Assembly: GCF_029338555.1 (NCBI RefSeq)
Contig: NZ_CP119990.1
Coordinates: 124,001-188,000 of the forward strand
DNA from: Halobaculum marinum
GTDB taxonomy: Archaea > Halobacteriota > Halobacteria > Halobacteriales > Haloferacaceae
Length of the DNA stretch: 64,000 nucleotides
Direction of reading: 5' to 3'
Part shown: one piece after another, positions 1 through 64,000 of the stretch
Position numbering within the stretch: the first letter of the stretch is position 1
Layout of the letters: every line of letters starts with the position of its first letter
Notes under the pieces: generated by a model
What the model was told of the DNA's origin: nothing
The model's database searches: none
Seen by the model: only the letters and a program-made list of their open reading frames with translations
Program-made: the position numbers and the translations under genes

Positions 1-455
1 GGTTGGAGGAGGTCGGGACCGAGGAGTCGCAGGGAGACACGCCGGGCGACGAGCGGACGCGGTTCGCCGCCAGCGGGCCCGTCGGGAAGTACGTCGACGT
101 GCTCCCGACGATCCAGGGCGGGCGACAGGGACACGGGACAGTCCACCACGTGGCGTTCCAGACGCCCACCGACGACGACCAATCGGCGATGCGCTCGGCC
201 GTCCAGAGCGAGGGCCTGCGCCCGACCCAGCAGATCAACCGCCACTGGTTCCGGTCGGTGTACTTCCGCGAGCACAACGGCGTCCTGTTCGAATTGGCGA
301 CGAGCGACCCGGGCTACGACAGCGACGAACCGCTCGACGACCTCGGCGGTCGCCTCGTGCTCCCCGGCCAGTTCGAGTCGCGGCGCGACGAGATCGAGGC
401 GCAACTGACTGACGTGACGGTTCCGCGGGCGGACGCGGTCGAGGCCGACGACTGA
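1..455 (+). CDS. VOC-family ring-cleaving dioxygenase, C-terminal part (5' truncated by window)
   Basis: The reading frame is open from the first base and stops at 453-455; no start is visible, so the N-terminal part lies outside the window. The visible 150 residues contain the metal-binding signature of vicinal-oxygen-chelate dioxygenases: a histidine in HHVAFQ (about residue 49) and a glutamate in FREHNGVLFELATSDPGY. The tail after the second VOC module resembles haloarchaeal and Bacillus MhqO-type proteins, which are known as Fe(II)-dependent ring-cleaving or quinone-detoxifying enzymes. Substrate cannot be told from this fragment. It is probably cytoplasmic and the last gene of its unit, since a new promoter box follows at 491. 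Confidence 0.85.
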   Translation, partial: LEEVGTEESQGDTPGDERTRFAASGPVGKYVDVLPTIQGGRQGHGTVHHVAFQTPTDDDQSAMRSAVQSEGLRPTQQINRHWFRSVYFREHNGVLFELATSDPGYDSDEPLDDLGGRLVLPGQFESRRDEIEAQLTDVTVPRADAVEADD

Positions 456-490
456 GCGCCGCCGCCCACGGTCGCGAACCGACGCCGGCC

Positions 491-495
491 TTTTT
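491..495 (+). promoter_or_regulatory. T-rich promoter box for the gene at 521
   Basis: A run of five T in an otherwise GC-rich stretch begins 30 nt before the ATG at 521. Comparable T-runs stand 30-31 nt before the starts at 1243 and 2514, as expected for largely leaderless haloarchaeal promoters. It could also serve as a U-tract terminator for the preceding dioxygenase gene. Confidence 0.55.
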
Positions 496-520
496 GTGAC
501 GGAGCAGAGACACGAACACG

Positions 521-1144
521 ATGAGCGCCGGCAGCGAACACGTCGACAGACGGGACGGTGGTGCCGGGAAACGTGGTCGCGACGCCGACTGGTGGACCTC
601 GCTCGGTTACCACGGCGTCTGGCAGGTGTTCGGGCTCGGCCTCCCGACGATCTGGCTCGCGTTCCAGTCGCCGACGACCGCGAACCTCCTCGGGCCCGCG
701 GCGATCGCCGGCATCTACGGCCTCGCGCTGGGGATCGCGGCGGGCCGCCAGGGAGTCCTTCGCGGTGACTGGCCGCGCCTCTCCCGTCGGAAACTCGGCA
801 CCGGCGTCGGCTACCGGCGGGTCCTCCGGCGCCACTGTCTCGTCGCCGGGACGCTCGCGCTCGCCACCTTCGGCGGCGTGCTCGTCGGCCGGGTCGGCGG
901 CGCCGTCGTCGCCGGCGCGACGGGCCTCGTCGTCTCGCTAGCTGGCGCGGTCGCCTTCCCGCGACTGTCGGACGACGACCAGCGTGCGCTTGTTGGCCGT
1001 GCCTGCCTGTACACTGCGGGGCTGGCGGTGACGGTGCTCGTGGCGCGCCCGCTCGACCCGGCCACCGCGATCACGTCGGCGCCGCTCACGCTCGCGTTCC
1101 TCGCGGCGACCGCGGTCGTCGACCTCCGGCAGTCGGTCGCCTGA
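521..1144 (+). CDS. Small multi-spanning membrane protein of unknown function
   Basis: A 207-residue protein. The acidic and basic N-terminal 25 residues are followed by hydrophobic segments around residues 33-50, 57-76, 103-125, 128-146, 160-178 and 186-200, suggesting five or six membrane helices with a short arginine-rich loop near residues 85-105. No catalytic motif or known domain was recognised. The start is the ATG 26 nt after the T-run at 491-495. It stands alone between a dioxygenase gene and a recombinase gene that has its own T-rich box, so it is probably monocistronic. Confidence 0.75.
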   Translation: MSAGSEHVDRRDGGAGKRGRDADWWTSLGYHGVWQVFGLGLPTIWLAFQSPTTANLLGPAAIAGIYGLALGIAAGRQGVLRGDWPRLSRRKLGTGVGYRRVLRRHCLVAGTLALATFGGVLVGRVGGAVVAGATGLVVSLAGAVAFPRLSDDDQRALVGRACLYTAGLAVTVLVARPLDPATAITSAPLTLAFLAATAVVDLRQSVA

Positions 1145-1211
1145 GAATGCGACCGCAGCGGTCGATGATCGCGACGGGTCGGGGACGGCGACCCGGTGCA
1201 CACGGGGTAGG

Positions 1212-1216
1212 TTTTT
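1212..1216 (+). promoter_or_regulatory. T-rich promoter box for the recombinase gene
   Basis: Five consecutive T inside GC-rich DNA start 31 nt before the ATG at 1243. The placement matches the boxes at 491 and 2484. Confidence 0.55.
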
Positions 1217-1242
1217 GAGGCCCACGGCGAACAACCGAGCAC

Positions 1243-2385
1243 ATGGATACGGGGACGGACCGCCGCCGAGCCGTCGACGTCGGGCCGGAGACGCCGCTGG
1301 CGGACGCCCATGCCGCGTTCGTGGCCCACGTCTCGAAGGGCGACACCGGCCGCCACCGCGGCGAAGTCGAGCGGGTCGTCGGCGAGTTCGTCGACCGCGC
1401 GAGCGCCGCCGGCGTCGAGACGGTCGGCGACCTGTCGGTCGGCCACGTCGAGACGTACGCCGCGTACCTCGCGCGACGGGCGTGGGCGCGCGAAGAAGAC
1501 CCCGACCAGGGGATCACCGGGCGGACGGCGCACCAGTACTTCGCGCTCGTCCGGTCGTTTTGCACGTACCTGCTCGAACGCGACGCGCTGGAGACGAACC
1601 CCGCCGCCAGCGCCGTCGCCCGCGAGGCGCTCCCCGACCGGAGCGTCGGCGTCCGCGACGACGACCGCGAGCAGTTCTGGAGCGCTGACACCCGCGAGGC
1701 TATCGTCCGCTGGATGGACTGGCGCGCCGAGGACGCACTCGACCACGGCTGGCTCGACCCCGCGCGTGCGACCCGCGACCGCGCGCTCGTCGCCGTGTTG
1801 GCGTACTCGGGCGCCCGCGGCGCCGAGTTGTTCCGGGACCCGCAGAACGACCGCAGACAGGGGATCCGGTGGCGCCACGTCGACCTCGACGCCGGGACCC
1901 TCCGCGTGTACGGCAAGACCCAAGAGTGGCAACGTACGCCGCTTCTCGAACCGGGTGTGGATCGTCTCCGTGCCCACTACCGCCGGCAGGACCCGCCGAC
2001 CGACGAGTGGCCGGTGTTCCCGACGGCACACCTCCCGAGTCTGTACGCGGTGGTGCGCGAGCACGATGGGGTCGACGCTGACCCGACCAAAGACACCGTC
2101 TGGGACCTGCTCCGGGTGCACGAACTGACTCCGCCGGCACTGTCGACGGCGGGCGCTCGGCGACTCCTGAAGACGTTCTCCGCTGAGAGCGGCGTCCACG
2201 AGGAGGGCGACCCGCTGCTCCCGCACGGCGCGCGCCGCGGCCTCGGCGACGAACTGTACGACACCTCCGCCGAGTTGGCACAGGAGGTGCTCCGGCACCG
2301 CTCGGTCGAGACGACCCACCGGAGCTACCGCGACGACGACGTCGAGCGACTCCGCGATGCGGCCGAGGACGCGCTCGACGGGTGA
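1243..2385 (+). CDS. Tyrosine recombinase / integrase (XerC/D-like)
   Basis: A 380-residue site-specific recombinase. The N-terminal 130 residues match a SAM-like core-binding domain (FALVRSFCTYLLERDALETN). The C-terminal catalytic domain shows the pentad: Arg in SGARGAEL, Lys in YGKTQEWQ, HxxR in PHGARR, then His and the nucleophilic Tyr in VLRHRSVETTHRSY. All key residues are present, so it should be active in DNA strand exchange. No tRNA, att-like repeat or other mobile-element gene was seen next to it, so it may be a chromosomal XerC/D-like protein or the last intact piece of an integrated element. Many stand-alone haloarchaeal recombinases have no known target. Confidence 0.9.
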   Translation: MDTGTDRRRAVDVGPETPLADAHAAFVAHVSKGDTGRHRGEVERVVGEFVDRASAAGVETVGDLSVGHVETYAAYLARRAWAREEDPDQGITGRTAHQYFALVRSFCTYLLERDALETNPAASAVAREALPDRSVGVRDDDREQFWSADTREAIVRWMDWRAEDALDHGWLDPARATRDRALVAVLAYSGARGAELFRDPQNDRRQGIRWRHVDLDAGTLRVYGKTQEWQRTPLLEPGVDRLRAHYRRQDPPTDEWPVFPTAHLPSLYAVVREHDGVDADPTKDTVWDLLRVHELTPPALSTAGARRLLKTFSAESGVHEEGDPLLPHGARRGLGDELYDTSAELAQEVLRHRSVETTHRSYRDDDVERLRDAAEDALDG

Positions 2386-2483
2386 CGTGATGAGACCGGC
2401 GCTGCCCGCATCTCGGGGCGCCGCGACGAGCCACGACGGGGCGACGACACGATGACTCGTTCGCCGTGCCGCTTGCTGAACCC

Positions 2484-2487
2484 TTTT
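2484..2487 (+). promoter_or_regulatory. T-rich promoter box for the aldo/keto reductase gene
   Basis: A CCCTTTTG element begins its T-run 30 nt before the ATG at 2514, which supports that start over the upstream in-frame TTG/GTG codons. Confidence 0.5.
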
Positions 2488-2513
2488 GCGTCGAACGGGC
2501 GAACGTCGATCCG

Positions 2514-3524
2514 ATGACAGCGCTCGAAGACGTCGACCTAGACTTCGTCCGACTCGGCAGCACCGGCATCCAGACGAGCGAACTCCAGTTCGGGACGTGG
2601 CGCTTCGGCAAGGAGACCGAGGAGGGCAACGTCGAGATCGGCGAGAAGCGAGCACACGAACTGCTCGACGCCTACGCCGAGGCCGGCGGGCGCTACATCG
2701 ACACCGCCGACGTATACGGCGGCGGCGAGAGCGAGCGGTGGATCGGTGACTGGATCGCCGACCGAGACCGCGAGCGCTACACGGTCGCCTCGAAGATCTT
2801 CTGGCAGATCCGAGAGGGCGACCCGAACAGTCGCGGGACGAACCGCAAGAACATCCGCCACCGGATTGACGCGCTGCTCGACCGCCTCGGCACCGACTAC
2901 GTGGACGTCCTCTACATCCACCGGTGGGACGACGACACGGACGCCCGGGAGTTGATGAAGACGCTCAACGGGCTCGTCGAGGACGGCAAGGTACACTACC
3001 TCGGCGCCTCGACCCTCCGTCCGGACGCGTGGAAGGTCGCCCGCGCGAACCAGATCGCGCGCAACGAAGGGTGGGAGCCGTTCTCGGTGCTCCAGCCGCG
3101 CTACAACCTCGTCGACCGCGAGATCGAAGGAGACTACCTCGAGATGGCCCGCCACGAAGGCCTCGCGGTCTGCCCGTGGAGTCCGCTCGGGCAGGGGTTC
3201 CTCACGGGCAAGTACAGCCGCGAGGAGGGGCTGACCGGCGAGTCGCGCGCCGCGGAGTCGAGTCGCTTCGCCGACGCGTACCTCACCGAGGAGAACTTCG
3301 ACGTGCACGAGGAGTTGGAGGCCGTGGCTGACGAGGTGGACGCCAGCGTCGCTCAGACGGCGCTCGCGTGGCTCATGCACCGCGACGGCGTCACCGCTCC
3401 GATCGTCGGCGCGCGCACCGTCGAGCAGTTGACCGAGAACGTCGCGGCTGCGACCGTTGACCTCTCCGACGAGCAGGTCGACCGGCTCACCGAGGCGAAA
3501 GGTGGTCCCTACGCGGGGCTGTAA
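2514..3524 (+). CDS. Aldo/keto reductase
   Basis: A 336-residue NAD(P)H-dependent oxidoreductase of the aldo/keto reductase superfamily, expected to be a cytoplasmic TIM barrel reducing aldehydes or ketones. The family tetrad is visible: Asp and Tyr in YIDTADVYGGGESE, Lys in YTVASK, His in VLYIHRWD. The C-terminal cofactor segment is VGARTVEQLTENVAA. An upstream in-frame extension to 2466 is less likely because it would cover the T-rich box at 2484. It is monocistronic, with its physiological substrate unknown. The next gene is convergent. Confidence 0.93.
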   Translation: MTALEDVDLDFVRLGSTGIQTSELQFGTWRFGKETEEGNVEIGEKRAHELLDAYAEAGGRYIDTADVYGGGESERWIGDWIADRDRERYTVASKIFWQIREGDPNSRGTNRKNIRHRIDALLDRLGTDYVDVLYIHRWDDDTDARELMKTLNGLVEDGKVHYLGASTLRPDAWKVARANQIARNEGWEPFSVLQPRYNLVDREIEGDYLEMARHEGLAVCPWSPLGQGFLTGKYSREEGLTGESRAAESSRFADAYLTEENFDVHEELEAVADEVDASVAQTALAWLMHRDGVTAPIVGARTVEQLTENVAAATVDLSDEQVDRLTEAKGGPYAGL

Positions 3525-3563
3525 TCGAGTTGCGCGTTTCTCCTGTCGAGGCGACCGCCGTCC

Positions 3564-3818
3564 TCAGCCGCTGATCTTCGGATTCGACCCGTCGTCGTCG
3601 GGGTCGACCGGAGACTCGTCGTCCGGGTCGACGGTGACCGCGCCGTCGCCGTCGACGACCACGCGGCAGTCGGCGTAGGAGAACTCGACACGTGTACTCG
3701 CTCCTCCGCCGCCGCTGGCGTGGGTGACGATGGACCGGACGGCGTCCATGTCGACGTACTCGTACAGCGGCGGCAGCTCCGCCTCGTCGGTGTCCGATCG
3801 GTTGGCTGCTGCCGTCAT
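3564..3818 (-). CDS. HalOD1 output-domain protein
   Basis: An 84-residue stand-alone HalOD1 (halobacterial output domain 1) protein. The signature is clear: LPPLYEYVDMDAVRSIV followed by a strand pair VEFSYADCRVVVDGDGAVTV. HalOD1 domains are known only from Halobacteria, as the output part of signalling proteins or as small free proteins, and their molecular role is not established. The ATG at 3818 was chosen because the 20 residues upstream do not look like HalOD1 N-termini. Two other HalOD1 proteins occur in this window (56612-56899 and 62301-62561). Confidence 0.85.
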   Translation of the reverse strand: MTAAANRSDTDEAELPPLYEYVDMDAVRSIVTHASGGGGASTRVEFSYADCRVVVDGDGAVTVDPDDESPVDPDDDGSNPKISG

Positions 3819-3958
3819 GATAGACACCGCGAGGGAACCAGGTTGTGGCACGAGGCTCACCTCAGAGGCGACATGCATAACATTTTGTGTGACGTTGTCA
3901 CCAGCGAGAAGTAGCTACTCAGCCCCGTCTACGCGGGGATCGCCCCTCCCGATGGCGA

Positions 3959-4681
3959 TCACAGTTCGACCCTCGCGAGGTCGGACTCCAACTCAGCGAT
4001 CTCGTCGTTGTAGTGGTCGACGAAGCCGCGGAACTGCGGCGCGTACTGGCGCACGTCCGCCGCAGACGGCGCCTCGTACTGCGACAGCAGGTACACGCCG
4101 CCGCTGCCGCCGACGCGGAGGTACGAGACGCCGTCGCGGTCCCACTTCAACTCCCAACGAGTGCCGTCGACGCGCGCCGCATAGGTGCCGTAGTCGCCCC
4201 CTTCGTAGCGGTGGAGTTCGCCCGCGATCCGGTCGGCGGCGTCGTGGACCGCGTCGAGCACGCGGTCGCGCTCGGCGACAGCCGACTCGGTCGTGCGCGC
4301 TTCGGGGAAGTCGCTCGACACGTCGTCGAGGACGCCAGACAGTGAGTCGACGTACTCGTTGTAGGCGGCCACGAACGCGTCGTAGTCGGCGAGCGCGTCC
4401 GCAAGCGGCTCCGGCTCCGGGTCGCGCTTCGTGGAGACGACGTACACGTCGTCGCCGCTGGACGGAGAGAAGCGGAGGTACTCCAGGTCGCCGCCCTCGT
4501 ACTTGACCGTCCACGTAGCGCGCTCGGTGTCGAAGTCGCGACCGCCGTAGTCGCCGCCCTGGAGCAGCGCCAGTTGGTAGGCGATCCGGCCGGCGTGCTC
4601 GCGCACCGCCGCCACCACCTCGTCGCGTCGCTCCCTGATCGCGTCCACGTCGTCGGGGTCCGTCGGGGGCCAGTTGGTCAC
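3959..4681 (-). CDS. Uncharacterised protein with two tandem copies of one domain
   Basis: A 240-residue acidic soluble protein. Two halves repeat the same layout: a helix (RRDEVVAAVREHAGRIAYQL / RDRVLDAVHDAADRIAGEL), then GGDYG, then an aromatic strand (ATWTVKY / TRWELKW), YLR, a short V-Y/L strand and a closing helix containing VAAYNEY / VDHYNDE. The repeat is about 95-100 residues long. No catalytic motif was recognised. The GTG at 4681 is preferred over the ATG at 4813, because the longer form would overlap the upstream gene and add an arginine-rich, non-halophilic stretch. Function is unknown. Confidence 0.8.
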   Translation of the reverse strand: MTNWPPTDPDDVDAIRERRDEVVAAVREHAGRIAYQLALLQGGDYGGRDFDTERATWTVKYEGGDLEYLRFSPSSGDDVYVVSTKRDPEPEPLADALADYDAFVAAYNEYVDSLSGVLDDVSSDFPEARTTESAVAERDRVLDAVHDAADRIAGELHRYEGGDYGTYAARVDGTRWELKWDRDGVSYLRVGGSGGVYLLSQYEAPSAADVRQYAPQFRGFVDHYNDEIAELESDLARVEL

Positions 4682-4766
4682 GGCGGGAGTCGGCGCGGGG
4701 CGGGGATAACCGACGCGGTGCTGTCGGCGTGTCGCCCGTGCTGGTCGCTCGGTCGGCCCCGCCCGC

Positions 4767-4994
4767 TCACCCGTGCGTGAAGATGTACGCCTGTCCGTCG
4801 TCGACGCCGACACACAGGTCCAACTGCTTCGAGAGGTCGAGGCTCGTCGGGTTCTGCTTGCAGATGACGAGGTCGTCGAACGGTTCCTCGCAGGCCGGGC
4901 ACGCGACCGCGACGGTGTTCTGGTACGACTTGATCGCGGCGTTGTCCTCGCGCTTCGTCAGCGAGGTGAGGAGTTCGTCGGTGTCGATGTCCAT
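4767..4994 (-). CDS. Small CPxC protein, resembles haloarchaeal DUF7385
   Basis: A 75-residue protein with a single CPACEEPFDDLVIC segment (Cys at about residues 31, 34 and 43), giving three closely spaced cysteines that could bind zinc, and an ending VDDGQAYIFTHG. This layout resembles small haloarchaeal proteins grouped as DUF7385 and sometimes labelled flagella-cluster proteins; I know that family only by appearance and no motility gene is nearby. The internal ATG at 4994 is used because the ten residues upstream are basic and atypical. Function is unknown. Confidence 0.75.
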   Translation of the reverse strand: MDIDTDELLTSLTKREDNAAIKSYQNTVAVACPACEEPFDDLVICKQNPTSLDLSKQLDLCVGVDDGQAYIFTHG

Positions 4995-5055
4995 ACAGCG
5001 GAGGTACGGGTCCCTCCTATTCAATCATCAGGAACCGACAGGCGCGGGCGTCGCG

Positions 5056-5979
5056 TCACACCTCGTCGATCACAGCCTCCGCGAACCGCGTCAGCGACGC
5101 CTCGGGGTCGTCGCCACCGCCGGGTGACACGAGCACGTGGTCGACACCGAGGTCGTCGAGACGGCGGAAGTAGTCGACGAACCACTCGGCGCCCGCGCGG
5201 TAGCCGAGGTGGCGGTGTTCCGGGTCGGCCGTCGGGTCGTCGGCCAGTTCCGTGCGCACCGCCATCGAGTACGGCGCGTCGCCGGCGGCGGCCCGCCAGT
5301 CGTCGAGGTACGACTCCAGCGTGGAGTCCGGGAGGTGGTAGAACAGCCAGCCGTCGCCGTGGTCTGCGATCCAGTCGAGTTCCTGCCGAGCGAACCCCGT
5401 CGGGAGTAACGGGATGGACCCGCCGACGGGTTTCGGGACGAGATTCAGTTCCCCGTCGAGTTCGCCCCACGCGCCGCTGGCTTCGGGGAACTCCTCGCGC
5501 CACAGCGTCCGCAGGAGACGCACGGACTCGCGAAAGCGCTCGCCGCGCTCGTCGGCGTCGACGCCGAACGCGGGGAACTCGGGGTCGCGGTCGCCCGTGG
5601 CGACGCCCATCACCAGTCGCCCGTCCGAGAGGCGGTCGACGGTCGCGGCGCTCTTGGCGACGTGGATCGGGTGGCGCAGCGAGAGGACGACGCTGGCGGT
5701 ACCGAGGGCCACCTCGTCGGTGTGGGCGGCGACGTGGCTCAGCCACGGCCACGTGTCGAACGTCTGCCCTGCGTCGCCAAAGCGCGGCCAGTACAGCGGC
5801 ACGTCGCGCGCCCACAGCGCGTCGAACCCGACGGCCTCCGCGTGGGCGGCCAGCGCTACCTCCTCGTCGACGGCGGGTCGAGACTCGCGCGCGCCCGTCA
5901 GCGGGAACCCGGTCCCGAATGTCAGGTCGTCGTCGCCGAACAGGCGCTCGTAGCCGCGGCCGTGGGTCCGATCGCTCAC
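5056..5979 (-). CDS. LLM-class flavin-dependent oxidoreductase (luciferase-like)
   Basis: A 307-residue TIM-barrel oxidoreductase of the bacterial luciferase / F420-dependent superfamily, closest in look to the TIGR03571 (BA3436-type) group. Visible features are an N-terminal strand LTFGTGFPL, the conserved region TASVVLSLRHPIHVAKSAATV, and DRLSDGRLVMGVATGD followed by FPAFGVDADERGERF. The cofactor may be FMN or F420; haloarchaea contain both. The start is taken as GTG 5979, just before VSDRTHGRGYERLFG; the upstream part of the open frame lacks family similarity. The neighbouring gene at 6130 is divergent. Confidence 0.88.
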   Translation of the reverse strand: MSDRTHGRGYERLFGDDDLTFGTGFPLTGARESRPAVDEEVALAAHAEAVGFDALWARDVPLYWPRFGDAGQTFDTWPWLSHVAAHTDEVALGTASVVLSLRHPIHVAKSAATVDRLSDGRLVMGVATGDRDPEFPAFGVDADERGERFRESVRLLRTLWREEFPEASGAWGELDGELNLVPKPVGGSIPLLPTGFARQELDWIADHGDGWLFYHLPDSTLESYLDDWRAAAGDAPYSMAVRTELADDPTADPEHRHLGYRAGAEWFVDYFRRLDDLGVDHVLVSPGGGDDPEASLTRFAEAVIDEV

Positions 5980-6129
5980 GCCCGCGACTCGGGGACGAAC
6001 CGTGATGTGGGCTCCGGTCGCGGTGAGTCGTCGCGGTGTGTCGTCTCGACGGGGACTCCGGCGGACACGGCGCCCGCCTCGGTCGACTGCCGGATCGCTC
6101 TTGGTCGGCGGTGGCGTTCGTTCGGCCCA

Positions 6130-6375
6130 GTGAACCACGACCGGATCCACGCTCGGGAACCGACGCACGACCGCGACCGGTGGTCGGTCGGTCGGATCGA
6201 GGCGCTGACCGAGCGCGACGGGCACTGCGTCGTCACCGTCCGCGACGAGGCCGACGGCTCGTCGGTGGAGTTGACGGTGACGCTCGCCGTCCGCGACCTG
6301 TTCGTCTCGCGCCTCGACCCGGACGCAGCGTCGCCGGTCGGCGAACGCGTCTGGTACCGCAAGCGCGGCGGCTGA
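6130..6375 (+). CDS. Small conserved haloarchaeal protein
   Basis: An 81-residue protein starting at a GTG (VNHDRIHAREPTHDRDRWSV). It has strand-rich segments (HCVVTVRDE, VELTVTLAVRDLF) and ends VGERVWYRKR. The layout looks like small uncharacterised haloarchaeal families of the DUF7861 kind, but that assignment is tentative. It is divergent from the LLM oxidoreductase and ends one base before the stop of the convergent gene at 6377. Function unknown. Confidence 0.65.
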   Translation: MNHDRIHAREPTHDRDRWSVGRIEALTERDGHCVVTVRDEADGSSVELTVTLAVRDLFVSRLDPDAASPVGERVWYRKRGG

Positions 6376-6376
6376 C

Positions 6377-6664
6377 TCAGTCTCGTGCGACCGTCTCGTA
6401 GACGCCGTCGATGGCCGTCTCGTCGACCGTCAGCGACAGTTCCTCTCCCTCCTCGGCGGCCTCGTCGGCGACGACGGTCACCGCCTCGATGGGGTCACGT
6501 CGGACGAATGCGCGGATCCGATCGAGCCACGACGGTCGGCCACCCGCCCGACACACGAGGACGTAGCGCGACGCCGCGACCTCGCGGAGTTCCGGCACCA
6601 GTCCCTCGTCGTCCTCGTCTGGCCCGACCACGTGGAGGACTTCGACGCGTAGCTCCCGGGGCAC
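6377..6664 (-). CDS. Small conserved haloarchaeal protein
   Basis: A 95-residue acidic protein beginning MPRELRVEVLHVVGPDEDD. It has alternating strands and helices: EVLHVV, LREVAASRYVLVCRAGGRP, AFVRRDPIEAVTVVADE. No catalytic residues or known fold were recognised. Its 3' end is one nucleotide from the 3' end of the convergent gene at 6130-6375. Confidence 0.7.
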   Translation of the reverse strand: MPRELRVEVLHVVGPDEDDEGLVPELREVAASRYVLVCRAGGRPSWLDRIRAFVRRDPIEAVTVVADEAAEEGEELSLTVDETAIDGVYETVARD

Positions 6665-6740
6665 GGTCGGACTACCCGTCGCGGGGGGAAGCCGGTGTCG
6701 GTGTCTGATCAGTGGAGTGGGGTCGGCCCCCTGCGGTCGC

Positions 6741-7871
6741 TCACCTGCGGGTCTCGAACGACGCGACGACGCCCGCGTGGTCCGAGGGCCACACGCGCAC
6801 GGACTCGGTGCGGTCGCCGTCGTCGCGGACGAGGCGGATCCGGTCGTCGGCCTGGTGGTTCACCCGTTCGATCGACGTGGCGCGGATCCGCCCGCGGCGC
6901 AACACGGCGTCGATCCGGCGGTTCAGGCGCGAGCGGTCGTTCCGCAGGGTCGGCGACTGACAGCAGGTATGGCCGGCGCTGCTCGGAGAGAGCCGCCGGA
7001 AGGGGTCGGTGAAGGTGTCGGTGAGCAGGTCGTACGCCGCCGAGTCGCCGCCGGGGCCGCTGTTGAGGTCGGCTCCCAGGACGATGCGCCGGCGTTCGGG
7101 CAGTTCCCTGACCAACTCGCTGGCTTGCAGCACTCTGAGGAACGACGACACCGACTCCAGGTGCGTCGAGACGGCGGTGAACTCCACCCCGTTCATCGCG
7201 AGGTCGGCGCGGGCGTACCCCCGCCGCAGCGACACCTCCTCGTCGGTGTTCGGGATCTGGATCACGGTGTCCGTGTCGAAGGTTCGGGTGACACGGTTTC
7301 GAACGTCGACGCCCTCGCGGACGAGCACCGCGTTCCGGTCGGTGACGCGGAAGTCCACTCGCCCGTCGTCGGTCTTCGCGGGGAGTTCGGCGTCGCTCGT
7401 GCGCGTCACCGCCGCTCGGCGGAAGTCGATCCCCCGAGCGCGAAGCGACGACTCCAACTCAGCGAGCAGGTCGACGACGACCTCGTCGGCGGCCTCGGCG
7501 CCGCGAGTCCCGAAGTCGCCGGGCGTCTGCGTGCGGAACTTCGTCGCCTCTTGCACGGCGAGCACGTCCGCGTCGGCGGCGGCGACCGCGGCGGCGACGG
7601 CGTCGGCGCGCGCGGCGTACACCGCCGGGTCGACGCCGTCCAGGAACTTCCCGACGATCCGTCGGAATCCGCCCAGCGAGTCGGCGTCCAGCAGTCGGGA
7701 CACGTCGAACCCGAGGTAGAGGTTCTGCGTCATCACGGTGGGCTCGGCGGTCGGTCGTCTCGCGCGGGCAGTCGTCGAGACCGCACAGCCGACGCCGGCG
7801 GTTGCTCCCGCGACGCCCCGCAACACCGCTCGACGGCTGTACCCCGACCCAGGCCGACTCGTCGGATCCAT
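6741..7871 (-). CDS. Tat-exported endonuclease/exonuclease/phosphatase-fold protein
   Basis: A 376-residue predicted secreted phosphohydrolase. The N-terminus carries a twin-arginine signal (SRRAVLRGVAGATAGVGCAV). After cleavage, the EEP (DNase I-like) fold motifs appear in order: Asn in MTQNLYLG, Glu in VLAVQEATKF, the GADLNS active-site Asp/Asn, and the terminal SDHAGV Asp-His pair. The family hydrolyses phosphodiesters or phosphomonoesters in nucleic acids, lipids or sugar phosphates; here an extracytoplasmic substrate is likely, perhaps external DNA. It is monocistronic, with 224 bp upstream to the ABC exporter gene. Confidence 0.9.
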   Translation of the reverse strand: MDPTSRPGSGYSRRAVLRGVAGATAGVGCAVSTTARARRPTAEPTVMTQNLYLGFDVSRLLDADSLGGFRRIVGKFLDGVDPAVYAARADAVAAAVAAADADVLAVQEATKFRTQTPGDFGTRGAEAADEVVVDLLAELESSLRARGIDFRRAAVTRTSDAELPAKTDDGRVDFRVTDRNAVLVREGVDVRNRVTRTFDTDTVIQIPNTDEEVSLRRGYARADLAMNGVEFTAVSTHLESVSSFLRVLQASELVRELPERRRIVLGADLNSGPGGDSAAYDLLTDTFTDPFRRLSPSSAGHTCCQSPTLRNDRSRLNRRIDAVLRRGRIRATSIERVNHQADDRIRLVRDDGDRTESVRVWPSDHAGVVASFETRR

Positions 7872-8095
7872 GACTCGTTCGGGTCCTCTCCACTCCGGCG
7901 CTTCGTTACGCGGGTGTGAATCGGTCGTAATCGATCGGTATCCAACACCGCCCGACGGCGGCCACTTCGTGCCGTCGTCGACCGGACTCGGTAGTGGAGG
8001 TCGCCGCAGTCGGTCGGTAGGGTCGGTCGAGATGGCTCCTCGGTCTCGGTCGCGCTGGCTGTCACGGTGGTGTCGCTGCGCCCAGACGGTGCGCG

Positions 8096-10024
8096 TCAGT
8101 CCCCCTCGTCGCCGTCTGCCGCGAGCACCTCCGACTGGCGGTCGAGCGCTCGTTCGAGGAACGCCGGCGGTAGCGACGCGAGGTCGCCCGTCTGGACCCG
8201 CCAGAAGTCGGCGTACAGACCGTCGGCGGCCAGCAGGTCAGCGTGGGTGCCGTCCTCGACGACCCGCCCGTCGTCGAGCACGAGGATCCGGTCGGCCTCT
8301 CGGACCGTCGACAGGCGGTGGGCGATGACGAACGTCGTGCGCTCGGCGGCGAACGCGTCGAGGCGCGCCCGGATGATCGCCTCCGTCTCCGTGTCGACAG
8401 CTGAGGTGGCCTCGTCGAGCACGAGAATCGCGGGGTCTTTCAGCATCGTCCGGGCGAGCGCGAGGCGCTGGCGCTGGCCGCCAGACAGTTTCACGCCGCG
8501 TTCGCCGACGAGCGTGTCGTAGCCGTCCGGGAGTCGCTCGATGAACTCGTGGGCGTGAGCGCGCCGCGCGGCCTGTTCGACGGCGTCGTCGCTCGCGTCG
8601 AAGGTGCCGTAGGCGATGTTGTCGCGGACGCTCCCGAAGAACAGGAACGGCTCTTGACTCACGTAGCCGACCGACCGCCGGAGGCTCCGGAGGGTCACCT
8701 CGCGCACGTCCGTCCCGTCGATCCGGACGGCACCCTCGTCGGGGTCGTACAGCCGCGGGAGCAGTTTCAACAGGGTCGACTTGCCGGCGCCGGTGGGGCC
8801 GACAACGCCGACGGTCTCCCCGCCGTCGACCGCGAACGACACGTCGTGAATCACCTCCTCGTCGCCGTAGGCGAACGAGACGCCGTCGAACGTGACGGCG
8901 CCGTCGGTCACGACCAAAGGCTCGGCACCCGGCGCGTCGCCGACGGCGGGGTCGCGGGTCATCACGGCGCGCACGCGACCGGCGGCGGCCTTCGCCCGCT
9001 CGTAGCTGTCGACGATGTTGCCGAGGCGGACGATGGGCCAGACGAACTGCTGGGCGTAGATGACGAACGTGACGAACTCGCCGGGCGACAGCGTCCCCGA
9101 CAGCCCGAACGGAGGGCGACCGAGCACCCACAGGCCGCCGACGAGGAACGTGATGGCGAACCCGACGCCGGAGACGACGTTCAACCCCGGGAAGTAGGTG
9201 ATCCGGATACGGACGGCCGCCAGCGTCGCGCGGAGGTACTCGGTCGACGACTCGGCGACGCGGTCGCGCTCGTACGCCTCCGCACCCTCGGTCTTGATCA
9301 CCTCGATGCCGCCGACGTTGTTCTCCAGTCGGGAGTTGAGGTCGCCGATCTCCTCGCGGATCGAGAGGTACCGCGGCTCGATGACCCGCGTGAACAGCAG
9401 CGTGAACGCCGCGAGCAGGGGAACCGGGAGGAGGGTGACGGCAGTGAGCGGGAGGTTCAACCCGACGAGGATCACGCCGATGCCGACGATGGTCGCGACG
9501 ATCCACAGCGTCGCGCTGACGGCGTTCTCGAGGAACGACTCCAGCGCGTTCACGTCGTTGTTGAGGACGCTCATCAGGTCACCCGTCCGGCGCCCCGAGA
9601 AGTACGCCAGATCGAGTCGCTGGAGGCGGTCGTAGGCGTCCACGCGGAGGTCACGCTGGACGCGCTGGGCGAACACGCTCCAGCCCCAGTTCTCGACCCA
9701 CGAGGCCAGCGCCCCCAACAGCGTCGCCGTCAGCAACACGCCGATCGAGAACAGGAGTTGGTCGACCGGCGCGGCGGGAACGATCGACTCGGGGACGAAC
9801 GGCAGGCTGTACGGCCGCTCACGCAGGAACACCGCGTCGACGGCGACGCCGATCACCAGCGCGGGGAGCAGGCCGAACAGGCGGCCGGCGACGGTGAAGG
9901 CGGCGGCCAGGAGGGCGTACGCGCTGCTGTCCCGGCCGTAGGTGAGGTAGAGGCGCCAGATGGGGTTCTCGCGCCACGACCCCGGTTCGTCGGGGTCTGC
10001 GTTCGGGGCGGGGGCCGCGTCCAT
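8096..10024 (-). CDS. ABC exporter, fused membrane and ATPase domains
   Basis: A 642-residue half-transporter of the type IV (MsbA/MDR-like) exporter family. Six transmembrane helices fill residues about 30-335. The nucleotide-binding domain has Walker A GPTGAGKST, signature LSGGQRQRLALAR, Walker B ILVLDEATSAVD and the switch histidine in IAHRLSTVR. It presumably works as a homodimer in the cytoplasmic membrane, exporting a lipid, drug or peptide. No partner half-transporter or substrate gene lies beside it. The start is ATG 10024. Confidence 0.95.
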   Translation of the reverse strand: MDAAPAPNADPDEPGSWRENPIWRLYLTYGRDSSAYALLAAAFTVAGRLFGLLPALVIGVAVDAVFLRERPYSLPFVPESIVPAAPVDQLLFSIGVLLTATLLGALASWVENWGWSVFAQRVQRDLRVDAYDRLQRLDLAYFSGRRTGDLMSVLNNDVNALESFLENAVSATLWIVATIVGIGVILVGLNLPLTAVTLLPVPLLAAFTLLFTRVIEPRYLSIREEIGDLNSRLENNVGGIEVIKTEGAEAYERDRVAESSTEYLRATLAAVRIRITYFPGLNVVSGVGFAITFLVGGLWVLGRPPFGLSGTLSPGEFVTFVIYAQQFVWPIVRLGNIVDSYERAKAAAGRVRAVMTRDPAVGDAPGAEPLVVTDGAVTFDGVSFAYGDEEVIHDVSFAVDGGETVGVVGPTGAGKSTLLKLLPRLYDPDEGAVRIDGTDVREVTLRSLRRSVGYVSQEPFLFFGSVRDNIAYGTFDASDDAVEQAARRAHAHEFIERLPDGYDTLVGERGVKLSGGQRQRLALARTMLKDPAILVLDEATSAVDTETEAIIRARLDAFAAERTTFVIAHRLSTVREADRILVLDDGRVVEDGTHADLLAADGLYADFWRVQTGDLASLPPAFLERALDRQSEVLAADGDEGD

Positions 10025-10161
10025 TCCCGCTCCGTAGCACTCGGACGCGTATCAGTTGCGTGGCGACCGCGACCACCGGCTGTGTGGTGTGGTCGCCAGT
10101 GGTTCGCCGTGTGCGAGCACGGCCGCTGTGAGTCAAATCGGCGTTTGCGCCTACAGACGGC

Positions 10162-10168
10162 TTATGAT
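10162..10168 (+). promoter_or_regulatory. TATA-like box for the lipoprotein gene
   Basis: TTATGAT begins 28 nt upstream of the ATG at 10190, in the position usual for a haloarchaeal TATA box. Confidence 0.45.
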
Positions 10169-10189
10169 CCCAGCGAGCGATCTCCGTGT

Positions 10190-10915
10190 ATGCACACCAG
10201 ACGGTCTCTCCTCCAAAGCGGCGGCCTGCTCGGCCTCGCCGGCGTCACCGGGCTCGCGGGCTGTACGGCGACCGCGAATGACGACGACCCCCTCCCCGAC
10301 GGCGGTGACGACGGCTCCGGCGACGGCAACGGCGGCTCCGAACCCTCCGATCGCGAGTACCCGCCGGGATCGACCCACGAGGCGACGATCACCGGCGTCG
10401 ACGACGCACCCGACCTGCCGGTCGCACCGCGCGTGTCGCTCGCAAACCCCTACGTGACCGAGGGACAGCCGGTCGTCCTCCGCGTCGACGTGGACAACCC
10501 GACCGACGAGCCGGTGAGGATTGGCGAGTACCGGCCCGTCGTGTTCCAGTACGTGTACGACACTGACGGGACGCTCGTGTGGTACCCCCACTCCGAGCGC
10601 TCGACTGACGGCGAGCCGGACCGGGCGGTTCCGGACCTCGACCTCGCGGACGACGGCTGCTGGCGGCTCGCCTCGGGGATCGCCCAGACGATGGAGTACG
10701 GAACCGTCGAGATACCCGCGAATGGGACGCTCACGGCGTACGTCGGGCTGTACGCGACCGCCGACGCCCCCGAACCGGCGGATGGCTGCTTCCCGACTGG
10801 CGCGTTCCGGTTCGACACGAACTACACCGTGTTCGCGGACGGGATGGACGGCGACGACAACCCCAGCGCGACGTGGGGATTCGACCTCGCGATCGAGACG
10901 ATCGACAACGACTGA
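10190..10915 (+). CDS. Tat lipoprotein of unknown function
   Basis: A 241-residue exported protein. It starts MHTRRSLLQSGGLLGL, a twin-arginine signal, followed by the lipobox LAGC at residues about 22-25, so it is probably anchored outside through a lipid-modified Cys. A low-complexity Asp/Gly/Ser linker (about residues 30-55) leads to a beta-rich domain containing VVLRVDVDNPTDEPVRIGEY, which resembles an immunoglobulin-like intracellular proteinase-inhibitor (BsuPI) or CARDB-like fold. The BsuPI-like reading is an inference. A much longer open frame upstream is antisense to the ABC exporter and is not coding. Confidence 0.85.
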   Translation: MHTRRSLLQSGGLLGLAGVTGLAGCTATANDDDPLPDGGDDGSGDGNGGSEPSDREYPPGSTHEATITGVDDAPDLPVAPRVSLANPYVTEGQPVVLRVDVDNPTDEPVRIGEYRPVVFQYVYDTDGTLVWYPHSERSTDGEPDRAVPDLDLADDGCWRLASGIAQTMEYGTVEIPANGTLTAYVGLYATADAPEPADGCFPTGAFRFDTNYTVFADGMDGDDNPSATWGFDLAIETIDND

Positions 10916-10981
10916 ACTGGAGGCGACGACGGGGATCCCGCCACTCTACCGACGGTCGCTCTCGACACCGTCCGAGAGCGG

Positions 10982-12253
10982 TCAGGTCGACTCGACCGTT
11001 CGGTCGGCCATTGCGGCGCCGTCGGCGCCGTCCAGGATCCGCCGGAGCAACGGAGGCGTCATCGCGGAGGTGGTCACGGCCACGAGAAGCACCACCGTGT
11101 ACATCCGAGGGCTCAAGATTCCGAGGTCGAGCCCGACGGTCGCGATCACGATCTCGATCGCGCCGCGGGCGTTCAGCCCGACGCCCATCCCGGCCGCCTC
11201 CGTCCGATCGTAGCCGAGCGCGGTGGCCGCGACGTACACCCCGCCGACCTTGCCGACGGTGGCGACGGCGAGCGTCACGGCCCCGACGACCGCCACGGTC
11301 GGGTCCGCCAACAGACCGAGATCGGCGTCGAGCCCAGCGACCCCGAAGAAGACGGGCGCGAACACGCGGAGCGTTCCACGCTCGAACACCGAGCGCGCAC
11401 GCTCGGAGATTCCGCCCGATCTGGCGACCAACACGCCCGCGACGAACGCGCCCAGCGCAGGCTCGATCCCAACGGCGTGCGCGAGGGCGCTCGCACCGAC
11501 CGCCGCGGCGACGACGACGAGGAGGTGGCCGGCCGCGTCGTCGTCGGGAAGTCGAGCCAGCACGGCGTCGACGACGCGTTGGCCGACGACCGCGGCGCCG
11601 AGCAGGAAGGCCGCGAGCACCAGCATCACCGCGGCGAACGCGCGCCCGTCGAACCGGCCGACGCGCGCGATCCCGACGACGACGCCGAGGAGGATCCACC
11701 CGACGATGTCGGTGAACATCGCCGTCGCGACCGTCCGCTGGCCGAACGGGCTGTCGAACGCGTCGAGATCGATGAGGATCCGGACGACGACGGGGATCGC
11801 GGAGATGCACAGCGACGTGGCCAGGAAGAGGGCGAACACGAGCCGCGAGGCCTCGCCCGTCAACAGACTGGCCGGGACGACGACGCCGACCCCGACGCCG
11901 AGCGCGAACGGCACGACGAGCCCGGCAGCGCCGATCGTCACCACGTCGCGGGCGTACGTCCGGATCAGTTCGACGTCCGTCTCAAGACCGGCGAGCGCGA
12001 GGAGCAACACCAATCCCAGTAGTGAGATCTCCGCCAGCAGTGGCAACGCGACCGCCGGAGCGAACAGGTCGGCGACCGAGGGGGCCAGCCGACCGACAAC
12101 CGACGGGCCGAGGACGAACCCGGTCGCGAGTTCGCCGACGACCCTGGTGAGCCCGAGCCGCTCGGTCAGCGACCCGAGGACGCGGGCGACGACGAGTAAC
12201 AGTCCGAGGAACGCCGCGAGCGTTGCGGCGTCCGCGAGGCCAAGTGCAGTCAT
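10982..12253 (-). CDS. Cation:proton antiporter, CPA2 (KefB/NapA-like)
   Basis: A 423-residue membrane protein with about 12-13 helices. The N-terminal region LVVARVLGSLTERLGLTRV, then VVGELATGFVLGPSVVG, is the classic first inverted-repeat segment of monovalent cation/proton antiporters; ALAGLETDVELIRTYARDV and LNARGAIEIVIATVGLDLG are further family hallmarks. It lacks a C-terminal TrkA-N domain, so it is a short form. The expected role is Na+ or K+ export against protons, important for osmotic and pH balance in halophiles. It is divergently arranged with the DUF21 gene at 12331. Confidence 0.93.
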   Translation of the reverse strand: MTALGLADAATLAAFLGLLLVVARVLGSLTERLGLTRVVGELATGFVLGPSVVGRLAPSVADLFAPAVALPLLAEISLLGLVLLLALAGLETDVELIRTYARDVVTIGAAGLVVPFALGVGVGVVVPASLLTGEASRLVFALFLATSLCISAIPVVVRILIDLDAFDSPFGQRTVATAMFTDIVGWILLGVVVGIARVGRFDGRAFAAVMLVLAAFLLGAAVVGQRVVDAVLARLPDDDAAGHLLVVVAAAVGASALAHAVGIEPALGAFVAGVLVARSGGISERARSVFERGTLRVFAPVFFGVAGLDADLGLLADPTVAVVGAVTLAVATVGKVGGVYVAATALGYDRTEAAGMGVGLNARGAIEIVIATVGLDLGILSPRMYTVVLLVAVTTSAMTPPLLRRILDGADGAAMADRTVEST

Positions 12254-12330
12254 CTCGGGAGCGGAACGGGAGTCACCGACGCTGGGCGATCGGATCGCTT
12301 CTGTGTGCCCGCGTTCGGTGAGCAGGTGTG

Positions 12331-12852
12331 ATGGAACTACTTCGCTCGCCCACCGGCTTGAGTCTCGTGGCGATTGTCGTGTTGGTGGGACTGAGCGCGT
12401 TCTTCTCCAGCAGCGAGACGGCCATCTTCACGCTCCCCGACGAGTGGATCGACGAGCACGCGAACAGTGGGGATCCCGACGGAGCGACGCTGCGCGACTT
12501 GCGTGACGACCCCCACCGGCTATTGGTGACGATCCTCGTCGGGAACAACGTCGTCAACGTCGCCATCGCCAGCCTCACGACGGTGCTGGCCACCGAGTAC
12601 CTGCCCGACGGGATGGGCGTCACGGTCGCCACGATCGCCGCCAGCTTCCTGATCCTGATCTTCGGCGAAATCGTGCCGAAGTCCTACGGGTTGGCCCGGG
12701 CCACGGAGTGGGCCGAGACCGTGGCTCGCCCGCTCGCGATCGTTGAGCTCCTCCTGTACCCGCTCGTCTTCGTCTTCGACCGCATCACGCGAGGGCTCAC
12801 CGCGGTCATCGGGGGCGAGGCGGACATCGAGACGCCGTACACCGACGAGTGA
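12331..12852 (+). CDS. DUF21/CNNM transmembrane domain protein, truncated
   Basis: A 173-residue protein consisting only of the N-terminal CNNM (DUF21) membrane module: SAFFSSSETAIFTLPDEW, NNVVNVAIASLTTVLAT, FGEIVPKSYGLARATEWAE. Full-length CorC/HlyC-type relatives continue with paired CBS domains and a CorC domain (over 400 residues); here the frame stops straight after the membrane module at PYTDE. It could be a remnant of a full transporter gene or a natural short form. An AGGTG sequence precedes the ATG. The fragment-like gene at 12931 follows closely. Confidence 0.75.
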   Translation: MELLRSPTGLSLVAIVVLVGLSAFFSSSETAIFTLPDEWIDEHANSGDPDGATLRDLRDDPHRLLVTILVGNNVVNVAIASLTTVLATEYLPDGMGVTVATIAASFLILIFGEIVPKSYGLARATEWAETVARPLAIVELLLYPLVFVFDRITRGLTAVIGGEADIETPYTDE

Positions 12853-12930
12853 GGCGGGTAGTGAGACCGTTGGGTCTGCCCTCGCTATCGTCGCTCGCTC
12901 GCCGAGCGACGAGAGGACATCTCGAAGCGG

Positions 12931-13173
12931 GTGACCCCACTGATCGCGGAGATTCTGCGGCGAAGCGATGGCTACACCACGGAGATCCGTCCCCAGGGGG
13001 TGTTCGAGGCGCTGTCTCTCCTGGAAGTCGTCGCGGCGAACGAGGACGCTCACAACGAGCTCGGTTGGAGCGGGGATGACGTGTTCAAAGAGATCGTCAT
13101 CACGATTCTGAACAGGGTCTGCTTCGGCAGTAACCAGCGGCTGTCCACGAATCGTGTCGGGTTCGACTACTGA
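12931..13173 (+). CDS. Hypothetical protein, possibly the C-terminal fragment of a larger gene
   Basis: An 80-residue frame beginning at GTG (VTPLIAEILRRSDGYTTEIR) and ending VGFDY. In-frame DNA upstream, back to about 12880, also reads as plausible protein (SLAERREDISKR) but has no obvious start, which suggests a decapitated gene. The base composition is a little lower in GC than the neighbours. No family was recognised. It lies 78 bp behind the truncated DUF21 gene, so the pair may mark a deletion scar. Confidence 0.5.
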   Translation: MTPLIAEILRRSDGYTTEIRPQGVFEALSLLEVVAANEDAHNELGWSGDDVFKEIVITILNRVCFGSNQRLSTNRVGFDY

Positions 13174-13282
13174 GGATACACGTTGCGCGTTCACCACTCC
13201 CTCGGCAACCGATCAGTGACTGAGAGATTCACCAGCCCCGGTGGACCGTACTCCTTTGGCTGAGGGTAGAAAAGACGATTAC

Positions 13283-14107
13283 ATGACAACTCTCGCGTCG
13301 CTCCGCCGGCGAGCTGCTACGCACCGCCTGGGCACCTACATCGCGCTTACGTTTCTCGTGACATGGGGGTTCTGGGGAGGCGTCGTCCTCTTCGAACCGT
13401 CTGCGACGACGCTTCTCCAACTCGTTGGCGGATTCGGACCGTTGATCGCCGCCGCGATCACCGCCTGGATCGCCGGGGATGTTCGTCCCTGGGCCGCGCA
13501 ACTCGTGCGCTGGCGGGTTCCAGTGCGGTGGTGGGCGTACGCTGTGCTCGTCCCGGGAGGGATCGTCGGCCTCGTCGTCGTCGGAAGCGTCGGATTCGGC
13601 GGCGGGATCGACGTCAGTCGGCTTCCCGGGGCCGGTTCGATCGTCGCGATCGGGGTCCTCACGTTCCTCCGCGGAGGGCTCGAGGAACCTGGCTGGCGTG
13701 GAATGGCGCTCCCCCTTCTCCAGAAGCGATTCAATGCGACCGTTGCGAGCGGCGTACTCGGCGTCGTTTGGACGACGTGGCACCTCCCGTTGTTCGTCAC
13801 ACAGGGGACGAACCAAGCGGGCTCCTCGCTCGTTTTGTACGGGATGAGCGTCCTCCCGCTCACGGTTCTTCTCACTGTTCTCTACAACAACACACGGGGA
13901 AGCGTCTTGCTGGCGATGCTGTTCCACACGACGTGGAACGCTATCCAGGGCGTGGTCGGTCCTGCCATCACGGGTGCTGGGCGAGTCTCTCCGAACGTGC
14001 TCGTCTTGGTCGTGCTGTGGATCGCTGCGCTGGGTGCGATCGCGATCCACGGCGTCAGCGATCTCTCAGGGGAACGTCTGATGGAGATCCCGCGCCCGAC
14101 ACGCTGA
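13283..14107 (+). CDS. CPBP-family intramembrane metalloprotease
   Basis: A 274-residue polytopic membrane protein of the CPBP (Abi/CAAX protease) family. The three motifs are present in order: EEPGWRG (the EExxxR motif, about residue 150), WTTWHLPLF with the metal-ligand His, and LFHTTWN (HxxxN, about residue 223). Related proteins cleave prenylated proteins or peptides within the membrane or act in bacteriocin self-immunity; the substrate here is unknown. The start is ATG 13283, 42 nt inside the longest frame, which removes a charged non-membrane extension. It is apparently monocistronic. Confidence 0.9.
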   Translation: MTTLASLRRRAATHRLGTYIALTFLVTWGFWGGVVLFEPSATTLLQLVGGFGPLIAAAITAWIAGDVRPWAAQLVRWRVPVRWWAYAVLVPGGIVGLVVVGSVGFGGGIDVSRLPGAGSIVAIGVLTFLRGGLEEPGWRGMALPLLQKRFNATVASGVLGVVWTTWHLPLFVTQGTNQAGSSLVLYGMSVLPLTVLLTVLYNNTRGSVLLAMLFHTTWNAIQGVVGPAITGAGRVSPNVLVLVVLWIAALGAIAIHGVSDLSGERLMEIPRPTR

Positions 14108-14435
14108 ACTTGCGTTCTGCCCGATCAACGTCGCCCAGTCTCGAGACCCCGACTCCCTCCACCTCCACCTGCTGAGCAGTCTCCCCGATCTCGCAGGGAG
14201 GTGTCGTCAGCAGGTGGGTGTGCCAACGGCGCCGGTGGGAGTGTCTCGCACGCCTCGGCGACACGGAGACACGCCACAACTGGAACTGGACGCGACCGCG
14301 TCGAGAGGGCCGTGAAGCGATCGCTCGCGAAGGTAGTTCACGTCTCGGAGTCGTCGAGGGCGGGAACCCCAACCCTCCCGACTCCCGCAACCCGATCCCG
14401 AAATCGCTTTCTCGCCGCTGCGGGAACGGAATTCC
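14108..14435 (+). other. Gene-free interval, 328 bp
   Basis: No convincing coding frame or RNA was seen. Short frames here translate to Ser/Arg/Pro-rich sequence unlike the acidic neighbours. The stretch should contain the promoter for the MFS gene; AAATCG then CTTTCTC lies about 30 nt before its GTG. Confidence 0.5.
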
Positions 14436-15773
14436 GTGCCGGCTGACGACCCAGACGACGACGCCGAGCGGGAGACGACGCCGCGTCGGGTGATCGCGAC
14501 GCTGTTCTTCATCGTGTTCCTCGACCTGCTCGGGTTCGGGATCCTCATCCCCGTGATCCCACTGTACGCCGAATCTTTCGGCGCCAACGAGTTCGTCGGG
14601 GGACTGCTCATTGCGACCTACTCACTGTTCCAGTTCGTCGGCGCACCCATCCTCGGTCGTCTCTCAGACGAGCGTGGGCGCCGGCCCGTCTTGCTGATCT
14701 CGTTGGCCGGCAGTGTGATCGCGTGGACGCTGTTCGGCGTCGCCGGCGAACTCGGCCCGCTCATCGGCGCGGCGAACGGACTCGTCGTCCTGTTCCTCGC
14801 CCGCGCGCTCGCCGGTGTGATGGGCGGCAACATCGCCACCGCGAACGCGTACATCGCCGACGTGACGCCGCCCGAGGAGCGCGCCAAGGGGCTCGGCATC
14901 CTCGGCGCGGCGTTCGGCCTCGGTTTCGTGTTCGGTCCCGCCATCGCGGGCGTCGTCTCCAGTCCGTTCGCGCTCTCGGTGTTCCGGGACGTACTCCCGG
15001 CGGTGGTGCCCGTCTCGGAGTTCACCATCCCTTCGTTCGTCGCGGCGACGCTGTCGGCGGCCAACCTCGTGGTGGCGTTCGTGGTGCTTCCTGAACCCCG
15101 CGAGCGCGTGGAGTCGGCAGCGTCGTCGGGGCGGTCGCGGCTCCGCGAGTTGCTCGACGCGGTCCGGTCGCCGGCCATCGGGACGCTCATCGTCTCGTTT
15201 TTCCTCGCGTCCTTCGCGTTCTCGGCGTTCGAGAGCCAGTTCATCTTCCTCACGAACGACCAACTCGGCTACGGCACCGCCGCCAACGCGGTGCTGCTCA
15301 CCTACATCGGCGTCGTCATCGCCATCGTGCAGGGAGGGCTGATCGGCCCGCTCACCGACCGGTTCGGCGAGTACCGTCTCGCCGTCGGTGGCGCGGCAAT
15401 CCAAGCGGTGACGCTCGCGCTGGTGCCGTTCGCTGTGACGTCCACGGTACTACCGGCGCTCGGCCCCGTCGAGTCGGGCGCCGTCGCACTCGCGCTGGTG
15501 TCGACCCCCCTGGCGGTCGGCAACGCCCTGACGAACGTCTCGCTGAACGCGCTCGTCTCGCGGACCGCCGGCGACGACGAACAGGGCGGCGCCTTCGGAC
15601 TCACGCAGTCGGCCGGCAGCCTCGCGCGGACGGTCGGCCCGGCGCTGGCGGGACTGCTGTACGTCGCCGTCGACTACTGGTCGCCGTTCGTCGCCGCCGG
15701 CGTCGTATTCGTGCCGGTCGTGTTCCTGCTGGTGCGCCTCGGTGAGGCGCGGTCGGTCCCGGTGCCCGAGTAG
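14436..15773 (+). CDS. MFS transporter (TetA/DHA1-like)
   Basis: A 445-residue major facilitator with 12 predicted helices. The first helix region FLDLLGFGILIPVIPLYAESFGA (residues about 23-45) and the loop 2-3 motif LGRLSDERGRRPVL are typical of drug:H+ antiporter-1 (TetA-like) proteins; LARALAGVMGGNIATANAYI gives the motif-C region. The likely function is proton-driven efflux of a small molecule. The start is GTG 14436; no better codon lies upstream. It is followed by glycerate kinase about 100 bp downstream, probably as a separate unit. Confidence 0.92.
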   Translation: MPADDPDDDAERETTPRRVIATLFFIVFLDLLGFGILIPVIPLYAESFGANEFVGGLLIATYSLFQFVGAPILGRLSDERGRRPVLLISLAGSVIAWTLFGVAGELGPLIGAANGLVVLFLARALAGVMGGNIATANAYIADVTPPEERAKGLGILGAAFGLGFVFGPAIAGVVSSPFALSVFRDVLPAVVPVSEFTIPSFVAATLSAANLVVAFVVLPEPRERVESAASSGRSRLRELLDAVRSPAIGTLIVSFFLASFAFSAFESQFIFLTNDQLGYGTAANAVLLTYIGVVIAIVQGGLIGPLTDRFGEYRLAVGGAAIQAVTLALVPFAVTSTVLPALGPVESGAVALALVSTPLAVGNALTNVSLNALVSRTAGDDEQGGAFGLTQSAGSLARTVGPALAGLLYVAVDYWSPFVAAGVVFVPVVFLLVRLGEARSVPVPE

Positions 15774-15875
15774 GCAATCGGCGACCCGCCGCTTCGAGAA
15801 CGCGCGGGTCGCCTCAAGGAACGCGCGGGTGGCCCCGCCGGTGGAGTTAACGGCCACTCCACGAGTCGATCCGTC

Positions 15876-17279
15876 ATGTCGAACGACGAACGACCGACGG
15901 TCACGGTCGACCGGCCGGGGGCCACCTCCGACCCCTCGTCCGCCGAGCGCACCGCGCTGGCGTGCTTGCGCGCAGGCGTGGCCGCCGCGCACCCCAGGCG
16001 TGTCGTCGTCGACGGTGTCTCGGTCACCGGCGACACCCTCCGCGTCGCGAACGCCGAGTACGACCTCACGGCCCACGACCGACTGATCGTCGTCGGCGGG
16101 GGGAAGGCGGCCGACGGCGTGGCAACCGCATTGGAGGCGGTCCTCGGCGACCGAATCGACGACGGCGTCGTCGTGTGCGACGCGGTCGCCGACGCTGACG
16201 AGGGTGGGGCAACGGACGGGACCCGACGGGTCCGACGCGTCCGTGGTGGTCATCCGGTCCCGACGGCCGAGGGCGTCGCGGGGACCGAGGCGGCGCTGGA
16301 GCTCGTCAGATCGGCCGACGAGCGGACGCTCGTCCTCGCGGTCGTGACGGGCGGGGCGAGTGCGCTGTTCGCCGCGCCTGCGACGGGGGTCGACCTCGAC
16401 GCGCTCCGCCACACGACGCGCGCGCTGTTGGACGCGGGCGCCGAGATTAGCGAGATCAACGCGGTCCGCAAACACCTCTCGCGCGTCAAGGGCGGGCGCT
16501 TGGCGGCGGCAGCCGCGCCGGCGACGGTGGTCGGACTCGCGCTCAGCGACGTGGTGGGCGACGACCTCGCCGTGATCGGGAGCGGGCCGACGGCACCCGA
16601 CGAGTCGACGTTCGCCGACGCGCTCGCGGTGCTCGACCGGTACGATCTCGCCGTCCCGTCGGGGGTGCGGACGCATCTGGAACGCGGTGCAGGCGGCGAG
16701 GTCTCGGAGACGCCCGGATCCGACGACCCGGCGTTCGACCGCGTCACGACGCACGTGCTGGCGAACGCCCGCACTGGGATCGACGCGGCGGCAGCCACAG
16801 CGCGCGACCGCGGCTACGAGCCGTGTGTGCTCTCCAGTCGGATCCGAGGGGAAGCGAGCGCGGCGGGCGTCACCCACGCCGCCGTCGCGGAGGAGGTCGC
16901 CGCCTCGGGCGACCCGGTCGACCCGCCGGCGGTCGTCCTCTCGGGCGGCGAGACGACCGTCACCGTCACCGGCGACGGCGTCGGCGGCCCGAACTTGGCG
17001 TGCGCGCTCGCGACGGGGATCGAGTTCGCCGACCCGCGCTCGCCGCTCGCGGGTCGCGACTGCGCGTTTCTCGCGGTCGACACCGACGGGCGCGACGGCA
17101 GCACCGACGCCGCGGGGGCGCTCGTAACGCCCGAGACGGTCGTCGACCGGGCGACCGCCCGCGACGCACTGGCGGCCGACGACGCGCTCCCGGCGCTCGA
17201 CGACCGCGGCGCGCTCGTCGTCACTGGCGCGACTGGGACGAACGTGAACGACCTTCGGGTGCTCGTCGTCGAGGAGTGA
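15876..17279 (+). CDS. Glycerate 2-kinase (GckA/MOFRL family, DUF4147)
   Basis: A 467-residue kinase that converts D-glycerate to 2-phosphoglycerate with ATP. The N-terminal DUF4147 domain shows VVGGGKAADGVA (about residue 75), TGGASALF, INAVRKHLSRVKGGRLA and ALSDVVGDDLAVIGSGPT; the C-terminal MOFRL domain shows VLSGGETTVTV, then GVGGPNLACALA and a closing TDGRDGSTDAAGALV. These are all diagnostic. In haloarchaea the product feeds lower glycolysis from glycerate. An AGTTAACG box lies about 31 nt before the ATG. It is convergent with the gene at 17289, with 9 bp between stops. Confidence 0.95.
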   Translation: MSNDERPTVTVDRPGATSDPSSAERTALACLRAGVAAAHPRRVVVDGVSVTGDTLRVANAEYDLTAHDRLIVVGGGKAADGVATALEAVLGDRIDDGVVVCDAVADADEGGATDGTRRVRRVRGGHPVPTAEGVAGTEAALELVRSADERTLVLAVVTGGASALFAAPATGVDLDALRHTTRALLDAGAEISEINAVRKHLSRVKGGRLAAAAAPATVVGLALSDVVGDDLAVIGSGPTAPDESTFADALAVLDRYDLAVPSGVRTHLERGAGGEVSETPGSDDPAFDRVTTHVLANARTGIDAAAATARDRGYEPCVLSSRIRGEASAAGVTHAAVAEEVAASGDPVDPPAVVLSGGETTVTVTGDGVGGPNLACALATGIEFADPRSPLAGRDCAFLAVDTDGRDGSTDAAGALVTPETVVDRATARDALAADDALPALDDRGALVVTGATGTNVNDLRVLVVEE

Positions 17280-17288
17280 CGGGACGGG

Positions 17289-18851
17289 TCACGGGCGCCC
17301 GACGGCGGCGGACAGCCACCGAGTGAATCGTGTCGCCGCGAGTTCCACGTCTGCAGTCGTTAGGAGTGACGCGAGCGCACCGACAGTGATGCCCCACACG
17401 AGGTGGCCACCCAGCGAGACGGGGTCGAGGTTCGGGACGGCGGCGGCGATGCCGACCGTGCGTAGCCAGAGGCCGAGGACGACGCCCGACCCGATCAGCC
17501 ACAGGAGGACGCCGTAGCCGGCGCCGAGCAGCACTGACCCGCGGACTGAGGAGGCGACGGTCGCCGGGCGGCCGACGGCGGTGACGGCCACGAAGACGGT
17601 CGCGAACACCCCGCTGTGGAACAGGTGGGCCACCCACCCCGCGGCGCTGCTCTCGGCGCCGTACAGCGCGCCGATGACCGCCAACGACCCGGTTGCGGCG
17701 TGGAGCACACCGCCCATCAGGACGCCCGCGACGAGGCCGACGCCGAGCGCGGCCCACAGTCGGGCGCCCGCGACGCCCGGGTCGTTGCTCGGGGGGACGT
17801 TGCGGCCGGTCCGCGGGAGTCCGACTCGAACTGTCGTCGTGTCGCCGTCGTCGTCGACGGCGAGCGTGCCCCCGTACTGGGCTACGAGCAGTCTGACCAG
17901 CGGTATCCCGTAGTCGACGTCGTTGTGCTCGTACTCGGGGACCCCGTCGACGAGCACCCCTCGGTCGCGGTCGGAGAGCCACGCGCCGGGGGCCGCGACC
18001 GCCACCTCGACGACGCGCTCGGTGGCCGTCACCTCGACGCTCGCCGCTCCGCCGGCGCGGGCCGGCATCGCGAGCAACTCAGACAGCAGTGTCACCAGGT
18101 TCTCGTCGGCGCGCACCGACACCGTCGGCAGGTCGACGTCGTGGGTGTCGGCGGTCGCGGTCGTGGAGGCCGCTTCCAGCGCCCGGTCGACGCGGACGGG
18201 AACCAGTCCGGAGACGGTGTCCTCGTCCGACCGGAGCAGCACGCGCACCTCGTCGAGCGTGTGCTCGATCCGTTCGACAGCGTCGTCGACGGCGGCCCTG
18301 CTCCGCCCGTCGTCGTCACCACGTTCGGCGAGCAGTTCGGCGTGACCCCGGATCACCGTCAGCGAGTTCAACACTTCGTGGCGCAGCAGGCGATTCAACA
18401 GGACCGACTGCTCGGCCTGTCGGGCGAGCACCTGCCGCCGCCCCTCGGCGGTCGCCGACTGGACGCCGACGACGACGCCGACGGCGCCGCCCGCGACGAC
18501 CGACCCAGCGACGACACTCCCCGCGCGGAGGGTGACGGCGCCGCCAGCCTCGGCGACTGCGGGGAGCGCGGTCAACAGCGGGGTGACGACGATGCCGAGT
18601 AGGAACCAGACGGCGACCGTGCGCGCGTACTCACGGCTGTGCGTGCTCACCGCGAGATTCACCCCGTACAGCGCCGTGGCGAGGCCGCCAGCCAACGGCA
18701 CCAGTTGGGCAGTCGTCGCGAGGGGAGCCGTCCCCATGCCGCTGAACACGACGCCGGCCAACAGGAGGCGGGTCGACGCGAACGCCACGACTGCGATCAC
18801 GATCCCCCCTGGCTTGAGCGCGAGTTGGTCGCCTGCGGAGGGCACGTTCAT
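17289..18851 (-). CDS. Membrane histidine-kinase-like protein with degenerate ATPase core
   Basis: A 520-residue protein. Residues about 10-135 form several transmembrane helices. A DHp helix with an H-box (LLRHEVLNSLTVIRGHAEL, His at about residue 160) follows. The next region has the HATPase layout, but the N-box Asn is missing (NLVTLLSELLAMPARAGGA) and the D-x-G-x-G loop is replaced by SDRDRGVLVDGVPEYE; only the C-terminal block GIPLVRLLVAQYGGTL is kept. About 165 more residues form a second block of membrane helices. It may be a pseudokinase sensor. A TATTAG box lies 29 nt before ATG 18851, supporting that start. Confidence 0.8.
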   Translation of the reverse strand: MNVPSAGDQLALKPGGIVIAVVAFASTRLLLAGVVFSGMGTAPLATTAQLVPLAGGLATALYGVNLAVSTHSREYARTVAVWFLLGIVVTPLLTALPAVAEAGGAVTLRAGSVVAGSVVAGGAVGVVVGVQSATAEGRRQVLARQAEQSVLLNRLLRHEVLNSLTVIRGHAELLAERGDDDGRSRAAVDDAVERIEHTLDEVRVLLRSDEDTVSGLVPVRVDRALEAASTTATADTHDVDLPTVSVRADENLVTLLSELLAMPARAGGAASVEVTATERVVEVAVAAPGAWLSDRDRGVLVDGVPEYEHNDVDYGIPLVRLLVAQYGGTLAVDDDGDTTTVRVGLPRTGRNVPPSNDPGVAGARLWAALGVGLVAGVLMGGVLHAATGSLAVIGALYGAESSAAGWVAHLFHSGVFATVFVAVTAVGRPATVASSVRGSVLLGAGYGVLLWLIGSGVVLGLWLRTVGIAAAVPNLDPVSLGGHLVWGITVGALASLLTTADVELAATRFTRWLSAAVGRP

Positions 18852-18918
18852 ACTGGTGCGTCTGGGCCCTGGGGCTAATACCTGCCTCCGAGTGTCGCTC
18901 ACCTCACACGTCGGGCGA

Positions 18919-19488
18919 TCACTCGTCCAACGCGCCGTTCAGCACCTTTGCGGCCACGAGTACCGGGTCCCACACCGGGCTGAACGGCGGTGCGTACGCC
19001 AGGTCGAGGTCACCCTCGACGGCCTCGACGACGGCGTCGACGTGGCGCCCGCGAGCGCGGCGACTGCGCATGCAGGAGCCGTACTCGTCCCACGGGACCA
19101 ACTCGTAGTCGTCGTTGCGCACGCGCTTGGCGATGGCGTCCTGGGCACTCCCGACGTAGGCGGCGCCGTCGCCGGTCCACAGCTTCAGCCCGTTGTCCGA
19201 CGCCGGGTTGTGCGAGGCCGTCACCGAGACGCCGGCGTCGGCGCCGTACCACTCGACCGCGCGCGCGACCGTCGGCGTGGGAACCTCGCCAAGCGTAATC
19301 ACGTCCGCGCCACACTCGCGCAGCCCCGCCGTCAGCGCGTCGGTCAGCGCCGGACCAGTGTCGCGCGGGTCGCGACCGACAACGACGCGTCGGGCCCCCT
19401 CCGAGGCGACCGCGCGGCCGACGCCCAGCGCGACCGCTCCGGTGACCTCCTCTCCGACGACTCCACGGATACCACTCGTTCCGAACAT
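18919..19488 (-). pseudogene. Phosphomannomutase N-terminal domain fused to a CoA-disulfide-reductase-type tail
   Basis: An open frame of 189 codons. Residues 1-157 match domain I of alpha-D-phosphohexomutases (phosphoglucosamine/phosphomannomutase): FGTSGIRG, VVGRDPRDTG, the phosphoserine loop TASHNP with Ser92, and DNGLKLW. The family is normally about 450 residues; the metal-binding DGDxDR loop and sugar-binding domains are missing. From about residue 159 the sequence switches to DLDLAYAPPFSPVWDPVL and AAKVLNG, the characteristic C-terminal end of pyridine-nucleotide-disulfide reductases such as CoA-disulfide reductase/NADH oxidase. The gene is therefore a chimera, probably from a deletion joining two genes. 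A TAACAA element sits at -35, so it may still be expressed. It cannot be a working mutase. Confidence 0.85.
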
Positions 19489-19513
19489 ACGACAGAGAGG
19501 TGCGTGGGTCGAC

Positions 19514-19523
19514 GTTTGTTACC
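19514..19523 (-). promoter_or_regulatory. Glycan-locus promoter element GGTAACAAAC
   Basis: Variant of the TATAACAAT element; its first base is exactly 35 nt upstream of the ATG at 19488. Confidence 0.6.
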
Positions 19524-19550
19524 ACCCGACTATCGAGGAACAGTCAGCTG

Positions 19551-20702
19551 CTACTGGTCAGAGAAAGTGGTATCGGTCGCACGGCCGCCGTCGGATTCGA
19601 CCGCGCGCTCTGCCCCACGGCGCGGCGACTGCCCGTTTGCGACCGGCGCACGGGTGTACGTCGCACTCGACGGACGAGTCTGCTCGCCGGTAGGCGTCCC
19701 GCGATCGGGGAGGATCACCTCGTCGAGGTGCTCGTTGGCGCGCATGTCCATCGCCATCGCGGCGACGAACGAGAGCACGCCGAGGACGAACACCGCCGTC
19801 GACAGCAGTCCGCCGACGAGCAGCGACGCCCCACTCGCGAGCGTCGCCAGGAGGCCGACGCCGGCAACCCCCACCGCACCGGCGCCGAGCGCGTACGCGA
19901 CGACGAGCGGGTTGAAGTCGTAGACGACGTAGTTCGTGCGCAGGCGCCACAGGAAGTTGCGCAGTAACATCCACGACACGCGCGGCACGTACGTCCGGTA
20001 ACGGATGTGACTCTCCTCGTCGCCGTAGATGATGGGGTTGGGGATGTCGACCACGCGGAGGCGAGCGACGTTGAGCTTCACGAGCAGGTCGTTGCAGTAG
20101 CCGTAGAACTCGTACATCTCGTCGATGTCCGCCTCGTGGAGCGCGCGTCGGGAGATGGCGGTGTAGCCGCTCTGTGGATCGCCGGTGGACCAGTAGCCGC
20201 TGGCGATCTTCGTGAGCGCCCCCAGGATGCCGTTGCCCACGAAGCGCAGTCCCGGCATGTCCCCGTGGTCGCGCCGACCGGCGAAACGGTTCCCCTTCAC
20301 GTAGTCGGCCTCGCCGTCGATGATCGGGTCGAGCAGCGTGCCGAGCACGTCGGGGTCCATCTGGCCGTCGCCGCCCATGACGGCGGTCGCGGCGATGTTG
20401 TCTTCGCGGGCGCGGAGATACCCAGTCTTGATCGCGCCGCCGACCCCACGGTTCTGCTGGTGTTGGATCGGGACGACGCGCTGGTCGAACTCGTCGCTGC
20501 GTCTCGCCCGTGACGCTTCGGAGTCGGCTCTGCGGTCGATCTCGACCGCGCGCTGGATCTCCGTCCACGTGTCGTCAGTGGACGCGTCGTCGATCACGTA
20601 GATACGGTCGACGAACGCGGGCACCGTGACGACCGTCTCGCGGACGAACGGTTCCTCGTTGTACGCCGGGATCACGACCCCGACTGTGTGGCCTCGATAC
20701 AT
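19551..20702 (-). CDS. Glycosyltransferase family 2 (polyprenyl-phosphate sugar synthase-like)
   Basis: A 383-residue membrane-associated GT2. The catalytic domain (residues 1-240) shows VGVVIPAYNEEPFVRETV, VIDDASTDDTW, and the metal-binding MGGDGQMDPD, followed by YVKGNRFAGR and STGDPQSGYTAISRRAL, typical of dolichol-phosphate mannosyl/glucosyl transferases (DPM1/AglD/AglJ-like). Two C-terminal helices (about residues 275-325) anchor it. The expected reaction loads a sugar from a nucleotide donor onto dolichol phosphate for surface glycan assembly. It shares a divergent promoter region with the giant surface protein. The Ser/Arg-rich last 45 residues are unusual for the family. Confidence 0.92.
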   Translation of the reverse strand: MYRGHTVGVVIPAYNEEPFVRETVVTVPAFVDRIYVIDDASTDDTWTEIQRAVEIDRRADSEASRARRSDEFDQRVVPIQHQQNRGVGGAIKTGYLRAREDNIAATAVMGGDGQMDPDVLGTLLDPIIDGEADYVKGNRFAGRRDHGDMPGLRFVGNGILGALTKIASGYWSTGDPQSGYTAISRRALHEADIDEMYEFYGYCNDLLVKLNVARLRVVDIPNPIIYGDEESHIRYRTYVPRVSWMLLRNFLWRLRTNYVVYDFNPLVVAYALGAGAVGVAGVGLLATLASGASLLVGGLLSTAVFVLGVLSFVAAMAMDMRANEHLDEVILPDRGTPTGEQTRPSSATYTRAPVANGQSPRRGAERAVESDGGRATDTTFSDQ

Positions 20703-20753
20703 GGTTCGGACCGACCGTATCCGTCGGTCGATCGATCCCTCCCCCGGACCGGG

Positions 20754-20763
20754 TTTTGTTACC
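20754..20763 (-). promoter_or_regulatory. Glycan-locus promoter element GGTAACAAAA
   Basis: Variant of the TATAACAAT element in the divergent region. It is 61 nt from the GT2 ATG at 20702, so this transcript would carry a short leader of roughly 25 nt. Confidence 0.55.
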
Positions 20764-20842
20764 CTTCTCCTGTTAGAGAAGCCGGAGACTACGGGACGGT
20801 GGCCACCGAGGGCGGGCGAACCCCGCGTTCTCGAAGCCGACC

Positions 20843-20852
20843 TATAACAAAG
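20843..20852 (+). promoter_or_regulatory. Glycan-locus promoter element TATAACAAAG
   Basis: Starts exactly 35 nt before the ATG at 20878 and therefore selects that ATG over the GTG at 20869. It forms a divergent pair with the element at 20754. Confidence 0.75.
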
Positions 20853-20877
20853 CCCGAATCGGCGGCACGTGGTCGTA

Positions 20878-24375
<3,498 letters not shown>

Positions 24376-25303
24376 CGTCCGGGGGCGCTCCCCCGACTCG
24401 ATTCTGGAAGCGGACTCCGCTCGTCAGCCGACGGCCAGTCAGCGAGCCACCGTCTCCGTTCGCTCGTCGCCGAGGCCGTGCCCGTTCTTCGCCTGTGTCG
24501 ACGAACCCGGTAGTGGTGCTCGAAGCGTGGAGGAACCCGCACGAGTGGTGCGGTGCGTTCGGACGACCTGCTGTGACGGTACGACGCCGAGCAGCCACGG
24601 CCACACCGCGCTCTAAACCGACGACCGTGTGCCCCGCCCGAGACCGGCGTGGGGTCGGTGGTCTCGCCCGAGTCGTCCTCTCGGTATGCGTCGCGCCGCT
24701 CGGCCGCGCGGCGTGCGCCCACCGCTGGCCGCCCCGTCGAACGCGGACGTTCGTCCGACGACACCACTCGAGCGGCGACCACGCTGGGACCACCAGCTAC
24801 ACCCTCGGTGTCACGGGGACGACGGACGACTCCACCAGCCTCGGCGGCGGTGCATCGGTACCACCGTCCGGGTCGCAGCAGCCGCGGGCGATGGTGTCCC
24901 CCAGACGCTCGCGCCGGCCAGAGCGGATCTGGGTGAGGGCCGGCCATCCCTGTTCGGGCAGCCGGCGTGACACAGCGTCGGGGCCCACTCGGCACCTCGT
25001 CGCCGACACAGTCACCTCCGGGGACGCGTCCCTCGACACGAGTCGTCGAGGAAGTCGACCACCCGCGCAGGGTCGCGACCGTCTCGAGGATGCGGGGTCA
25101 GCGCGACGGCGACGGCGCCCTTGGAGGTGGAGGACGAGCGAGCGAACCGACGTGCCTCGTCTGAGACGACGCGACGAGAGGGACAGCGAGACGGGGTTCG
25201 CGAGGTGTGGCGAACGGCGTGGCGAAGGCTAGAACGTGAGAAAAACGGAAGCGAGCGAAACCCAGGCAGCCGTACCGGGTGACGAGGTGGAGGGCCGAGC
25301 GCG
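24376..25303 (+). other. Gene-free interval, about 930 bp
   Basis: No convincing gene was found between the surface-protein stop and the end of the convergent beta-helix gene. Open frames here are rich in Arg, Ser, Pro and His and lack acidic character, unlike real genes nearby. No transposase motif, tRNA or inverted repeat was recognised. It may be a decayed gene or a long 3' region between convergent units. Confidence 0.55.
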
Positions 25304-26662
25304 TCAGCAGTCGTTGTCGTGGACGTCGTTGCCGACGACGCCGGTCCGGACCTGGAGGTCGCGGTTGTCGTTGCCGCACACCGTGTTGTTGTACACGGCG
25401 TTGCCGGTGGAGCCGCGGATGTCGAAGCCGTCGTCGGCGTTGTCCCGGAGCGAGTTGTCCGAGACGACGTTGCCGTCAGACTCGCGCAGGTAGAGGCCGT
25501 CGTCGGCGTTTTTGAACGCCCGGTTCGACACGAATCGGTTGGCCGACCCGCCGTCGAGGTCGACGCCGTCGTCGCCGTTGTCGGAGAGGGTGTTGCCCGA
25601 CAGTTCGTTGTTCGTCCCGATGAGGTACACGCCGTCGTTGGCGTTCTCGGAGGCGACGTTGCCGGCCACGGTGCTGTCGTGGACGCCCGCGAGCGCGATT
25701 CCGTCGTCGGTGCTCCCGGACACGACGTTGTTCGAGACCGTGACGCCGGAGGAGTTGATCAGGTGGATCCCGTCGGTCGCACCGGTGACCGTGTTGCCGG
25801 AGACGACGCTGCCGTTCGTCCCCCTGACGAACACGCCCTCGTAGCGGTTGTTCGAGATCCGATTGTCGCTGATCGTCAGCGGAGTCGTGTCTGCGGCAGC
25901 GGAGCCGAACACGTCGCCGAGTCCTGCGAACCCGGCGTCGCCGAGCATCGGGAGGAGCCACGACGGCGGTCCGTCGGCGGACGCGCGGGTTGACGCCTCG
26001 GGAGCGTCGTCGACGCGGACACCCATCCCGCCGTTGCCGGTGATCCGGTTGTCGTGGACGGTCGTCGCGAACGACTGGCGGACGGTGACGCCGTTGCCCC
26101 GGTTGTCGGCCAGGGTCGTCTCGGCGACACTGACCTGCTCGCTGCCGACCACGACGACACCGTGGCCGCCGGCGCCGGTGATAGTGCCGTCCTCGACGTC
26201 GACCGCCGTCGAGTCGGCGACGCGGATGCCGTCGCCGGTCGCGTTGACGACGCGGACCTCGGCGAACGCGGCGTCCTCGACGCCAGAGAGGGTGATACCG
26301 TTCCAGAACTCGGAAACGGCAACCCCCTCGATGTGGAGGTCAGAGACGCCATCGGCGACGATCGCCGACCCGCTCGTGTTGCCGCCGGTCACGGAGTGAC
26401 CCGCCCCCAACAGTGTCACGCCGTCGGCGGTGACGCGGAAGCAGTCACCTTCGACGGCGGAGACGTCCTGTCGGAGCACGTACACGCCGGAGTCGTCGAG
26501 TATCCCGCAGCTGTCGACGTATGTCGTCGCTTCCGGGCCGTAGTGTTCGTCGGCGACCGCCGGCACCGCGAACGCAGCGATCCCCCCTGTGACAGCGAGC
26601 AGTGCGACGACCACGACGACGACTGCCCGCCTCTCGGTTCTGCTCCGCCAGTATGGACTCAT
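25304..26662 (-). CDS. Exported right-handed beta-helix protein (NosD/periplasmic copper-binding-like repeats)
   Basis: A 452-residue protein. An N-terminal hydrophobic segment (residues about 15-38, VVVVVVALLAVTGGIAAFA) is a signal peptide or anchor. The rest is a parallel beta-helix of about 22-residue rungs with repeats such as ISDNRISNNRYEGVFVRGTN and VSNNVVSGSTDDGIAL. Four Cys occur, two in the N-terminal part (SCGILD, GDCF) and two at the end (VCGNDN, HDNDC), suggesting capping disulfides. Beta-helix proteins bind or cleave polysaccharides, but no catalytic residues were identified. ATG 26662 directly precedes the charged SPYWRSRTERR and the signal. Confidence 0.85.
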   Translation of the reverse strand: MSPYWRSRTERRAVVVVVVALLAVTGGIAAFAVPAVADEHYGPEATTYVDSCGILDDSGVYVLRQDVSAVEGDCFRVTADGVTLLGAGHSVTGGNTSGSAIVADGVSDLHIEGVAVSEFWNGITLSGVEDAAFAEVRVVNATGDGIRVADSTAVDVEDGTITGAGGHGVVVVGSEQVSVAETTLADNRGNGVTVRQSFATTVHDNRITGNGGMGVRVDDAPEASTRASADGPPSWLLPMLGDAGFAGLGDVFGSAAADTTPLTISDNRISNNRYEGVFVRGTNGSVVSGNTVTGATDGIHLINSSGVTVSNNVVSGSTDDGIALAGVHDSTVAGNVASENANDGVYLIGTNNELSGNTLSDNGDDGVDLDGGSANRFVSNRAFKNADDGLYLRESDGNVVSDNSLRDNADDGFDIRGSTGNAVYNNTVCGNDNRDLQVRTGVVGNDVHDNDC

Positions 26663-26975
26663 AGTCAGTACGTAGCAACCCGCTAGGGTCACATTGTAAG
26701 CGTCCGACTTCCGTATTCGGTGGCTATCGGGAGGTTCGCGCAGCACCGGCTCGGGCGGCGGAAGCGCGGGTCGTCACCCACTATCAGGGAGCTAACTAAG
26801 TTCGGTGGGCGCTTGACGACGGTAGATCGATGTCCGGGGACCGCGGAGCGACGGGTCGAGTCGACACGAACGGTGCGACCGCGACGGCCAGCCGTCGCGC
26901 ACGCTGCGATGTGGGGTCTCGACGCGCGGGTCGGCTCCGTGGTGGGACGACGTGCGCCGAGGGGGCCGCCGACTG
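26663..26975 (+). other. Divergent intergenic region, 313 bp
   Basis: Lies between two divergent genes and should hold both promoters. On the minus strand a GCTTACAATG sequence (26692-26701) is a weak relative of the glycan-locus element, 39 nt before ATG 26662. No small gene was recognised. Confidence 0.45.
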
Positions 26976-27557
26976 ATGTGGCCGTGGGACCACGTTGCCG
27001 TCGCCTACATCTGTTACTCCCTGTACACGCGAGTTCGCGGCGGGCGGCCGTCGACGGTGGCCGCCATCGCGGTCGTCGCGGCGGCGACAGCGCCCGACCT
27101 CATCGACAAGCCGTTGGCGTGGTGGCTCGGGGTGCTCCCATCTGGGCGGTCGCTCGGCCACTCCGTCTTCACACTCGTGGGAGTGACTGTCCTCACAGGG
27201 GTCCTGGAGTTGCTGGCGCGCGTTCGCGGACTGACCGTCGCGGTCGCCCTCGGGTGGGGAAGCCACCTGCTTGGCGACGTGGCGTACCCACTCGTGGTGA
27301 AAGGTGACCTCCGAGTGGGGTTCCTCCTGTGGCCCATCGTCCCAGCGGGAGATGCCTCGACGCCGGACGCGTTCGGCCACATTTCGGAACTGTTCGCCGC
27401 CTTCCTCGGCTACCTCGCGACGCCCGCGGGGGCGACGTACCTGCTCGCGGACCTCGCGCTGTTGCTCACGGCGCTCGTGCTGTGGATCGCAGACGGCGCG
27501 CCGGGGACGGAGTGGTTCTTGTCGCCCGCGGAGGCGGAACCCGACGCGAGCGAGTAG
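26976..27557 (+). CDS. YdjM/LexA-binding-type membrane metal-dependent hydrolase
   Basis: A 193-residue polytopic membrane protein of the YdjM family (PF04307). Conserved features are the start MWPWDHVAVAY, APDLIDKP with acidic residues, GHSVFT, and WGSHLLGDVAYP with a histidine and aspartate near the membrane surface. The family is annotated as inner-membrane metal-dependent hydrolases with no established substrate. ATG 26976 places the family N-terminus first; the longer frame adds an Arg-rich stretch. It is convergent with the phosphodiesterase gene at 27586. Confidence 0.85.
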   Translation: MWPWDHVAVAYICYSLYTRVRGGRPSTVAAIAVVAAATAPDLIDKPLAWWLGVLPSGRSLGHSVFTLVGVTVLTGVLELLARVRGLTVAVALGWGSHLLGDVAYPLVVKGDLRVGFLLWPIVPAGDASTPDAFGHISELFAAFLGYLATPAGATYLLADLALLLTALVLWIADGAPGTEWFLSPAEAEPDASE

Positions 27558-27585
27558 CACGAGCCGCCATTCCGACGAGGCAGGC

Positions 27586-29271
27586 TCACTCGATGTAGCC
27601 GAGCCCCCGAAGTCGCGCCTCGACGACCTCATCTTCCCCGCCGGCTTCTCCCCTCGCGCCTGCGACCGCCGCCGTGGGGCGCCCGTCCGTCGGATCAGTG
27701 TCGGTCGCCGCCCTCGTCTCTACCGGGCGGTCCGCAGCGTCCGACCCCGGCGCGAACGCCGACCACAGCACCTCACCGTCGACGGTCCCGGGGATCGGTT
27801 CGCCGATGGCGTGTAGCAGCGTCGGGAGCACGTCCGTCACCTGGGCCCCGTCGATCCGAGCGCCCGGGTCGACGTCGGGACCGACCGCGAACAGGATCCC
27901 CCCGGGACGGTGGCCCGCCGCGGCCCGGTCGGCGTCGACCACGGCCTCGTCGGTGAGGGGCGTCTGGACGAGATAGCCCTCGACCCCCTCGACCACGAGG
28001 TCTGGCGAGTCCGGATCCTCGGGGAACAGGTCGTCTCCGTCGAACACCTCAAGCACGCGTTCGCCGGTCCGTGGGTCGGTGACCGACTCGAACAGCCCCA
28101 CGAGACGGCGCTTGAGTGGGTCGACCGCGTCGGGAGCGACGACGCCGTCGTCGAAGCGGTCACGGCGGTTTACGTAGACGGAGCCGTGGCCGCGGACGAA
28201 CGCCTCGGAGCGGGCGTAGTCGACGTCGTAGACGGCGTTGTCACCGGGCACCTGCATCGCTACCATGTCGACGAGCCCCTGCGGGAGCGACTCGACGAGT
28301 GCGGCGTCGTCGATGCCGACCCGGTCGAGCCACCCGCGTATCGCCGACTTGTCGACGCCAAGGCGTCCGAGCACGCCACGAGTGCCGCCGGCGTCGCGCC
28401 GCGCGAGCAGCCCCTCGCGTTCGAGGACGCGGTTCGCGGAGACGACGCGCTCGGCGGGGCCGAACCCGTGGTCGGAGACGACGAACAGGGTCATGTCCCG
28501 CGCGTCGGTGTACGCGCGGACGGTCGCGAGCACGCGGTCGAGTCGCTTGTAGTGGTCGAGGATGATCTCCTCGTCCCACACCAGATGTTGGAGGCGGTCG
28601 GGGGCGGTGAACACGACGAACCCCAGCCGGAACGTCGTCTCCGCCAGCAGGAACTCCAGCAGGCGTTCTCGGGAGTCGACGAGGGCGTCGATCTCGCGGG
28701 CGAAGGCAGCCGCGTCGCCGTCGAAGCGCTGCCAGTCGAGGCCGATCTGGTAGTCCGGAATCGCCTCGGTTACCCGGTCGGCCAACTCCGGCGGGTGCGT
28801 GAACCCCGGTCCCGTCGAGGGGGTCATCATCCCCGTGACCATGGCGCCGTCGATGGAATGGGCAGGGTACGTCATCGGCACGTTCGCCACCGTCGCCGGC
28901 GTGACAAGGTCCCAGGCGTGCGGGCCGCGTATCTCGTCGGCCGTGACGACCGAGTGTGAGTAGTCCCGTTCCAAGCGGCGGAACCAGTAACAGCCGTGGC
29001 CGTCGGGGCGCCGCCCCGTCGCGATAGCCGGCCACGCGAGCGGGGTCGACGGCGGCGTGGTGCTGTCGAGCGGGCCGGCCGCCCCGTCGGCGAGCAGGTC
29101 GGCGAACGCGGGGAGCTCCCCCTCGCGCGCCCACCGCTCGACGAGGTTCCACGGCACCCCGTCGAACCCGAGGACGAACGCCCCAGGCCCGTCCGGAGCC
29201 CCGGTCGGCGTCCCGGTCATGGTCGCTCCTCCGTCGGCGTCTGCCGCAGGTTGACTGGACTCATAGTCCAC
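27586..29271 (-). CDS. Alkaline-phosphatase-superfamily phosphodiesterase, paralog 1
   Basis: About 561 residues. The N-terminal AP-fold core shows VLGFDGVPWN with the first metal-ligand Asp, a nucleophile region TTPPSTPLAWPAIATGRRPD, and later FVVSDHGFGP with the paired Asp-His ligands. The C-terminus VEARLRGLGYIE matches the tails of two paralogs in this locus. The family includes nucleotide pyrophosphatases and phosphoglycerol/phosphoethanolamine transferases acting on sugars. No signal peptide was seen. The GTG at 29271 is chosen because the promoter element lies 34 nt upstream of it; the ATG at 29220 is the alternative. Confidence 0.88.
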   Translation of the reverse strand: MDYESSQPAADADGGATMTGTPTGAPDGPGAFVLGFDGVPWNLVERWAREGELPAFADLLADGAAGPLDSTTPPSTPLAWPAIATGRRPDGHGCYWFRRLERDYSHSVVTADEIRGPHAWDLVTPATVANVPMTYPAHSIDGAMVTGMMTPSTGPGFTHPPELADRVTEAIPDYQIGLDWQRFDGDAAAFAREIDALVDSRERLLEFLLAETTFRLGFVVFTAPDRLQHLVWDEEIILDHYKRLDRVLATVRAYTDARDMTLFVVSDHGFGPAERVVSANRVLEREGLLARRDAGGTRGVLGRLGVDKSAIRGWLDRVGIDDAALVESLPQGLVDMVAMQVPGDNAVYDVDYARSEAFVRGHGSVYVNRRDRFDDGVVAPDAVDPLKRRLVGLFESVTDPRTGERVLEVFDGDDLFPEDPDSPDLVVEGVEGYLVQTPLTDEAVVDADRAAAGHRPGGILFAVGPDVDPGARIDGAQVTDVLPTLLHAIGEPIPGTVDGEVLWSAFAPGSDAADRPVETRAATDTDPTDGRPTAAVAGARGEAGGEDEVVEARLRGLGYIE

Positions 29272-29295
29272 ACCGGCGGCTCTCGGGAGGAGGAG

Positions 29296-29305
29296 CATTG
29301 TTAGG
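29296..29305 (-). promoter_or_regulatory. Glycan-locus promoter element CCTAACAATG
   Basis: Starts 34 nt before GTG 29271. Its last three bases form the ATG of the longest open frame, which is therefore unlikely to be the true start. Confidence 0.7.
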
Positions 29306-29470
29306 ACGCTGATGAAGCTACAGAGCGCTACAGAGCAGTTATCGAGGTCGTGGGAGCAGTACGGAGCGGCCAGTCGAACCGCAGTTGCGAGAACCTAGTG
29401 CTTGGAGAGATCGCTAGCTTCGGCCACTCAGTCGCCGGAAATTCGCCGTCGAGCATCGGAGTACGGGCCG

Positions 29471-29480
29471 TATAACAATG
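29471..29480 (+). promoter_or_regulatory. Glycan-locus promoter element TATAACAATG
   Basis: Perfect consensus. It starts 34 nt before the ATG of a 17-codon upstream ORF at 29505 and 84 nt before the DUF1616 gene. Confidence 0.8.
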
Positions 29481-29504
29481 CCCGGAACGGCGGAAGCGCC
29501 AGCC

Positions 29505-29558
29505 ATGAGATCGATCGCCGGGTCCGGACCGTGGCCGCGGGCGGAGGAGCAGCGATGA
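29505..29558 (+). CDS. Predicted 17-residue leader ORF coupled to the DUF1616 gene
   Basis: ATG at 29505 encodes MRSIAGSGPWPRAEEQR and ends in TGA at 29556-29558, overlapping the ATG of the next gene (29555) as ATGA. The ATG stands at the standard 34-nt spacing from the promoter element, so it should be the first codon of a leaderless mRNA. This suggests translational coupling or a leader peptide. It could also be non-functional, because the next gene has its own GGAGG ribosome site inside this ORF. Confidence 0.45.
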   Translation: MRSIAGSGPWPRAEEQR

Positions 29559-30553
29559 GCGGCGACGAGGACGGGTCGAGCGTCCTCGGTCGCGTCCCGA
29601 CCGACGTGCCGTTCGTCGCGGGGTACGCGCTGTTGGTCGGTGTGTTGGTGCTGGCTGGGGTTGTCGGCGGGGCCGTCCGCGTCGTGCTCGCGGCGCCGCT
29701 GATCCTCTTCCTCCCTGGGTACGCCCTACTGTCGGTGCTGTTCCCCGCCGACCGACCGGCGGACGCGGAGCGCCCGAGCGTGTGGCGCCTCCCGACGGCC
29801 GACGGGCTCGGGTGGTTCGAGCGGTGCTCGCTCGCGGTGCCGACCAGCGTCGCGCTCGGGCCGCTCGTCGCCGTCTCGCTGGCCGCCGTCGGCGTCCCCC
29901 TGACGACCCTCACGGTCACCACGACGCTGGTCGCGCTGGTGTTGCTCGCGAGCGCCGCCGGGGCGGTCAGACGGATCCAGTTGGCGCCGGCGGCGCGGTA
30001 CGACGTGCCGGTCGGCAGGTGGCGCGAGGAACTCCGGACACGGTGGGGTGGCGACGGGTCACGAATCGACCGCGGGCTTGACGTGCTCGTCGCGCTCGCC
30101 GTCGTGCTCGCCGTCAGCGGACTGGCAGTCGGGTTCGCCGCCCCCGACACCGGAGAGTCGTACACCGAGGCGGCGCTCCTGACGCAGGGGAACGACAGAC
30201 TCGTCGCCGGGAACTACCCCGAGGCGGTCCAGGCGGGACAGTCGACCGACCTGGTGCTCACCCTCGACAACCGACTCGGCGTCGACGCCGAGTACGAGGT
30301 GGTCGTCGTGCTCGACCGCGTCCGAGGCGCCAACACCACGGAGTCGCTGACCGTGCTCGAACGGAACGAGCTGTCGCGGTTCTCGGTGTCGGTCGCCGAC
30401 GGTCAGCAGGCCCAGCAGAACCTCTCGGTGTCGCCGACACTCCTCGGTGAGAACCTCCGCCTGAGCGTGTTCGTCTACCGCGGCGAGGCACCGGCCAACC
30501 CCTCCGGCGCGACCGCCGACGAGCACCTCTACCTCTGGATCGACGTGCGATAG
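29555..30553 (+). CDS. DUF1616 membrane protein
   Basis: A 332-residue protein of the DUF1616 family. Membrane helices occupy residues about 20-60, 92-115, 117-137 and 170-195. LAAPLILFLPGYALLSVLFP and a later GFAAPDTGESYTEAALL are family hallmarks. The outer C-terminal half is beta-rich (LVLTLDNRLGVDAEYEVVVVL), probably an Ig-like extracytoplasmic domain. DUF1616 genes recur in archaeal polysaccharide loci but have no proven function. ATG 29555 is preceded by GGAGG about 9 nt upstream, an explicit ribosome-binding site, unlike the leaderless neighbours. Confidence 0.88.
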   Translation: MSGDEDGSSVLGRVPTDVPFVAGYALLVGVLVLAGVVGGAVRVVLAAPLILFLPGYALLSVLFPADRPADAERPSVWRLPTADGLGWFERCSLAVPTSVALGPLVAVSLAAVGVPLTTLTVTTTLVALVLLASAAGAVRRIQLAPAARYDVPVGRWREELRTRWGGDGSRIDRGLDVLVALAVVLAVSGLAVGFAAPDTGESYTEAALLTQGNDRLVAGNYPEAVQAGQSTDLVLTLDNRLGVDAEYEVVVVLDRVRGANTTESLTVLERNELSRFSVSVADGQQAQQNLSVSPTLLGENLRLSVFVYRGEAPANPSGATADEHLYLWIDVR

Positions 30554-31036
30554 CAGGGGGAGACACGCCCCGACCGCGGACTGCGGACGCACCGATCGCT
30601 CCTTCTCTGGCTCTGGCACCCACCTCACCGACGAAGTGCAGCGACCGCGCGTGTGGCGAGCAGTTCGCTACGACGACGTTCATCCCTTCGCCGCCGACGG
30701 CTACCACGTCCGCAGCATCGACGGCCAGCGCACACCATAGCCCTCGTCCAGTCGGTCCGCTGTAGAGGGAGTCACCGTCGAGTCGGCGACCGTGGCGAAC
30801 ACGGACACCGGCGACAGTGGTAGCCGGAGCCCAGGAGGCGAGTGGACGTGCAGTCGCAGAGGAGTCGGGACCGACGACGTGGACGGACCGACGACCGCCA
30901 CTGCGTTGACAGGTGAGAGACGGGCGAAGAGCCGGTCGGACGCAGGTCGGTGTCGCCGTCGTAGGCGGAGACTGTCGCCGCAGATCGACCGCTGGCGGTG
31001 GGGCGGGACCGCGCGCTCCGAGCGCGGTACTCGCTC
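30554..31036 (+). other. Intergenic region, about 480 bp
   Basis: No convincing gene. One short frame (GTG 30636 to TAG 30740, 34 residues) has haloarchaea-like codons and could be a gene remnant. The rest looks non-coding and ends in the promoter of the next unit. Confidence 0.45.
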
Positions 31037-31046
31037 TATAACAATG
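31037..31046 (+). promoter_or_regulatory. Glycan-locus promoter element TATAACAATG
   Basis: Perfect consensus, starting 34 nt before the ATG at 31071. Confidence 0.8.
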
Positions 31047-31070
31047 GGCGGACCGGCGGACGTACCGACG

Positions 31071-32198
31071 ATGACCCTACGAACTGCCGTCATCGGCGGC
31101 GGAACGGTGTCCGAAGTGCACCTCTCGGGCCTCTCGAAGAACCCGCGGACCGAGCTGGTCGCGATCTGTGACCTCGACGAGGAGATAGCGACCGCGAAGG
31201 CGGAGAAGTACGGTATCCAGGCGTACACCGACCTGGACGAACTGCTCGCCGCCGAGAACCTCGACTGGGCCCACGTCTGCACCCCGGTGCAGACGCACGT
31301 CCCCGTCGCCAAGACGGTGATCGACGCCGGCGTGCCGGTACAGATCGAGAAGCCGATCACCGAGACGTATGCGGAGTTCGAGGAGCTGGCCGAGTACGCC
31401 GCCGAACACGGCGTGACCGTCTCCGAGAAGCACAACCACAACTTCGACCCCGTCGTCCGGCAGGCGCGCAAGCGCATGGAGTCGGGCGAGTGCGGCACGA
31501 TCAAAGGCGTCGAGGTGATCTACACCGGCTGTTCGAACCCCGACGACCCCAACCGCGGGCCGTGGAACTTCGACCTGGCCGGCGGCGAGTTCGAGGAGGG
31601 GCTCCCCCACCCGATCTACATGACGCTGCGCGCGGGTGGGTACCCACGCTCGGAGGACGACGTGCAGGCCACCACCCAGTTGATGGGCGAGTACGAGTAC
31701 GACTTCACCTACGACGGCGCGATGGTCCAGTACGTCTCCGACGACGACGTGCTGTGCCGGACGACGATGCTCGGTGGCACCCGGCCTGTCCGACAGCTCA
31801 TGATCCACGGGACGGAGATGTCGCTGACGGCCGACCTGATCTCCCAGACGCTCGTCGAACACGACCGCAACTACAAGGCCGGCGGGAAGGGCCGCGCCCT
31901 CAACAACGTCGACAACGTGATCGACCGGGTCGCGGGCACCATCCAGAACCTCCGGGCGGTGATCAAGCGCAGTAACTCCGACGACTGGGACACCGAGCGG
32001 CTGCTCAACGCCCACTACTACCAGAACCACGCCGAGTCGATCGCGCTGGAGGCGGGCGACCCCTCACAGATGCCGGTGCCGCTGTCGGAGTCCCGGTGGA
32101 TGGTCCGCCTGATGGAAGAGATCCGGACCGCCGCCGCCGAGTCCGCCGAGGAGGGCGCCCCGATCGACGCTGAGGCAATCACCCAGGACGCCGAGTGA
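31071..32198 (+). CDS. Gfo/Idh/MocA-family oxidoreductase
   Basis: A 375-residue NAD(P)-dependent sugar dehydrogenase. The N-terminal Rossmann fold begins RTAVIGGGTVSEVHLSGL; the conserved EKP motif appears in PVQIEKPITETYAEFEEL, and SEKHNHNFDPVVRQARKR gives the substrate-side helix. Members oxidise or reduce sugars, inositols and nucleotide-sugars. ATG 31071 is fixed by the promoter element; an in-frame ATG at 31044 overlaps the element and is unlikely. The ParB-like gene follows after 19 bp, so the two probably form an operon. It is distinct in sequence from the WbpB-like oxidoreductase at 50427. Confidence 0.92.
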   Translation: MTLRTAVIGGGTVSEVHLSGLSKNPRTELVAICDLDEEIATAKAEKYGIQAYTDLDELLAAENLDWAHVCTPVQTHVPVAKTVIDAGVPVQIEKPITETYAEFEELAEYAAEHGVTVSEKHNHNFDPVVRQARKRMESGECGTIKGVEVIYTGCSNPDDPNRGPWNFDLAGGEFEEGLPHPIYMTLRAGGYPRSEDDVQATTQLMGEYEYDFTYDGAMVQYVSDDDVLCRTTMLGGTRPVRQLMIHGTEMSLTADLISQTLVEHDRNYKAGGKGRALNNVDNVIDRVAGTIQNLRAVIKRSNSDDWDTERLLNAHYYQNHAESIALEAGDPSQMPVPLSESRWMVRLMEEIRTAAAESAEEGAPIDAEAITQDAE

Positions 32199-32217
32199 TC
32201 GAGGGATCAAGAGGATC

Positions 32218-33057
32218 ATGAGTGTGAACGGGAGTTCGGTGCCGGCGCTCGACCGTGTCGTCCGCGAGTCTGGACGACGCCTACTCGACCGCCTGCCGAC
32301 CCTGGAGACACCGATGCTGGTCGCGCGCGACCGGTTCGCGCGGGCACAGATCCGCGCCCGGACGATCGCCAACGGCCTCCGCTACGACGCGCCCCCGGAG
32401 CCGTACCGGCTGATCCAGATCGATCCCGCAGCAGTCGAGCGCGGCGTTGAGTTCCACGTGCCGAAGTACACGCAGGCCGGCGTGGTCACCGGCGGCGACT
32501 GGGACCGCGACGATTGGGACCGCGACGACTGTTTCCGCTTCGCCGACCTCGACGTGTACCAAGCGTACGTCGCGCACTTTGAGGAGGGCGTCCCGTGGGA
32601 GGAGACGCCCTTCTACGACCGCGTCGTCAACGAGATCGAACGCGGGGTCGTCAAGTGGGGGTGTCGGAGCGAGGCGGAGTTCCGCGAGCGCTGTGAAAGC
32701 ATCGAACGCCTGTACGAGCGACTCCGGACCGACGGCTACCGGACGCAAGCGCAACTGCTCGCCGAGAGCGACGACGACCCGATCGAGTTCGGTCGCCGGT
32801 CTCAGTTGCTCACCGAGCGACTGAAAGACGAGATCGCCGTCCACGTCGGCCGCGACGGCGAGTTGATCTTCAGCGACGGTCGCAACCGCCTGTCGATGGT
32901 GAAGCTGATCGGGCTGACCGACGTCCCCGTACGCGTGCTGCGTCGGCACAGCGGCTGGCAGACCGTCCGCGACGCGTACGTCCGCGGTGAGGAGTGGGCC
33001 GCCGACTACGCGGACCACCCGGACATCGAGTACCTCGAGTTCGGCGCGCAGGCGTAA
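32218..33057 (+). CDS. ParB/sulfiredoxin-fold-like protein of unknown function
   Basis: A 279-residue soluble protein. Near the C-terminus, ELIFSDGRNRLSMVKLIGL followed by VPVRVLRRH resembles the D-G-x-x-R box of ParB/Srx-like folds (ParB CTPase, sulfiredoxin). The N-terminal half contains YRLIQIDPAAVERGV. Relatives are often found in polysaccharide or phage loci. GAGG lies just before the ATG, and the gene sits 19 bp behind the Gfo/Idh/MocA gene. Function could be nucleotide-dependent kinase-like or regulatory, and the sequence alone does not decide. Confidence 0.7.
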   Translation: MSVNGSSVPALDRVVRESGRRLLDRLPTLETPMLVARDRFARAQIRARTIANGLRYDAPPEPYRLIQIDPAAVERGVEFHVPKYTQAGVVTGGDWDRDDWDRDDCFRFADLDVYQAYVAHFEEGVPWEETPFYDRVVNEIERGVVKWGCRSEAEFRERCESIERLYERLRTDGYRTQAQLLAESDDDPIEFGRRSQLLTERLKDEIAVHVGRDGELIFSDGRNRLSMVKLIGLTDVPVRVLRRHSGWQTVRDAYVRGEEWAADYADHPDIEYLEFGAQA

Positions 33058-33127
33058 CCGCCGACCTCGACCGACGGCAATTCTCCGCTGACAGTTCTGT
33101 CGACAGCCGTCTGGCGGTTCCGCCGTG

Positions 33128-36100
33128 CTACCGGGCCGTGGACTCGCCCGTCGCAGTCGGGAGTTCGAGGACGACCACCGCGCCGTCTGACTCGGTCTCG
33201 ACTCTGGAGAGCGTCCCGTTGTGCGCGTCGACGAGCCAGCGCGTGAGCCACAGTCCGAGGCCGCTCGCGTGTGTGAGCTGTGAGATCTCTTGATCGCCGG
33301 TGATGACCGCCCACTCCGTGTCGGGGATCCCGGGGCCGTTGTCGGAGAACCGGATTACAGTCTGGTCGGTGGGGTCGTCCGGCGCAGTCACCTCGACGTG
33401 GAGCGCGACTTCTGCGGAGTCGTTGTGTTCGAGCGCGTTCTCCGCCAACTCGACCAGCGCCCGCCCGACGTCCACGTCCTGGTTCACCTCGACGGGGACC
33501 GTCGCTGGCATCTCGACGCTGATCTCGGCGTCGGGGAAGCGGTCGCGCTGTTGGTCGAGCGCGCGCCGGAGGTGCCATCCGAGTTCGACCCGCTCGGTCG
33601 TGCCGCCGCGGGCGCCGAGCACCTGTTCGATACGCTTGGCCTTCTCGCTGAGCGTGGTCGCCTTCCGCGCCTTCGTGGCGAGGACGCCCGCCGCCGACGC
33701 CAGCGCGGGGTCGTCCAGATCCTCGGCGAGCAGTTCCCCCAGGCCCATCACGACGTTGAGGTCGTTCCGGAGGTTGTGTCGGAGGACGCGGTTGAGGATC
33801 TGCAGGAACCGCTCGCGCTCGCGCTGCTCGGTGATGTCGGTGTACACCGCGAACGCGTGCTGGCGACCGTCGCGTGTGTACGGGATCCCACGGAACAGGA
33901 AGTCCATGTCGCCGCTCGCGGTCGTGCGTCTGACCTCGGCGGGCGACGGGTCGCCACCGACGACGCGGCGGTCGATACGGCGCGCGTCGTCGAGTGCGCC
34001 CGAGGGGACGATCCGGTCGTTGAGTGACTCGCCGGCGACCGACGCCGCGGGCGTGTCGAACACGTCGGTGAACGAGGGGTTGGCGTCGACGATCCGCGGA
34101 GCACCGTCCGAGAGGTCGACCTCGACGACCGGGTCGGGGAGGTTCTCGAACAGTTCACGGAAGCGGTCCCGTTCGCGACGGAGGTCCTCGCGCGTCTCGG
34201 CGAGTTCGCTGATGTCCGAGAGGACGCCGGCGACCGCGCCCGCGGCGACGTCGTCGGCGACCGGCGACAGTTCGATCGCGACGGGCGTGCGCCGTCCGTC
34301 GCCCCGGTCGACACTCGTCTCGACGGTCCGGGTCGGATCTGTCGGGTCGTCGGAGACCGCCGCCGCCACCGCCGCCGCGCGCTCGGCGTCGGCTGTCGCG
34401 ACCACGTCGCCGAGGTCGACGCCGACGAGGTCGTCGACCCCGACGTAGCGGTTCAGTTGGTCGGTGGCGAACGAGAATCGACCGTCGGTGTCGAGGAGGA
34501 ACGCCTTCTCGTCGACGTGGTCGACGACCTGCTGGAGGCGTCGCATCTCCGCCTGTCGGTCGAGCCTGTCGAACGCACTCGCGGCGGTTCGGACTAGGAG
34601 TTCGACGAGGGCAGCGTCCTCGCGGTCGAACGATTCTGGGTCCGGCGACCCGACCGCCACCGTCCCATGGTCCCCAAGCGGCAACAGCATCGCCGAGCGA
34701 GCGGGCCCATAGTCGCGGTCGTTGATCGCGTCGAGGTCGTCGACGATGACTGGTTCGCCGGTCCGAAACGCCCGGCCGGAGGGGCCAGTCGAGTCCGACA
34801 CCGCTGGGTACGACGCCATCGCCGGCGCCATCCGTTCGGACGCCTGCGCGGGCCGCAACACGCCCTCGTCGGCGTCGTGCAGGCGGACAATTGCCCGGTC
34901 GTACCCGAACACGTCGTCGAGCGCGTCGACGGTCGACGCGAGCAGTTCCTCGCGGCCCTCGACCCGCTGGAACCACCGCGTCACGTCGACGAGGTGGCCG
35001 AGGGTGCGCTCGCGCTCCTTCCGCCGGGTCACGTCGCGCTGGAACCCCGTGTAGTTGCGCAGGTCGCCGTCGTCGTCGAACACGGGGGCGAGGATCACCT
35101 CGTTCCAGAACGGGTCGCCGTCGGCGGTGTAGTTGCGGAGTTCGACCGTCGTCGACTCGTGGGCCGCGACCGCCTCGCGGAGTTGGGCGACGGCCCGCTC
35201 GTCGGTGGCGGGGCCCTGCAGGAACCGACAGTTCTGACCGACTGCGTCCGCGGCGTCGTAGCCCGTCACCTCTTCGAACCGCTCGTTGACGTACACGAGC
35301 GGGTTGTCCGCCTGGTTCGGGTCGGTGATCGACATCCCGATGGGAGCGGTCTCCAGCGCCCGCGTCTTCAGTTCGAGTTCCTGCTCGCGACGCTTGCGTT
35401 CGGTGACGTCGGTGAAGTAGACGGACAGTCCAGACTCGGAGGGGTAGGCGTTGACGGAGAACCAGCGGTCGACCGGGTCGTAGCGGTCCTCGACGGTCAC
35501 CGGCGTCTGCGTCTCCATCGCCTCGGCGAACGGCTCGTAGAACGCCGATTCGAGCGCCTCCGGCGCGTGCGCGAGGAGGTTCTCGCCGAGCAGCGGCTCC
35601 CCTTCCTCGACGTGCATGATCCCGCGGAGCACCTCCGCACCGGCGCTGTTGGCGTACGTCACTTCCCACCCCGGAGTGATCGCGAAGAAGCCGTCGCTCA
35701 CCCGTTCGAGCGTCCGTCTGAGGTGGTCGCGGGCGTCGACGAGGCGGCGCTCGCGGTCGGTCTGGTCGCCGCCGGACTCGGCGTCGGTGTCGAGCGCGCG
35801 GTCGAGGCGGTTGACCGTCACCTCGTGGACGAGTTCACCGTCGCTGAGCGGGAGGACGTCGACGGCACCGGCGTCGAGCGCGTCGCCGGCGGCATCGAGC
35901 GTGGTCGCGGCGAACACCGGGACCGCGGCGTCGGCGAACGCGCCGACGGCCGCCGACCCGTCGACGAGCGGGGGTTCGTGGTGACAGATCACGCAGTCGA
36001 TGTCGTCGCCGGAAGCGGCGAGCGTCTCGACCGCCTCGCCGACGCTTCCGACCGGCGACACCGAGAGGCGACGCCGCGTCGCGTCGGGGAGCAGTCGGCG

Positions 36101-36178
36101 GAGGGCCTCACGCGGTCGCCCCGACGGCGCGACGAACAGCGCACGCGCGAGGAGGTCCTGCGGGGACGTGGTCGACAT
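33128..36178 (-). CDS. LOV/PAS/GAF sensor histidine kinase with degenerate receiver
   Basis: A 1016-residue soluble hybrid sensor. Order: pseudo-receiver (residues 1-130; IDCVICHHEPP has His66 where the phospho-acceptor Asp is expected), PAS1 (about 145-265), a LOV-type PAS (about 270-385) with GQNCRFLQG and Cys317 at the flavin-adduct position plus NYTADGDPFWN and GFQRDVT, GAF (about 395-545), two further PAS domains (about 548-790), then a histidine kinase core: RVLRHNLRNDLNV, ELAENALEHN, FSDNGPGIP and GLGLWLTRWLV. All kinase motifs are intact. It is predicted to autophosphorylate in response to blue light and other signals. No response regulator is adjacent. It is convergent with the gene at 32218. 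Confidence 0.92.
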   Translation of the reverse strand: MSTTSPQDLLARALFVAPSGRPREALRRLLPDATRRRLSVSPVGSVGEAVETLAASGDDIDCVICHHEPPLVDGSAAVGAFADAAVPVFAATTLDAAGDALDAGAVDVLPLSDGELVHEVTVNRLDRALDTDAESGGDQTDRERRLVDARDHLRRTLERVSDGFFAITPGWEVTYANSAGAEVLRGIMHVEEGEPLLGENLLAHAPEALESAFYEPFAEAMETQTPVTVEDRYDPVDRWFSVNAYPSESGLSVYFTDVTERKRREQELELKTRALETAPIGMSITDPNQADNPLVYVNERFEEVTGYDAADAVGQNCRFLQGPATDERAVAQLREAVAAHESTTVELRNYTADGDPFWNEVILAPVFDDDGDLRNYTGFQRDVTRRKERERTLGHLVDVTRWFQRVEGREELLASTVDALDDVFGYDRAIVRLHDADEGVLRPAQASERMAPAMASYPAVSDSTGPSGRAFRTGEPVIVDDLDAINDRDYGPARSAMLLPLGDHGTVAVGSPDPESFDREDAALVELLVRTAASAFDRLDRQAEMRRLQQVVDHVDEKAFLLDTDGRFSFATDQLNRYVGVDDLVGVDLGDVVATADAERAAAVAAAVSDDPTDPTRTVETSVDRGDGRRTPVAIELSPVADDVAAGAVAGVLSDISELAETREDLRRERDRFRELFENLPDPVVEVDLSDGAPRIVDANPSFTDVFDTPAASVAGESLNDRIVPSGALDDARRIDRRVVGGDPSPAEVRRTTASGDMDFLFRGIPYTRDGRQHAFAVYTDITEQRERERFLQILNRVLRHNLRNDLNVVMGLGELLAEDLDDPALASAAGVLATKARKATTLSEKAKRIEQVLGARGGTTERVELGWHLRRALDQQRDRFPDAEISVEMPATVPVEVNQDVDVGRALVELAENALEHNDSAEVALHVEVTAPDDPTDQTVIRFSDNGPGIPDTEWAVITGDQEISQLTHASGLGLWLTRWLVDAHNGTLSRVETESDGAVVVLELPTATGESTAR

Positions 36179-36270
36179 TCCTCCACAGTCCCGTCGTACA
36201 GCTACTTGAATCTGTGTCCGGCCCCGTGCGGGGCAGTGATACCGCGGCGTGCCGACCGGGAGACAGTCGC

Positions 36271-37236
36271 TCAGCGGGCGAGCGGTTGACGCTGAGCCAA
36301 CTCCGAGAGGCCCTCGCGGAGGTCGACACGGGGTTCGAACCCGAGCAGGCGGCGCGCCTTCGACGCGTCGGCGCGACTCCGTTCGACGTCGCCGGGGCGC
36401 GGGTCGGTGTGGACGATTCCGGCGGTGGCGCCGCCGACGTCGGCGATCAGTTCAGCGAGTTCGCGGATCGTGACGCTGTCGCCGGTGCCGATGTTGAACG
36501 CCTCGCCGACGTGGTCAGTCGTCGCGGCCGCGAGGTTCGCTCGCACGACGTCTGCGACGTGGACGAAGTCGCGCGTCTGGGTGCCGTCGCCCTCAACCGT
36601 GAGTGGCTGGCCCGAGCGCGCCTGTTCGAGGAACGTGCTCACGACACCCGCGTACTCGCCCGCCGACTGCCCGGGACCGTAGACGTTGAAGTAGCGGAGG
36701 GCGACCGTCTCCAGTCCGTACAACTCGTTGTACACGCGAGCGTAGTGGTCGATGGCGAGTTTGTCAGTGGCGTACGGCGAGGTTGGGCGGGTCGGGTGCG
36801 ACTCGTCGATTGGCACCGTCTCGGGGTCGCCGTAGATGGCGACGCTGGAGGCGAGTACGACGCGGGCGTCGACCTCGCGGGCTGCGTCGAGCACCGCCAG
36901 CGTGCCGGCGACGTTCACGCGGTTGCTCTCGACGGGGCGTTCGACGGACTTCGGGACGCTGACGAGGCCGGCCTCGTGGAACACGAGGTCGACACCGGCC
37001 ATCGCTTCGCGGAGGAGGTCCTCGTCAAGCAGGTCGCCCTCGTACAGCTCTGCGCCCGCGGGGACGTTTCGCTCCTGGCCCGTCGAGAGGTCGTCGAGCA
37101 CGCGCACCTCGTTGTCGTCGACGAGCGCGCGGGCGATGTGGCTCCCGACGAACCCCGCACCCCCCGTAACAAGCACCGTCCGCCCCGTGACATCGGCGTC
37201 GATGGTCGCCGTATCTGTCGCCGTGTGTGTGTCCAT
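36271..37236 (-). CDS. NAD-dependent nucleotide-sugar epimerase/dehydratase
   Basis: A 321-residue extended short-chain dehydrogenase. The NAD site is VLVTGGAGFVGSHIARAL; the catalytic triad is Ser in ASSVAIYGD and Tyr/Lys in SPYATDK; RYFNVYGPGQ and the C-terminal GDVERSRADASKARRLLGF match GalE/WbpP-type UDP-hexose(NAc) 4-epimerases. It likely supplies UDP-Gal, UDP-GalNAc or a uronate epimer for the locus. ATG 37236 lies 34 nt from its own promoter element, so the gene is probably transcribed alone. Confidence 0.93.
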   Translation of the reverse strand: MDTHTATDTATIDADVTGRTVLVTGGAGFVGSHIARALVDDNEVRVLDDLSTGQERNVPAGAELYEGDLLDEDLLREAMAGVDLVFHEAGLVSVPKSVERPVESNRVNVAGTLAVLDAAREVDARVVLASSVAIYGDPETVPIDESHPTRPTSPYATDKLAIDHYARVYNELYGLETVALRYFNVYGPGQSAGEYAGVVSTFLEQARSGQPLTVEGDGTQTRDFVHVADVVRANLAAATTDHVGEAFNIGTGDSVTIRELAELIADVGGATAGIVHTDPRPGDVERSRADASKARRLLGFEPRVDLREGLSELAQRQPLAR

Positions 37237-37260
37237 GAACGTCGGGAGCCGAGGAGCGAG

Positions 37261-37270
37261 GATTGTTATG
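37261..37270 (-). promoter_or_regulatory. Glycan-locus promoter element CATAACAATC
   Basis: Starts 34 nt before ATG 37236 of the epimerase gene. Confidence 0.75.
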
Positions 37271-37296
37271 GGGCAACAAACCACGTTGTAGGCTGC

Positions 37297-38772
37297 TTAC
37301 CCGAGCAGGCGAGCGACCTCTCGAGGGTCGAGCACGCCGCCAGCGACGGACAACAGGCCCCACACGAGCACGCCCACGAGGACCACGCCGAACAGCGTCA
37401 CCAGCCCGGAGACGTACGGGAGTGCGAACCACACCGCCGCGGCCATCCCGGCGGTGACGAGACAGACGATTCCGAGCGCCCTGACGACGCGGGTGAACGT
37501 CAGCGACAGCTCCTGGTGGATGAAGTAGACGTTCGAGGAGGTGTACACCGTGTAGGTGATCACCGTCGCGATTGCCGCGCCCGTGACGCCGAAAATCGGG
37601 ATGAGCAGGAGGTTGAGGATCACGTTCGCAACTGCCATCGCCGTCTTGATGATCGCCCGCGACCGAGCGCGACCGAGGTAGTCCAGTCCGTCGCTGGTCA
37701 CCTTGTTGACGGCGTTGACGAGGATGAAGCCGCCGTACACTTGGACGACGGGGACGGCCCCGAGGTAGTCTGCGCCGAAGACGTAGCGGATCATCGGGTC
37801 GGCGACCAGCGCGAGGCCGGTGACCGCCGGCACGTACGCCAGCAAGACGTACATGAGCGAGCGCTCGTACATCCGGGCGGCACGGGCCGTCTCGCCCTTG
37901 GAGTTCTGCTCGCCGAGCGCCGGCGAGATGGTGAAGCCGAACGACGACGCCGGCATCGAGACGAAGTCGGAGATCTGTTTGGCGATGGTGTAGAAGCCGA
38001 CGGCGGTCACGTCAAGCAGCGCGCCGACGATCAGCACGTCGACCTTCTTGTCGAGGACGTTCGCCCCGCGCGTCGCCGTCAGTGGGACGCTGTACTCGAG
38101 GATCCGACGCGAGATCGACGCGTCCGGGTCGCTCGTCGCCTCGAACTCGCCGGCGAGGCGCTTGGCGAGCAGGAGCCCGCCGACGACCGCGGCGACCAGG
38201 TAGCCAGCCACGTACCCCCACAGCGCGCCCGCGACGCCGAAGCCTGCCACGATGAGTCCGACGACGAAGAGGACGCGACCGACACTCATTGCGACCCGGA
38301 CGATACCGCTCCACTCGACGCGGCCGAAGGCCCGCAGCAGTTCGCGGGCGTACTGCATGAGGGCGTTGCCGATGACGTAGCCGGCGCCGATCAGGAGGAA
38401 CGGCACCAGCGTGTCCTGGCCGATCATGCGGGCAATCGGCTCGCCGACGGTGACGATCGCAACCCCCACGACGAGCGCAAGGCCGATGACGAACGCCAGC
38501 GAGCGACGGACGACGTGACGGACGAGCCCCGGGTCAGACTCGGAGAACTCGGTGACGTAGCGGCTCGCGGACTTCGGGAGGCCGAGCGTCGCGAAGATGG
38601 CGACGACCGACATCGCCGCGAGCACGAAGTTGAGCGTTCCGTACTCCGCGGGCGTCAGCAGATACCGCGTGAGGAGGACGATGAGGGCGGCGTTCGCCAA
38701 CATGTCGAAGGTGTTGGCAGCGAACGTCGCCTTGACGCCGCTCGCGACCCGCTGTCTCAACGATGAGGCCAC
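37297..38772 (-). CDS. Wzx-type polysaccharide flippase (MOP superfamily)
   Basis: A 491-residue protein with about 14 membrane helices. The start GVKATFAANTFDMLANAAL, LTPAEYGTLNFVLAAMSV, and the mid-section TATRGANVLDKKVDVLIVGA are typical of RfbX/Wzx/AglR-like oligosaccharide flippases. Its expected role is to move a polyprenol-linked oligosaccharide across the cytoplasmic membrane. It lies 3 bp downstream of the 624-residue membrane protein and probably shares its transcript. Confidence 0.93.
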   Translation of the reverse strand: MASSLRQRVASGVKATFAANTFDMLANAALIVLLTRYLLTPAEYGTLNFVLAAMSVVAIFATLGLPKSASRYVTEFSESDPGLVRHVVRRSLAFVIGLALVVGVAIVTVGEPIARMIGQDTLVPFLLIGAGYVIGNALMQYARELLRAFGRVEWSGIVRVAMSVGRVLFVVGLIVAGFGVAGALWGYVAGYLVAAVVGGLLLAKRLAGEFEATSDPDASISRRILEYSVPLTATRGANVLDKKVDVLIVGALLDVTAVGFYTIAKQISDFVSMPASSFGFTISPALGEQNSKGETARAARMYERSLMYVLLAYVPAVTGLALVADPMIRYVFGADYLGAVPVVQVYGGFILVNAVNKVTSDGLDYLGRARSRAIIKTAMAVANVILNLLLIPIFGVTGAAIATVITYTVYTSSNVYFIHQELSLTFTRVVRALGIVCLVTAGMAAAVWFALPYVSGLVTLFGVVLVGVLVWGLLSVAGGVLDPREVARLLG

Positions 38773-38775
38773 GCG

Positions 38776-40650
38776 TCAGGCCTCCTCGGGGTCGACCGCC
38801 CGTACGTAGTACAGTTGGAAGCCGTCACTGGACCGGACGCGGTTCACGTCCGTCGTCGTCTCCAGTCGAGTGAAGCCCTCCTGGGCGTAGCGGAAGCCGT
38901 CGTACAGCACGACCTCGCGCTCGTAGCCGGCCTGCGTGATCGCGAGGTAGCGCGTCTCGCCGTACGCCCGGTCGTACTCGGCGTCGTTGAACCGTTGGCT
39001 CGACGTGCCGTCCTCGTACCCCGGGAACTCGAAGCCGAAGCGTGCGTACTGGGTGCCGTAGTAGTAGTCGACGTACCGCTGCGGGCCGCCGCGGAGGCCG
39101 GTGAACTCGATGTCGGCCTGCCGGTGCTCGAACGACGCGGAGTAGCCGCTCATCTGGCTCTCGGTGACGTGCGCGCTCGGCTGGTACATGTACGGCGAGG
39201 AGTGGTAGCCGATCGCCGCGACCGGCGCGAGCACCAACAGTAACACGAGCACGAGCACCCGTCCGGTGCCAGCGGGGGCGGCGGCGTCGACCTTGTCGGC
39301 GGCGAGGGCGAGACCGACGGCGGCCAACACAGTAACGAACACCATGATGAACCCCTGGTAGCGGAAGTACTGGTCGCCGGCGCTGATGACGAACATCAGC
39401 AAGAACACGCCCGACAGCGGGACGAGCGCGATCCCGAGGTACCGGACGGCAGCGTCGGTCCAACCGTCGCGCATCCGTCCCGAGAGCGCCACCGACAGCA
39501 CGGCGACGGCGATCAGCGTGAACACGAGGCCGACGAGGAACAGTCTGAGGAACACCGTCGAGATGCTCCCACCGAGCGCCGTCAACGAGGTCGACTTCGC
39601 GGCGACGACGGTCCCCGCAGACGTGTCCCCGCCGAGGATGCTCGCGATGGTGAACGACACCGTCCCGGTGGCCCGATCGAACCGCGGCGCCCACAGCAGG
39701 AACGCCGCGGCCACGACGACCGTCTGGAAGCCGAGCCAGCGGTGACCCGCGATCAGACTGCCAGAGCCGAACCGGCGGTACAGTAACTGAATACCCGTGA
39801 TCGCGATGAATACCAACACGACGTTGAGTGCCTGTTGCGGGTGGATCAACACCATCGCCATCGAGACGACCGCGAGGAGGGCGCCGGAGCCGGTGACGCC
39901 GACTCGACCGCCGCCGTCGGTCATCGTGGGCGAGGACGCAGGGTCGTCCACGGGTGAGGCGGCTGCGACGGCGTCGCGCGAGGAGTCGAACACGTACGTC
40001 AGCGCCAAGAAGACGACGACTGGGAGGAACATGATCGCCTGACTCGTCGGGTGTGCCCCCGGGTGGACGCTGATGTTGTTGACCGGGGTGAACAGCGCGG
40101 CGGCGACGAGGCCGATGGCGTACGCCCGTCGAGCGTCGGTGACGAGTTGGACCACCAGCGGCACCACCAGTAGGAACACCGCCGGGAACACCAGCAACAC
40201 GACGTACTGCATCGCGGACGTGAGCGGTACCCCGGCGACCGCCGAGACAGTGACCGACAGGGTGTGGATGCCGGGGTAGAGGAGTTCCGTGGGGGCGAGC
40301 GTCCCCGCGGCCATCTCGCGCGCCCACCCGAGGTGGGACAGCGAATCGCCGGCGCCGTAGAACTCGTAGCCGCGGATCACCGGCATCGCGGTCAGCGCGA
40401 CGCCTGCACAGCCGATCGACAGCAGTCCGGCGCTCCCGTACCGGCTTCCCCGGGGTGTCGCGAGCGCGGCGATCAGGCCGGTAGTGGCAGCAATCCCGAG
40501 ACCGATCCACGTCACCGTCGGCGTTGCTGCGTACAGTGACAGTTCGTAGCCGGTCGCCGGCGAGCGGTGCGCCACCACGACCGCGACGAACAGCCCGAGG
40601 TAGCCCAAAAGAAGCGCAATTCCGACGGCACGGCGGTTCAGAGATCTCAT
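38776..40650 (-). CDS. Large polytopic membrane protein, candidate polymerase or ligase/GT-C
   Basis: A 624-residue protein with about 12-14 membrane helices over residues 10-480 and a C-terminal extracytoplasmic domain of about 120 residues (GYHSSPYMYQPSAHVTESQM, RYVDYYYGTQYARFGFEF). An early loop YGAGDSLSHLGWAREMAAG recalls the first external loop of GT-C glycosyltransferases, but no confirmed catalytic motif was seen. Coupled to the flippase, it could be a polysaccharide polymerase, ligase or sugar transferase. ATG 40650 was chosen because the longer frame adds non-membrane sequence; the promoter element ends 42 nt upstream of it. Confidence 0.8.
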   Translation of the reverse strand: MRSLNRRAVGIALLLGYLGLFVAVVVAHRSPATGYELSLYAATPTVTWIGLGIAATTGLIAALATPRGSRYGSAGLLSIGCAGVALTAMPVIRGYEFYGAGDSLSHLGWAREMAAGTLAPTELLYPGIHTLSVTVSAVAGVPLTSAMQYVVLLVFPAVFLLVVPLVVQLVTDARRAYAIGLVAAALFTPVNNISVHPGAHPTSQAIMFLPVVVFLALTYVFDSSRDAVAAASPVDDPASSPTMTDGGGRVGVTGSGALLAVVSMAMVLIHPQQALNVVLVFIAITGIQLLYRRFGSGSLIAGHRWLGFQTVVVAAAFLLWAPRFDRATGTVSFTIASILGGDTSAGTVVAAKSTSLTALGGSISTVFLRLFLVGLVFTLIAVAVLSVALSGRMRDGWTDAAVRYLGIALVPLSGVFLLMFVISAGDQYFRYQGFIMVFVTVLAAVGLALAADKVDAAAPAGTGRVLVLVLLLVLAPVAAIGYHSSPYMYQPSAHVTESQMSGYSASFEHRQADIEFTGLRGGPQRYVDYYYGTQYARFGFEFPGYEDGTSSQRFNDAEYDRAYGETRYLAITQAGYEREVVLYDGFRYAQEGFTRLETTTDVNRVRSSDGFQLYYVRAVDPEEA

Positions 40651-40692
40651 ATGACGTTGCTCACCGATTACCGGCAGTCGGATTCCTCCGGG

Positions 40693-40702
40693 GATTGTTA
40701 TA
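40693..40702 (-). promoter_or_regulatory. Glycan-locus promoter element TATAACAATC
   Basis: Perfect core. It starts 52 nt before ATG 40650, so this transcript probably carries a short leader of about 17 nt. Confidence 0.75.
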
Positions 40703-40761
40703 GAGCCGATACGGGCCGCCAGTGACGACCGCCGACGGTTCACGTGAGACTACCCGCGCGG

Positions 40762-41706
40762 TCACGACAGCACCTCCTCGTACACTTCCAACAGTCGTTC
40801 GCCCGCCTCGGCGATGCCGATCTCCTCGGCAGCCCGCCGACCGTCCGAGCGCTCGCCCGCCCGGAGTGCCTCGACGACGCCCGCGACGAGGTCGTCGTCG
40901 GTGTCGGCCACGCGCGACAGCGAGACGCCGCGGAGGCGCTCCGGCACGTCGCCTACGTCGGTCGACACAACCGGCAGTTCACACGCGAGCGCCTCCTTGA
41001 CGGCGTTGGGCGACCCCTCGCGCTCGGAGGTGACCAACAGGACGTCGGCGGCGTTCATGAACACCGGCATCAACTCGTGAGGCTGGCCGGAGACCGTGTG
41101 GAGTCGGACGTCGAACTCGCCGTCGAGTTCCGCGGTCACGCGCTCGGCGACCCGCTGTGCGCGGGGGTAGTCTTTCACCCCCCGGGCTGGCGGGTACGGG
41201 AACAGGATGTGCTTCACGTTCGGGTCGTGCTCCCAGTCGAGTCGGTCGCGCGCCCACTCGATGGGCATCGGGCGGAACAGGTCGAGGTCGACGCCGTGGG
41301 GGATGACGTAGCACGGTTCGTCCAGTTCCTCGGCCATCCGCTCGGACATGACGACCACGGCGTCTGCGTAGCGCGCACATCGCTTCGTGAGCCAACCGTA
41401 CTCGCCCATGAGGTCGGTTCCCCACAGCGAGAGGACGACCGGCAGTCGCATCTGGGCGAGTGCGTGGGGAGCGGTAAGTCCGTAGTTCGCGTGAACGAGG
41501 TCGTAGTCGCCCAGCGAGTGTCGCAGCACCGACGGGAGGAAGCGGGCGTAGTGGATCGGTGAGCGACCGTCGGTCTCCTCGCCGTCGTACGTGCGGTCGC
41601 TGGGAACTGAGATGGTGGTCTCGTCGACGCCGAGCTTCGAGAGCGTCTCCCGCTGCTGGACGAAGAAGCGCGACTGCTCGCTGGGGACGAGATTGAGGAC
41701 GCGCAT
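40762..41706 (-). CDS. Glycosyltransferase family 4
   Basis: A 314-residue GT-B enzyme. The N-terminal domain begins RVLNLVPSEQSRFFVQQRETL; PVVLSLWGTDLMGEYG, CYVIPHGVDLDLFRP and the donor-site motif TSEREGSPNAVKEALACELP (E-x7-E) are diagnostic of GT4. It transfers a sugar from a nucleotide donor to the growing lipid-linked glycan at the cytoplasmic face. The gene begins three bases after the stop of the FemAB-like gene (a GTG at 41712 overlaps that stop and is an alternative start), so the two are co-transcribed. Confidence 0.92.
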   Translation of the reverse strand: MRVLNLVPSEQSRFFVQQRETLSKLGVDETTISVPSDRTYDGEETDGRSPIHYARFLPSVLRHSLGDYDLVHANYGLTAPHALAQMRLPVVLSLWGTDLMGEYGWLTKRCARYADAVVVMSERMAEELDEPCYVIPHGVDLDLFRPMPIEWARDRLDWEHDPNVKHILFPYPPARGVKDYPRAQRVAERVTAELDGEFDVRLHTVSGQPHELMPVFMNAADVLLVTSEREGSPNAVKEALACELPVVSTDVGDVPERLRGVSLSRVADTDDDLVAGVVEALRAGERSDGRRAAEEIGIAEAGERLLEVYEEVLS

Positions 41707-41708
41707 CC

Positions 41709-42716
41709 TCACCGACTCATTAGCCGGTAGGCCGTCTTGGCGGCCTTCATCCCCGCGCCTTCAGACTCGACCGTGTAGTAGTGGACGAGGTTGGCGCCGA
41801 ACTTGCTCTTGTACTGGCAGAGGCGCTCCGTGTTCGCCCCCATCAGGTCGTACGTGTCGACCGACTCCAGCGGCTCCCCGGCGGCGATGTCCTCGATGAT
41901 CGACCAGTGGACCAAGCTGTTGACCGCGGTGCCGTCGACCGTCGCGATGGCGCCACCGAGCCAGAAGTAGGCCGCGTCGTTCGAATACAGCGCGATGATG
42001 CCGCTGCGGAACTCGCCGTCGGCGTCGCGGACGACGTACGGACGACAGCGGTCGACCGCCGACAGTGCGTCCGTCAGATCGCGGACGTACGGCCACGTCA
42101 GCGTGAACGGTTCGTCCTGCTCCTCGTAGCGCTCGCGGGCCTGCTCGTAGATCCGACGGATCGCCTGGCGTCCCTCGACTTCGACAGTGACGTCGAGGTC
42201 CTGCGCGTCGGAGATGTCCCGGCGGAGACTCTTGGAGAACGACGACATGATCGCGTCGGTGTCCTCGCCGACCGGGAGGTGATAGGTGAACGATGGCTTC
42301 ATGGACAGCTGGGACCAGCCGAACGGCCGGGGGTCGGGGTAGCTCGTCGGGCACACCATCCGGAACAGCGTCGTCGACGAGCCCACGTCGAGTTCCTTCA
42401 ACAACCCCTCGGTGAACCGGCCGTTCACCCGCTCTTGTTTGCGCTGTTTGGGGCTGGCGGGGGTGACGAGCGGGCCGAGTCGCGGCACGCCGAACCCGGG
42501 CGGCGGCGACATCGCCGCGGTTCCGAACGCCTGCTTGCGGACGAAGATGGGCGCGAGCCCGACCGCCTGTTCCCCCTTGAAGCCGCCGTACAGTCTGAGT
42601 TCGCCGTTCGCGTGCGAGTCCAACGCGTCGAGCGCCTCCGGCGTGTGGAACACCTCGAAGCCGTCGCTCGGGAGCGCGTCGGACCACTCGTCCAGCGAGA
42701 GCCGTCGTATCTCCAT
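41709..42716 (-). CDS. FemAB/GNAT-like transferase, paralog 1
   Basis: A 335-residue protein with the double-GNAT architecture of FemAB/BioF2-like (acetyltransferase 6) proteins. Features include LYGGFKGEQAVGLAPIFVR, MSPPPGFGVPRLGPLV, SFSKSLRRDISDAQDLDV and the C-terminal YDLMGANTERLCQYKSKFG. Bacterial relatives add amino acids to peptidoglycan or act in exopolysaccharide loci; haloarchaea lack peptidoglycan, so a glycan or lipid acceptor is more likely. A second copy sits at 56940. ATG 42716 is 36 nt from the promoter element. Confidence 0.87.
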   Translation of the reverse strand: MEIRRLSLDEWSDALPSDGFEVFHTPEALDALDSHANGELRLYGGFKGEQAVGLAPIFVRKQAFGTAAMSPPPGFGVPRLGPLVTPASPKQRKQERVNGRFTEGLLKELDVGSSTTLFRMVCPTSYPDPRPFGWSQLSMKPSFTYHLPVGEDTDAIMSSFSKSLRRDISDAQDLDVTVEVEGRQAIRRIYEQARERYEEQDEPFTLTWPYVRDLTDALSAVDRCRPYVVRDADGEFRSGIIALYSNDAAYFWLGGAIATVDGTAVNSLVHWSIIEDIAAGEPLESVDTYDLMGANTERLCQYKSKFGANLVHYYTVESEGAGMKAAKTAYRLMSR

Positions 42717-42742
42717 GTATGGTGAGGGGGACCCGACGTGGG

Positions 42743-42752
42743 GATTGTTATA
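42743..42752 (-). promoter_or_regulatory. Glycan-locus promoter element TATAACAATC
   Basis: Perfect core, starting 36 nt before ATG 42716. It probably drives the FemAB-like and GT4 genes. Confidence 0.8.
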
Positions 42753-42864
42753 CGGCGGTTACCGACCGGAGGCGGCCACGAGACCGCCGATCGCTATCAG
42801 TCGGTCAGCGACTGGTGGAGTGGAGATCGGAGGGGTTATTCGCACCCCGCCGTGGCGTTCGGGC

Positions 42865-43875
42865 GTGCGACGATCCCTCCGGTTCGCCGCGGGAGCGACG
42901 CTGGGCGTCGCCGCGCTGGCGGCGTACCTCGCGTACGCTGGTCCCCACCAGGTACTCGATCGCGCGACCGCCGTGGCGCCGTGGGCCGTCGCCGTCGTCG
43001 CGGCGCTCGTCGTCTGCGAGGCGGTCGTCGACGGCGTCGGCGTGTGGGCGTCCGTCCGCCCGCTGAACGGCGGTATCTCCCCACGGCGGAGCGTTCAGTT
43101 CGCGCTTGCGGGCGACTTCTTCGACGTGCTGAGCCCTGCCGGGCCGGTCAGTTCCGAGCCGATCATGGCCCGCTTCTTCGGCGTCGAGACCGGGACCGGC
43201 TACAGCGAAGCGCTCGGCGTCCGCGGCGTCGCGAAGTACGTGAAGTCGGGCGCCCAGTTGCTCGTGTCGACGGCGTTGGTCGCGGTGTTACTGCTGGACG
43301 GCGTCTCGCCACGGTACGTGCTCGTCACGCTCGGCGGTGCCGTGGGCGTACTGGCGCTCGGCGGCGTCGTGCTCGTCGGGGGGCGCGGTCCCCTCGACCG
43401 CGCGGTGGTCGTGCTCCTCTCGCCGGTGGTCAGAGTCATATCGGGACTGTACCGGGAGGATCCACACGGCCACGAGGTCGTCGTCGCGGCGGTAGAGCGG
43501 TTCTGGACGCGAGCGCTCGCCTTTCGAGAAGCGCCGCGACTGGTCGCGCTCATCGCCCTCGGTGGCGTGCTCGAACAACTGCTGACCGCGAGCGCGCTGT
43601 GGGTCGCACTCGCGGGGACCGGATCGTCGGTCGCGCTGATCGCACTCGTGGCGGTGATCCCGCTCCCGCAGGCTGCCAGCGTCGTCCCCGTCCCCGGAAG
43701 CCTCGGCGCCTACGACGTGTTGTTGGCGGGCGCGCTCGTCGTCGTGACTGGCGTGCCCTCGGCGAGCGCCGCGGCGGCGGTGCTGGTCGTGCGGACGTTC
43801 GGACTCGCCACCGCGTTGGGTGTCGGCGGCCTCGCGACGGCATTCCTGCGCGGGTGGACCCCCCGCGGCGGGTGA
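42865..43875 (+). CDS. LPG-synthase-type flippase-like membrane protein (UPF0104)
   Basis: A 336-residue membrane protein with about eight helices, starting at GTG 42865 (VRRSLRFAAGATLG). DVLSPAGPVSSEPIMARFFG and IPLPQAASVVPVPGSLGAYD are the conserved loops of the lysylphosphatidylglycerol-synthase transmembrane (AglD C-terminal-like) family. Such proteins are linked to lipid or dolichol-sugar handling. No TATAACAAT element precedes it, so it may be outside the regulon; it stands divergent to the FemAB gene. An upstream in-frame GTG at 42818 is an alternative start. Confidence 0.87.
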   Translation: MRRSLRFAAGATLGVAALAAYLAYAGPHQVLDRATAVAPWAVAVVAALVVCEAVVDGVGVWASVRPLNGGISPRRSVQFALAGDFFDVLSPAGPVSSEPIMARFFGVETGTGYSEALGVRGVAKYVKSGAQLLVSTALVAVLLLDGVSPRYVLVTLGGAVGVLALGGVVLVGGRGPLDRAVVVLLSPVVRVISGLYREDPHGHEVVVAAVERFWTRALAFREAPRLVALIALGGVLEQLLTASALWVALAGTGSSVALIALVAVIPLPQAASVVPVPGSLGAYDVLLAGALVVVTGVPSASAAAAVLVVRTFGLATALGVGGLATAFLRGWTPRGG

Positions 43876-43934
43876 ACCGACGAGTCGGGTTGTCGAATCG
43901 GTCGAGTTATACTGATCCGTCGGACTCGGGTGCT

Positions 43935-44612
43935 ATGGCAATCCTCGAAGACGCCGTCCTCGGCGTCCACATCGCGGCGGGCTTTCTCGCGCTCGCGGCG
44001 GGGGCCGGCGCGCTCGTCACCGAGAAGGGAGGTCGTCGACATCGCCGTCTCGGGCGAACGTACGTCGGTGGGATGGCGGTCGTCTCGGCGACCGCGCTCG
44101 GCCTCCTGGCACTCGAACAGAGCGTCGGACGGATCGTGCTCGGGTTGATCGCGGTGTTCAGCTTCTACTTCGCCTTCTCCGGCTACCGCGTCCTGTCCCG
44201 CAAGCGACCGCGCGACGCCCCCGAACGTATCGACTGGGCCGCCGCGGGGCTGTTGGCGGCGGCGGGCGTCGGGATGATCGGACTCGGCGCGACGTTCGTG
44301 CTCGACGGCGTCGACTTCGGCGTCGTGTTGCTGGTGTTCGGCGGCCTCGCATTCGTCTTCTTCGTCAGCGACGTGCGACAGTTCCGAGCGACGGAGACGC
44401 CGCCGCGGACGTGGTTCTTCGAGCACGTCAAACGGATGGGCGGGGCGTACATCGCCACCGTCACCGCGTTCGCCGTGGTCAACGCAACCTTCCTCCCGAC
44501 GGTCGCGCGGTGGCTGGTGCCGACGGTCGTCGGCACGGTCGCGATCAGACTCGCCACTCGTCGCTACCAGCGCCAGTTCGCGTCGGGAGGCCAGCCAGCG
44601 GACGCCGACTGA
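43935..44612 (+). CDS. DUF2306-like membrane protein
   Basis: A 225-residue protein with about seven hydrophobic helices. The start VLGVHIAAGFLALAAGAGAL followed by EKGGRRHRRLGRTYVGGMAV matches the pattern of DUF2306 proteins, including the H-R-x-x-G-R-x-Y segment after helix 1. Function is unknown. A TTATACTG sequence lies about 23 nt before ATG 43935. It is convergent with the deacetylase operon. Confidence 0.8.
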   Translation: MAILEDAVLGVHIAAGFLALAAGAGALVTEKGGRRHRRLGRTYVGGMAVVSATALGLLALEQSVGRIVLGLIAVFSFYFAFSGYRVLSRKRPRDAPERIDWAAAGLLAAAGVGMIGLGATFVLDGVDFGVVLLVFGGLAFVFFVSDVRQFRATETPPRTWFFEHVKRMGGAYIATVTAFAVVNATFLPTVARWLVPTVVGTVAIRLATRRYQRQFASGGQPADAD

Positions 44613-44638
44613 CCGCCTATCAGGAGAACGGAGTCGCC

Positions 44639-45670
44639 CTACTCGGGCCGGTCGGTGCCGCCGTCGGCGGTCGCGTCGGCGACGCGGTCGCCAGTCTGGA
44701 CTTCCCACCGTTCGAGGTCGTCGAGGTCCAGCAGGGCGTAGAACTCGCCAGGGGAGCCGACCCAGCCACCGAGCTCCTGTGCCCGGCTGATGAGCTTCCG
44801 GTAGATTCGGCGGTGACCGGGGAACTCCTCCGGCGCGAGGTGTCGGAGGTGCCACAGGACGGACATCACGGCGCCCTCCTCGCGGGCTTCCTGGAGGATG
44901 TCCTCACACACCTGCCACGCGGCGTCGAAGTCCGCGCCGGGGTCTGGGAGGGACTGCTCCATGATCGTCAGCGGGAACACGACGAACTCGTCGCCGAAGG
45001 GGCGGCGGAGGCCGTGGCCGTGGTGGAAGCCGTACTCGCCGCTGATGCCGAGGCTACAGTCGTACTTCAGCCCGAGCGAGCGCTGGTGTTCCCACGTGTC
45101 CGGCGTCTTGAGGTTGAGGTAGTGCTGTCGACCGCCGGTCACGGCGCGGCCGAGCACCCGTTCGACCGTCTCCTTCTCTGCTCTGAGACGGTCCGGGTCG
45201 TCGAACGACTCGTATGAACCGTGGAGGCCAATCTCCCAGCCGCCCTCGTCGAGCGCGCGGATCGCTTCGACGATGTCGGGGTCGGTCGGGTCGTAGCGCC
45301 CGGCGAACAGCTGGACGCCCTCCATCGTGACCCACTCCGAGCGTGGGCGGTCGCGGAACAGGCGCTGTTCGTCGAGGATGTAACACGCCGAGCGGACGCC
45401 CAGATCGTCCTCCAGCGCCATCACGTCCTCGAACTGCCAGTAGGGGTTCACCCCCGGCATCAGCGTCGAGAGGTGGTACGCCCGGCGCTCGGGCTGGGTC
45501 AGCGCGTAGTACAGCGACTGGTACGTCTTGTACGGCCGGTCGATGTCGTGGGTGAGCAAGAGGCTGAACTCGTACCCGTCCGGCACGGGGCGCTCCTCCG
45601 GCGGTTCGACCCCGCCGGGCCACGTCAGGTCGTCGTTGCCCGGGAGGAAGTCGTACTCGTCGCGGGTCAC
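44639..45670 (-). CDS. Polysaccharide deacetylase (NodB fold), paralog 1
   Basis: A 343-residue protein with the carbohydrate esterase 4 fold. The catalytic and metal residues appear in FSLLLTHDID (Asp-Asp pair), IGLHGSYESFDD (metal His) and the late SVLWHLRHL. The predicted reaction is N-deacetylation of a HexNAc-containing glycan. No signal peptide, so it may act on a lipid-linked precursor at the cytoplasmic side. It is the last gene of the nine-gene operon; its ATG overlaps the upstream stop as ATGA (45667-45670). Confidence 0.87.
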   Translation of the reverse strand: MTRDEYDFLPGNDDLTWPGGVEPPEERPVPDGYEFSLLLTHDIDRPYKTYQSLYYALTQPERRAYHLSTLMPGVNPYWQFEDVMALEDDLGVRSACYILDEQRLFRDRPRSEWVTMEGVQLFAGRYDPTDPDIVEAIRALDEGGWEIGLHGSYESFDDPDRLRAEKETVERVLGRAVTGGRQHYLNLKTPDTWEHQRSLGLKYDCSLGISGEYGFHHGHGLRRPFGDEFVVFPLTIMEQSLPDPGADFDAAWQVCEDILQEAREEGAVMSVLWHLRHLAPEEFPGHRRIYRKLISRAQELGGWVGSPGEFYALLDLDDLERWEVQTGDRVADATADGGTDRPE

Positions 45671-46695
45671 GCGGCCACCTCCTCGGCCAACTCGACCATG
45701 AACGCCGTCACGTCCACCTTCTCGCCCAGCAAGCGGCGGCGAGCGCGACGCCAGCGGCTACCGGCGTCGGGGTCCCCCGCGAGGTCGACGGCGCGGTCGA
45801 GGACCGCGCGCTCGTCGGTCAACGACTCGACGAGGCCGTAGTCGGCGAGCGTCTCGAAGTTGCCCATGCTGGAGTCGTACGGGTCGAACCGGACCGTCGG
45901 CGTCGCCAGCAGCGCGGCCTCGGTGGCCATCGTCCCGGAGTCGCCGACGTACAGGTCCGCGAACGCGAGCAGGTCGTGCATCGCGTCGGGCGCGACCGGC
46001 GAGGCGTGCTCGCGGAGGTCCTCGGGGAGCCGCGACTCGCTGGTGATGTACACCGAGCCGTGCTCGCCGAGTCGGTCGACGAGTTCGCGCACGCCGTCGG
46101 GCGAGAAGCCCGCAGTACCGTTGTCGTGGTGGGCGCTCCACTCGACGAGCCGAATCACGGCGAACGGTTCGTCGGGGTCGACGCCGGCGTCCGACAGCCG
46201 CGTCGGGTCCGGGTCGAACCGTGCCGGGTGGAGGTACGCGAGTTCGTGGTAACCTTGATACCGGAGCTGGTGGTCGCCCACGTCGCGGGCGAACTCCGCG
46301 GGCGTACAGACGACCGAGGCGAACGGCGTCGTCACGCGGTCGAGCAGACCGGCCTGCTCGGTGTCGTGAAACACGACGTTGGGCGCGCCGACGAGCCGCG
46401 AGACGTACGCGGCCGTCGGGTTCAGCCTGCTGAGCACCACGTCGGGCTCGAAGCACGTCGCCAGCCGCAAGAGACGCGCGCCGCGGCCCGTCCACTCGCG
46501 TGCGGCGCCGGTCGCACCGGTCGCCTTCGTCGACAGCGGCGTGTGGTCGATGCCGTACGCGTCGAGCAGATCCGTCGTCACGTCCTTCTCCCGGCTGACG
46601 ACGCGGACCGCGTGCCCGCGCTCTTCGAACTCGCCGATCGCGTTGCGGAACAGGTGGACGTGGGCCGGGTGACTCACGTCGACGAGGACCCGCAT
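45667..46695 (-). CDS. DUF354 protein (GT-B / UDP-GlcNAc 2-epimerase-like fold)
   Basis: A 342-residue protein of the DUF354 family. The start MRVLVDVSHPAHVHLFRNAI, then VVSREKDVTTDLLDAYGIDH and the C-terminal FADLYVGDSGTMATEAALL are hallmarks. The fold is GT-B, shared with UDP-GlcNAc 2-epimerases and glycosyltransferases; the biochemical activity of DUF354 is not established. In this operon it is the best candidate for the glycosyltransferase using the uronic acid made by the upstream genes. ATG 46695 lies just after the stop of the phosphodiesterase gene. Confidence 0.87.
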   Translation of the reverse strand: MRVLVDVSHPAHVHLFRNAIGEFEERGHAVRVVSREKDVTTDLLDAYGIDHTPLSTKATGATGAAREWTGRGARLLRLATCFEPDVVLSRLNPTAAYVSRLVGAPNVVFHDTEQAGLLDRVTTPFASVVCTPAEFARDVGDHQLRYQGYHELAYLHPARFDPDPTRLSDAGVDPDEPFAVIRLVEWSAHHDNGTAGFSPDGVRELVDRLGEHGSVYITSESRLPEDLREHASPVAPDAMHDLLAFADLYVGDSGTMATEAALLATPTVRFDPYDSSMGNFETLADYGLVESLTDERAVLDRAVDLAGDPDAGSRWRRARRRLLGEKVDVTAFMVELAEEVAA

Positions 46696-46697
46696 GC

Positions 46698-48266
46698 TCA
46701 CTCCAGGTAGCCGAGGTCGGCCAGCCGTTCCTCGACCTCCGCGTCGTCGGTCTCCTCGGCCTCGCGGTCGCCCGAGAGCGGGCGACGCGTCCGGACGGCG
46801 CGCTCGGCGGGTTCGCTCCCCTCGGCGAACACGTCCAGCACCTCGCCGTCGAGGTCGTCGGGGACGGCCGCGCCCATGGTGTGCAGCAGCGTCGGCGCGA
46901 GGTCGACGATGCGGGCGCGCTCGGTCAGCCCGTCCGAGCGGAAGTTCGGTCCGGAGAACAGGAACACGCCCTCGGGCATGTTGCCGCCGAGCCACACGCC
47001 GGAGTCGGCGATGGCCTCGTTCGGCCCGATAGCGTCGCTGGTGTGCACACCGTCACCCTGGTCGAGGATGAGGTCGGGCGCGTGGTGGACGTACGGCCCC
47101 TCGTAGTACTCCTCACCGCGGTAGACTGCCTTCACGATGGGCTTGCCCGTCTCCGGGTGGCGAAGCGCCTCCAGCCCCTCGATCAGCTCCGTGCGGAGGT
47201 CCTCGTAGCCCGGGTCGTCGGGCTGGAGGGTGAGGTAGATCGGCCCCTGGTTGCTGGCGACGGCGCGCGTCTCGTCCCAGTCGAGGATCGACAGCACCCG
47301 GTCGCGCTTGACGCCCTCGTCCCACGGGATGACCTTCTGGATCCCCTCGGGGACGACCTTGCTGAGCGTCTCGACCATGTTGAGGCGCTTGGCGACCGAG
47401 AGCGCCCGCTCGCGGGTGATCCCCGCCTTGCGGAGCGCGCCGTCGATGTTGTTCTCGACCGAGAGGTACCCCTGCTGCTGGAGCCAGACGTTGATGTAGA
47501 ACACGGCGTCGACGTAGCAGGTGCCGTGGTCCGACATCACGAGGATGTCGTGGTCTTGGTCGAGGAAGTCGCCGAGGTGCTTGTCGATGCGCTTCCAGGC
47601 GCGGTACACCGGCTCCTCGTCGTAGAAGTAGTGCTGTAGCGCCATGCTGTAGAACACTGTCAGGTGGAGGAAGTCCGGCTCCTCGCGCTCCATGAGCGCC
47701 TTCGCCGCCTCGAACCGGAGGTCGACGAGGTCCAGCACCGCCTCCACCTCGGCGTCGCCCTTCTCGGTGGGCGAGATCATCGGGGTGGGGTGGACCTTGT
47801 AGTCCAGTTCCTCGCGGAGGAACTCCTCGACGTGCGGGGGCGTGGCGAAGCCGCGCTCCAGCGAGCGGTACTCCGTCTCGGAGGCGTCGGGGCCACCGGC
47901 GACCATGAAGCCGTCGAGGTCCTTCGGCGGGTACGTCGACGGCTTGTTGATGACGCCGGCGGTCATCCCCTCGTCGTTGAGGTAGTCCCACAGCTCCGCG
48001 CTCTTGAAGTCGGTCGCGTCGTGGAACACGTGCTGACGGTTCTTCGTGTCGATGCGGTCGAACCGGAAGACGTCGAGCTTCCCGGGGTTCTTCCCGGTCG
48101 CGTAGCACTTCCAGTTCGGCACCGTCAGCGGCGGGAGACAGCTCTCCGAGACGCCACCGACGCCGTCGTCGATGAGCCGTTGCAGGTTCGGGAGGTCCCC
48201 ACCGTCGAGCCAGTCGCCGATGAGGTCCCAGTTCGCTCCGTCCAGTCCGATCGTGATCGTTGTCAT
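46698..48266 (-). CDS. Alkaline-phosphatase-superfamily phosphodiesterase, paralog 2
   Basis: A 522-residue protein. TTITIGLDGANWDLIG carries the first metal Asp; PPLTVPNWKCYATGKNPGK is the nucleophile region; ILVMSDHGTCYVD has the Asp-His metal ligands. The tail VEERLADLGYLE matches the other two copies. No signal peptide. It may hydrolyse a nucleotide-sugar or transfer a phospho-substituent to the glycan. The start ATG (48266) overlaps the stop of the upstream deacetylase-like gene as ATGA; the long upstream frame is not coding. Confidence 0.9.
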   Translation of the reverse strand: MTTITIGLDGANWDLIGDWLDGGDLPNLQRLIDDGVGGVSESCLPPLTVPNWKCYATGKNPGKLDVFRFDRIDTKNRQHVFHDATDFKSAELWDYLNDEGMTAGVINKPSTYPPKDLDGFMVAGGPDASETEYRSLERGFATPPHVEEFLREELDYKVHPTPMISPTEKGDAEVEAVLDLVDLRFEAAKALMEREEPDFLHLTVFYSMALQHYFYDEEPVYRAWKRIDKHLGDFLDQDHDILVMSDHGTCYVDAVFYINVWLQQQGYLSVENNIDGALRKAGITRERALSVAKRLNMVETLSKVVPEGIQKVIPWDEGVKRDRVLSILDWDETRAVASNQGPIYLTLQPDDPGYEDLRTELIEGLEALRHPETGKPIVKAVYRGEEYYEGPYVHHAPDLILDQGDGVHTSDAIGPNEAIADSGVWLGGNMPEGVFLFSGPNFRSDGLTERARIVDLAPTLLHTMGAAVPDDLDGEVLDVFAEGSEPAERAVRTRRPLSGDREAEETDDAEVEERLADLGYLE

Positions 48267-49066
48267 GTGGTGGTCGAGGGTGAGTGAGGACGGACCAGCC
48301 GCAACCCGCGTTTGACGGTGTTGATGGCGTGGTCCTTCGTTCGTTCGAGTAGCAGTTCGGGCATCGAGTCGGCCCACCGCTCGGGGTGGACGAGGAGACA
48401 GCCGCGGTCGAAGGCGCCCGCTCGCAGCAACGCCGCGAGTTCGGCGGTCGTGTCAGCGGAGACGGTCTTCTCGCTGTCGCCGACGGTGTAGTCTTTGATC
48501 TTCAGGGCGCCGTCGCGCCAGGTGCGCCCGGTGTCGGAGAAGTACGTCACGTCGACGAAGTCCATCGACAGGTACGCCTCGCCGAGGAGGTCGTACTCCG
48601 CGAAGTCGACGGCGTCGTCGCCGCCCCACATGTCGCGGTTGTCGTGGGGCGACAGGGGGTTGCCGTGCATACAGATTGTCTGCACGTCGCAGTAGCGGCG
48701 GAACATGCCGAGGTTGCGGGCGAACCGCTCGTGGGCCTCGGTCACGTCGCCGTCGGCGCGGACGAAGTCCTCGTAGTGGTAGCCGACCTCGTGGCCGAGC
48801 GACTCCAGCGAGGCCACGAACGCGGGGTCGAACGTCGACGTGCGCACGTAGTAGGTGGTCGAGACGCCGCGGTCGGCCTCGATGCGGGCCATCCGACGAG
48901 CGTTCGCGACCTTCCGGTCGACGTCGTGGCGGACGATCAGGTAGCGGTCGGGCCGCTCGTCGGGGTCGGTCGAGAGGTACTCGGCGACCGTGAGGAACGC
49001 GTAGTCGGCCTCCTCGGCGGCGTCGAGCAGGTCGACGTACGACTCGGTGGTGAACCCGTCGCCCAT
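48263..49066 (-). CDS. Polysaccharide deacetylase-like protein, paralog 2
   Basis: A 267-residue protein resembling NodB-fold deacetylases: YLIVRHDVDRKVANARRM gives the Asp-Asp site, VGYHYEDFVRADGD a metal His, and CLLVHPERW the late His. It is shorter and less standard than the copy at 44639, and similar proteins are annotated only as polysaccharide deacetylase-like. It probably acts on the same glycan intermediate. ATG 49066 overlaps the upstream stop as TGATG. Confidence 0.8.
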   Translation of the reverse strand: MGDGFTTESYVDLLDAAEEADYAFLTVAEYLSTDPDERPDRYLIVRHDVDRKVANARRMARIEADRGVSTTYYVRTSTFDPAFVASLESLGHEVGYHYEDFVRADGDVTEAHERFARNLGMFRRYCDVQTICMHGNPLSPHDNRDMWGGDDAVDFAEYDLLGEAYLSMDFVDVTYFSDTGRTWRDGALKIKDYTVGDSEKTVSADTTAELAALLRAGAFDRGCLLVHPERWADSMPELLLERTKDHAINTVKRGLRLVRPHSPSTTT

Positions 49067-50430
49067 CAGTCACCCCTCCCGACGACGTACACGTCCCGCC
49101 CGATGCGGTCCTCGTCGAGCACGTCGCGCGTGTCGATGACGACCGCAGAGCGCGGTACCGAGGCCCAGTCGAGCGCTTCGAACTCCTCGTGGTCGGTCGC
49201 GAGGATCACGGCGTCTGCGTCGATGGAGCCCACCTCGTCGGGGTGGACCCACGTCGCCGGGACGCCCTCGCAGTCGACCATCGGGTCGCTCGCGTACACG
49301 GTCGCGCCGCGTGCGTCGAGCGTCCGGCAGATGTCGATAGCGGGGCTGGCGCGCGTCTCGGCGACGCCCGCGCGGTAGGTGAGTCCGAGGACGACGACCG
49401 CCGACCCGGACAACGCCTTGCCGTGGCCGTCGAGTTTCCCCTCCAGCAGGCCGACGATGTGCCCCGGCGTCGCGTCGTTGACCTCGCGAGCCGTCGCGAG
49501 CAGCGGCGCCGGCGTCTCCAGCCAGTTGAGCACGAAGTACGGGTAGTACGGGATGCAGTGCCCGCCGACACCCGGGCCGGGGTCGTGGATGTCGCAGAAC
49601 GGCTGGGTGTTCGCGACGTGGATCGCCTCGCGGACGTCGATCTCCAGTTCCTCCGTGAACCGGGCCAACTCGTTGGCGAGAGCGATGTTGACGTCGCGGT
49701 ACAGCCCCTCGAACACCTTCACCGCCTCCGCGGTCGTCGTGTCCGAGACGGGGATGACCTCGTTGGAGGTCAGTTCCTCGTACGCGAGCGTCGCCGCGCG
49801 GGTGCTCTCGTCGTCGATGCCGCCGACCACCTTCGGGTGGCCGCCGCGCACGTCGTGGAGCGCCCGCCCGCTGGAGGTGCGCTCGGGGCAGAACGCCAAC
49901 CCGAAGTCGTCCGCGTCGAGGCCACTCTCGTAGCGCAGCAGCGGCCCGAGCACGTCGCGACAGGTCCGCGGGGGCAGCGTCGACTCAATGCACACCAGGT
50001 CGCCCGGCGAGAGGCCGCGTGCGATGTCGCGCGCAACCGACGTGACGACGGAGGTGTCCGGGTGGTCGTCCTCGGTGATCAGCGTCGGGACGATGACGAC
50101 GTGGATCCGGGCGTCTTTCGCCGCCTGCACGGAGTCGGTGGTGGCGGTGAGCGACCCTGCGTCGACGAGGTCTGCGACCGCGTCTGCGAGGCCCGGTTCG
50201 TTCTGCACGTGACAGCCGCCCTCGTTGATCGTGTCGACGACGGACTCGTCGACGTCGACGCCGGTGACGGCGCCGGTGACCTCACCCCACACCGCCGCGA
50301 TGGGGAGGCCCATCTTCCCGAGTCCGTAGACGGCGACCGGGAACTCCCCGTTCCGGAACGCCTCCCGCTGGGCAGCGGCGGGGCGGTCGCTCCCGTAGAA
50401 GGGAGCGGCCAACTCCGCACGCTCGCTCAT
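49066..50430 (-). CDS. Nucleotide-sugar 6-dehydrogenase (UDP-HexNAc dehydrogenase, WbpA/WecC-like)
   Basis: A 454-residue NAD-dependent UDP-sugar dehydrogenase. The N-terminal Rossmann motif is FPVAVYGLGKMGLPIAAVWG; FCPERTSSGRALHDV and the active-site cysteine in GPGVGGHCIPYYPYF are diagnostic; the C-terminal domain has VVVLGLTYRAGVAETRASPA. It oxidises C6 of UDP-GlcNAc or UDP-ManNAc to the uronate. Its neighbours at 50427-53172 point to UDP-GlcNAcA as product (WbpA role). It is coupled upstream by an ATGA overlap at 50427-50430. Confidence 0.93.
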   Translation of the reverse strand: MSERAELAAPFYGSDRPAAAQREAFRNGEFPVAVYGLGKMGLPIAAVWGEVTGAVTGVDVDESVVDTINEGGCHVQNEPGLADAVADLVDAGSLTATTDSVQAAKDARIHVVIVPTLITEDDHPDTSVVTSVARDIARGLSPGDLVCIESTLPPRTCRDVLGPLLRYESGLDADDFGLAFCPERTSSGRALHDVRGGHPKVVGGIDDESTRAATLAYEELTSNEVIPVSDTTTAEAVKVFEGLYRDVNIALANELARFTEELEIDVREAIHVANTQPFCDIHDPGPGVGGHCIPYYPYFVLNWLETPAPLLATAREVNDATPGHIVGLLEGKLDGHGKALSGSAVVVLGLTYRAGVAETRASPAIDICRTLDARGATVYASDPMVDCEGVPATWVHPDEVGSIDADAVILATDHEEFEALDWASVPRSAVVIDTRDVLDEDRIGRDVYVVGRGD

Positions 50431-51446
50431 CGACCCACCTCCTGGGAGATGGCGCCTGCGTCTTCGACGCGGATGATCCCCTCGATCTTTCGAGCGAGGT
50501 CGACCGCCGCGAGGCCGTCGGCTGCGGTGACCAACGGCTCGGTATCGTCACGAACGGCCTCCACGAACGACTGGAGTTCCGCCTTCAGCGGTTCGCCCGT
50601 CTCGACGAACGGCCGTTCGATGACGCTCTCCGTGCGGTGACGGACGGTGCCGTCGTCCTCGACGTACTCGGGAATCTCGCTGCGGTGGATCTCCACCGTC
50701 TGCGCCAGGTAGTCGACGACGACGTGGCACTCCCGCGCGGTGATCTCGATCTTGCGGACCTTCTGTCGGGTGATCCGGCTGGCGGTGAAGGTGGCGACGG
50801 TGCCGTCCTCGTACACGCACTGGGCGGTGGCGTAGTCGCCGTCGGCGGCGCCGGTGGCGCCAAGCATCCCGGGGCGAGCCCCGGTGATGGCGTTCACCAC
50901 GTCGAGGTCGTGGATCATGAGGTCCGAGACGACCGTCCCGTCGAGCACGCGGTCGATCGGGGGGCCGAGTCGGCGGGCGTCGATGGCGACGACGTCGATG
51001 TCCGGGAGCACCCGCATTAGCGTGCGGACCGCCGGATTGAACCGCTCGACGTGACCTATCTGCAGGGTGATCCCGGCCTCCTCGGCGCTGGCGGCGAGGT
51101 CGCGACCGACCGAGAGGTCGTCCACGAACGGCTTCTCGACGAGCGCGTGGACGCCCGCGTCGATGCACTGTTGGAGCACCGGCGCATGGGCCGAGGTCGG
51201 CACCGCGATGCTCACGGCGTCGACCGCCGCCAGCAGGTCGTCGGTGTCGTAGGCGGACGTGCCGTACTCGCGGGCGACGCGTTCGGCGGCCTCGGTGTCC
51301 ATGTCGGCGACGCCGACCAACTCGGCGTCGGCCAACTCGCGGTACACGCGGGCGTGGTTGCGACCCATGCTGCCGACGCCGACGACGCCGACGCGGATGC
51401 GTCCGTCCGCCGACGACCCGGGCCGACTCCCGTTGGAGTGGGTCAC
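50427..51446 (-). CDS. Gfo/Idh/MocA oxidoreductase (WbpB-like UDP-GlcNAcA 3-dehydrogenase)
   Basis: A 339-residue NAD-dependent enzyme. The Rossmann start is RVGVVGVGSMGRNHARVYRE; HALVEKPFVDDLSVGRDL carries the EKP motif; QIGHVERFNPAVRTLMRV and the later SDLMIHDLDVVNAITG are typical of the group that includes UDP-N-acetylglucosamine 3-dehydrogenase and WbpB. With an aminotransferase directly upstream it probably makes the 3-keto intermediate. Both ends overlap neighbouring genes by four bases. Confidence 0.9.
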   Translation of the reverse strand: MTHSNGSRPGSSADGRIRVGVVGVGSMGRNHARVYRELADAELVGVADMDTEAAERVAREYGTSAYDTDDLLAAVDAVSIAVPTSAHAPVLQQCIDAGVHALVEKPFVDDLSVGRDLAASAEEAGITLQIGHVERFNPAVRTLMRVLPDIDVVAIDARRLGPPIDRVLDGTVVSDLMIHDLDVVNAITGARPGMLGATGAADGDYATAQCVYEDGTVATFTASRITRQKVRKIEITARECHVVVDYLAQTVEIHRSEIPEYVEDDGTVRHRTESVIERPFVETGEPLKAELQSFVEAVRDDTEPLVTAADGLAAVDLARKIEGIIRVEDAGAISQEVGR

Positions 51447-52564
51447 GAGTCCACCCGCTCGCTCGCACTTGCTTCGGGGACCCGCTCGGAGCCCTCGAAC
51501 GACTCGACCGCCTCGACGATTGCCTCGAGGTCCGCCGTCGACAGCGCCGGGTGGACCGGCAGCGAGAGCACCCGGTCGGCCTCGCGCTCGGCCACCGGCA
51601 TCTCGACGTCCACGTCGGGGTACGCCGGCTGCTGGTGGATCGGCATCGGGTAGTACACCGCAGAGCCGACGCCCTGGTCCGCGAGGTGCGACTCCAAGAG
51701 GTCGCGGTGGTCCGTGCGGACGGTGTACTGGTGGTACACCGACCGGCGACCCGCGGGTTCGACGGGCGTCTCGACCGCCGAGTCGGCGAGCCGGTCGGTG
51801 AGGTACGCCGCGTTGCCGCGGCGCGCGAGGTTGTACTCGGGGAGCTTCCGGAGCTGTGCGCGACCGATAGCCGCACAGAGGCTCGTCATGCGGAAGTTGT
51901 GGCCGACGGCGCCGTGCTGGTAGCCGACGGTCCGCCCGTGGTCACAGAAGCGGGCGGCCCGCTCGGCGACCTCGGGGTCGTCGGTCGTGATCATCCCGCC
52001 CTCGCCGCAGGTCATGTTCTTCGTCGGGTAGAAGGAGAAGCAGGCGGCGTCGCCGAGCGAGCCGACCGTCTCTCCCTCGTACTCCGCGCCGTGGGCCTGG
52101 GCCGCGTCTTCGACGAGGAACACGTCGTGTTCGTCCGCGAGGTCGCGCAGTGGCGCCACGTCCGCGGGCATCCCGTAGATGTGGACCGCGAGGATTGCGG
52201 CCACGTCGTCGCGCTCGTCGAGCACCTCGGCGACCCGGTCGGGGTCGAGGTTGAGCGTCTCCGGTTCGACGTCGGCGAACACCGGTTCGGCGCCCGCGTG
52301 GACGATGGAGTTGGCGCTCGCGATGAACGAGAACGGCGTGGTGATCACCGCGTCGCCCTCACCGATGCCGAGCGCCTCGAACGCGGCATGCAGGGCCGTC
52401 GTCCCGTTGGTCGCCGCGACCGCGTGGTCGGTGCCACAGAAGCGGGCGAACTCGCGCTCGAACGCGCGGACCTCCTCGCCGTCGGCGAGTTGGCCCGACT
52501 CCATCACGCGCATGACGCCCTCGCGCTCGTCGGCCCCGATGTCGGGGTTGGCGAGGGGAATCAC
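51443..52564 (-). CDS. DegT/DnrJ/EryC1/StrS sugar aminotransferase (WbpE-like)
   Basis: A 373-residue PLP enzyme. LADGEEVRAFEREFARFCG, AVAATNGTTALHAAFEALG and the Schiff-base lysine in FSFYPTKNMTCGEGG (with AAQAHGAEY upstream) are diagnostic. It transfers an amino group, normally from glutamate, onto the 3-keto sugar made by the WbpB-like enzyme. The start is GTG 52564, overlapping the upstream stop as GTGA. It is annotated by family; the C3 assignment comes from gene context. Confidence 0.93.
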   Translation of the reverse strand: MIPLANPDIGADEREGVMRVMESGQLADGEEVRAFEREFARFCGTDHAVAATNGTTALHAAFEALGIGEGDAVITTPFSFIASANSIVHAGAEPVFADVEPETLNLDPDRVAEVLDERDDVAAILAVHIYGMPADVAPLRDLADEHDVFLVEDAAQAHGAEYEGETVGSLGDAACFSFYPTKNMTCGEGGMITTDDPEVAERAARFCDHGRTVGYQHGAVGHNFRMTSLCAAIGRAQLRKLPEYNLARRGNAAYLTDRLADSAVETPVEPAGRRSVYHQYTVRTDHRDLLESHLADQGVGSAVYYPMPIHQQPAYPDVDVEMPVAEREADRVLSLPVHPALSTADLEAIVEAVESFEGSERVPEASASERVDS

Positions 52565-53172
52565 GCGTCGTTCCCTCCCTGCAGTTCCTCGGGGAGTTCG
52601 CGGAACTCGGCGGGCGCGCCGACCGCAAGCGTCCGCGGCGGGACGTCGCGGGTGACGAGCGCGTTGGCGGCGACGAACGCCCCCTCGCCGACGGTGACGC
52701 CGGGGAGGATGGTCGCGTTCGCGCCGACGGACACGTCGTCCTCCAGCGTCGGCGCCGACAGGTCGCCGTCGGTTCGCAGCGGGTACGGGTCGTTCGTCAA
52801 CACGGCGTGGGGGCCGAGGAACACGCGGTCGCCGAGCGTCGTCCCGGTCGGGCAGTAGACGCCCGTCTGGATGCGGACGCCGTCGCCGAGCGTGCAGTCG
52901 CCGTCGAGCACCGAGTGGGTGCCGACCAGCACGTCGTCGCCGATGACCGTCCCCTCCCGGACGAGCGCGTGGTGGCCCGTGGCGAAGCGGTCGCCGATGG
53001 CAACATCCGCGTAGATGATCGTCCCCGCTCGGATCGTCGCGTCGTCGCCGATGACCGGCTCGCGCCCGTCGTCGGTCATGAGCGTCGCGCCGGGAGAGAC
53101 GTCGGTGGTCGAGGTTCCCCCGGTGGTCGAGGTCCCCCCGTCCGTCCGCGCGTGTCCGTACGCGTCCGTCAT
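52561..53172 (-). CDS. Left-handed beta-helix acyltransferase (WbpD-like N-acetyltransferase)
   Basis: A 203-residue hexapeptide-repeat protein. After a Gly/Ser/Thr-rich N-terminus, repeats such as VIGDDATIRAGTIIYADVAI, VIGDDVLVGTHSVL and ILPGVTVGEGAFVAANALVT form the trimeric beta-helix. HAVLTNDPYP holds the usual catalytic-loop region; VGAPAEFRELPEE ends the domain. It likely N-acetylates the 3-amino sugar. ATG 53172 has GAGGTGA about 10 nt upstream; ATG 53283 is a longer in-frame alternative but adds basic, low-quality sequence. First structural gene of the nine-gene operon. Confidence 0.9.
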   Translation of the reverse strand: MTDAYGHARTDGGTSTTGGTSTTDVSPGATLMTDDGREPVIGDDATIRAGTIIYADVAIGDRFATGHHALVREGTVIGDDVLVGTHSVLDGDCTLGDGVRIQTGVYCPTGTTLGDRVFLGPHAVLTNDPYPLRTDGDLSAPTLEDDVSVGANATILPGVTVGEGAFVAANALVTRDVPPRTLAVGAPAEFRELPEELQGGNDA

Positions 53173-53276
53173 TCCACGGTCACCTCGGTCGGTCCCGTCG
53201 CAGCGAAGTCGCCGTCGCACGCGGACCTGCAGGTGTTCTGTACTCCGTTCCGTTCGACTGTGCTGAGTGGAGACAT
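53169..53276 (-). CDS. Predicted 35-residue leader ORF coupled to the acetyltransferase gene
   Basis: ATG 53276 opens a 35-codon frame (MSPLSTVERNGVQNTC to TGPTEVTVE) whose TGA overlaps ATG 53172 as ATGA. It starts 58 nt after the beginning of the promoter element and ends in the ribosome site of the acetyltransferase. The layout mirrors the 17-codon ORF at 29505. It may be a real leader peptide, or an accidental frame in a 160-nt 5' leader. Confidence 0.4.
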   Translation of the reverse strand: MSPLSTVERNGVQNTCRSACDGDFAATGPTEVTVE

Positions 53277-53324
53277 GTTCCATGTTCCGCCGGTGGCGGT
53301 TGTCTCGGGATGGCCCGTTCCACC

Positions 53325-53334
53325 CATTGTTATG
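53325..53334 (-). promoter_or_regulatory. Glycan-locus promoter element CATAACAATG
   Basis: Only element seen upstream of the nine-gene operon 44639-53172. It is 162 nt from the acetyltransferase ATG and 51-58 nt from two closely spaced upstream ATGs. Confidence 0.7.
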
Positions 53335-53344
53335 AACGGGCTTG

Positions 53345-54073
53345 TCAGGAGTTAGAGGAGTTCTGACCGCACGCGGGCGGCGCCTCGCACACGACGAACA
53401 GCGCCGGGCCGAGGGTCGCCGAGAGTGGCCCAGACCGCCCCAGTAGCCGGATCCGATCGAACCCCGCCGCACGGAGGTGGCGACACTGCGTCCGGGGGTC
53501 AGTGAAGTGGACGCGCTTGGGCGAGTCCGTGCTCGGGTCGTGGCGAAACGGCGACCCGAGCGTGCCGCTGTAGCCGTTGGCGGCCCAGTACCGCGCGAGT
53601 CGACCGAGGACGGATCGAGTCGGCGGAACCGGCAGGAGCCACCGGAGGCGGTTGCGCGTCGCGAACGCGAATGTCCCGCCGGGGACGAGGACGCGAGCGA
53701 CCTCCGCGATCGCGGCCGCGCGTGCGGTGGCTGGACGTAACTCGTCGATGCCGTTGTACGAGAACAACACGGCGTCGAAGGTGTCTGCGTCGAACGGGAG
53801 CGCCGCGGCGTCTGCGACGACGAGGTCAGCGTCGACGCCCGCACGACCCGTAGCACGCATCATCGGTTCGCTCAGGTCGACCGCGACGACGTCGAACCCG
53901 CGATCAACCAGCGGGACGGTCGTTCGGCCGGCGCCACAGCCGAGGTCGAGCACGCGGCCTCCCGCCGGGAAGTGTCGGTCGACGGCATGAGCCTCACGCT
54001 CGAACAGTCCCCGCTCGCGCAAGCGCGTGTAGCGGGAGACGAACGCGTCGGAGTCGTACGAGCCTCGCGCCAT
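53345..54073 (-). CDS. Class I SAM-dependent methyltransferase
   Basis: A 242-residue methyltransferase. Motif I is RVLDLGCGAGRTTVPL (about residue 41), followed by DVVAVDLSEPMM and DADTFDAVLFSYNGIDEL (motif IV). This is the UbiE/Methyltransf_11 group. In a surface glycan locus it may O- or N-methylate a sugar, but the substrate is unproven. It starts five bases after the stop of the beta-helix lipoprotein gene and is co-transcribed with it. Confidence 0.9.
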   Translation of the reverse strand: MARGSYDSDAFVSRYTRLRERGLFEREAHAVDRHFPAGGRVLDLGCGAGRTTVPLVDRGFDVVAVDLSEPMMRATGRAGVDADLVVADAAALPFDADTFDAVLFSYNGIDELRPATARAAAIAEVARVLVPGGTFAFATRNRLRWLLPVPPTRSVLGRLARYWAANGYSGTLGSPFRHDPSTDSPKRVHFTDPRTQCRHLRAAGFDRIRLLGRSGPLSATLGPALFVVCEAPPACGQNSSNS

Positions 54074-54078
54074 CCGAG

Positions 54079-55518
54079 CTACCAGTCGCGGTCAAGATCG
54101 CTCCCGATACCGCCGGAGCCACACGACCCGTCGTCGCCCTCGGACGACTCGGCGATCCCCTCGCGTGTCGAGACGTTGCGACGACTGAGGTTGGACTCGT
54201 TCAGCACGAACGGGTACCCCGTGACGGAGACCGATGAGTCGAGGAACTCGCCCGAGACGTGGTCGGCGTGGATGCCGTCGCGGTCCGTGCCCGGCTGGTA
54301 GATACAGATGTCGCGGAAGGTGACCCCCTCGCGGTCGGACGCCTCGATGGCGGCCCCGCTCCCGGCGGTGCCGGTGATCGTGAGCGACTCACAGACGAAC
54401 GGCCCCGCCCGGCTCGCGTCGTTGGCGGCACTCTTCATCCGGATGGCGTTCACGTCTTCGGCGTCGACGCGGATGAGACAGTTGCGGACCGTCGCCGACT
54501 GCAGTTCGGAGGCGAACGTGATCGCGCCGTCGCTGGAGGTGACCTCCAGCATCTCGACGAGGCAGTCCTCCACGACGACCGACCGACCGGCTCGCAGACG
54601 GATGCCGCGCATGTTCACCCCGCCGCGGGTGCGGTCGTCACACCGGACGTGGACGCCCCGGACCACCGCGTCGTCGGCGACCTCGATCCGGACGCCGGCG
54701 ACGCCGTTGTTCTCGTACAGGCCGCCGACGACGTGGACCGACCCCTTCGGCGGGTTCGCGTACAAGCCGTTGTCGGGGAAGCGGTCGATCTCGCAGTCGA
54801 CGAACGACACGTCCCCACGGTTGTCGTCGCCGACCTCGCAGCCGGTCACCTTCGTGTCGGGGGGTGCACCGTCCGGGAGGAACAGCCGACGGACCATCCC
54901 CGAGCCCTCGGCGTCGGTCACGTCGACGCGGAACAGGTCCTGGTTCACGTCCGCCTCGCCGCGCACGGCCACGTCCTCGATGAGCAGATTGTCGGCCTTC
55001 GCGAGCAACGGCCGGCCGCCAGTGTCCTCGGCACTGAAGTCGAACGTGATGCCGGCGAAGACGGCGTTGCCAACCGGTTCGGGCCACCCGAACGACACGA
55101 TCGTGTCGTCGTTCCCCTGGGGCGGGACGATTGTCGCGTCGGCTCCGACGATACCGATCCGCTCGTCGCCGGCGAAGGAGACAGTTTCCTCGATCAGGTA
55201 CCTGCCGCTCGGAAGGTACAGTAACTCCTCCGGTCCGGCGTGTTCCGCGAGTATGTCGTCGATCGGAGATTCGCCGGTCGGGTCGGCGCCGAGGTCCGTC
55301 ACGTCGGTGACCGTGTCGAACCCCCACTCCTCGGCGAGGAGGGCAGAGGTCGACGGGGTGGGTGTGGACGACGCCTCGGTGAGCGAGTCGCCGCGTCCCG
55401 GGAGCGGAGGCCGGTCGGTCGCGGCGTCCGAGTCGGGTGGTCCGCCGCAGCCAGCGAGCCCAGCTGCGACCGAGAGAGCGGCGAGTCGCCGGAGGAGTGT
55501 CCGGCGTTCGGTGTTCAC
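54079..55518 (-). CDS. Beta-helix lipoprotein (pectate-lyase-like fold)
   Basis: A 479-residue exported protein. The N-terminus VNTERRTLLRRLAALSVAAG is a signal with arginines, ending in a lipobox LAGC (about residue 25), so it is likely lipid-anchored outside. After a Ser/Thr/Pro linker comes a right-handed beta-helix with phrases such as IGIVGADATIVPPQG, VSFVDCEIDRFPDNGLYANP and VVVEDCLVEML. Similar proteins bind or cleave acidic polysaccharide. GTG 55518 is preferred: the promoter element begins exactly 35 nt upstream. The alternative GTG at 55539 lies only 14 nt from the start of the element. Confidence 0.87.
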   Translation of the reverse strand: MNTERRTLLRRLAALSVAAGLAGCGGPPDSDAATDRPPLPGRGDSLTEASSTPTPSTSALLAEEWGFDTVTDVTDLGADPTGESPIDDILAEHAGPEELLYLPSGRYLIEETVSFAGDERIGIVGADATIVPPQGNDDTIVSFGWPEPVGNAVFAGITFDFSAEDTGGRPLLAKADNLLIEDVAVRGEADVNQDLFRVDVTDAEGSGMVRRLFLPDGAPPDTKVTGCEVGDDNRGDVSFVDCEIDRFPDNGLYANPPKGSVHVVGGLYENNGVAGVRIEVADDAVVRGVHVRCDDRTRGGVNMRGIRLRAGRSVVVEDCLVEMLEVTSSDGAITFASELQSATVRNCLIRVDAEDVNAIRMKSAANDASRAGPFVCESLTITGTAGSGAAIEASDREGVTFRDICIYQPGTDRDGIHADHVSGEFLDSSVSVTGYPFVLNESNLSRRNVSTREGIAESSEGDDGSCGSGGIGSDLDRDW

Positions 55519-55543
55519 GAGTCGGTACTGGGGCACCACGAGG

Positions 55544-55553
55544 GATTGTTATA
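55544..55553 (-). promoter_or_regulatory. Glycan-locus promoter element TATAACAATC
   Basis: Perfect core, starting 35 nt before GTG 55518. It is divergent from the element at 55714. Confidence 0.8.
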
Positions 55554-55713
55554 CGGCTCCCCCACCCCGTAAGCGGAGACTGCCACCCCACCACAGGCGC
55601 CGCCGCGGTGGCTGTCACACGCCCAGGAACACGCCGACGTTCGCTCTGCGATCGCTGCCGAAGTACGCCGAAGTTACAACTCCTCGAGTATGATTTCCCT
55701 TCGTTGGGAACTG

Positions 55714-55723
55714 AATAACAATA
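55714..55723 (+). promoter_or_regulatory. Glycan-locus promoter element AATAACAATA
   Basis: Starts 35 nt before ATG 55749 of the DUF7563 gene. Confidence 0.7.
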
Positions 55724-55748
55724 CCACTCCCCGCCCGGGTGGCACTGT

Positions 55749-55931
55749 ATGCCAGAGTGCGTGACATGCGGCAGCCACGTGACGGAGCAGTTCGCACGAG
55801 TGTTCGGAGACAACCGAAACGTTGTGCATCGCTGCATCGCGTGTTCGCGAGCGGCGGACCTCGACGAGAGCCCGGCGCCGGGCGACGGCGAGGGCAGGCG
55901 TGACCGACGCGAGTTGACGACCTGGAGCTAG
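55749..55931 (+). CDS. DUF7563 small zinc-ribbon-like protein
   Basis: A 60-residue protein with two Cys pairs: CVTCGSHV near the start and CIACSRAA about 25 residues later, expected to bind one zinc ion. The start MPECVTCGSHVTEQFARVFG matches the DUF7563 pattern I know from haloarchaea, where such proteins are very common and have no assigned function. It carries the glycan-locus promoter element at exactly -35, making it a candidate small regulator of the locus. The degenerate Mrr-like gene follows 33 bp later. Confidence 0.8.
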   Translation: MPECVTCGSHVTEQFARVFGDNRNVVHRCIACSRAADLDESPAPGDGEGRRDRRELTTWS

Positions 55932-55964
55932 CGACGTGCCAACAGATCGAGCGAGGAGCGTCGG

Positions 55965-56396
55965 ATGACCGGGGGCGGAACTGGCGACCCTGGGGGTGGC
56001 CGCTTCGACGACGCGCAGTCGGTGCGCTCGCTGTCGGCCGACCAGCTCCGCGAGGTCGTCGCGTCGACGTGGCGAGCGTCGGGCTGGCGCGTCGAGGCCG
56101 CCGACGCCGACGAAGATCTGTTCGTCGCGACCCGAGGAGAGGACGGAGAGACGCCCCGCGAGCGACGCCTCCTCCAGGTGCTCTGTGGTGGGCGCGAGCC
56201 CAGCGCGCCGACCGTCAGGCGCGCCGTCGAGTTCATGCGCCGCCACGACGCCGATGGCGCGGTCGTTGTCTCGACAGTCGGGTTCGGCTCCGGCGCCGTC
56301 GCGGTCGCCGACGCCTACGGCGTCGACCTCGTGGGACCGGCGGCACTGGCGCGCGCCGTCGACACCACCGACGAGGACGCTGCTCGCGACGACTGA
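55965..56396 (+). CDS. Mrr-like restriction-endonuclease-fold protein, catalytic site degenerate
   Basis: A 143-residue protein with the layout of Mrr_cat-type PD-(D/E)xK domains: LREVVASTWRASGWRVEA, then DEDLFVAT (Asp position), RLLQVLCGGREPSAP, and VVVSTVGFGSGAVAVADAYG. In active Mrr domains the strand reads QxK; here it is QVL, so the catalytic lysine is lost. It may bind DNA without cutting it. It probably shares a transcript with the DUF7563 gene. Confidence 0.75.
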   Translation: MTGGGTGDPGGGRFDDAQSVRSLSADQLREVVASTWRASGWRVEAADADEDLFVATRGEDGETPRERRLLQVLCGGREPSAPTVRRAVEFMRRHDADGAVVVSTVGFGSGAVAVADAYGVDLVGPAALARAVDTTDEDAARDD

Positions 56397-56611
56397 ACCC
56401 ATTTATGTAATAGCCCGTAACTATACGGTGTATCTGGTAGCTGTCAGTTGATCACCCGAGAGGATCCCAGATGCCTTGAGAGGCCCATTGCCGAGCAAAT
56501 AGTGGCGAATTTCTCCAAGAGAGATCAGTCTGTTCTCGAACAAAAATCGCTGGGACACCGGTGGAGATATATACGACGGTTTGTAAGGCGGTGGTAGTAG
56601 TTATCGTACCT

Positions 56612-56899
56612 ATGACGGTAGACAAGAGCGCGGGCGGCGACACGGCGAGTCAGGGGCCGACTGACCGGTCAGAGTGGACCGAGTTCGACCGACCGAGTAC
56701 AGCCGTCGTCGTTGCGGTCGCTGAGGCGACCGGGAGAGATTCGACGGAGCTCCAGGTACTCAACGAGAGCATCGACGGTGACGCACTCGACGCACTGCTT
56801 ACCGACTCACCCAAACAGGTCGAAGTAAGCTTCGAGTACGCTGGTGCGACCGTCCGACTCTCTTCGGACGGCACTCTCGTAGTCGAGACGTTCGAGTGA
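56612..56899 (+). CDS. HalOD1 output-domain protein
   Basis: A 95-residue stand-alone HalOD1 protein. The signature runs AVVVAVAEATGRDSTELQVL, NESIDGDALDALLTD, VEVSFEYAGATVRLSSDGTL. The 50 nt upstream are AT-rich (ATATATACG, GTAGTAGTTATC) and probably hold its promoter. ATG 56612 is preferred over the in-frame GTG at 56561, which adds a hydrophobic non-family extension. Role unknown; presumably signalling. Confidence 0.85.
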   Translation: MTVDKSAGGDTASQGPTDRSEWTEFDRPSTAVVVAVAEATGRDSTELQVLNESIDGDALDALLTDSPKQVEVSFEYAGATVRLSSDGTLVVETFE

Positions 56900-56939
56900 A
56901 CTGAGCGAGGGCACCAGACCGAAAAGTGGAGCTGCGTGT

Positions 56940-57941
56940 TCAGCGCAGTTTGTTGTACAGCGAGACGGCCATGTCCATCGTTCGCGAACAGCTCTTGAGC
57001 CGGTAGTACGGGACCAACTCCGGCGCGAACTTTGCCTTGTACTCGGCGATGCGCTGGTTGTTGGCGCCGGCTAGGTCGAACGCCGTAACGCCGCGGTCGG
57101 CGGCGGCTCGACAGTAGTGCCAGTCGAGGATGTCGTTTGCTGGGAGGTCACACGACGGCTTGGCGGAGCCGAGCCACCGGATCGCCGTGCCGTACCCCTC
57201 GATACAGATGGTGCCCGCGACGACCTCGCTGTCGACGCGACACACCGTCGGCCGGACCATCCCCTCCGGCAGCGCCTCGTAGAGGTCCACGACGAACGAC
57301 GCGTCGACAGGGAACGACTCCCCTTGGTCGGCGTGGCGCGCCGCTGTCTGCTCGATGATCGTCTCGATCTCGGCGGCGCCGCCGGGACCGATCTCGTAGT
57401 CGATCGCGTAGTCGTCGGTGACGTTTCGACGGGCGTCCGAACTGAAGCTCGCCAGCAGGTCGTCCTCGTCGGTCGTGAGGTCGATGACGTACGTGTACCG
57501 CGGGTCGACCTCGTACGCTCGCCACGAGAACGGCCGCACGTCGTCGTAGCCGGGTGGCGTCCGGAGGTGCACGAGCGCCGGGTCGACCGTTTCAGAGAGG
57601 TAGTCGAGTGTCTGTTCGACGAACTCGTGGTGTTGGCGTTCGAGGCGGCGGCGCTTCGGCGCGCCACCGCGGAGCACGAGCGACGGGCCGAGGTACGGCA
57701 CCTTCAGCTCCGGGGGCGGCGAAAACACCCCTTTCACCGGTCCCCGGTCGACCTCGAACACGGGGAAGACGCCGACCGGTTCCTGTCCCTTGAAGCCGCC
57801 AAGTCGGTGGAGGCGCGCGCCGCTCGCCGCCGAGAGCACATCGAGCGCCTCCGCGCGGTGGAACGGCGTCGCCGTGCACGCGTGCTCCAGGTAGCTGTTC
57901 CACGTCTCGTCGTCCTCGACCGGGCGGATCTCGATGCTCAT
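56940..57941 (-). CDS. FemAB/GNAT-like transferase, paralog 2
   Basis: A 333-residue paralog of the protein at 41709, sharing LGGFKGQEPVGVFPVF, VFSPPPELKVPYLGPSL, SFSSDARRNVTDDYAIDY and FDLAGANNQRIAEYKAKFA. It has the double-GNAT FemAB/BioF2-like fold. Its ATG (57941) overlaps the stop of the phosphodiesterase gene upstream as ATGA, so the two are translated together and probably act on the same glycan or lipid substrate. Acceptor unknown. Confidence 0.87.
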   Translation of the reverse strand: MSIEIRPVEDDETWNSYLEHACTATPFHRAEALDVLSAASGARLHRLGGFKGQEPVGVFPVFEVDRGPVKGVFSPPPELKVPYLGPSLVLRGGAPKRRRLERQHHEFVEQTLDYLSETVDPALVHLRTPPGYDDVRPFSWRAYEVDPRYTYVIDLTTDEDDLLASFSSDARRNVTDDYAIDYEIGPGGAAEIETIIEQTAARHADQGESFPVDASFVVDLYEALPEGMVRPTVCRVDSEVVAGTICIEGYGTAIRWLGSAKPSCDLPANDILDWHYCRAAADRGVTAFDLAGANNQRIAEYKAKFAPELVPYYRLKSCSRTMDMAVSLYNKLR

Positions 57942-59548
57942 CGGTCCCCCTCGAGGTAGCCGAGCCCCGACAGTCGCGCTCTGACCTCTTCGGTGTCGGC
58001 GCGGTCGATGTCGCGGGCGCTGAACGGTGCGTACTCGATGGGCGGCACCGACGACACGGGTTCGAGCGTCTCCCCGTCCATCCGGTCGCTCGGCGGAACA
58101 CCCATCGCCGACAGCACCGTCGGGGCCACGTCGAACAGGTGTGGGCGACCGAGTGGGGCGTCGGGGTCGACGCCGGTGCCGGTCATCGAGACGATGCCGG
58201 TCGGCTTGTGGTTCCACGGCTCGGACGGCGGCCCGAACTGCTCGTCGCGCAGGGACGCCGAGAGGTACACGTCGAACTCCGCGGGGAGCACGACGATGTC
58301 GGGCGCCTCCTCCAAGTACGGACCGTGGTACACCTCCTCCCGCGGGACGACGGCGGAGAACACCGGCTCGCCGTCCGGCGTCCGAACCGCCTCCAGCGCG
58401 GCGATTAAGTCGTCGCGGACGGACGGGTACTCACTGGGCGAGACGACCCCGTTCGGTTCGCGACCGGCCTTGTTGATCCGGACCCCCAACTCCGTGCGCG
58501 AGCGCATGTACGCCGTCGAGACGGGGAAGTCGACGCGCTCGGTCGCGGCGTGGACGGTCTCCTTAGAGACGTGATCGAGGACGAACCCGTCGAGGCGCAG
58601 CGCCCCGAGGATGCGCCCGATCCGCTGGCTCGTGAACCCGAGCGCAGACGCGCCCTGGACGATCCGGCGTGTTAACGACGGCGAGTCGTTCCCGTCGCGG
58701 GCGAGTTCGCCCCATGTCGGCATCCCGCCTTCGCCCGTCGTCGTCTGGACGAACGACTCCTCGTCGAGGAACGTGTTCACGCGGAACTCCGGCCCCGCGT
58801 ACGGGCCGATCCCGTGGTCGCTGGCGACGATCACCGTGTCGGGGTCGCACTCGTCGAGGGTGCGAGCGATCTCGTCGTCGACCGCTTCGAACACGCGTCG
58901 AACTGCCTCGTCATTCTCCGGCTGTTCGTGGAAGACGGTGTCCGTCTGCTGGAACTGGAGGAAGCCGAAGTGAGGGTCGTACTTCCGGGCGAGATGGCGG
59001 AACGCCGCCCCACGCATCTCGGTAAGCCGCTCGTACCACTCGATCTTCTCATCTCCCTTCGCGTGCGCGGGTGCGTAGATCGCGTATTCACCGAGTGCGT
59101 CGCGGAGGTCGTCGAGCAGGCCCTCGGGGTGGCAGGTCGGTTCCTCGGGGGAGACGTACCCTGGGACTAGTGCCCCGTCGAACGGTCGAGGCGGCCCAGT
59201 CACCGGGACGTTCACCACGACGCTGGTGAGTCCGCGCTGGTCGAGCAGTTCCCAGATGGCGTGTTCGCGGACGTCCGTGCGGTCGACGAGGCCCCAGTCG
59301 TAGCCGTCGAACCGGAGGAAGTCGTACACGCCGTGTTTTCCGGGGTTGACACCGGTGTACAGCGACGGCCACGCGCTCGGCGTCCACGGCGGGATCTGCG
59401 AGTCCAGATCCCCCGAGACGCCTCCCTCGAACAGCGAGGCGAGCGTCGGCAGTCGCCCCTCGTCGAGCATCGGGTCGAGTACCGGCCAACACGCACCGTC
59501 GAGACCGATCAGTAGAGTTCGGAGGCGGGAGGGGTCTCTCTCATTCAC
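57938..59548 (-). CDS. Alkaline-phosphatase-superfamily phosphodiesterase, paralog 3
   Basis: About 536 residues. RTLLIGLDGACWPVLDPML holds the first metal Asp; QIPPWTPSAWPSLYTGVNPG the nucleophile region; VIVASDHGIGPYAG the Asp-His ligands. The C-terminus VRARLSGLGYLE followed by GDR corresponds to the tails of the copies at 27586 and 46698. The start is GTG 59548, 34 nt from the promoter element; the longer frame to 59593 covers the element itself. First gene of a two-gene unit with the FemAB-like transferase. Confidence 0.9.
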   Translation of the reverse strand: MNERDPSRLRTLLIGLDGACWPVLDPMLDEGRLPTLASLFEGGVSGDLDSQIPPWTPSAWPSLYTGVNPGKHGVYDFLRFDGYDWGLVDRTDVREHAIWELLDQRGLTSVVVNVPVTGPPRPFDGALVPGYVSPEEPTCHPEGLLDDLRDALGEYAIYAPAHAKGDEKIEWYERLTEMRGAAFRHLARKYDPHFGFLQFQQTDTVFHEQPENDEAVRRVFEAVDDEIARTLDECDPDTVIVASDHGIGPYAGPEFRVNTFLDEESFVQTTTGEGGMPTWGELARDGNDSPSLTRRIVQGASALGFTSQRIGRILGALRLDGFVLDHVSKETVHAATERVDFPVSTAYMRSRTELGVRINKAGREPNGVVSPSEYPSVRDDLIAALEAVRTPDGEPVFSAVVPREEVYHGPYLEEAPDIVVLPAEFDVYLSASLRDEQFGPPSEPWNHKPTGIVSMTGTGVDPDAPLGRPHLFDVAPTVLSAMGVPPSDRMDGETLEPVSSVPPIEYAPFSARDIDRADTEEVRARLSGLGYLEGDR

Positions 59549-59572
59549 AGTCCCATCCACTCTAGATCCGTT

Positions 59573-59582
59573 CTTTGTTATG
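59573..59582 (-). promoter_or_regulatory. Glycan-locus promoter element CATAACAAAG
   Basis: Starts 34 nt before GTG 59548 and marks the right-hand limit of the element's clear occurrences. Confidence 0.7.
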
Positions 59583-60062
59583 TCCGGCCCCACGGCGGTA
59601 GCGGCTTAGTAAGATCAAACTGCCGATCCGTACCGAGGCAGTCGTCAGACGGCGAGCCGTGTCGGGGCTTACCAACCACGATATCCGTCCTACCCGTCGA
59701 GTATCGGACCCTACTGGCCGTGAGTACGACCGTACTGACGCGTCGGATGGTCGTACGGGGGGTATAACGACCGGTCTCCACTGACCGGACTACGAGGCTC
59801 GTGACAACCGTCTTCTGGCGAGTAGGGGCGGGGGCGCTCTACAACCAACGAACCTACTGAGACCACCAGTTACCTTACTTCGTTGAAATCTCTGCCTACG
59901 CGGCTTCAGTTATTCGAGTGGCATCTGAATAATATCTGGCTCACATCTTGGGGCCACCGTACGACGAGCATACCGCCGTTAGGATGGAATTAGCTCCTAC
60001 CTACCGCCGTTCTGGGGCGAAGTCGTCGGATCCTACTTTATTATATCCGCGACCTTCCAACC
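59583..60062 (+). other. Gene-free, comparatively AT-rich interval, 480 bp
   Basis: No coding frame, tRNA or repeat was recognised. The right half (59850-60050) is clearly richer in A and T than the rest of the window (for example CTGAATAATATCTGG). A TATAACGACC sequence at 59763 resembles the glycan element but has no gene at the right distance. The segment separates the glycan locus from the next exported protein. Confidence 0.5.
60037..60046 (+). promoter_or_regulatory. TATA box for the beta-helix protein gene
   Basis: TTTATTATAT begins 26 nt before ATG 60063: a conventional archaeal TATA box, unlike the TATAACAAT elements of the neighbouring locus. Confidence 0.6.
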
Positions 60063-61973
60063 ATGGCAGACAGCCATACCGGGGATGACGAACGGAATGA
60101 GCGACCTACCAACGAGAACGAGCAGGCTACCGCGTCTGCGAACCGCCGAACGCTGCTGAAGGGTATCGGCGCGTTCGCGACGGTCGGCGCCGGCGGCGTG
60201 CTGGCGTCGGAGGCTGCGTCCGCGGCCGGCGACTTCGGCGACTACAGTTCCCCCTCGGGTGAGGTCACGATCCCGGCGGGCGAGTACACGTGGGACGACG
60301 ACGACCTCGACATCGGGTCGAGCGACGCGCTGATCGGGGGCGGCAACCCCGGCGACGTCGTCGTGAACATGGCCGGCGGGACGATGGACGGCAACATCTC
60401 GGGGCGCTTCGAGAACATCGTCATCCGCGGCGACAACAAGGACTCGAAGTCCGGCATCGACGTCGCGGACGGTGCGGTCATCGACGGCTTCCACTGGCCG
60501 GAGGGCGGCCAGCAGAGCGAGGACCGCTGTTTCTACAACCCTGACGGCGGAACCCGTGCGACCGTCAAGAACTCCTCGTGGGCGTGGATGGTCAACAACG
60601 GTGCGTACACGGACAAGATGCCGATGACGTACGAGAACTGTGCGTCGATCAACAACAACATCGCGGGCATCCGCGTCGGTCACCGCGAGTCCGACACGAG
60701 CGACGTCACGTACATTAGGAACTGCCTAATCGCCCTGACGCAGACGCCGGAGTATGACGACACCAACTCCCCGCACGCCCGCGGTATCCGGATGCGCCAG
60801 AAGGGGACGTTCGTCATCGAGAACTGTTACTTCGTCTACTTGGACGTCGACGGCGCCGCGGACCTCATCGAGATCCACGACGGCGCGGAGGACTCCGACG
60901 TCACCATCCGCAACTGCGCGTTCTACAACGACACCGACCGCGACCTCGTGCGTGACAAGGGGAACGGCATGGCGGACGTCACCATCGAGGACTGCTCGTT
61001 CCACGGCTCCGGGAGCGACCGGATCGAGCCCGACTACGACGGCAACGGGCTCGTCGACAAGGACGTCACCTTCCCGCTGCCCTCGGAGATCACCGGCTAC
61101 AAGGTGGCCGACGAGGCAGAGGGCGTCGGCGCGGGCATCGGCCCGTGGGACGGCTCCTCGACCGGCTCGACCTCCACGACCGACGAAGAGGACACGACCG
61201 ACCCCGCCAACTACGAGCACACGCTCGTCTTGGAGGCGAGTGAGGAGAACCCGGTCGACGACTCGGCGACGCCCGGCGACTTCGACCTCGACGTGTTCGT
61301 CTCCGGTGAGGCGACGTTCGGCGAGACCGCCGAGCAGGACCAAGACTCCATCACCTCGACGAGCGACGGCGGGTCGCAGATCGAGGTGAACAACCTCAAG
61401 CCCGGCGAGCTCGACTCGTTCCGCTTCAACGGCGAGGTCGTCGACTACATGATGGACGACGGCTACGACGTGACCGTCTCGCTCGACGGGAACACGACCA
61501 CGTTCGCGGAACTCGTCGGCGAAGAAACGAGCACCGGCGACACCACGGACGACTCCACCGACGACTCCACCGACGGCTCCACGGACGGGAGTACGGACGA
61601 CTCCACCGACGGGAGCACCGACGGCAGTACCGACGGCTCCACCGACGGGAGTACGGACGGCTCCACGGACGGGTCCACCGATGGTGGGTCGACGTCGACC
61701 GACGACCTGACGAAGCGCGTCGTCGTCGACGGCGACAACAGCGGTCGCCCGACGAACTACACGTTCACGGTCTCCGGTGACGTCGTCCGCGACGAGGACG
61801 CCAGCAGCCGCACGGCGGACGGCACCAACTGGGACCGCGTCCAGGACTTCGCACAGGACGGACAGGTCATCGGCCTCGTCGGCAGCGGCGTCGACGCCTA
61901 CCGCTTCAGCGGGAACATCACCAGCGTGACCGTTGACGGCGAGGCGACGTTCACCGTCGAACGGGGGCTGTGA
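60063..61973 (+). CDS. Tat-exported beta-helix protein with Asp/Ser/Thr repeat linker
   Basis: A 636-residue secreted protein. A twin-arginine signal (NRRTLLKGIGAFATVGAGGV) lies at residues about 29-50. A right-handed beta-helix follows (about 60-345; VTIRNCAFYNDTDRDLVRDK, VTIEDCSFHGSGSDRIEP). Two copies of a small beta-sandwich domain follow, one at about 385-490 (DFDLDVFVSGEATF) and one at about 555-636 (NYTFTVSGDVV, DAYRFSGNITSVTVDGEA), joined by a linker of repeated D-[DG]-S-T. It may bind or act on polysaccharide. It overlaps the next gene as TGATG. Confidence 0.88.
   Translation: MADSHTGDDERNERPTNENEQATASANRRTLLKGIGAFATVGAGGVLASEAASAAGDFGDYSSPSGEVTIPAGEYTWDDDDLDIGSSDALIGGGNPGDVVVNMAGGTMDGNISGRFENIVIRGDNKDSKSGIDVADGAVIDGFHWPEGGQQSEDRCFYNPDGGTRATVKNSSWAWMVNNGAYTDKMPMTYENCASINNNIAGIRVGHRESDTSDVTYIRNCLIALTQTPEYDDTNSPHARGIRMRQKGTFVIENCYFVYLDVDGAADLIEIHDGAEDSDVTIRNCAFYNDTDRDLVRDKGNGMADVTIEDCSFHGSGSDRIEPDYDGNGLVDKDVTFPLPSEITGYKVADEAEGVGAGIGPWDGSSTGSTSTTDEEDTTDPANYEHTLVLEASEENPVDDSATPGDFDLDVFVSGEATFGETAEQDQDSITSTSDGGSQIEVNNLKPGELDSFRFNGEVVDYMMDDGYDVTVSLDGNTTTFAELVGEETSTGDTTDDSTDDSTDGSTDGSTDDSTDGSTDGSTDGSTDGSTDGSTDGSTDGGSTSTDDLTKRVVVDGDNSGRPTNYTFTVSGDVVRDEDASSRTADGTNWDRVQDFAQDGQVIGLVGSGVDAYRFSGNITSVTVDGEATFTVERGL
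61548..61688 (+). repeat. Tandem 12-bp coding repeat (D-[DG]-S-T)
   Basis: About a dozen imperfect copies of GAC-GRC/GGN-TCC/AGT-ACN code for the linker between the two beta-sandwich domains. Serine codons alternate between TCC and AGT, so the protein repeat is more regular than the DNA repeat. This suggests selection for the peptide pattern, which is a likely O-glycosylated spacer. Confidence 0.85.
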
Positions 61974-62191
61974 TGTCGCAAGCCGTGAGCGACACCTGGC
62001 GGGAACTCCCGCCGAACCCTGACCCGCTGGAGGATCTGGGGTACGACCTCATCGAGCTGGACTTCATCCCCACGTCGACGAGCGGGGGGAAGGAAGTCCT
62101 CGTGCTCCCGACTGACGAGGACATGCTCCGCGAGGACGCGTTCATCGTCGTCGACCGGAGTTCGGTCACCGACCTGAGCGACCGGGTCTGA
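61973..62191 (+). CDS. Small conserved haloarchaeal protein
   Basis: A 72-residue acidic protein (MSQAVSDTWRELPPNPDPLE to VTDLSDRV). Its ATG overlaps the stop of the beta-helix gene as TGATG, so it is translationally coupled to it. The central block GYDLIELDFIPTSTSGGKEV and LVLPTDEDMLREDAFIVVD suggest a small alpha/beta fold. No family function known to me. Confidence 0.75.
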   Translation: MSQAVSDTWRELPPNPDPLEDLGYDLIELDFIPTSTSGGKEVLVLPTDEDMLREDAFIVVDRSSVTDLSDRV

Positions 62192-62300
62192 CCGAGCCAA
62201 CCGAGTCGATACCTCGACCGCGACATCTGTTCTTTTCCCCGCTGACACGCCGCCCTCCGGCGACACCCCCGGTCGGGAGTCTGCCCTCCACCCGACCGGG

Positions 62301-62561
62301 TCACGCCCCGACGCCGTACAGTTCGACCACGGACGGGGTAATTCGCACCCAGTACCCCCACAGTTCGAACGAGACGACCGCACTCGACGACTCTACGAGG
62401 CAGTTCAACGCGTCGGCGTCGATCGAGTCTTGGAGGACCGGCGACTGCGACGCCGGGTCTACACCGAGCCGTTCGAACACGAGCAGCAACTGCTCCGTCG
62501 GCGTGAGCCACGGGCTCCGCGGGTCGACGGCGTCCGGCAGTCGGTCGGTGAAGCTTGGCAT
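62301..62561 (-). CDS. HalOD1 output-domain protein
   Basis: An 86-residue stand-alone HalOD1 protein: LTPTEQLLLVFERLGVDP, VLQDSIDADALNCLVESS, VVSFELWGYWVRITPSVVEL. ATG 62561 is used; a longer frame upstream is arginine-rich and unlikely. It follows the small gene at 62608 after 46 bp and may be co-transcribed with it. Role unknown. Confidence 0.8.
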   Translation of the reverse strand: MPSFTDRLPDAVDPRSPWLTPTEQLLLVFERLGVDPASQSPVLQDSIDADALNCLVESSSAVVSFELWGYWVRITPSVVELYGVGA

Positions 62562-62607
62562 CAACACGGGCACGCCTCCCTGTGTTCGGAGTGACCGGTC
62601 GGGACGT

Positions 62608-62814
62608 TCACTGACGGTCGGATGACGGGTCCGCCGGCCGGTCGGCGCTCGCGTCGCCCTCACGGACGACCGCGAGCGACTGGAGCGCCGTTCTGATGTG
62701 GTAGCGCGCCTCTGGGGACTCCGACGTAGCGAGCGCCCGGCGCAGCGACCGTTCGAGCAGGGACAACCCGGGCGAGTTGCGGGCAACAGCTCCCGAATCG
62801 TCGGACAGTTCCAT
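62608..62814 (-). CDS. Small haloarchaeal protein of unknown function
   Basis: A 68-residue, mostly helical protein (LSLLERSLRRALATSESPEA, RYHIRTALQSLAVVREGD). No family function recognised. A TATAACTTAG box begins 34 nt before ATG 62814: it shares the first six bases and the spacing of the glycan-locus element but lacks the CAAT part. It probably forms a two-gene unit with the HalOD1 gene downstream. Confidence 0.65.
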   Translation of the reverse strand: MELSDDSGAVARNSPGLSLLERSLRRALATSESPEARYHIRTALQSLAVVREGDASADRPADPSSDRQ

Positions 62815-62838
62815 GGTCGGTGGGTCGCCACCGTCGGA

Positions 62839-62848
62839 CTAAGTTATA
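62839..62848 (-). promoter_or_regulatory. TATA-like box TATAACTTAG
   Basis: Begins 34 nt before ATG 62814. Only a partial match to the glycan-locus element. Confidence 0.45.
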
Positions 62849-63155
62849 TGGCTGTTTCGGTCGCGCGGTCCGGCAATGTGACCGCCCTACCCACCTCATA
62901 CCCTCGATTTCGGCCAGTACGACGCCAGTAGGATCACCGACTCCGTGGCTGCCGTCGCTCGCGTTCGCGACAGACGATTCCCGGGCGAAGAACGAACGAC
63001 GAGACAGGGTCGTGTGTCACTGTCGCACGGTCGCGAGATTGTCGCCCGGTCGCGAGATTGTCTCCCGGTCGCGCGAATGTCGTTCGAAACAGAGAGTAAC
63101 CACGAGATAGCGGTTGGTACGACCAGCCTTCGCGGCTCGGTCGTCGCGACCGCCG
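62849..63155 (+). other. Gene-free interval with tandem repeats, about 300 bp
   Basis: No coding frame recognised between the small gene unit and the convergently oriented end of the EamA transporter. It contains three tandem 19-bp units (63028-63084). Confidence 0.5.
63028..63084 (+). repeat. Three tandem 19-bp direct repeats
   Basis: Units 63028-63046, 63047-63065 and 63066-63084 read CGGTCGCGAGATTGTCGCC, the same with one change (CTCC end), and a third copy with a few changes (CGGTCGCGCGAATGTCGTT). The 19-bp spacing is close to two helical turns, as for a cooperative DNA-binding site, but function is unknown. Confidence 0.8.
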
Positions 63156-64000
63156 TCAGGGCAAGACGGTCCGAAGCCGTCCCGCGGCCCCGTCGGCGAG
63201 GACGCGAACGGTGTGACCCTCGACGAGGGCGAACCCGGCGAGCACGAGTGCGAACCCTGCGACTGCGCCGGGGCGGGGCACGTAGCCGAACGCCGCGAAC
63301 GCCAGCGCAGCCGCCGTGAGCGGTTCGAGGTAGCCGACGAGCGTCGTGCGGGTGGCGCCCACCGACGACAGCAGGCGGAAGTACAGGAGGAAGGCGACGA
63401 CGCCAGGGCCGACGACGAGGAACCCGAGCGTGAGCAGGCCGGTCGGCGACGTCGAGGCCGTCTGTGGCTCACCCAGGACGCGGCTCCCGAAGTGGAGCAA
63501 CAGTGCACCCGCGATCATCCCCCATCCCTGGAGCGCCGCCGTCGAGATGGCCGGTGAGACGCGCCGCAACAGGAGGGTGCCGACGGCGAACGCGACCGTC
63601 GCCGCGAACACCAGCGCGGCCCCCATCGGAGCGACGCCGCCAGCGCCGCCGGGGTCGGTGACGGTCACGACGCCGAGGAACCCCACGCCGACACCCGCGT
63701 ACCCGGTGACGCCGAGGCCCTCCCCGCCGACCAGCGCCGGGGCCAGCAACGCCGTGACGACCGGTGCGAGCGCGACCACCGCGGCGGCGACCGGACCGGG
63801 GACGCTCTCTTGCCCGACGTACAACAGCGCGTGGTGAGCGAACACCACGAACACCGCGACCACGGCGACCGCCGCGAAGTCGTCGCGCGTCCGCGGGAGC
63901 ACTCGCCCCGCGCGAACCGCGGCGACGACCAACACCAGCGCACCCGCGATGTCGTACCTGACAGCCGCGAACAGCAGCGGTGGCCACTCTTTCACGCCGG
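63156..64000 (-). CDS. EamA/DMT-family transporter, 5' end outside window
   Basis: At least 280 residues of a drug/metabolite transporter. The frame remains open to the window edge, and the first visible part (KEWPPLLFAAVRYDIAGAL) corresponds to helix 2 of EamA proteins, so roughly 30 residues are missing. Two EamA repeats are visible: VAAAVVALAPVVTALLAPAL and LVVGPGVVAFLLYFRLLSSV followed by ATRTTLVGYLEPLTAAALA. Likely function is export of a metabolite or amino acid; substrate unknown. Confidence 0.9.
   Translation of the reverse strand, partial: GVKEWPPLLFAAVRYDIAGALVLVVAAVRAGRVLPRTRDDFAAVAVVAVFVVFAHHALLYVGQESVPGPVAAAVVALAPVVTALLAPALVGGEGLGVTGYAGVGVGFLGVVTVTDPGGAGGVAPMGAALVFAATVAFAVGTLLLRRVSPAISTAALQGWGMIAGALLLHFGSRVLGEPQTASTSPTGLLTLGFLVVGPGVVAFLLYFRLLSSVGATRTTLVGYLEPLTAAALAFAAFGYVPRPGAVAGFALVLAGFALVEGHTVRVLADGAAGRLRTVLP

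What the first reader, a model, noticed from the sequence alone, without database searches (positions are those of the whole stretch)
18919..19488. A phosphohexomutase N-terminal domain fused in frame to the tail of a disulfide reductase
Residues 1-157 are domain I of a phosphomannomutase-type enzyme including the phosphoserine loop. The last 31 residues carry the LAYAPPFSPVWDPVL signature of the C-terminal dimerisation domain of CoA-disulfide reductase/NADH oxidase. Both families are recognisable and unrelated, so a deletion has joined two genes. The frame remains open and still has a promoter element at -35, so the chimera could be expressed as a dominant fragment or a new small protein.
Basis: partly seen in the sequence, partly recalled or inferred. 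Interest (0 to 1): 0.72.

Follow-up and report, generated by a model that had tools for sequence, protein, structure and literature searches.

The report
Gene fusion left by megaplasmid deletion
In a salt-loving archaeon (Halobaculum), the break-and-rejoin that removed about half of a large plasmid stitched the first third of a sugar-phosphate enzyme gene to the last few codons of an unrelated redox enzyme gene; it is a clear scar of genome rearrangement, but most likely not a working new protein.

Summary
ORF 18919-19488(-) encodes 189 aa. Residues 1-160 are domain I of an archaeal GlmM/PMM-type phosphohexomutase, and residues 164-189 are the end of a CoA-disulfide-reductase-type flavoprotein. 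Residues 161-163 (LDL; window 19000-19008) are common to both parents.

In sister Halobaculum species both parents are intact genes on one megaplasmid, 81-234 kb apart. The upstream flank here matches the mutase locus and the downstream flank matches the reductase locus, so the join is a rearrangement junction. At the join the parents share 5 bp (H. lipolyticum DT31) to 9 bp (H. limi). This fits microhomology-mediated end joining. Junctions of this kind between these two genes stay in frame 55-79% of the time without any selection.

The rest of both genes is missing from the whole genome. The home replicon is about 213 kb, against 337-487 kb in most sisters, and it retains only one arc of the ancestral plasmid. 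Part of the other arc survives on a second, mosaic plasmid, so excision with partial capture is possible but not shown.

No homologue among 54 checked carries this combination. Domain I shows no relaxed constraint, so the event is probably recent. "Dominant fragment" is unsupported, because neither full-length partner remains. Ordinary but unusually well resolved.

The parts
18919..19488 (-). Chimeric ORF, 189 aa, ATG start, TGA stop
19009..19488 (-). Mutase-derived part: codons 1-160, domain I of an archaeal GlmM/PMM-type phosphohexomutase; phosphoserine loop TASHNP at residues 90-95
   Evidence: Pfam PGM_PMM_I 2.2e-33; Arch_GlmM positions 3-163/444; 91% identical to H. lipolyticum DT31 glmM, 74-82% to six held sister genomes
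19000..19008 (-). Junction zone: codons 161-163 (LDL), common to both parents in the same codon register; 5-9 bp microhomology
   Evidence: three-way comparison of chimera, mutase and reductase genes; run lengths 5 (DT31) and 9 (H. limi)
18919..18999 (-). Reductase-derived part: codons 164-189 plus stop, C-terminus of a CoA-disulfide-reductase/NADH-oxidase-type flavoprotein
   Evidence: mostly 88-91% identical (residues 154-189) to the C-terminus of full-length ~480 aa sister genes; PDB CoA disulfide reductase C-termini
19514..19534 (-). Conserved upstream element GATAGTCGGGTGGTAACAAAC, inherited from the mutase gene; probable promoter
   Evidence: conserved in G000, DT31 and six sister genomes; GTAACAAA at 19515-19522
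19551..20702 (-). Family 2 glycosyltransferase gene: neighbour upstream of the mutase gene in sisters (5' flank of the junction)
   Evidence: Pfam Glycos_transf_2; synteny
17289..18902 (-). Histidine-kinase-like gene: follows the reductase gene in H. limi (3' flank of the junction)
   Evidence: HisKA 26.1 bits, just under the 26.9-bit cut-off; same adjacency in G003 only
15876..17279 (+). DUF4147 (glycerate-kinase-like) gene: neighbour of the reductase gene in all sisters compared

Best explanation
It is the scar of a single large illegitimate recombination on an ancestral Halobaculum megaplasmid. SHOWN: the 5' half and its upstream flank are the mutase (glmM-like) locus, and the 3' end and its downstream flank are the CoA-disulfide-reductase-type locus. 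In sisters these loci are 81-234 kb apart on one replicon. The rest of both genes and their inner neighbours are not in this genome, and the two parents share 5-9 bp in the same codon register at the join. INFERRED: a double-strand break (or breaks) was repaired by annealing of this short homology (microhomology-mediated end joining). The intervening arc (about 193 kb in the closest relative, 214 kb in H. limi) dropped out, and the frame stayed open because the matching LDL codons were in register. The event is recent relative to the split from H. lipolyticum, since the mutase part shows no relaxed constraint. If translated from the surviving mutase promoter, the product is an orphan domain I with a floppy tail of about 29 residues. 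It lacks the metal, sugar and phosphate-binding domains of the mutase and the FAD/NAD domains and active-site cysteine of the reductase, so it most likely has no enzymatic function and is on its way to decay.
For: Two-sided synteny to sister loci. Replicon-wide map: C2 matches DT31 133.1-296.5 kb as one arc and switches at the chimera. Whole-genome search finds no second reductase of the family and no orthologous remainder of the mutase. The inner neighbours of both breakpoints have only 27-50% paralogues on the chromosome. Microhomology of 5-9 bp: a run of >=5 bp is expected at 1.2-2.0% of random joins between these genes, >=9 bp at 0.03-0.07%, and 55-79% of such joins are in frame. C2 closes on itself with a 38 kb terminal repeat, giving a circle of about 212.8 kb, against 337-487 kb in five of six sisters. 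Domain I versus DT31: dN/dS 0.096, 5 derived residues here versus 8 in DT31. No homologue in other species has the fused form. The model shows a well-folded domain I and a tail with pLDDT about 50. Microhomology-mediated end joining is the reported end-joining route in Haloferax volcanii, which lacks Ku (PMC7776575).
Against: No reads, transcript or second strain could be examined. The parent sequences of this exact lineage are unknown, so the microhomology length is bracketed from relatives. About 21 genes of the lost arc have relatives on the second plasmid C3, so a pure one-step deletion may be too simple. In two sisters (G005, G006) the two genes are on opposite strands, so gene order on these plasmids shuffles and the arc lost is known only from relatives. 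Absence of relaxed constraint is also what a functional chimera would show.
Confidence: 0.82

Rival explanations
1. Replicon fission: one recombination between the mutase and reductase loci split the ancestral megaplasmid into two circles. C2 kept one arc, and the other arc (after losses) lives on in plasmid C3.
For: Of DT31 plasmid genes with a relative on C2 or C3, all 84 of arc A are on C2 and all of arc B (32 rows, 21 distinct) are on C3, none crossing over. C3 is collinear in blocks with DT31 8.9-52 kb. The cytochrome oxidase gene on C3 lies on the mutase/reductase megaplasmid in other sisters. A haloarchaeal chromosome split by recombination between genes is documented (PMC6063281).
Against: The reciprocal junction (reductase N-part to mutase C-part) is absent. 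C3 carries an Orc1/Cdc6 and a ParA that match a different plasmid in G004 at 95% and 88%, so C3 is a mosaic, not a clean fission product. Against H. limi the partition is not clean.
Confidence: 0.2
2. The chimera is an expressed, selected small protein: domain I keeps a sugar-phosphate-binding or scaffold role under the old mutase promoter, with the reductase tail as a new C-terminus.
For: Promoter element conserved; frame intact; no relaxation in domain I; domain I predicted to fold alone, mean pLDDT 86.8, matching phosphohexomutase structures.
Against: A recent event explains all of these without function. In-frame joining is the expected outcome of microhomology between these genes. The tail is predicted disordered. 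No other species has the form. Domains II-IV are lost.
Confidence: 0.07
3. Assembly artefact: the junction is a misjoin of two distant loci.
For: The assembly has residual indels: its 38 kb terminal copies differ by 27 gaps and 6 mismatches, and Orc on C3 is frameshifted in one redundant copy.
Against: The junction lies outside the redundant ends and in a contig that closes as a circle. A misjoin would also have to explain why both gene remainders and their neighbours are missing from the whole genome. A 5-9 bp overlap is far too short to mislead an assembler.
Confidence: 0.04

Closest known systems
Archaeal phosphoglucosamine mutase GlmM (TIGR03990 Arch_GlmM) / PMM-PGM phosphohexomutases (PF02878 domain I)
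   Same: Residues 1-160 are domain I with the TASHNP phosphoserine loop; upstream element and glycosyltransferase/PKD neighbours as in intact sister genes
   Different: Domains II (metal, DGDAD), III (sugar, GEPSG) and IV (phosphate, RASGTQP) are missing; TIGR03990 score is 175.6, against a cut-off of 439
CoA disulfide reductase / NADH oxidase family flavoproteins (PDB 3kd9, 4fx9, 6ruz)
   Same: Last about 26-29 residues, LDLAYAPPFSPVWDPVLVAAKVLNGAL, mostly 88-91% identical to sister genes over residues 154-189
   Different: About 450 N-terminal residues, with FAD and NAD domains and the active-site cysteine, are missing
Deletion-generated fusion genes and microhomology-mediated end-joining products in haloarchaea (PMC7776575)
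   Same: Large loss of DNA, short shared sequence at the join, hybrid ORF
   Different: A natural event of roughly 190-210 kb on a megaplasmid; the pathway is inferred from the scar only
Haloferax volcanii chromosome split through sod1/sod2 recombination (PMC6063281)
   Same: One haloarchaeal replicon reduced to part of itself by recombination between two genes
   Different: There 600 bp near-identical genes recombined and both products remained; here the genes are unrelated, with 5-9 bp in common, and the reciprocal junction is absent

Membership tests
Phosphohexomutase (GlmM/PMM-PGM) | Domain I with phosphoserine loop | tested here: met
   PF02878 2.2e-33; TASHNP at 90-95; domain I fold, Foldseek E 8.3e-18 to 9du5
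Phosphohexomutase (GlmM/PMM-PGM) | Domains II-IV with metal, sugar and phosphate loops; full length about 440-460 aa | tested here: not met
   ORF ends at 189 aa; Arch_GlmM matched only at 3-163/444, far below cut-off
CoA disulfide reductase / NADH oxidase | C-terminal dimerisation-domain signature | tested here: met
   PDB matches of residues 160-184 to 6ruz, 3kd9, 5l1n, 4fx9
CoA disulfide reductase / NADH oxidase | FAD/NAD-binding domains and active-site cysteine | tested here: not met
   Absent from the ORF; sister proteins are 480-485 aa
Deletion-fusion scar (microhomology-mediated) | Each side syntenic with a different intact locus on one replicon | tested here: met
Deletion-fusion scar (microhomology-mediated) | Remainder of both genes missing | tested here: met
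Deletion-fusion scar (microhomology-mediated) | Short shared sequence at the join | tested here: met
   5-9 bp from relatives; exact parents unknown
Deletion-fusion scar (microhomology-mediated) | Junction present in single molecules | not testable with these tools
   no reads available
Natural two-domain protein family | Same combination in independent species | tested here: not met
   54 homologues checked, none with the reductase tail; 11 genomes of the genus; plasmid collection

The most novel reading that the evidence does not exclude
The fused ORF is expressed from the old mutase promoter and kept by selection as a new stand-alone sugar-phosphate-binding or regulatory domain with a reductase-derived tail: a caught-in-the-act birth of a small protein by megaplasmid rearrangement.
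Probability: 0.06. Interest if true: 0.6.

Novelty: new member of a known kind. Interest (0 to 1): 0.3.

Why it matters
It gives a base-level scar for how a haloarchaeal megaplasmid lost roughly half its length, and it points to short-homology end joining as the route. It also shows that an open, promoter-bearing in-frame chimera needs no selection: in GC-rich coding DNA with codon periodicity most microhomology joins between two genes stay in frame (55-79% here). That is a useful caution for anyone reading in-frame fusions as evidence of function.

Tried and rejected
Natural fusion family: rejected, all checked homologues are full-length mutases or broken without the reductase tail. Several hits appeared to cover residues 1-185/189 (L016, L018, L023, L042, L051), but this was only alignment spill-over into domain II. 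Second copies of the parents: not present. Dominant-negative fragment: no full-length partner in the genome. Clean replicon fission: tempting from the DT31 partition, but C3 has an Orc and ParA of another plasmid type and the reciprocal junction is missing. Structure model with longer reductase tails in the alignment: first alignment A1 misplaced the tails, so A2 was used.

Full report
WHAT WAS CHECKED. ORF 18919-19488 on the minus strand translates to 189 residues as stated. Pfam finds phosphohexomutase domain I at residues 2-127 (E = 2.2e-33). NCBIfam's archaeal GlmM model matches only its first 163 of 444 positions and stays far below its cut-off. The PDB search of the single protein returns phosphohexomutases for residues 1-158 and, separately, NADH oxidase and CoA disulfide reductase C-termini for residues 160-184. 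Both halves are therefore real.

WHERE IT LIES. The window is part of contig C2 (250,847 bp) of a 3-contig genome of the genus Halobaculum. C2 carries a 38 kb terminal repeat, so the replicon is a circle of about 212.8 kb. Intact orthologues of the mutase lie on secondary replicons of six held sister genomes (74-82% identity) and on the plasmid of H. lipolyticum DT31 (91%). Intact reductase genes of about 480 aa, whose C-terminus is mostly 88-91% identical to residues 154-189 here, lie on the same replicon as the mutase in five of those six and in DT31. The two genes are 81-234 kb apart in those sisters.

THE JUNCTION. On the mutase side the upstream glycosyltransferase and PKD-protein genes match the mutase locus of the sisters. 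On the reductase side the histidine-kinase-like gene (in H. limi) and the DUF4147 gene (in all) match the reductase locus. Mapping the whole of C2 onto the DT31 plasmid gives one continuous arc, 133.1-296.5 kb, that closes on itself exactly at the chimera. Comparing parent genes codon by codon puts the switch in codons 161-163 (LDL; window 19000-19008). The two parents share 5 bp there in DT31 and 9 bp in H. limi, in the same codon register. Random joins between these genes reach >=5 bp in 1.2-2.0% of cases and >=9 bp in 0.03-0.07%; of joins with at least 5 to at least 9 bp, 55-79% are in frame. The open frame therefore follows from the joining route and is not evidence of selection.

WHAT WAS LOST. 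No other reductase of the family exists in this genome, whereas 9 of the 11 genus genomes have one. The remaining two thirds of the mutase is missing; only chromosomal paralogues at 57% or less are found. The genes that flank the inner sides of both breakpoints in DT31 have only 27-50% relatives on the chromosome. In the closest relative the missing arc is about 193 kb (a 357 kb plasmid after trimming its 49.6 kb redundancy, minus the 163.5 kb retained); in H. limi it is 214 kb. About 21 distinct genes of that arc have relatives on the second plasmid C3 and none on C2, while 84 genes of the other arc are on C2 and none on C3. This hints that part of the excised arc survived. However, C3 has the Orc1/Cdc6 (95%) and ParA (88%) of a plasmid type seen in G004, and the reciprocal junction is missing, so C3 is a mosaic and fission remains a minority reading.

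HOW IT MOST LIKELY AROSE AND WHAT IT DOES. Haloarchaea such as Haloferax volcanii lack Ku and use microhomology-mediated end joining, which deletes DNA (PMC7776575); the scar fits that route (inference). The upstream element GATAGYCGGGTNGTAACAAA, about 34 bp before the ATG, is conserved with few substitutions in all eight loci compared, so transcription is plausible (inference). Domain I shows dN/dS 0.096 against DT31, with 5 derived residues in this lineage and 8 in DT31. That means no measurable relaxation, which fits a recent event. The structure model gives a confident domain I and a low-confidence tail with one weak helix (pLDDT about 50), and Foldseek's best matches are phosphohexomutases, aligned over about 160-170 columns. 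With domains II-IV and the whole flavoprotein core gone, catalysis is not expected. A dominant-negative role lacks a partner in the genome.

ALTERNATIVES. Assembly error is unlikely: the join lies outside the redundant ends, the contig closes, and the missing halves are absent everywhere. The assembly does carry indels, though (27 gaps in 38 kb between terminal copies), so the junction should still be read through. A natural family with this combination was not found in 54 homologues, in the genus or in plasmid records. A selected new small protein cannot be excluded (about 6%).

VERDICT. A real, well-resolved fusion scar on a reduced megaplasmid; a new member of a known kind; interest 0.3.

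Noticed in passing
G000 C2 (9-38048 = 212811-250847), C3 (1-47673 = 279002-326684); NZ_CP126155.1 (1-49608 = 356975-406565): All three plasmid sequences are untrimmed circles with 38-50 kb terminal redundancy at 99.88-99.92% identity (on C2 the copies differ mostly by indels); true sizes are about 212.8, 279.0 and 357.0 kb.
   Followed up: partly
G000 C3:33422-34782 and 312440-313801: The Orc1/Cdc6 gene is frameshifted in one redundant copy and intact in the other, a direct example of assembly indel error.
   Followed up: yes
G000 C3: C3 is a mosaic: its Orc and ParA resemble a plasmid of G004 (95% and 88%), while the cytochrome oxidase cluster at 126-134 kb matches the mutase/reductase megaplasmid of other sisters.
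   Followed up: partly
window 17289-18902: The histidine-kinase-like gene sits beside the reductase locus only here and in H. limi; in other sisters it is elsewhere or absent, so it moved in or out of this spot.
   Followed up: partly
window 19515-19522, 20755-20762 and about 20842-20852: GTAACAAA occurs twice in the window (0.06 expected), both times just upstream of glycosylation genes on the minus strand, with a related ATAACAAA before the divergent PKD-protein gene; possibly a shared promoter element.
   Followed up: partly
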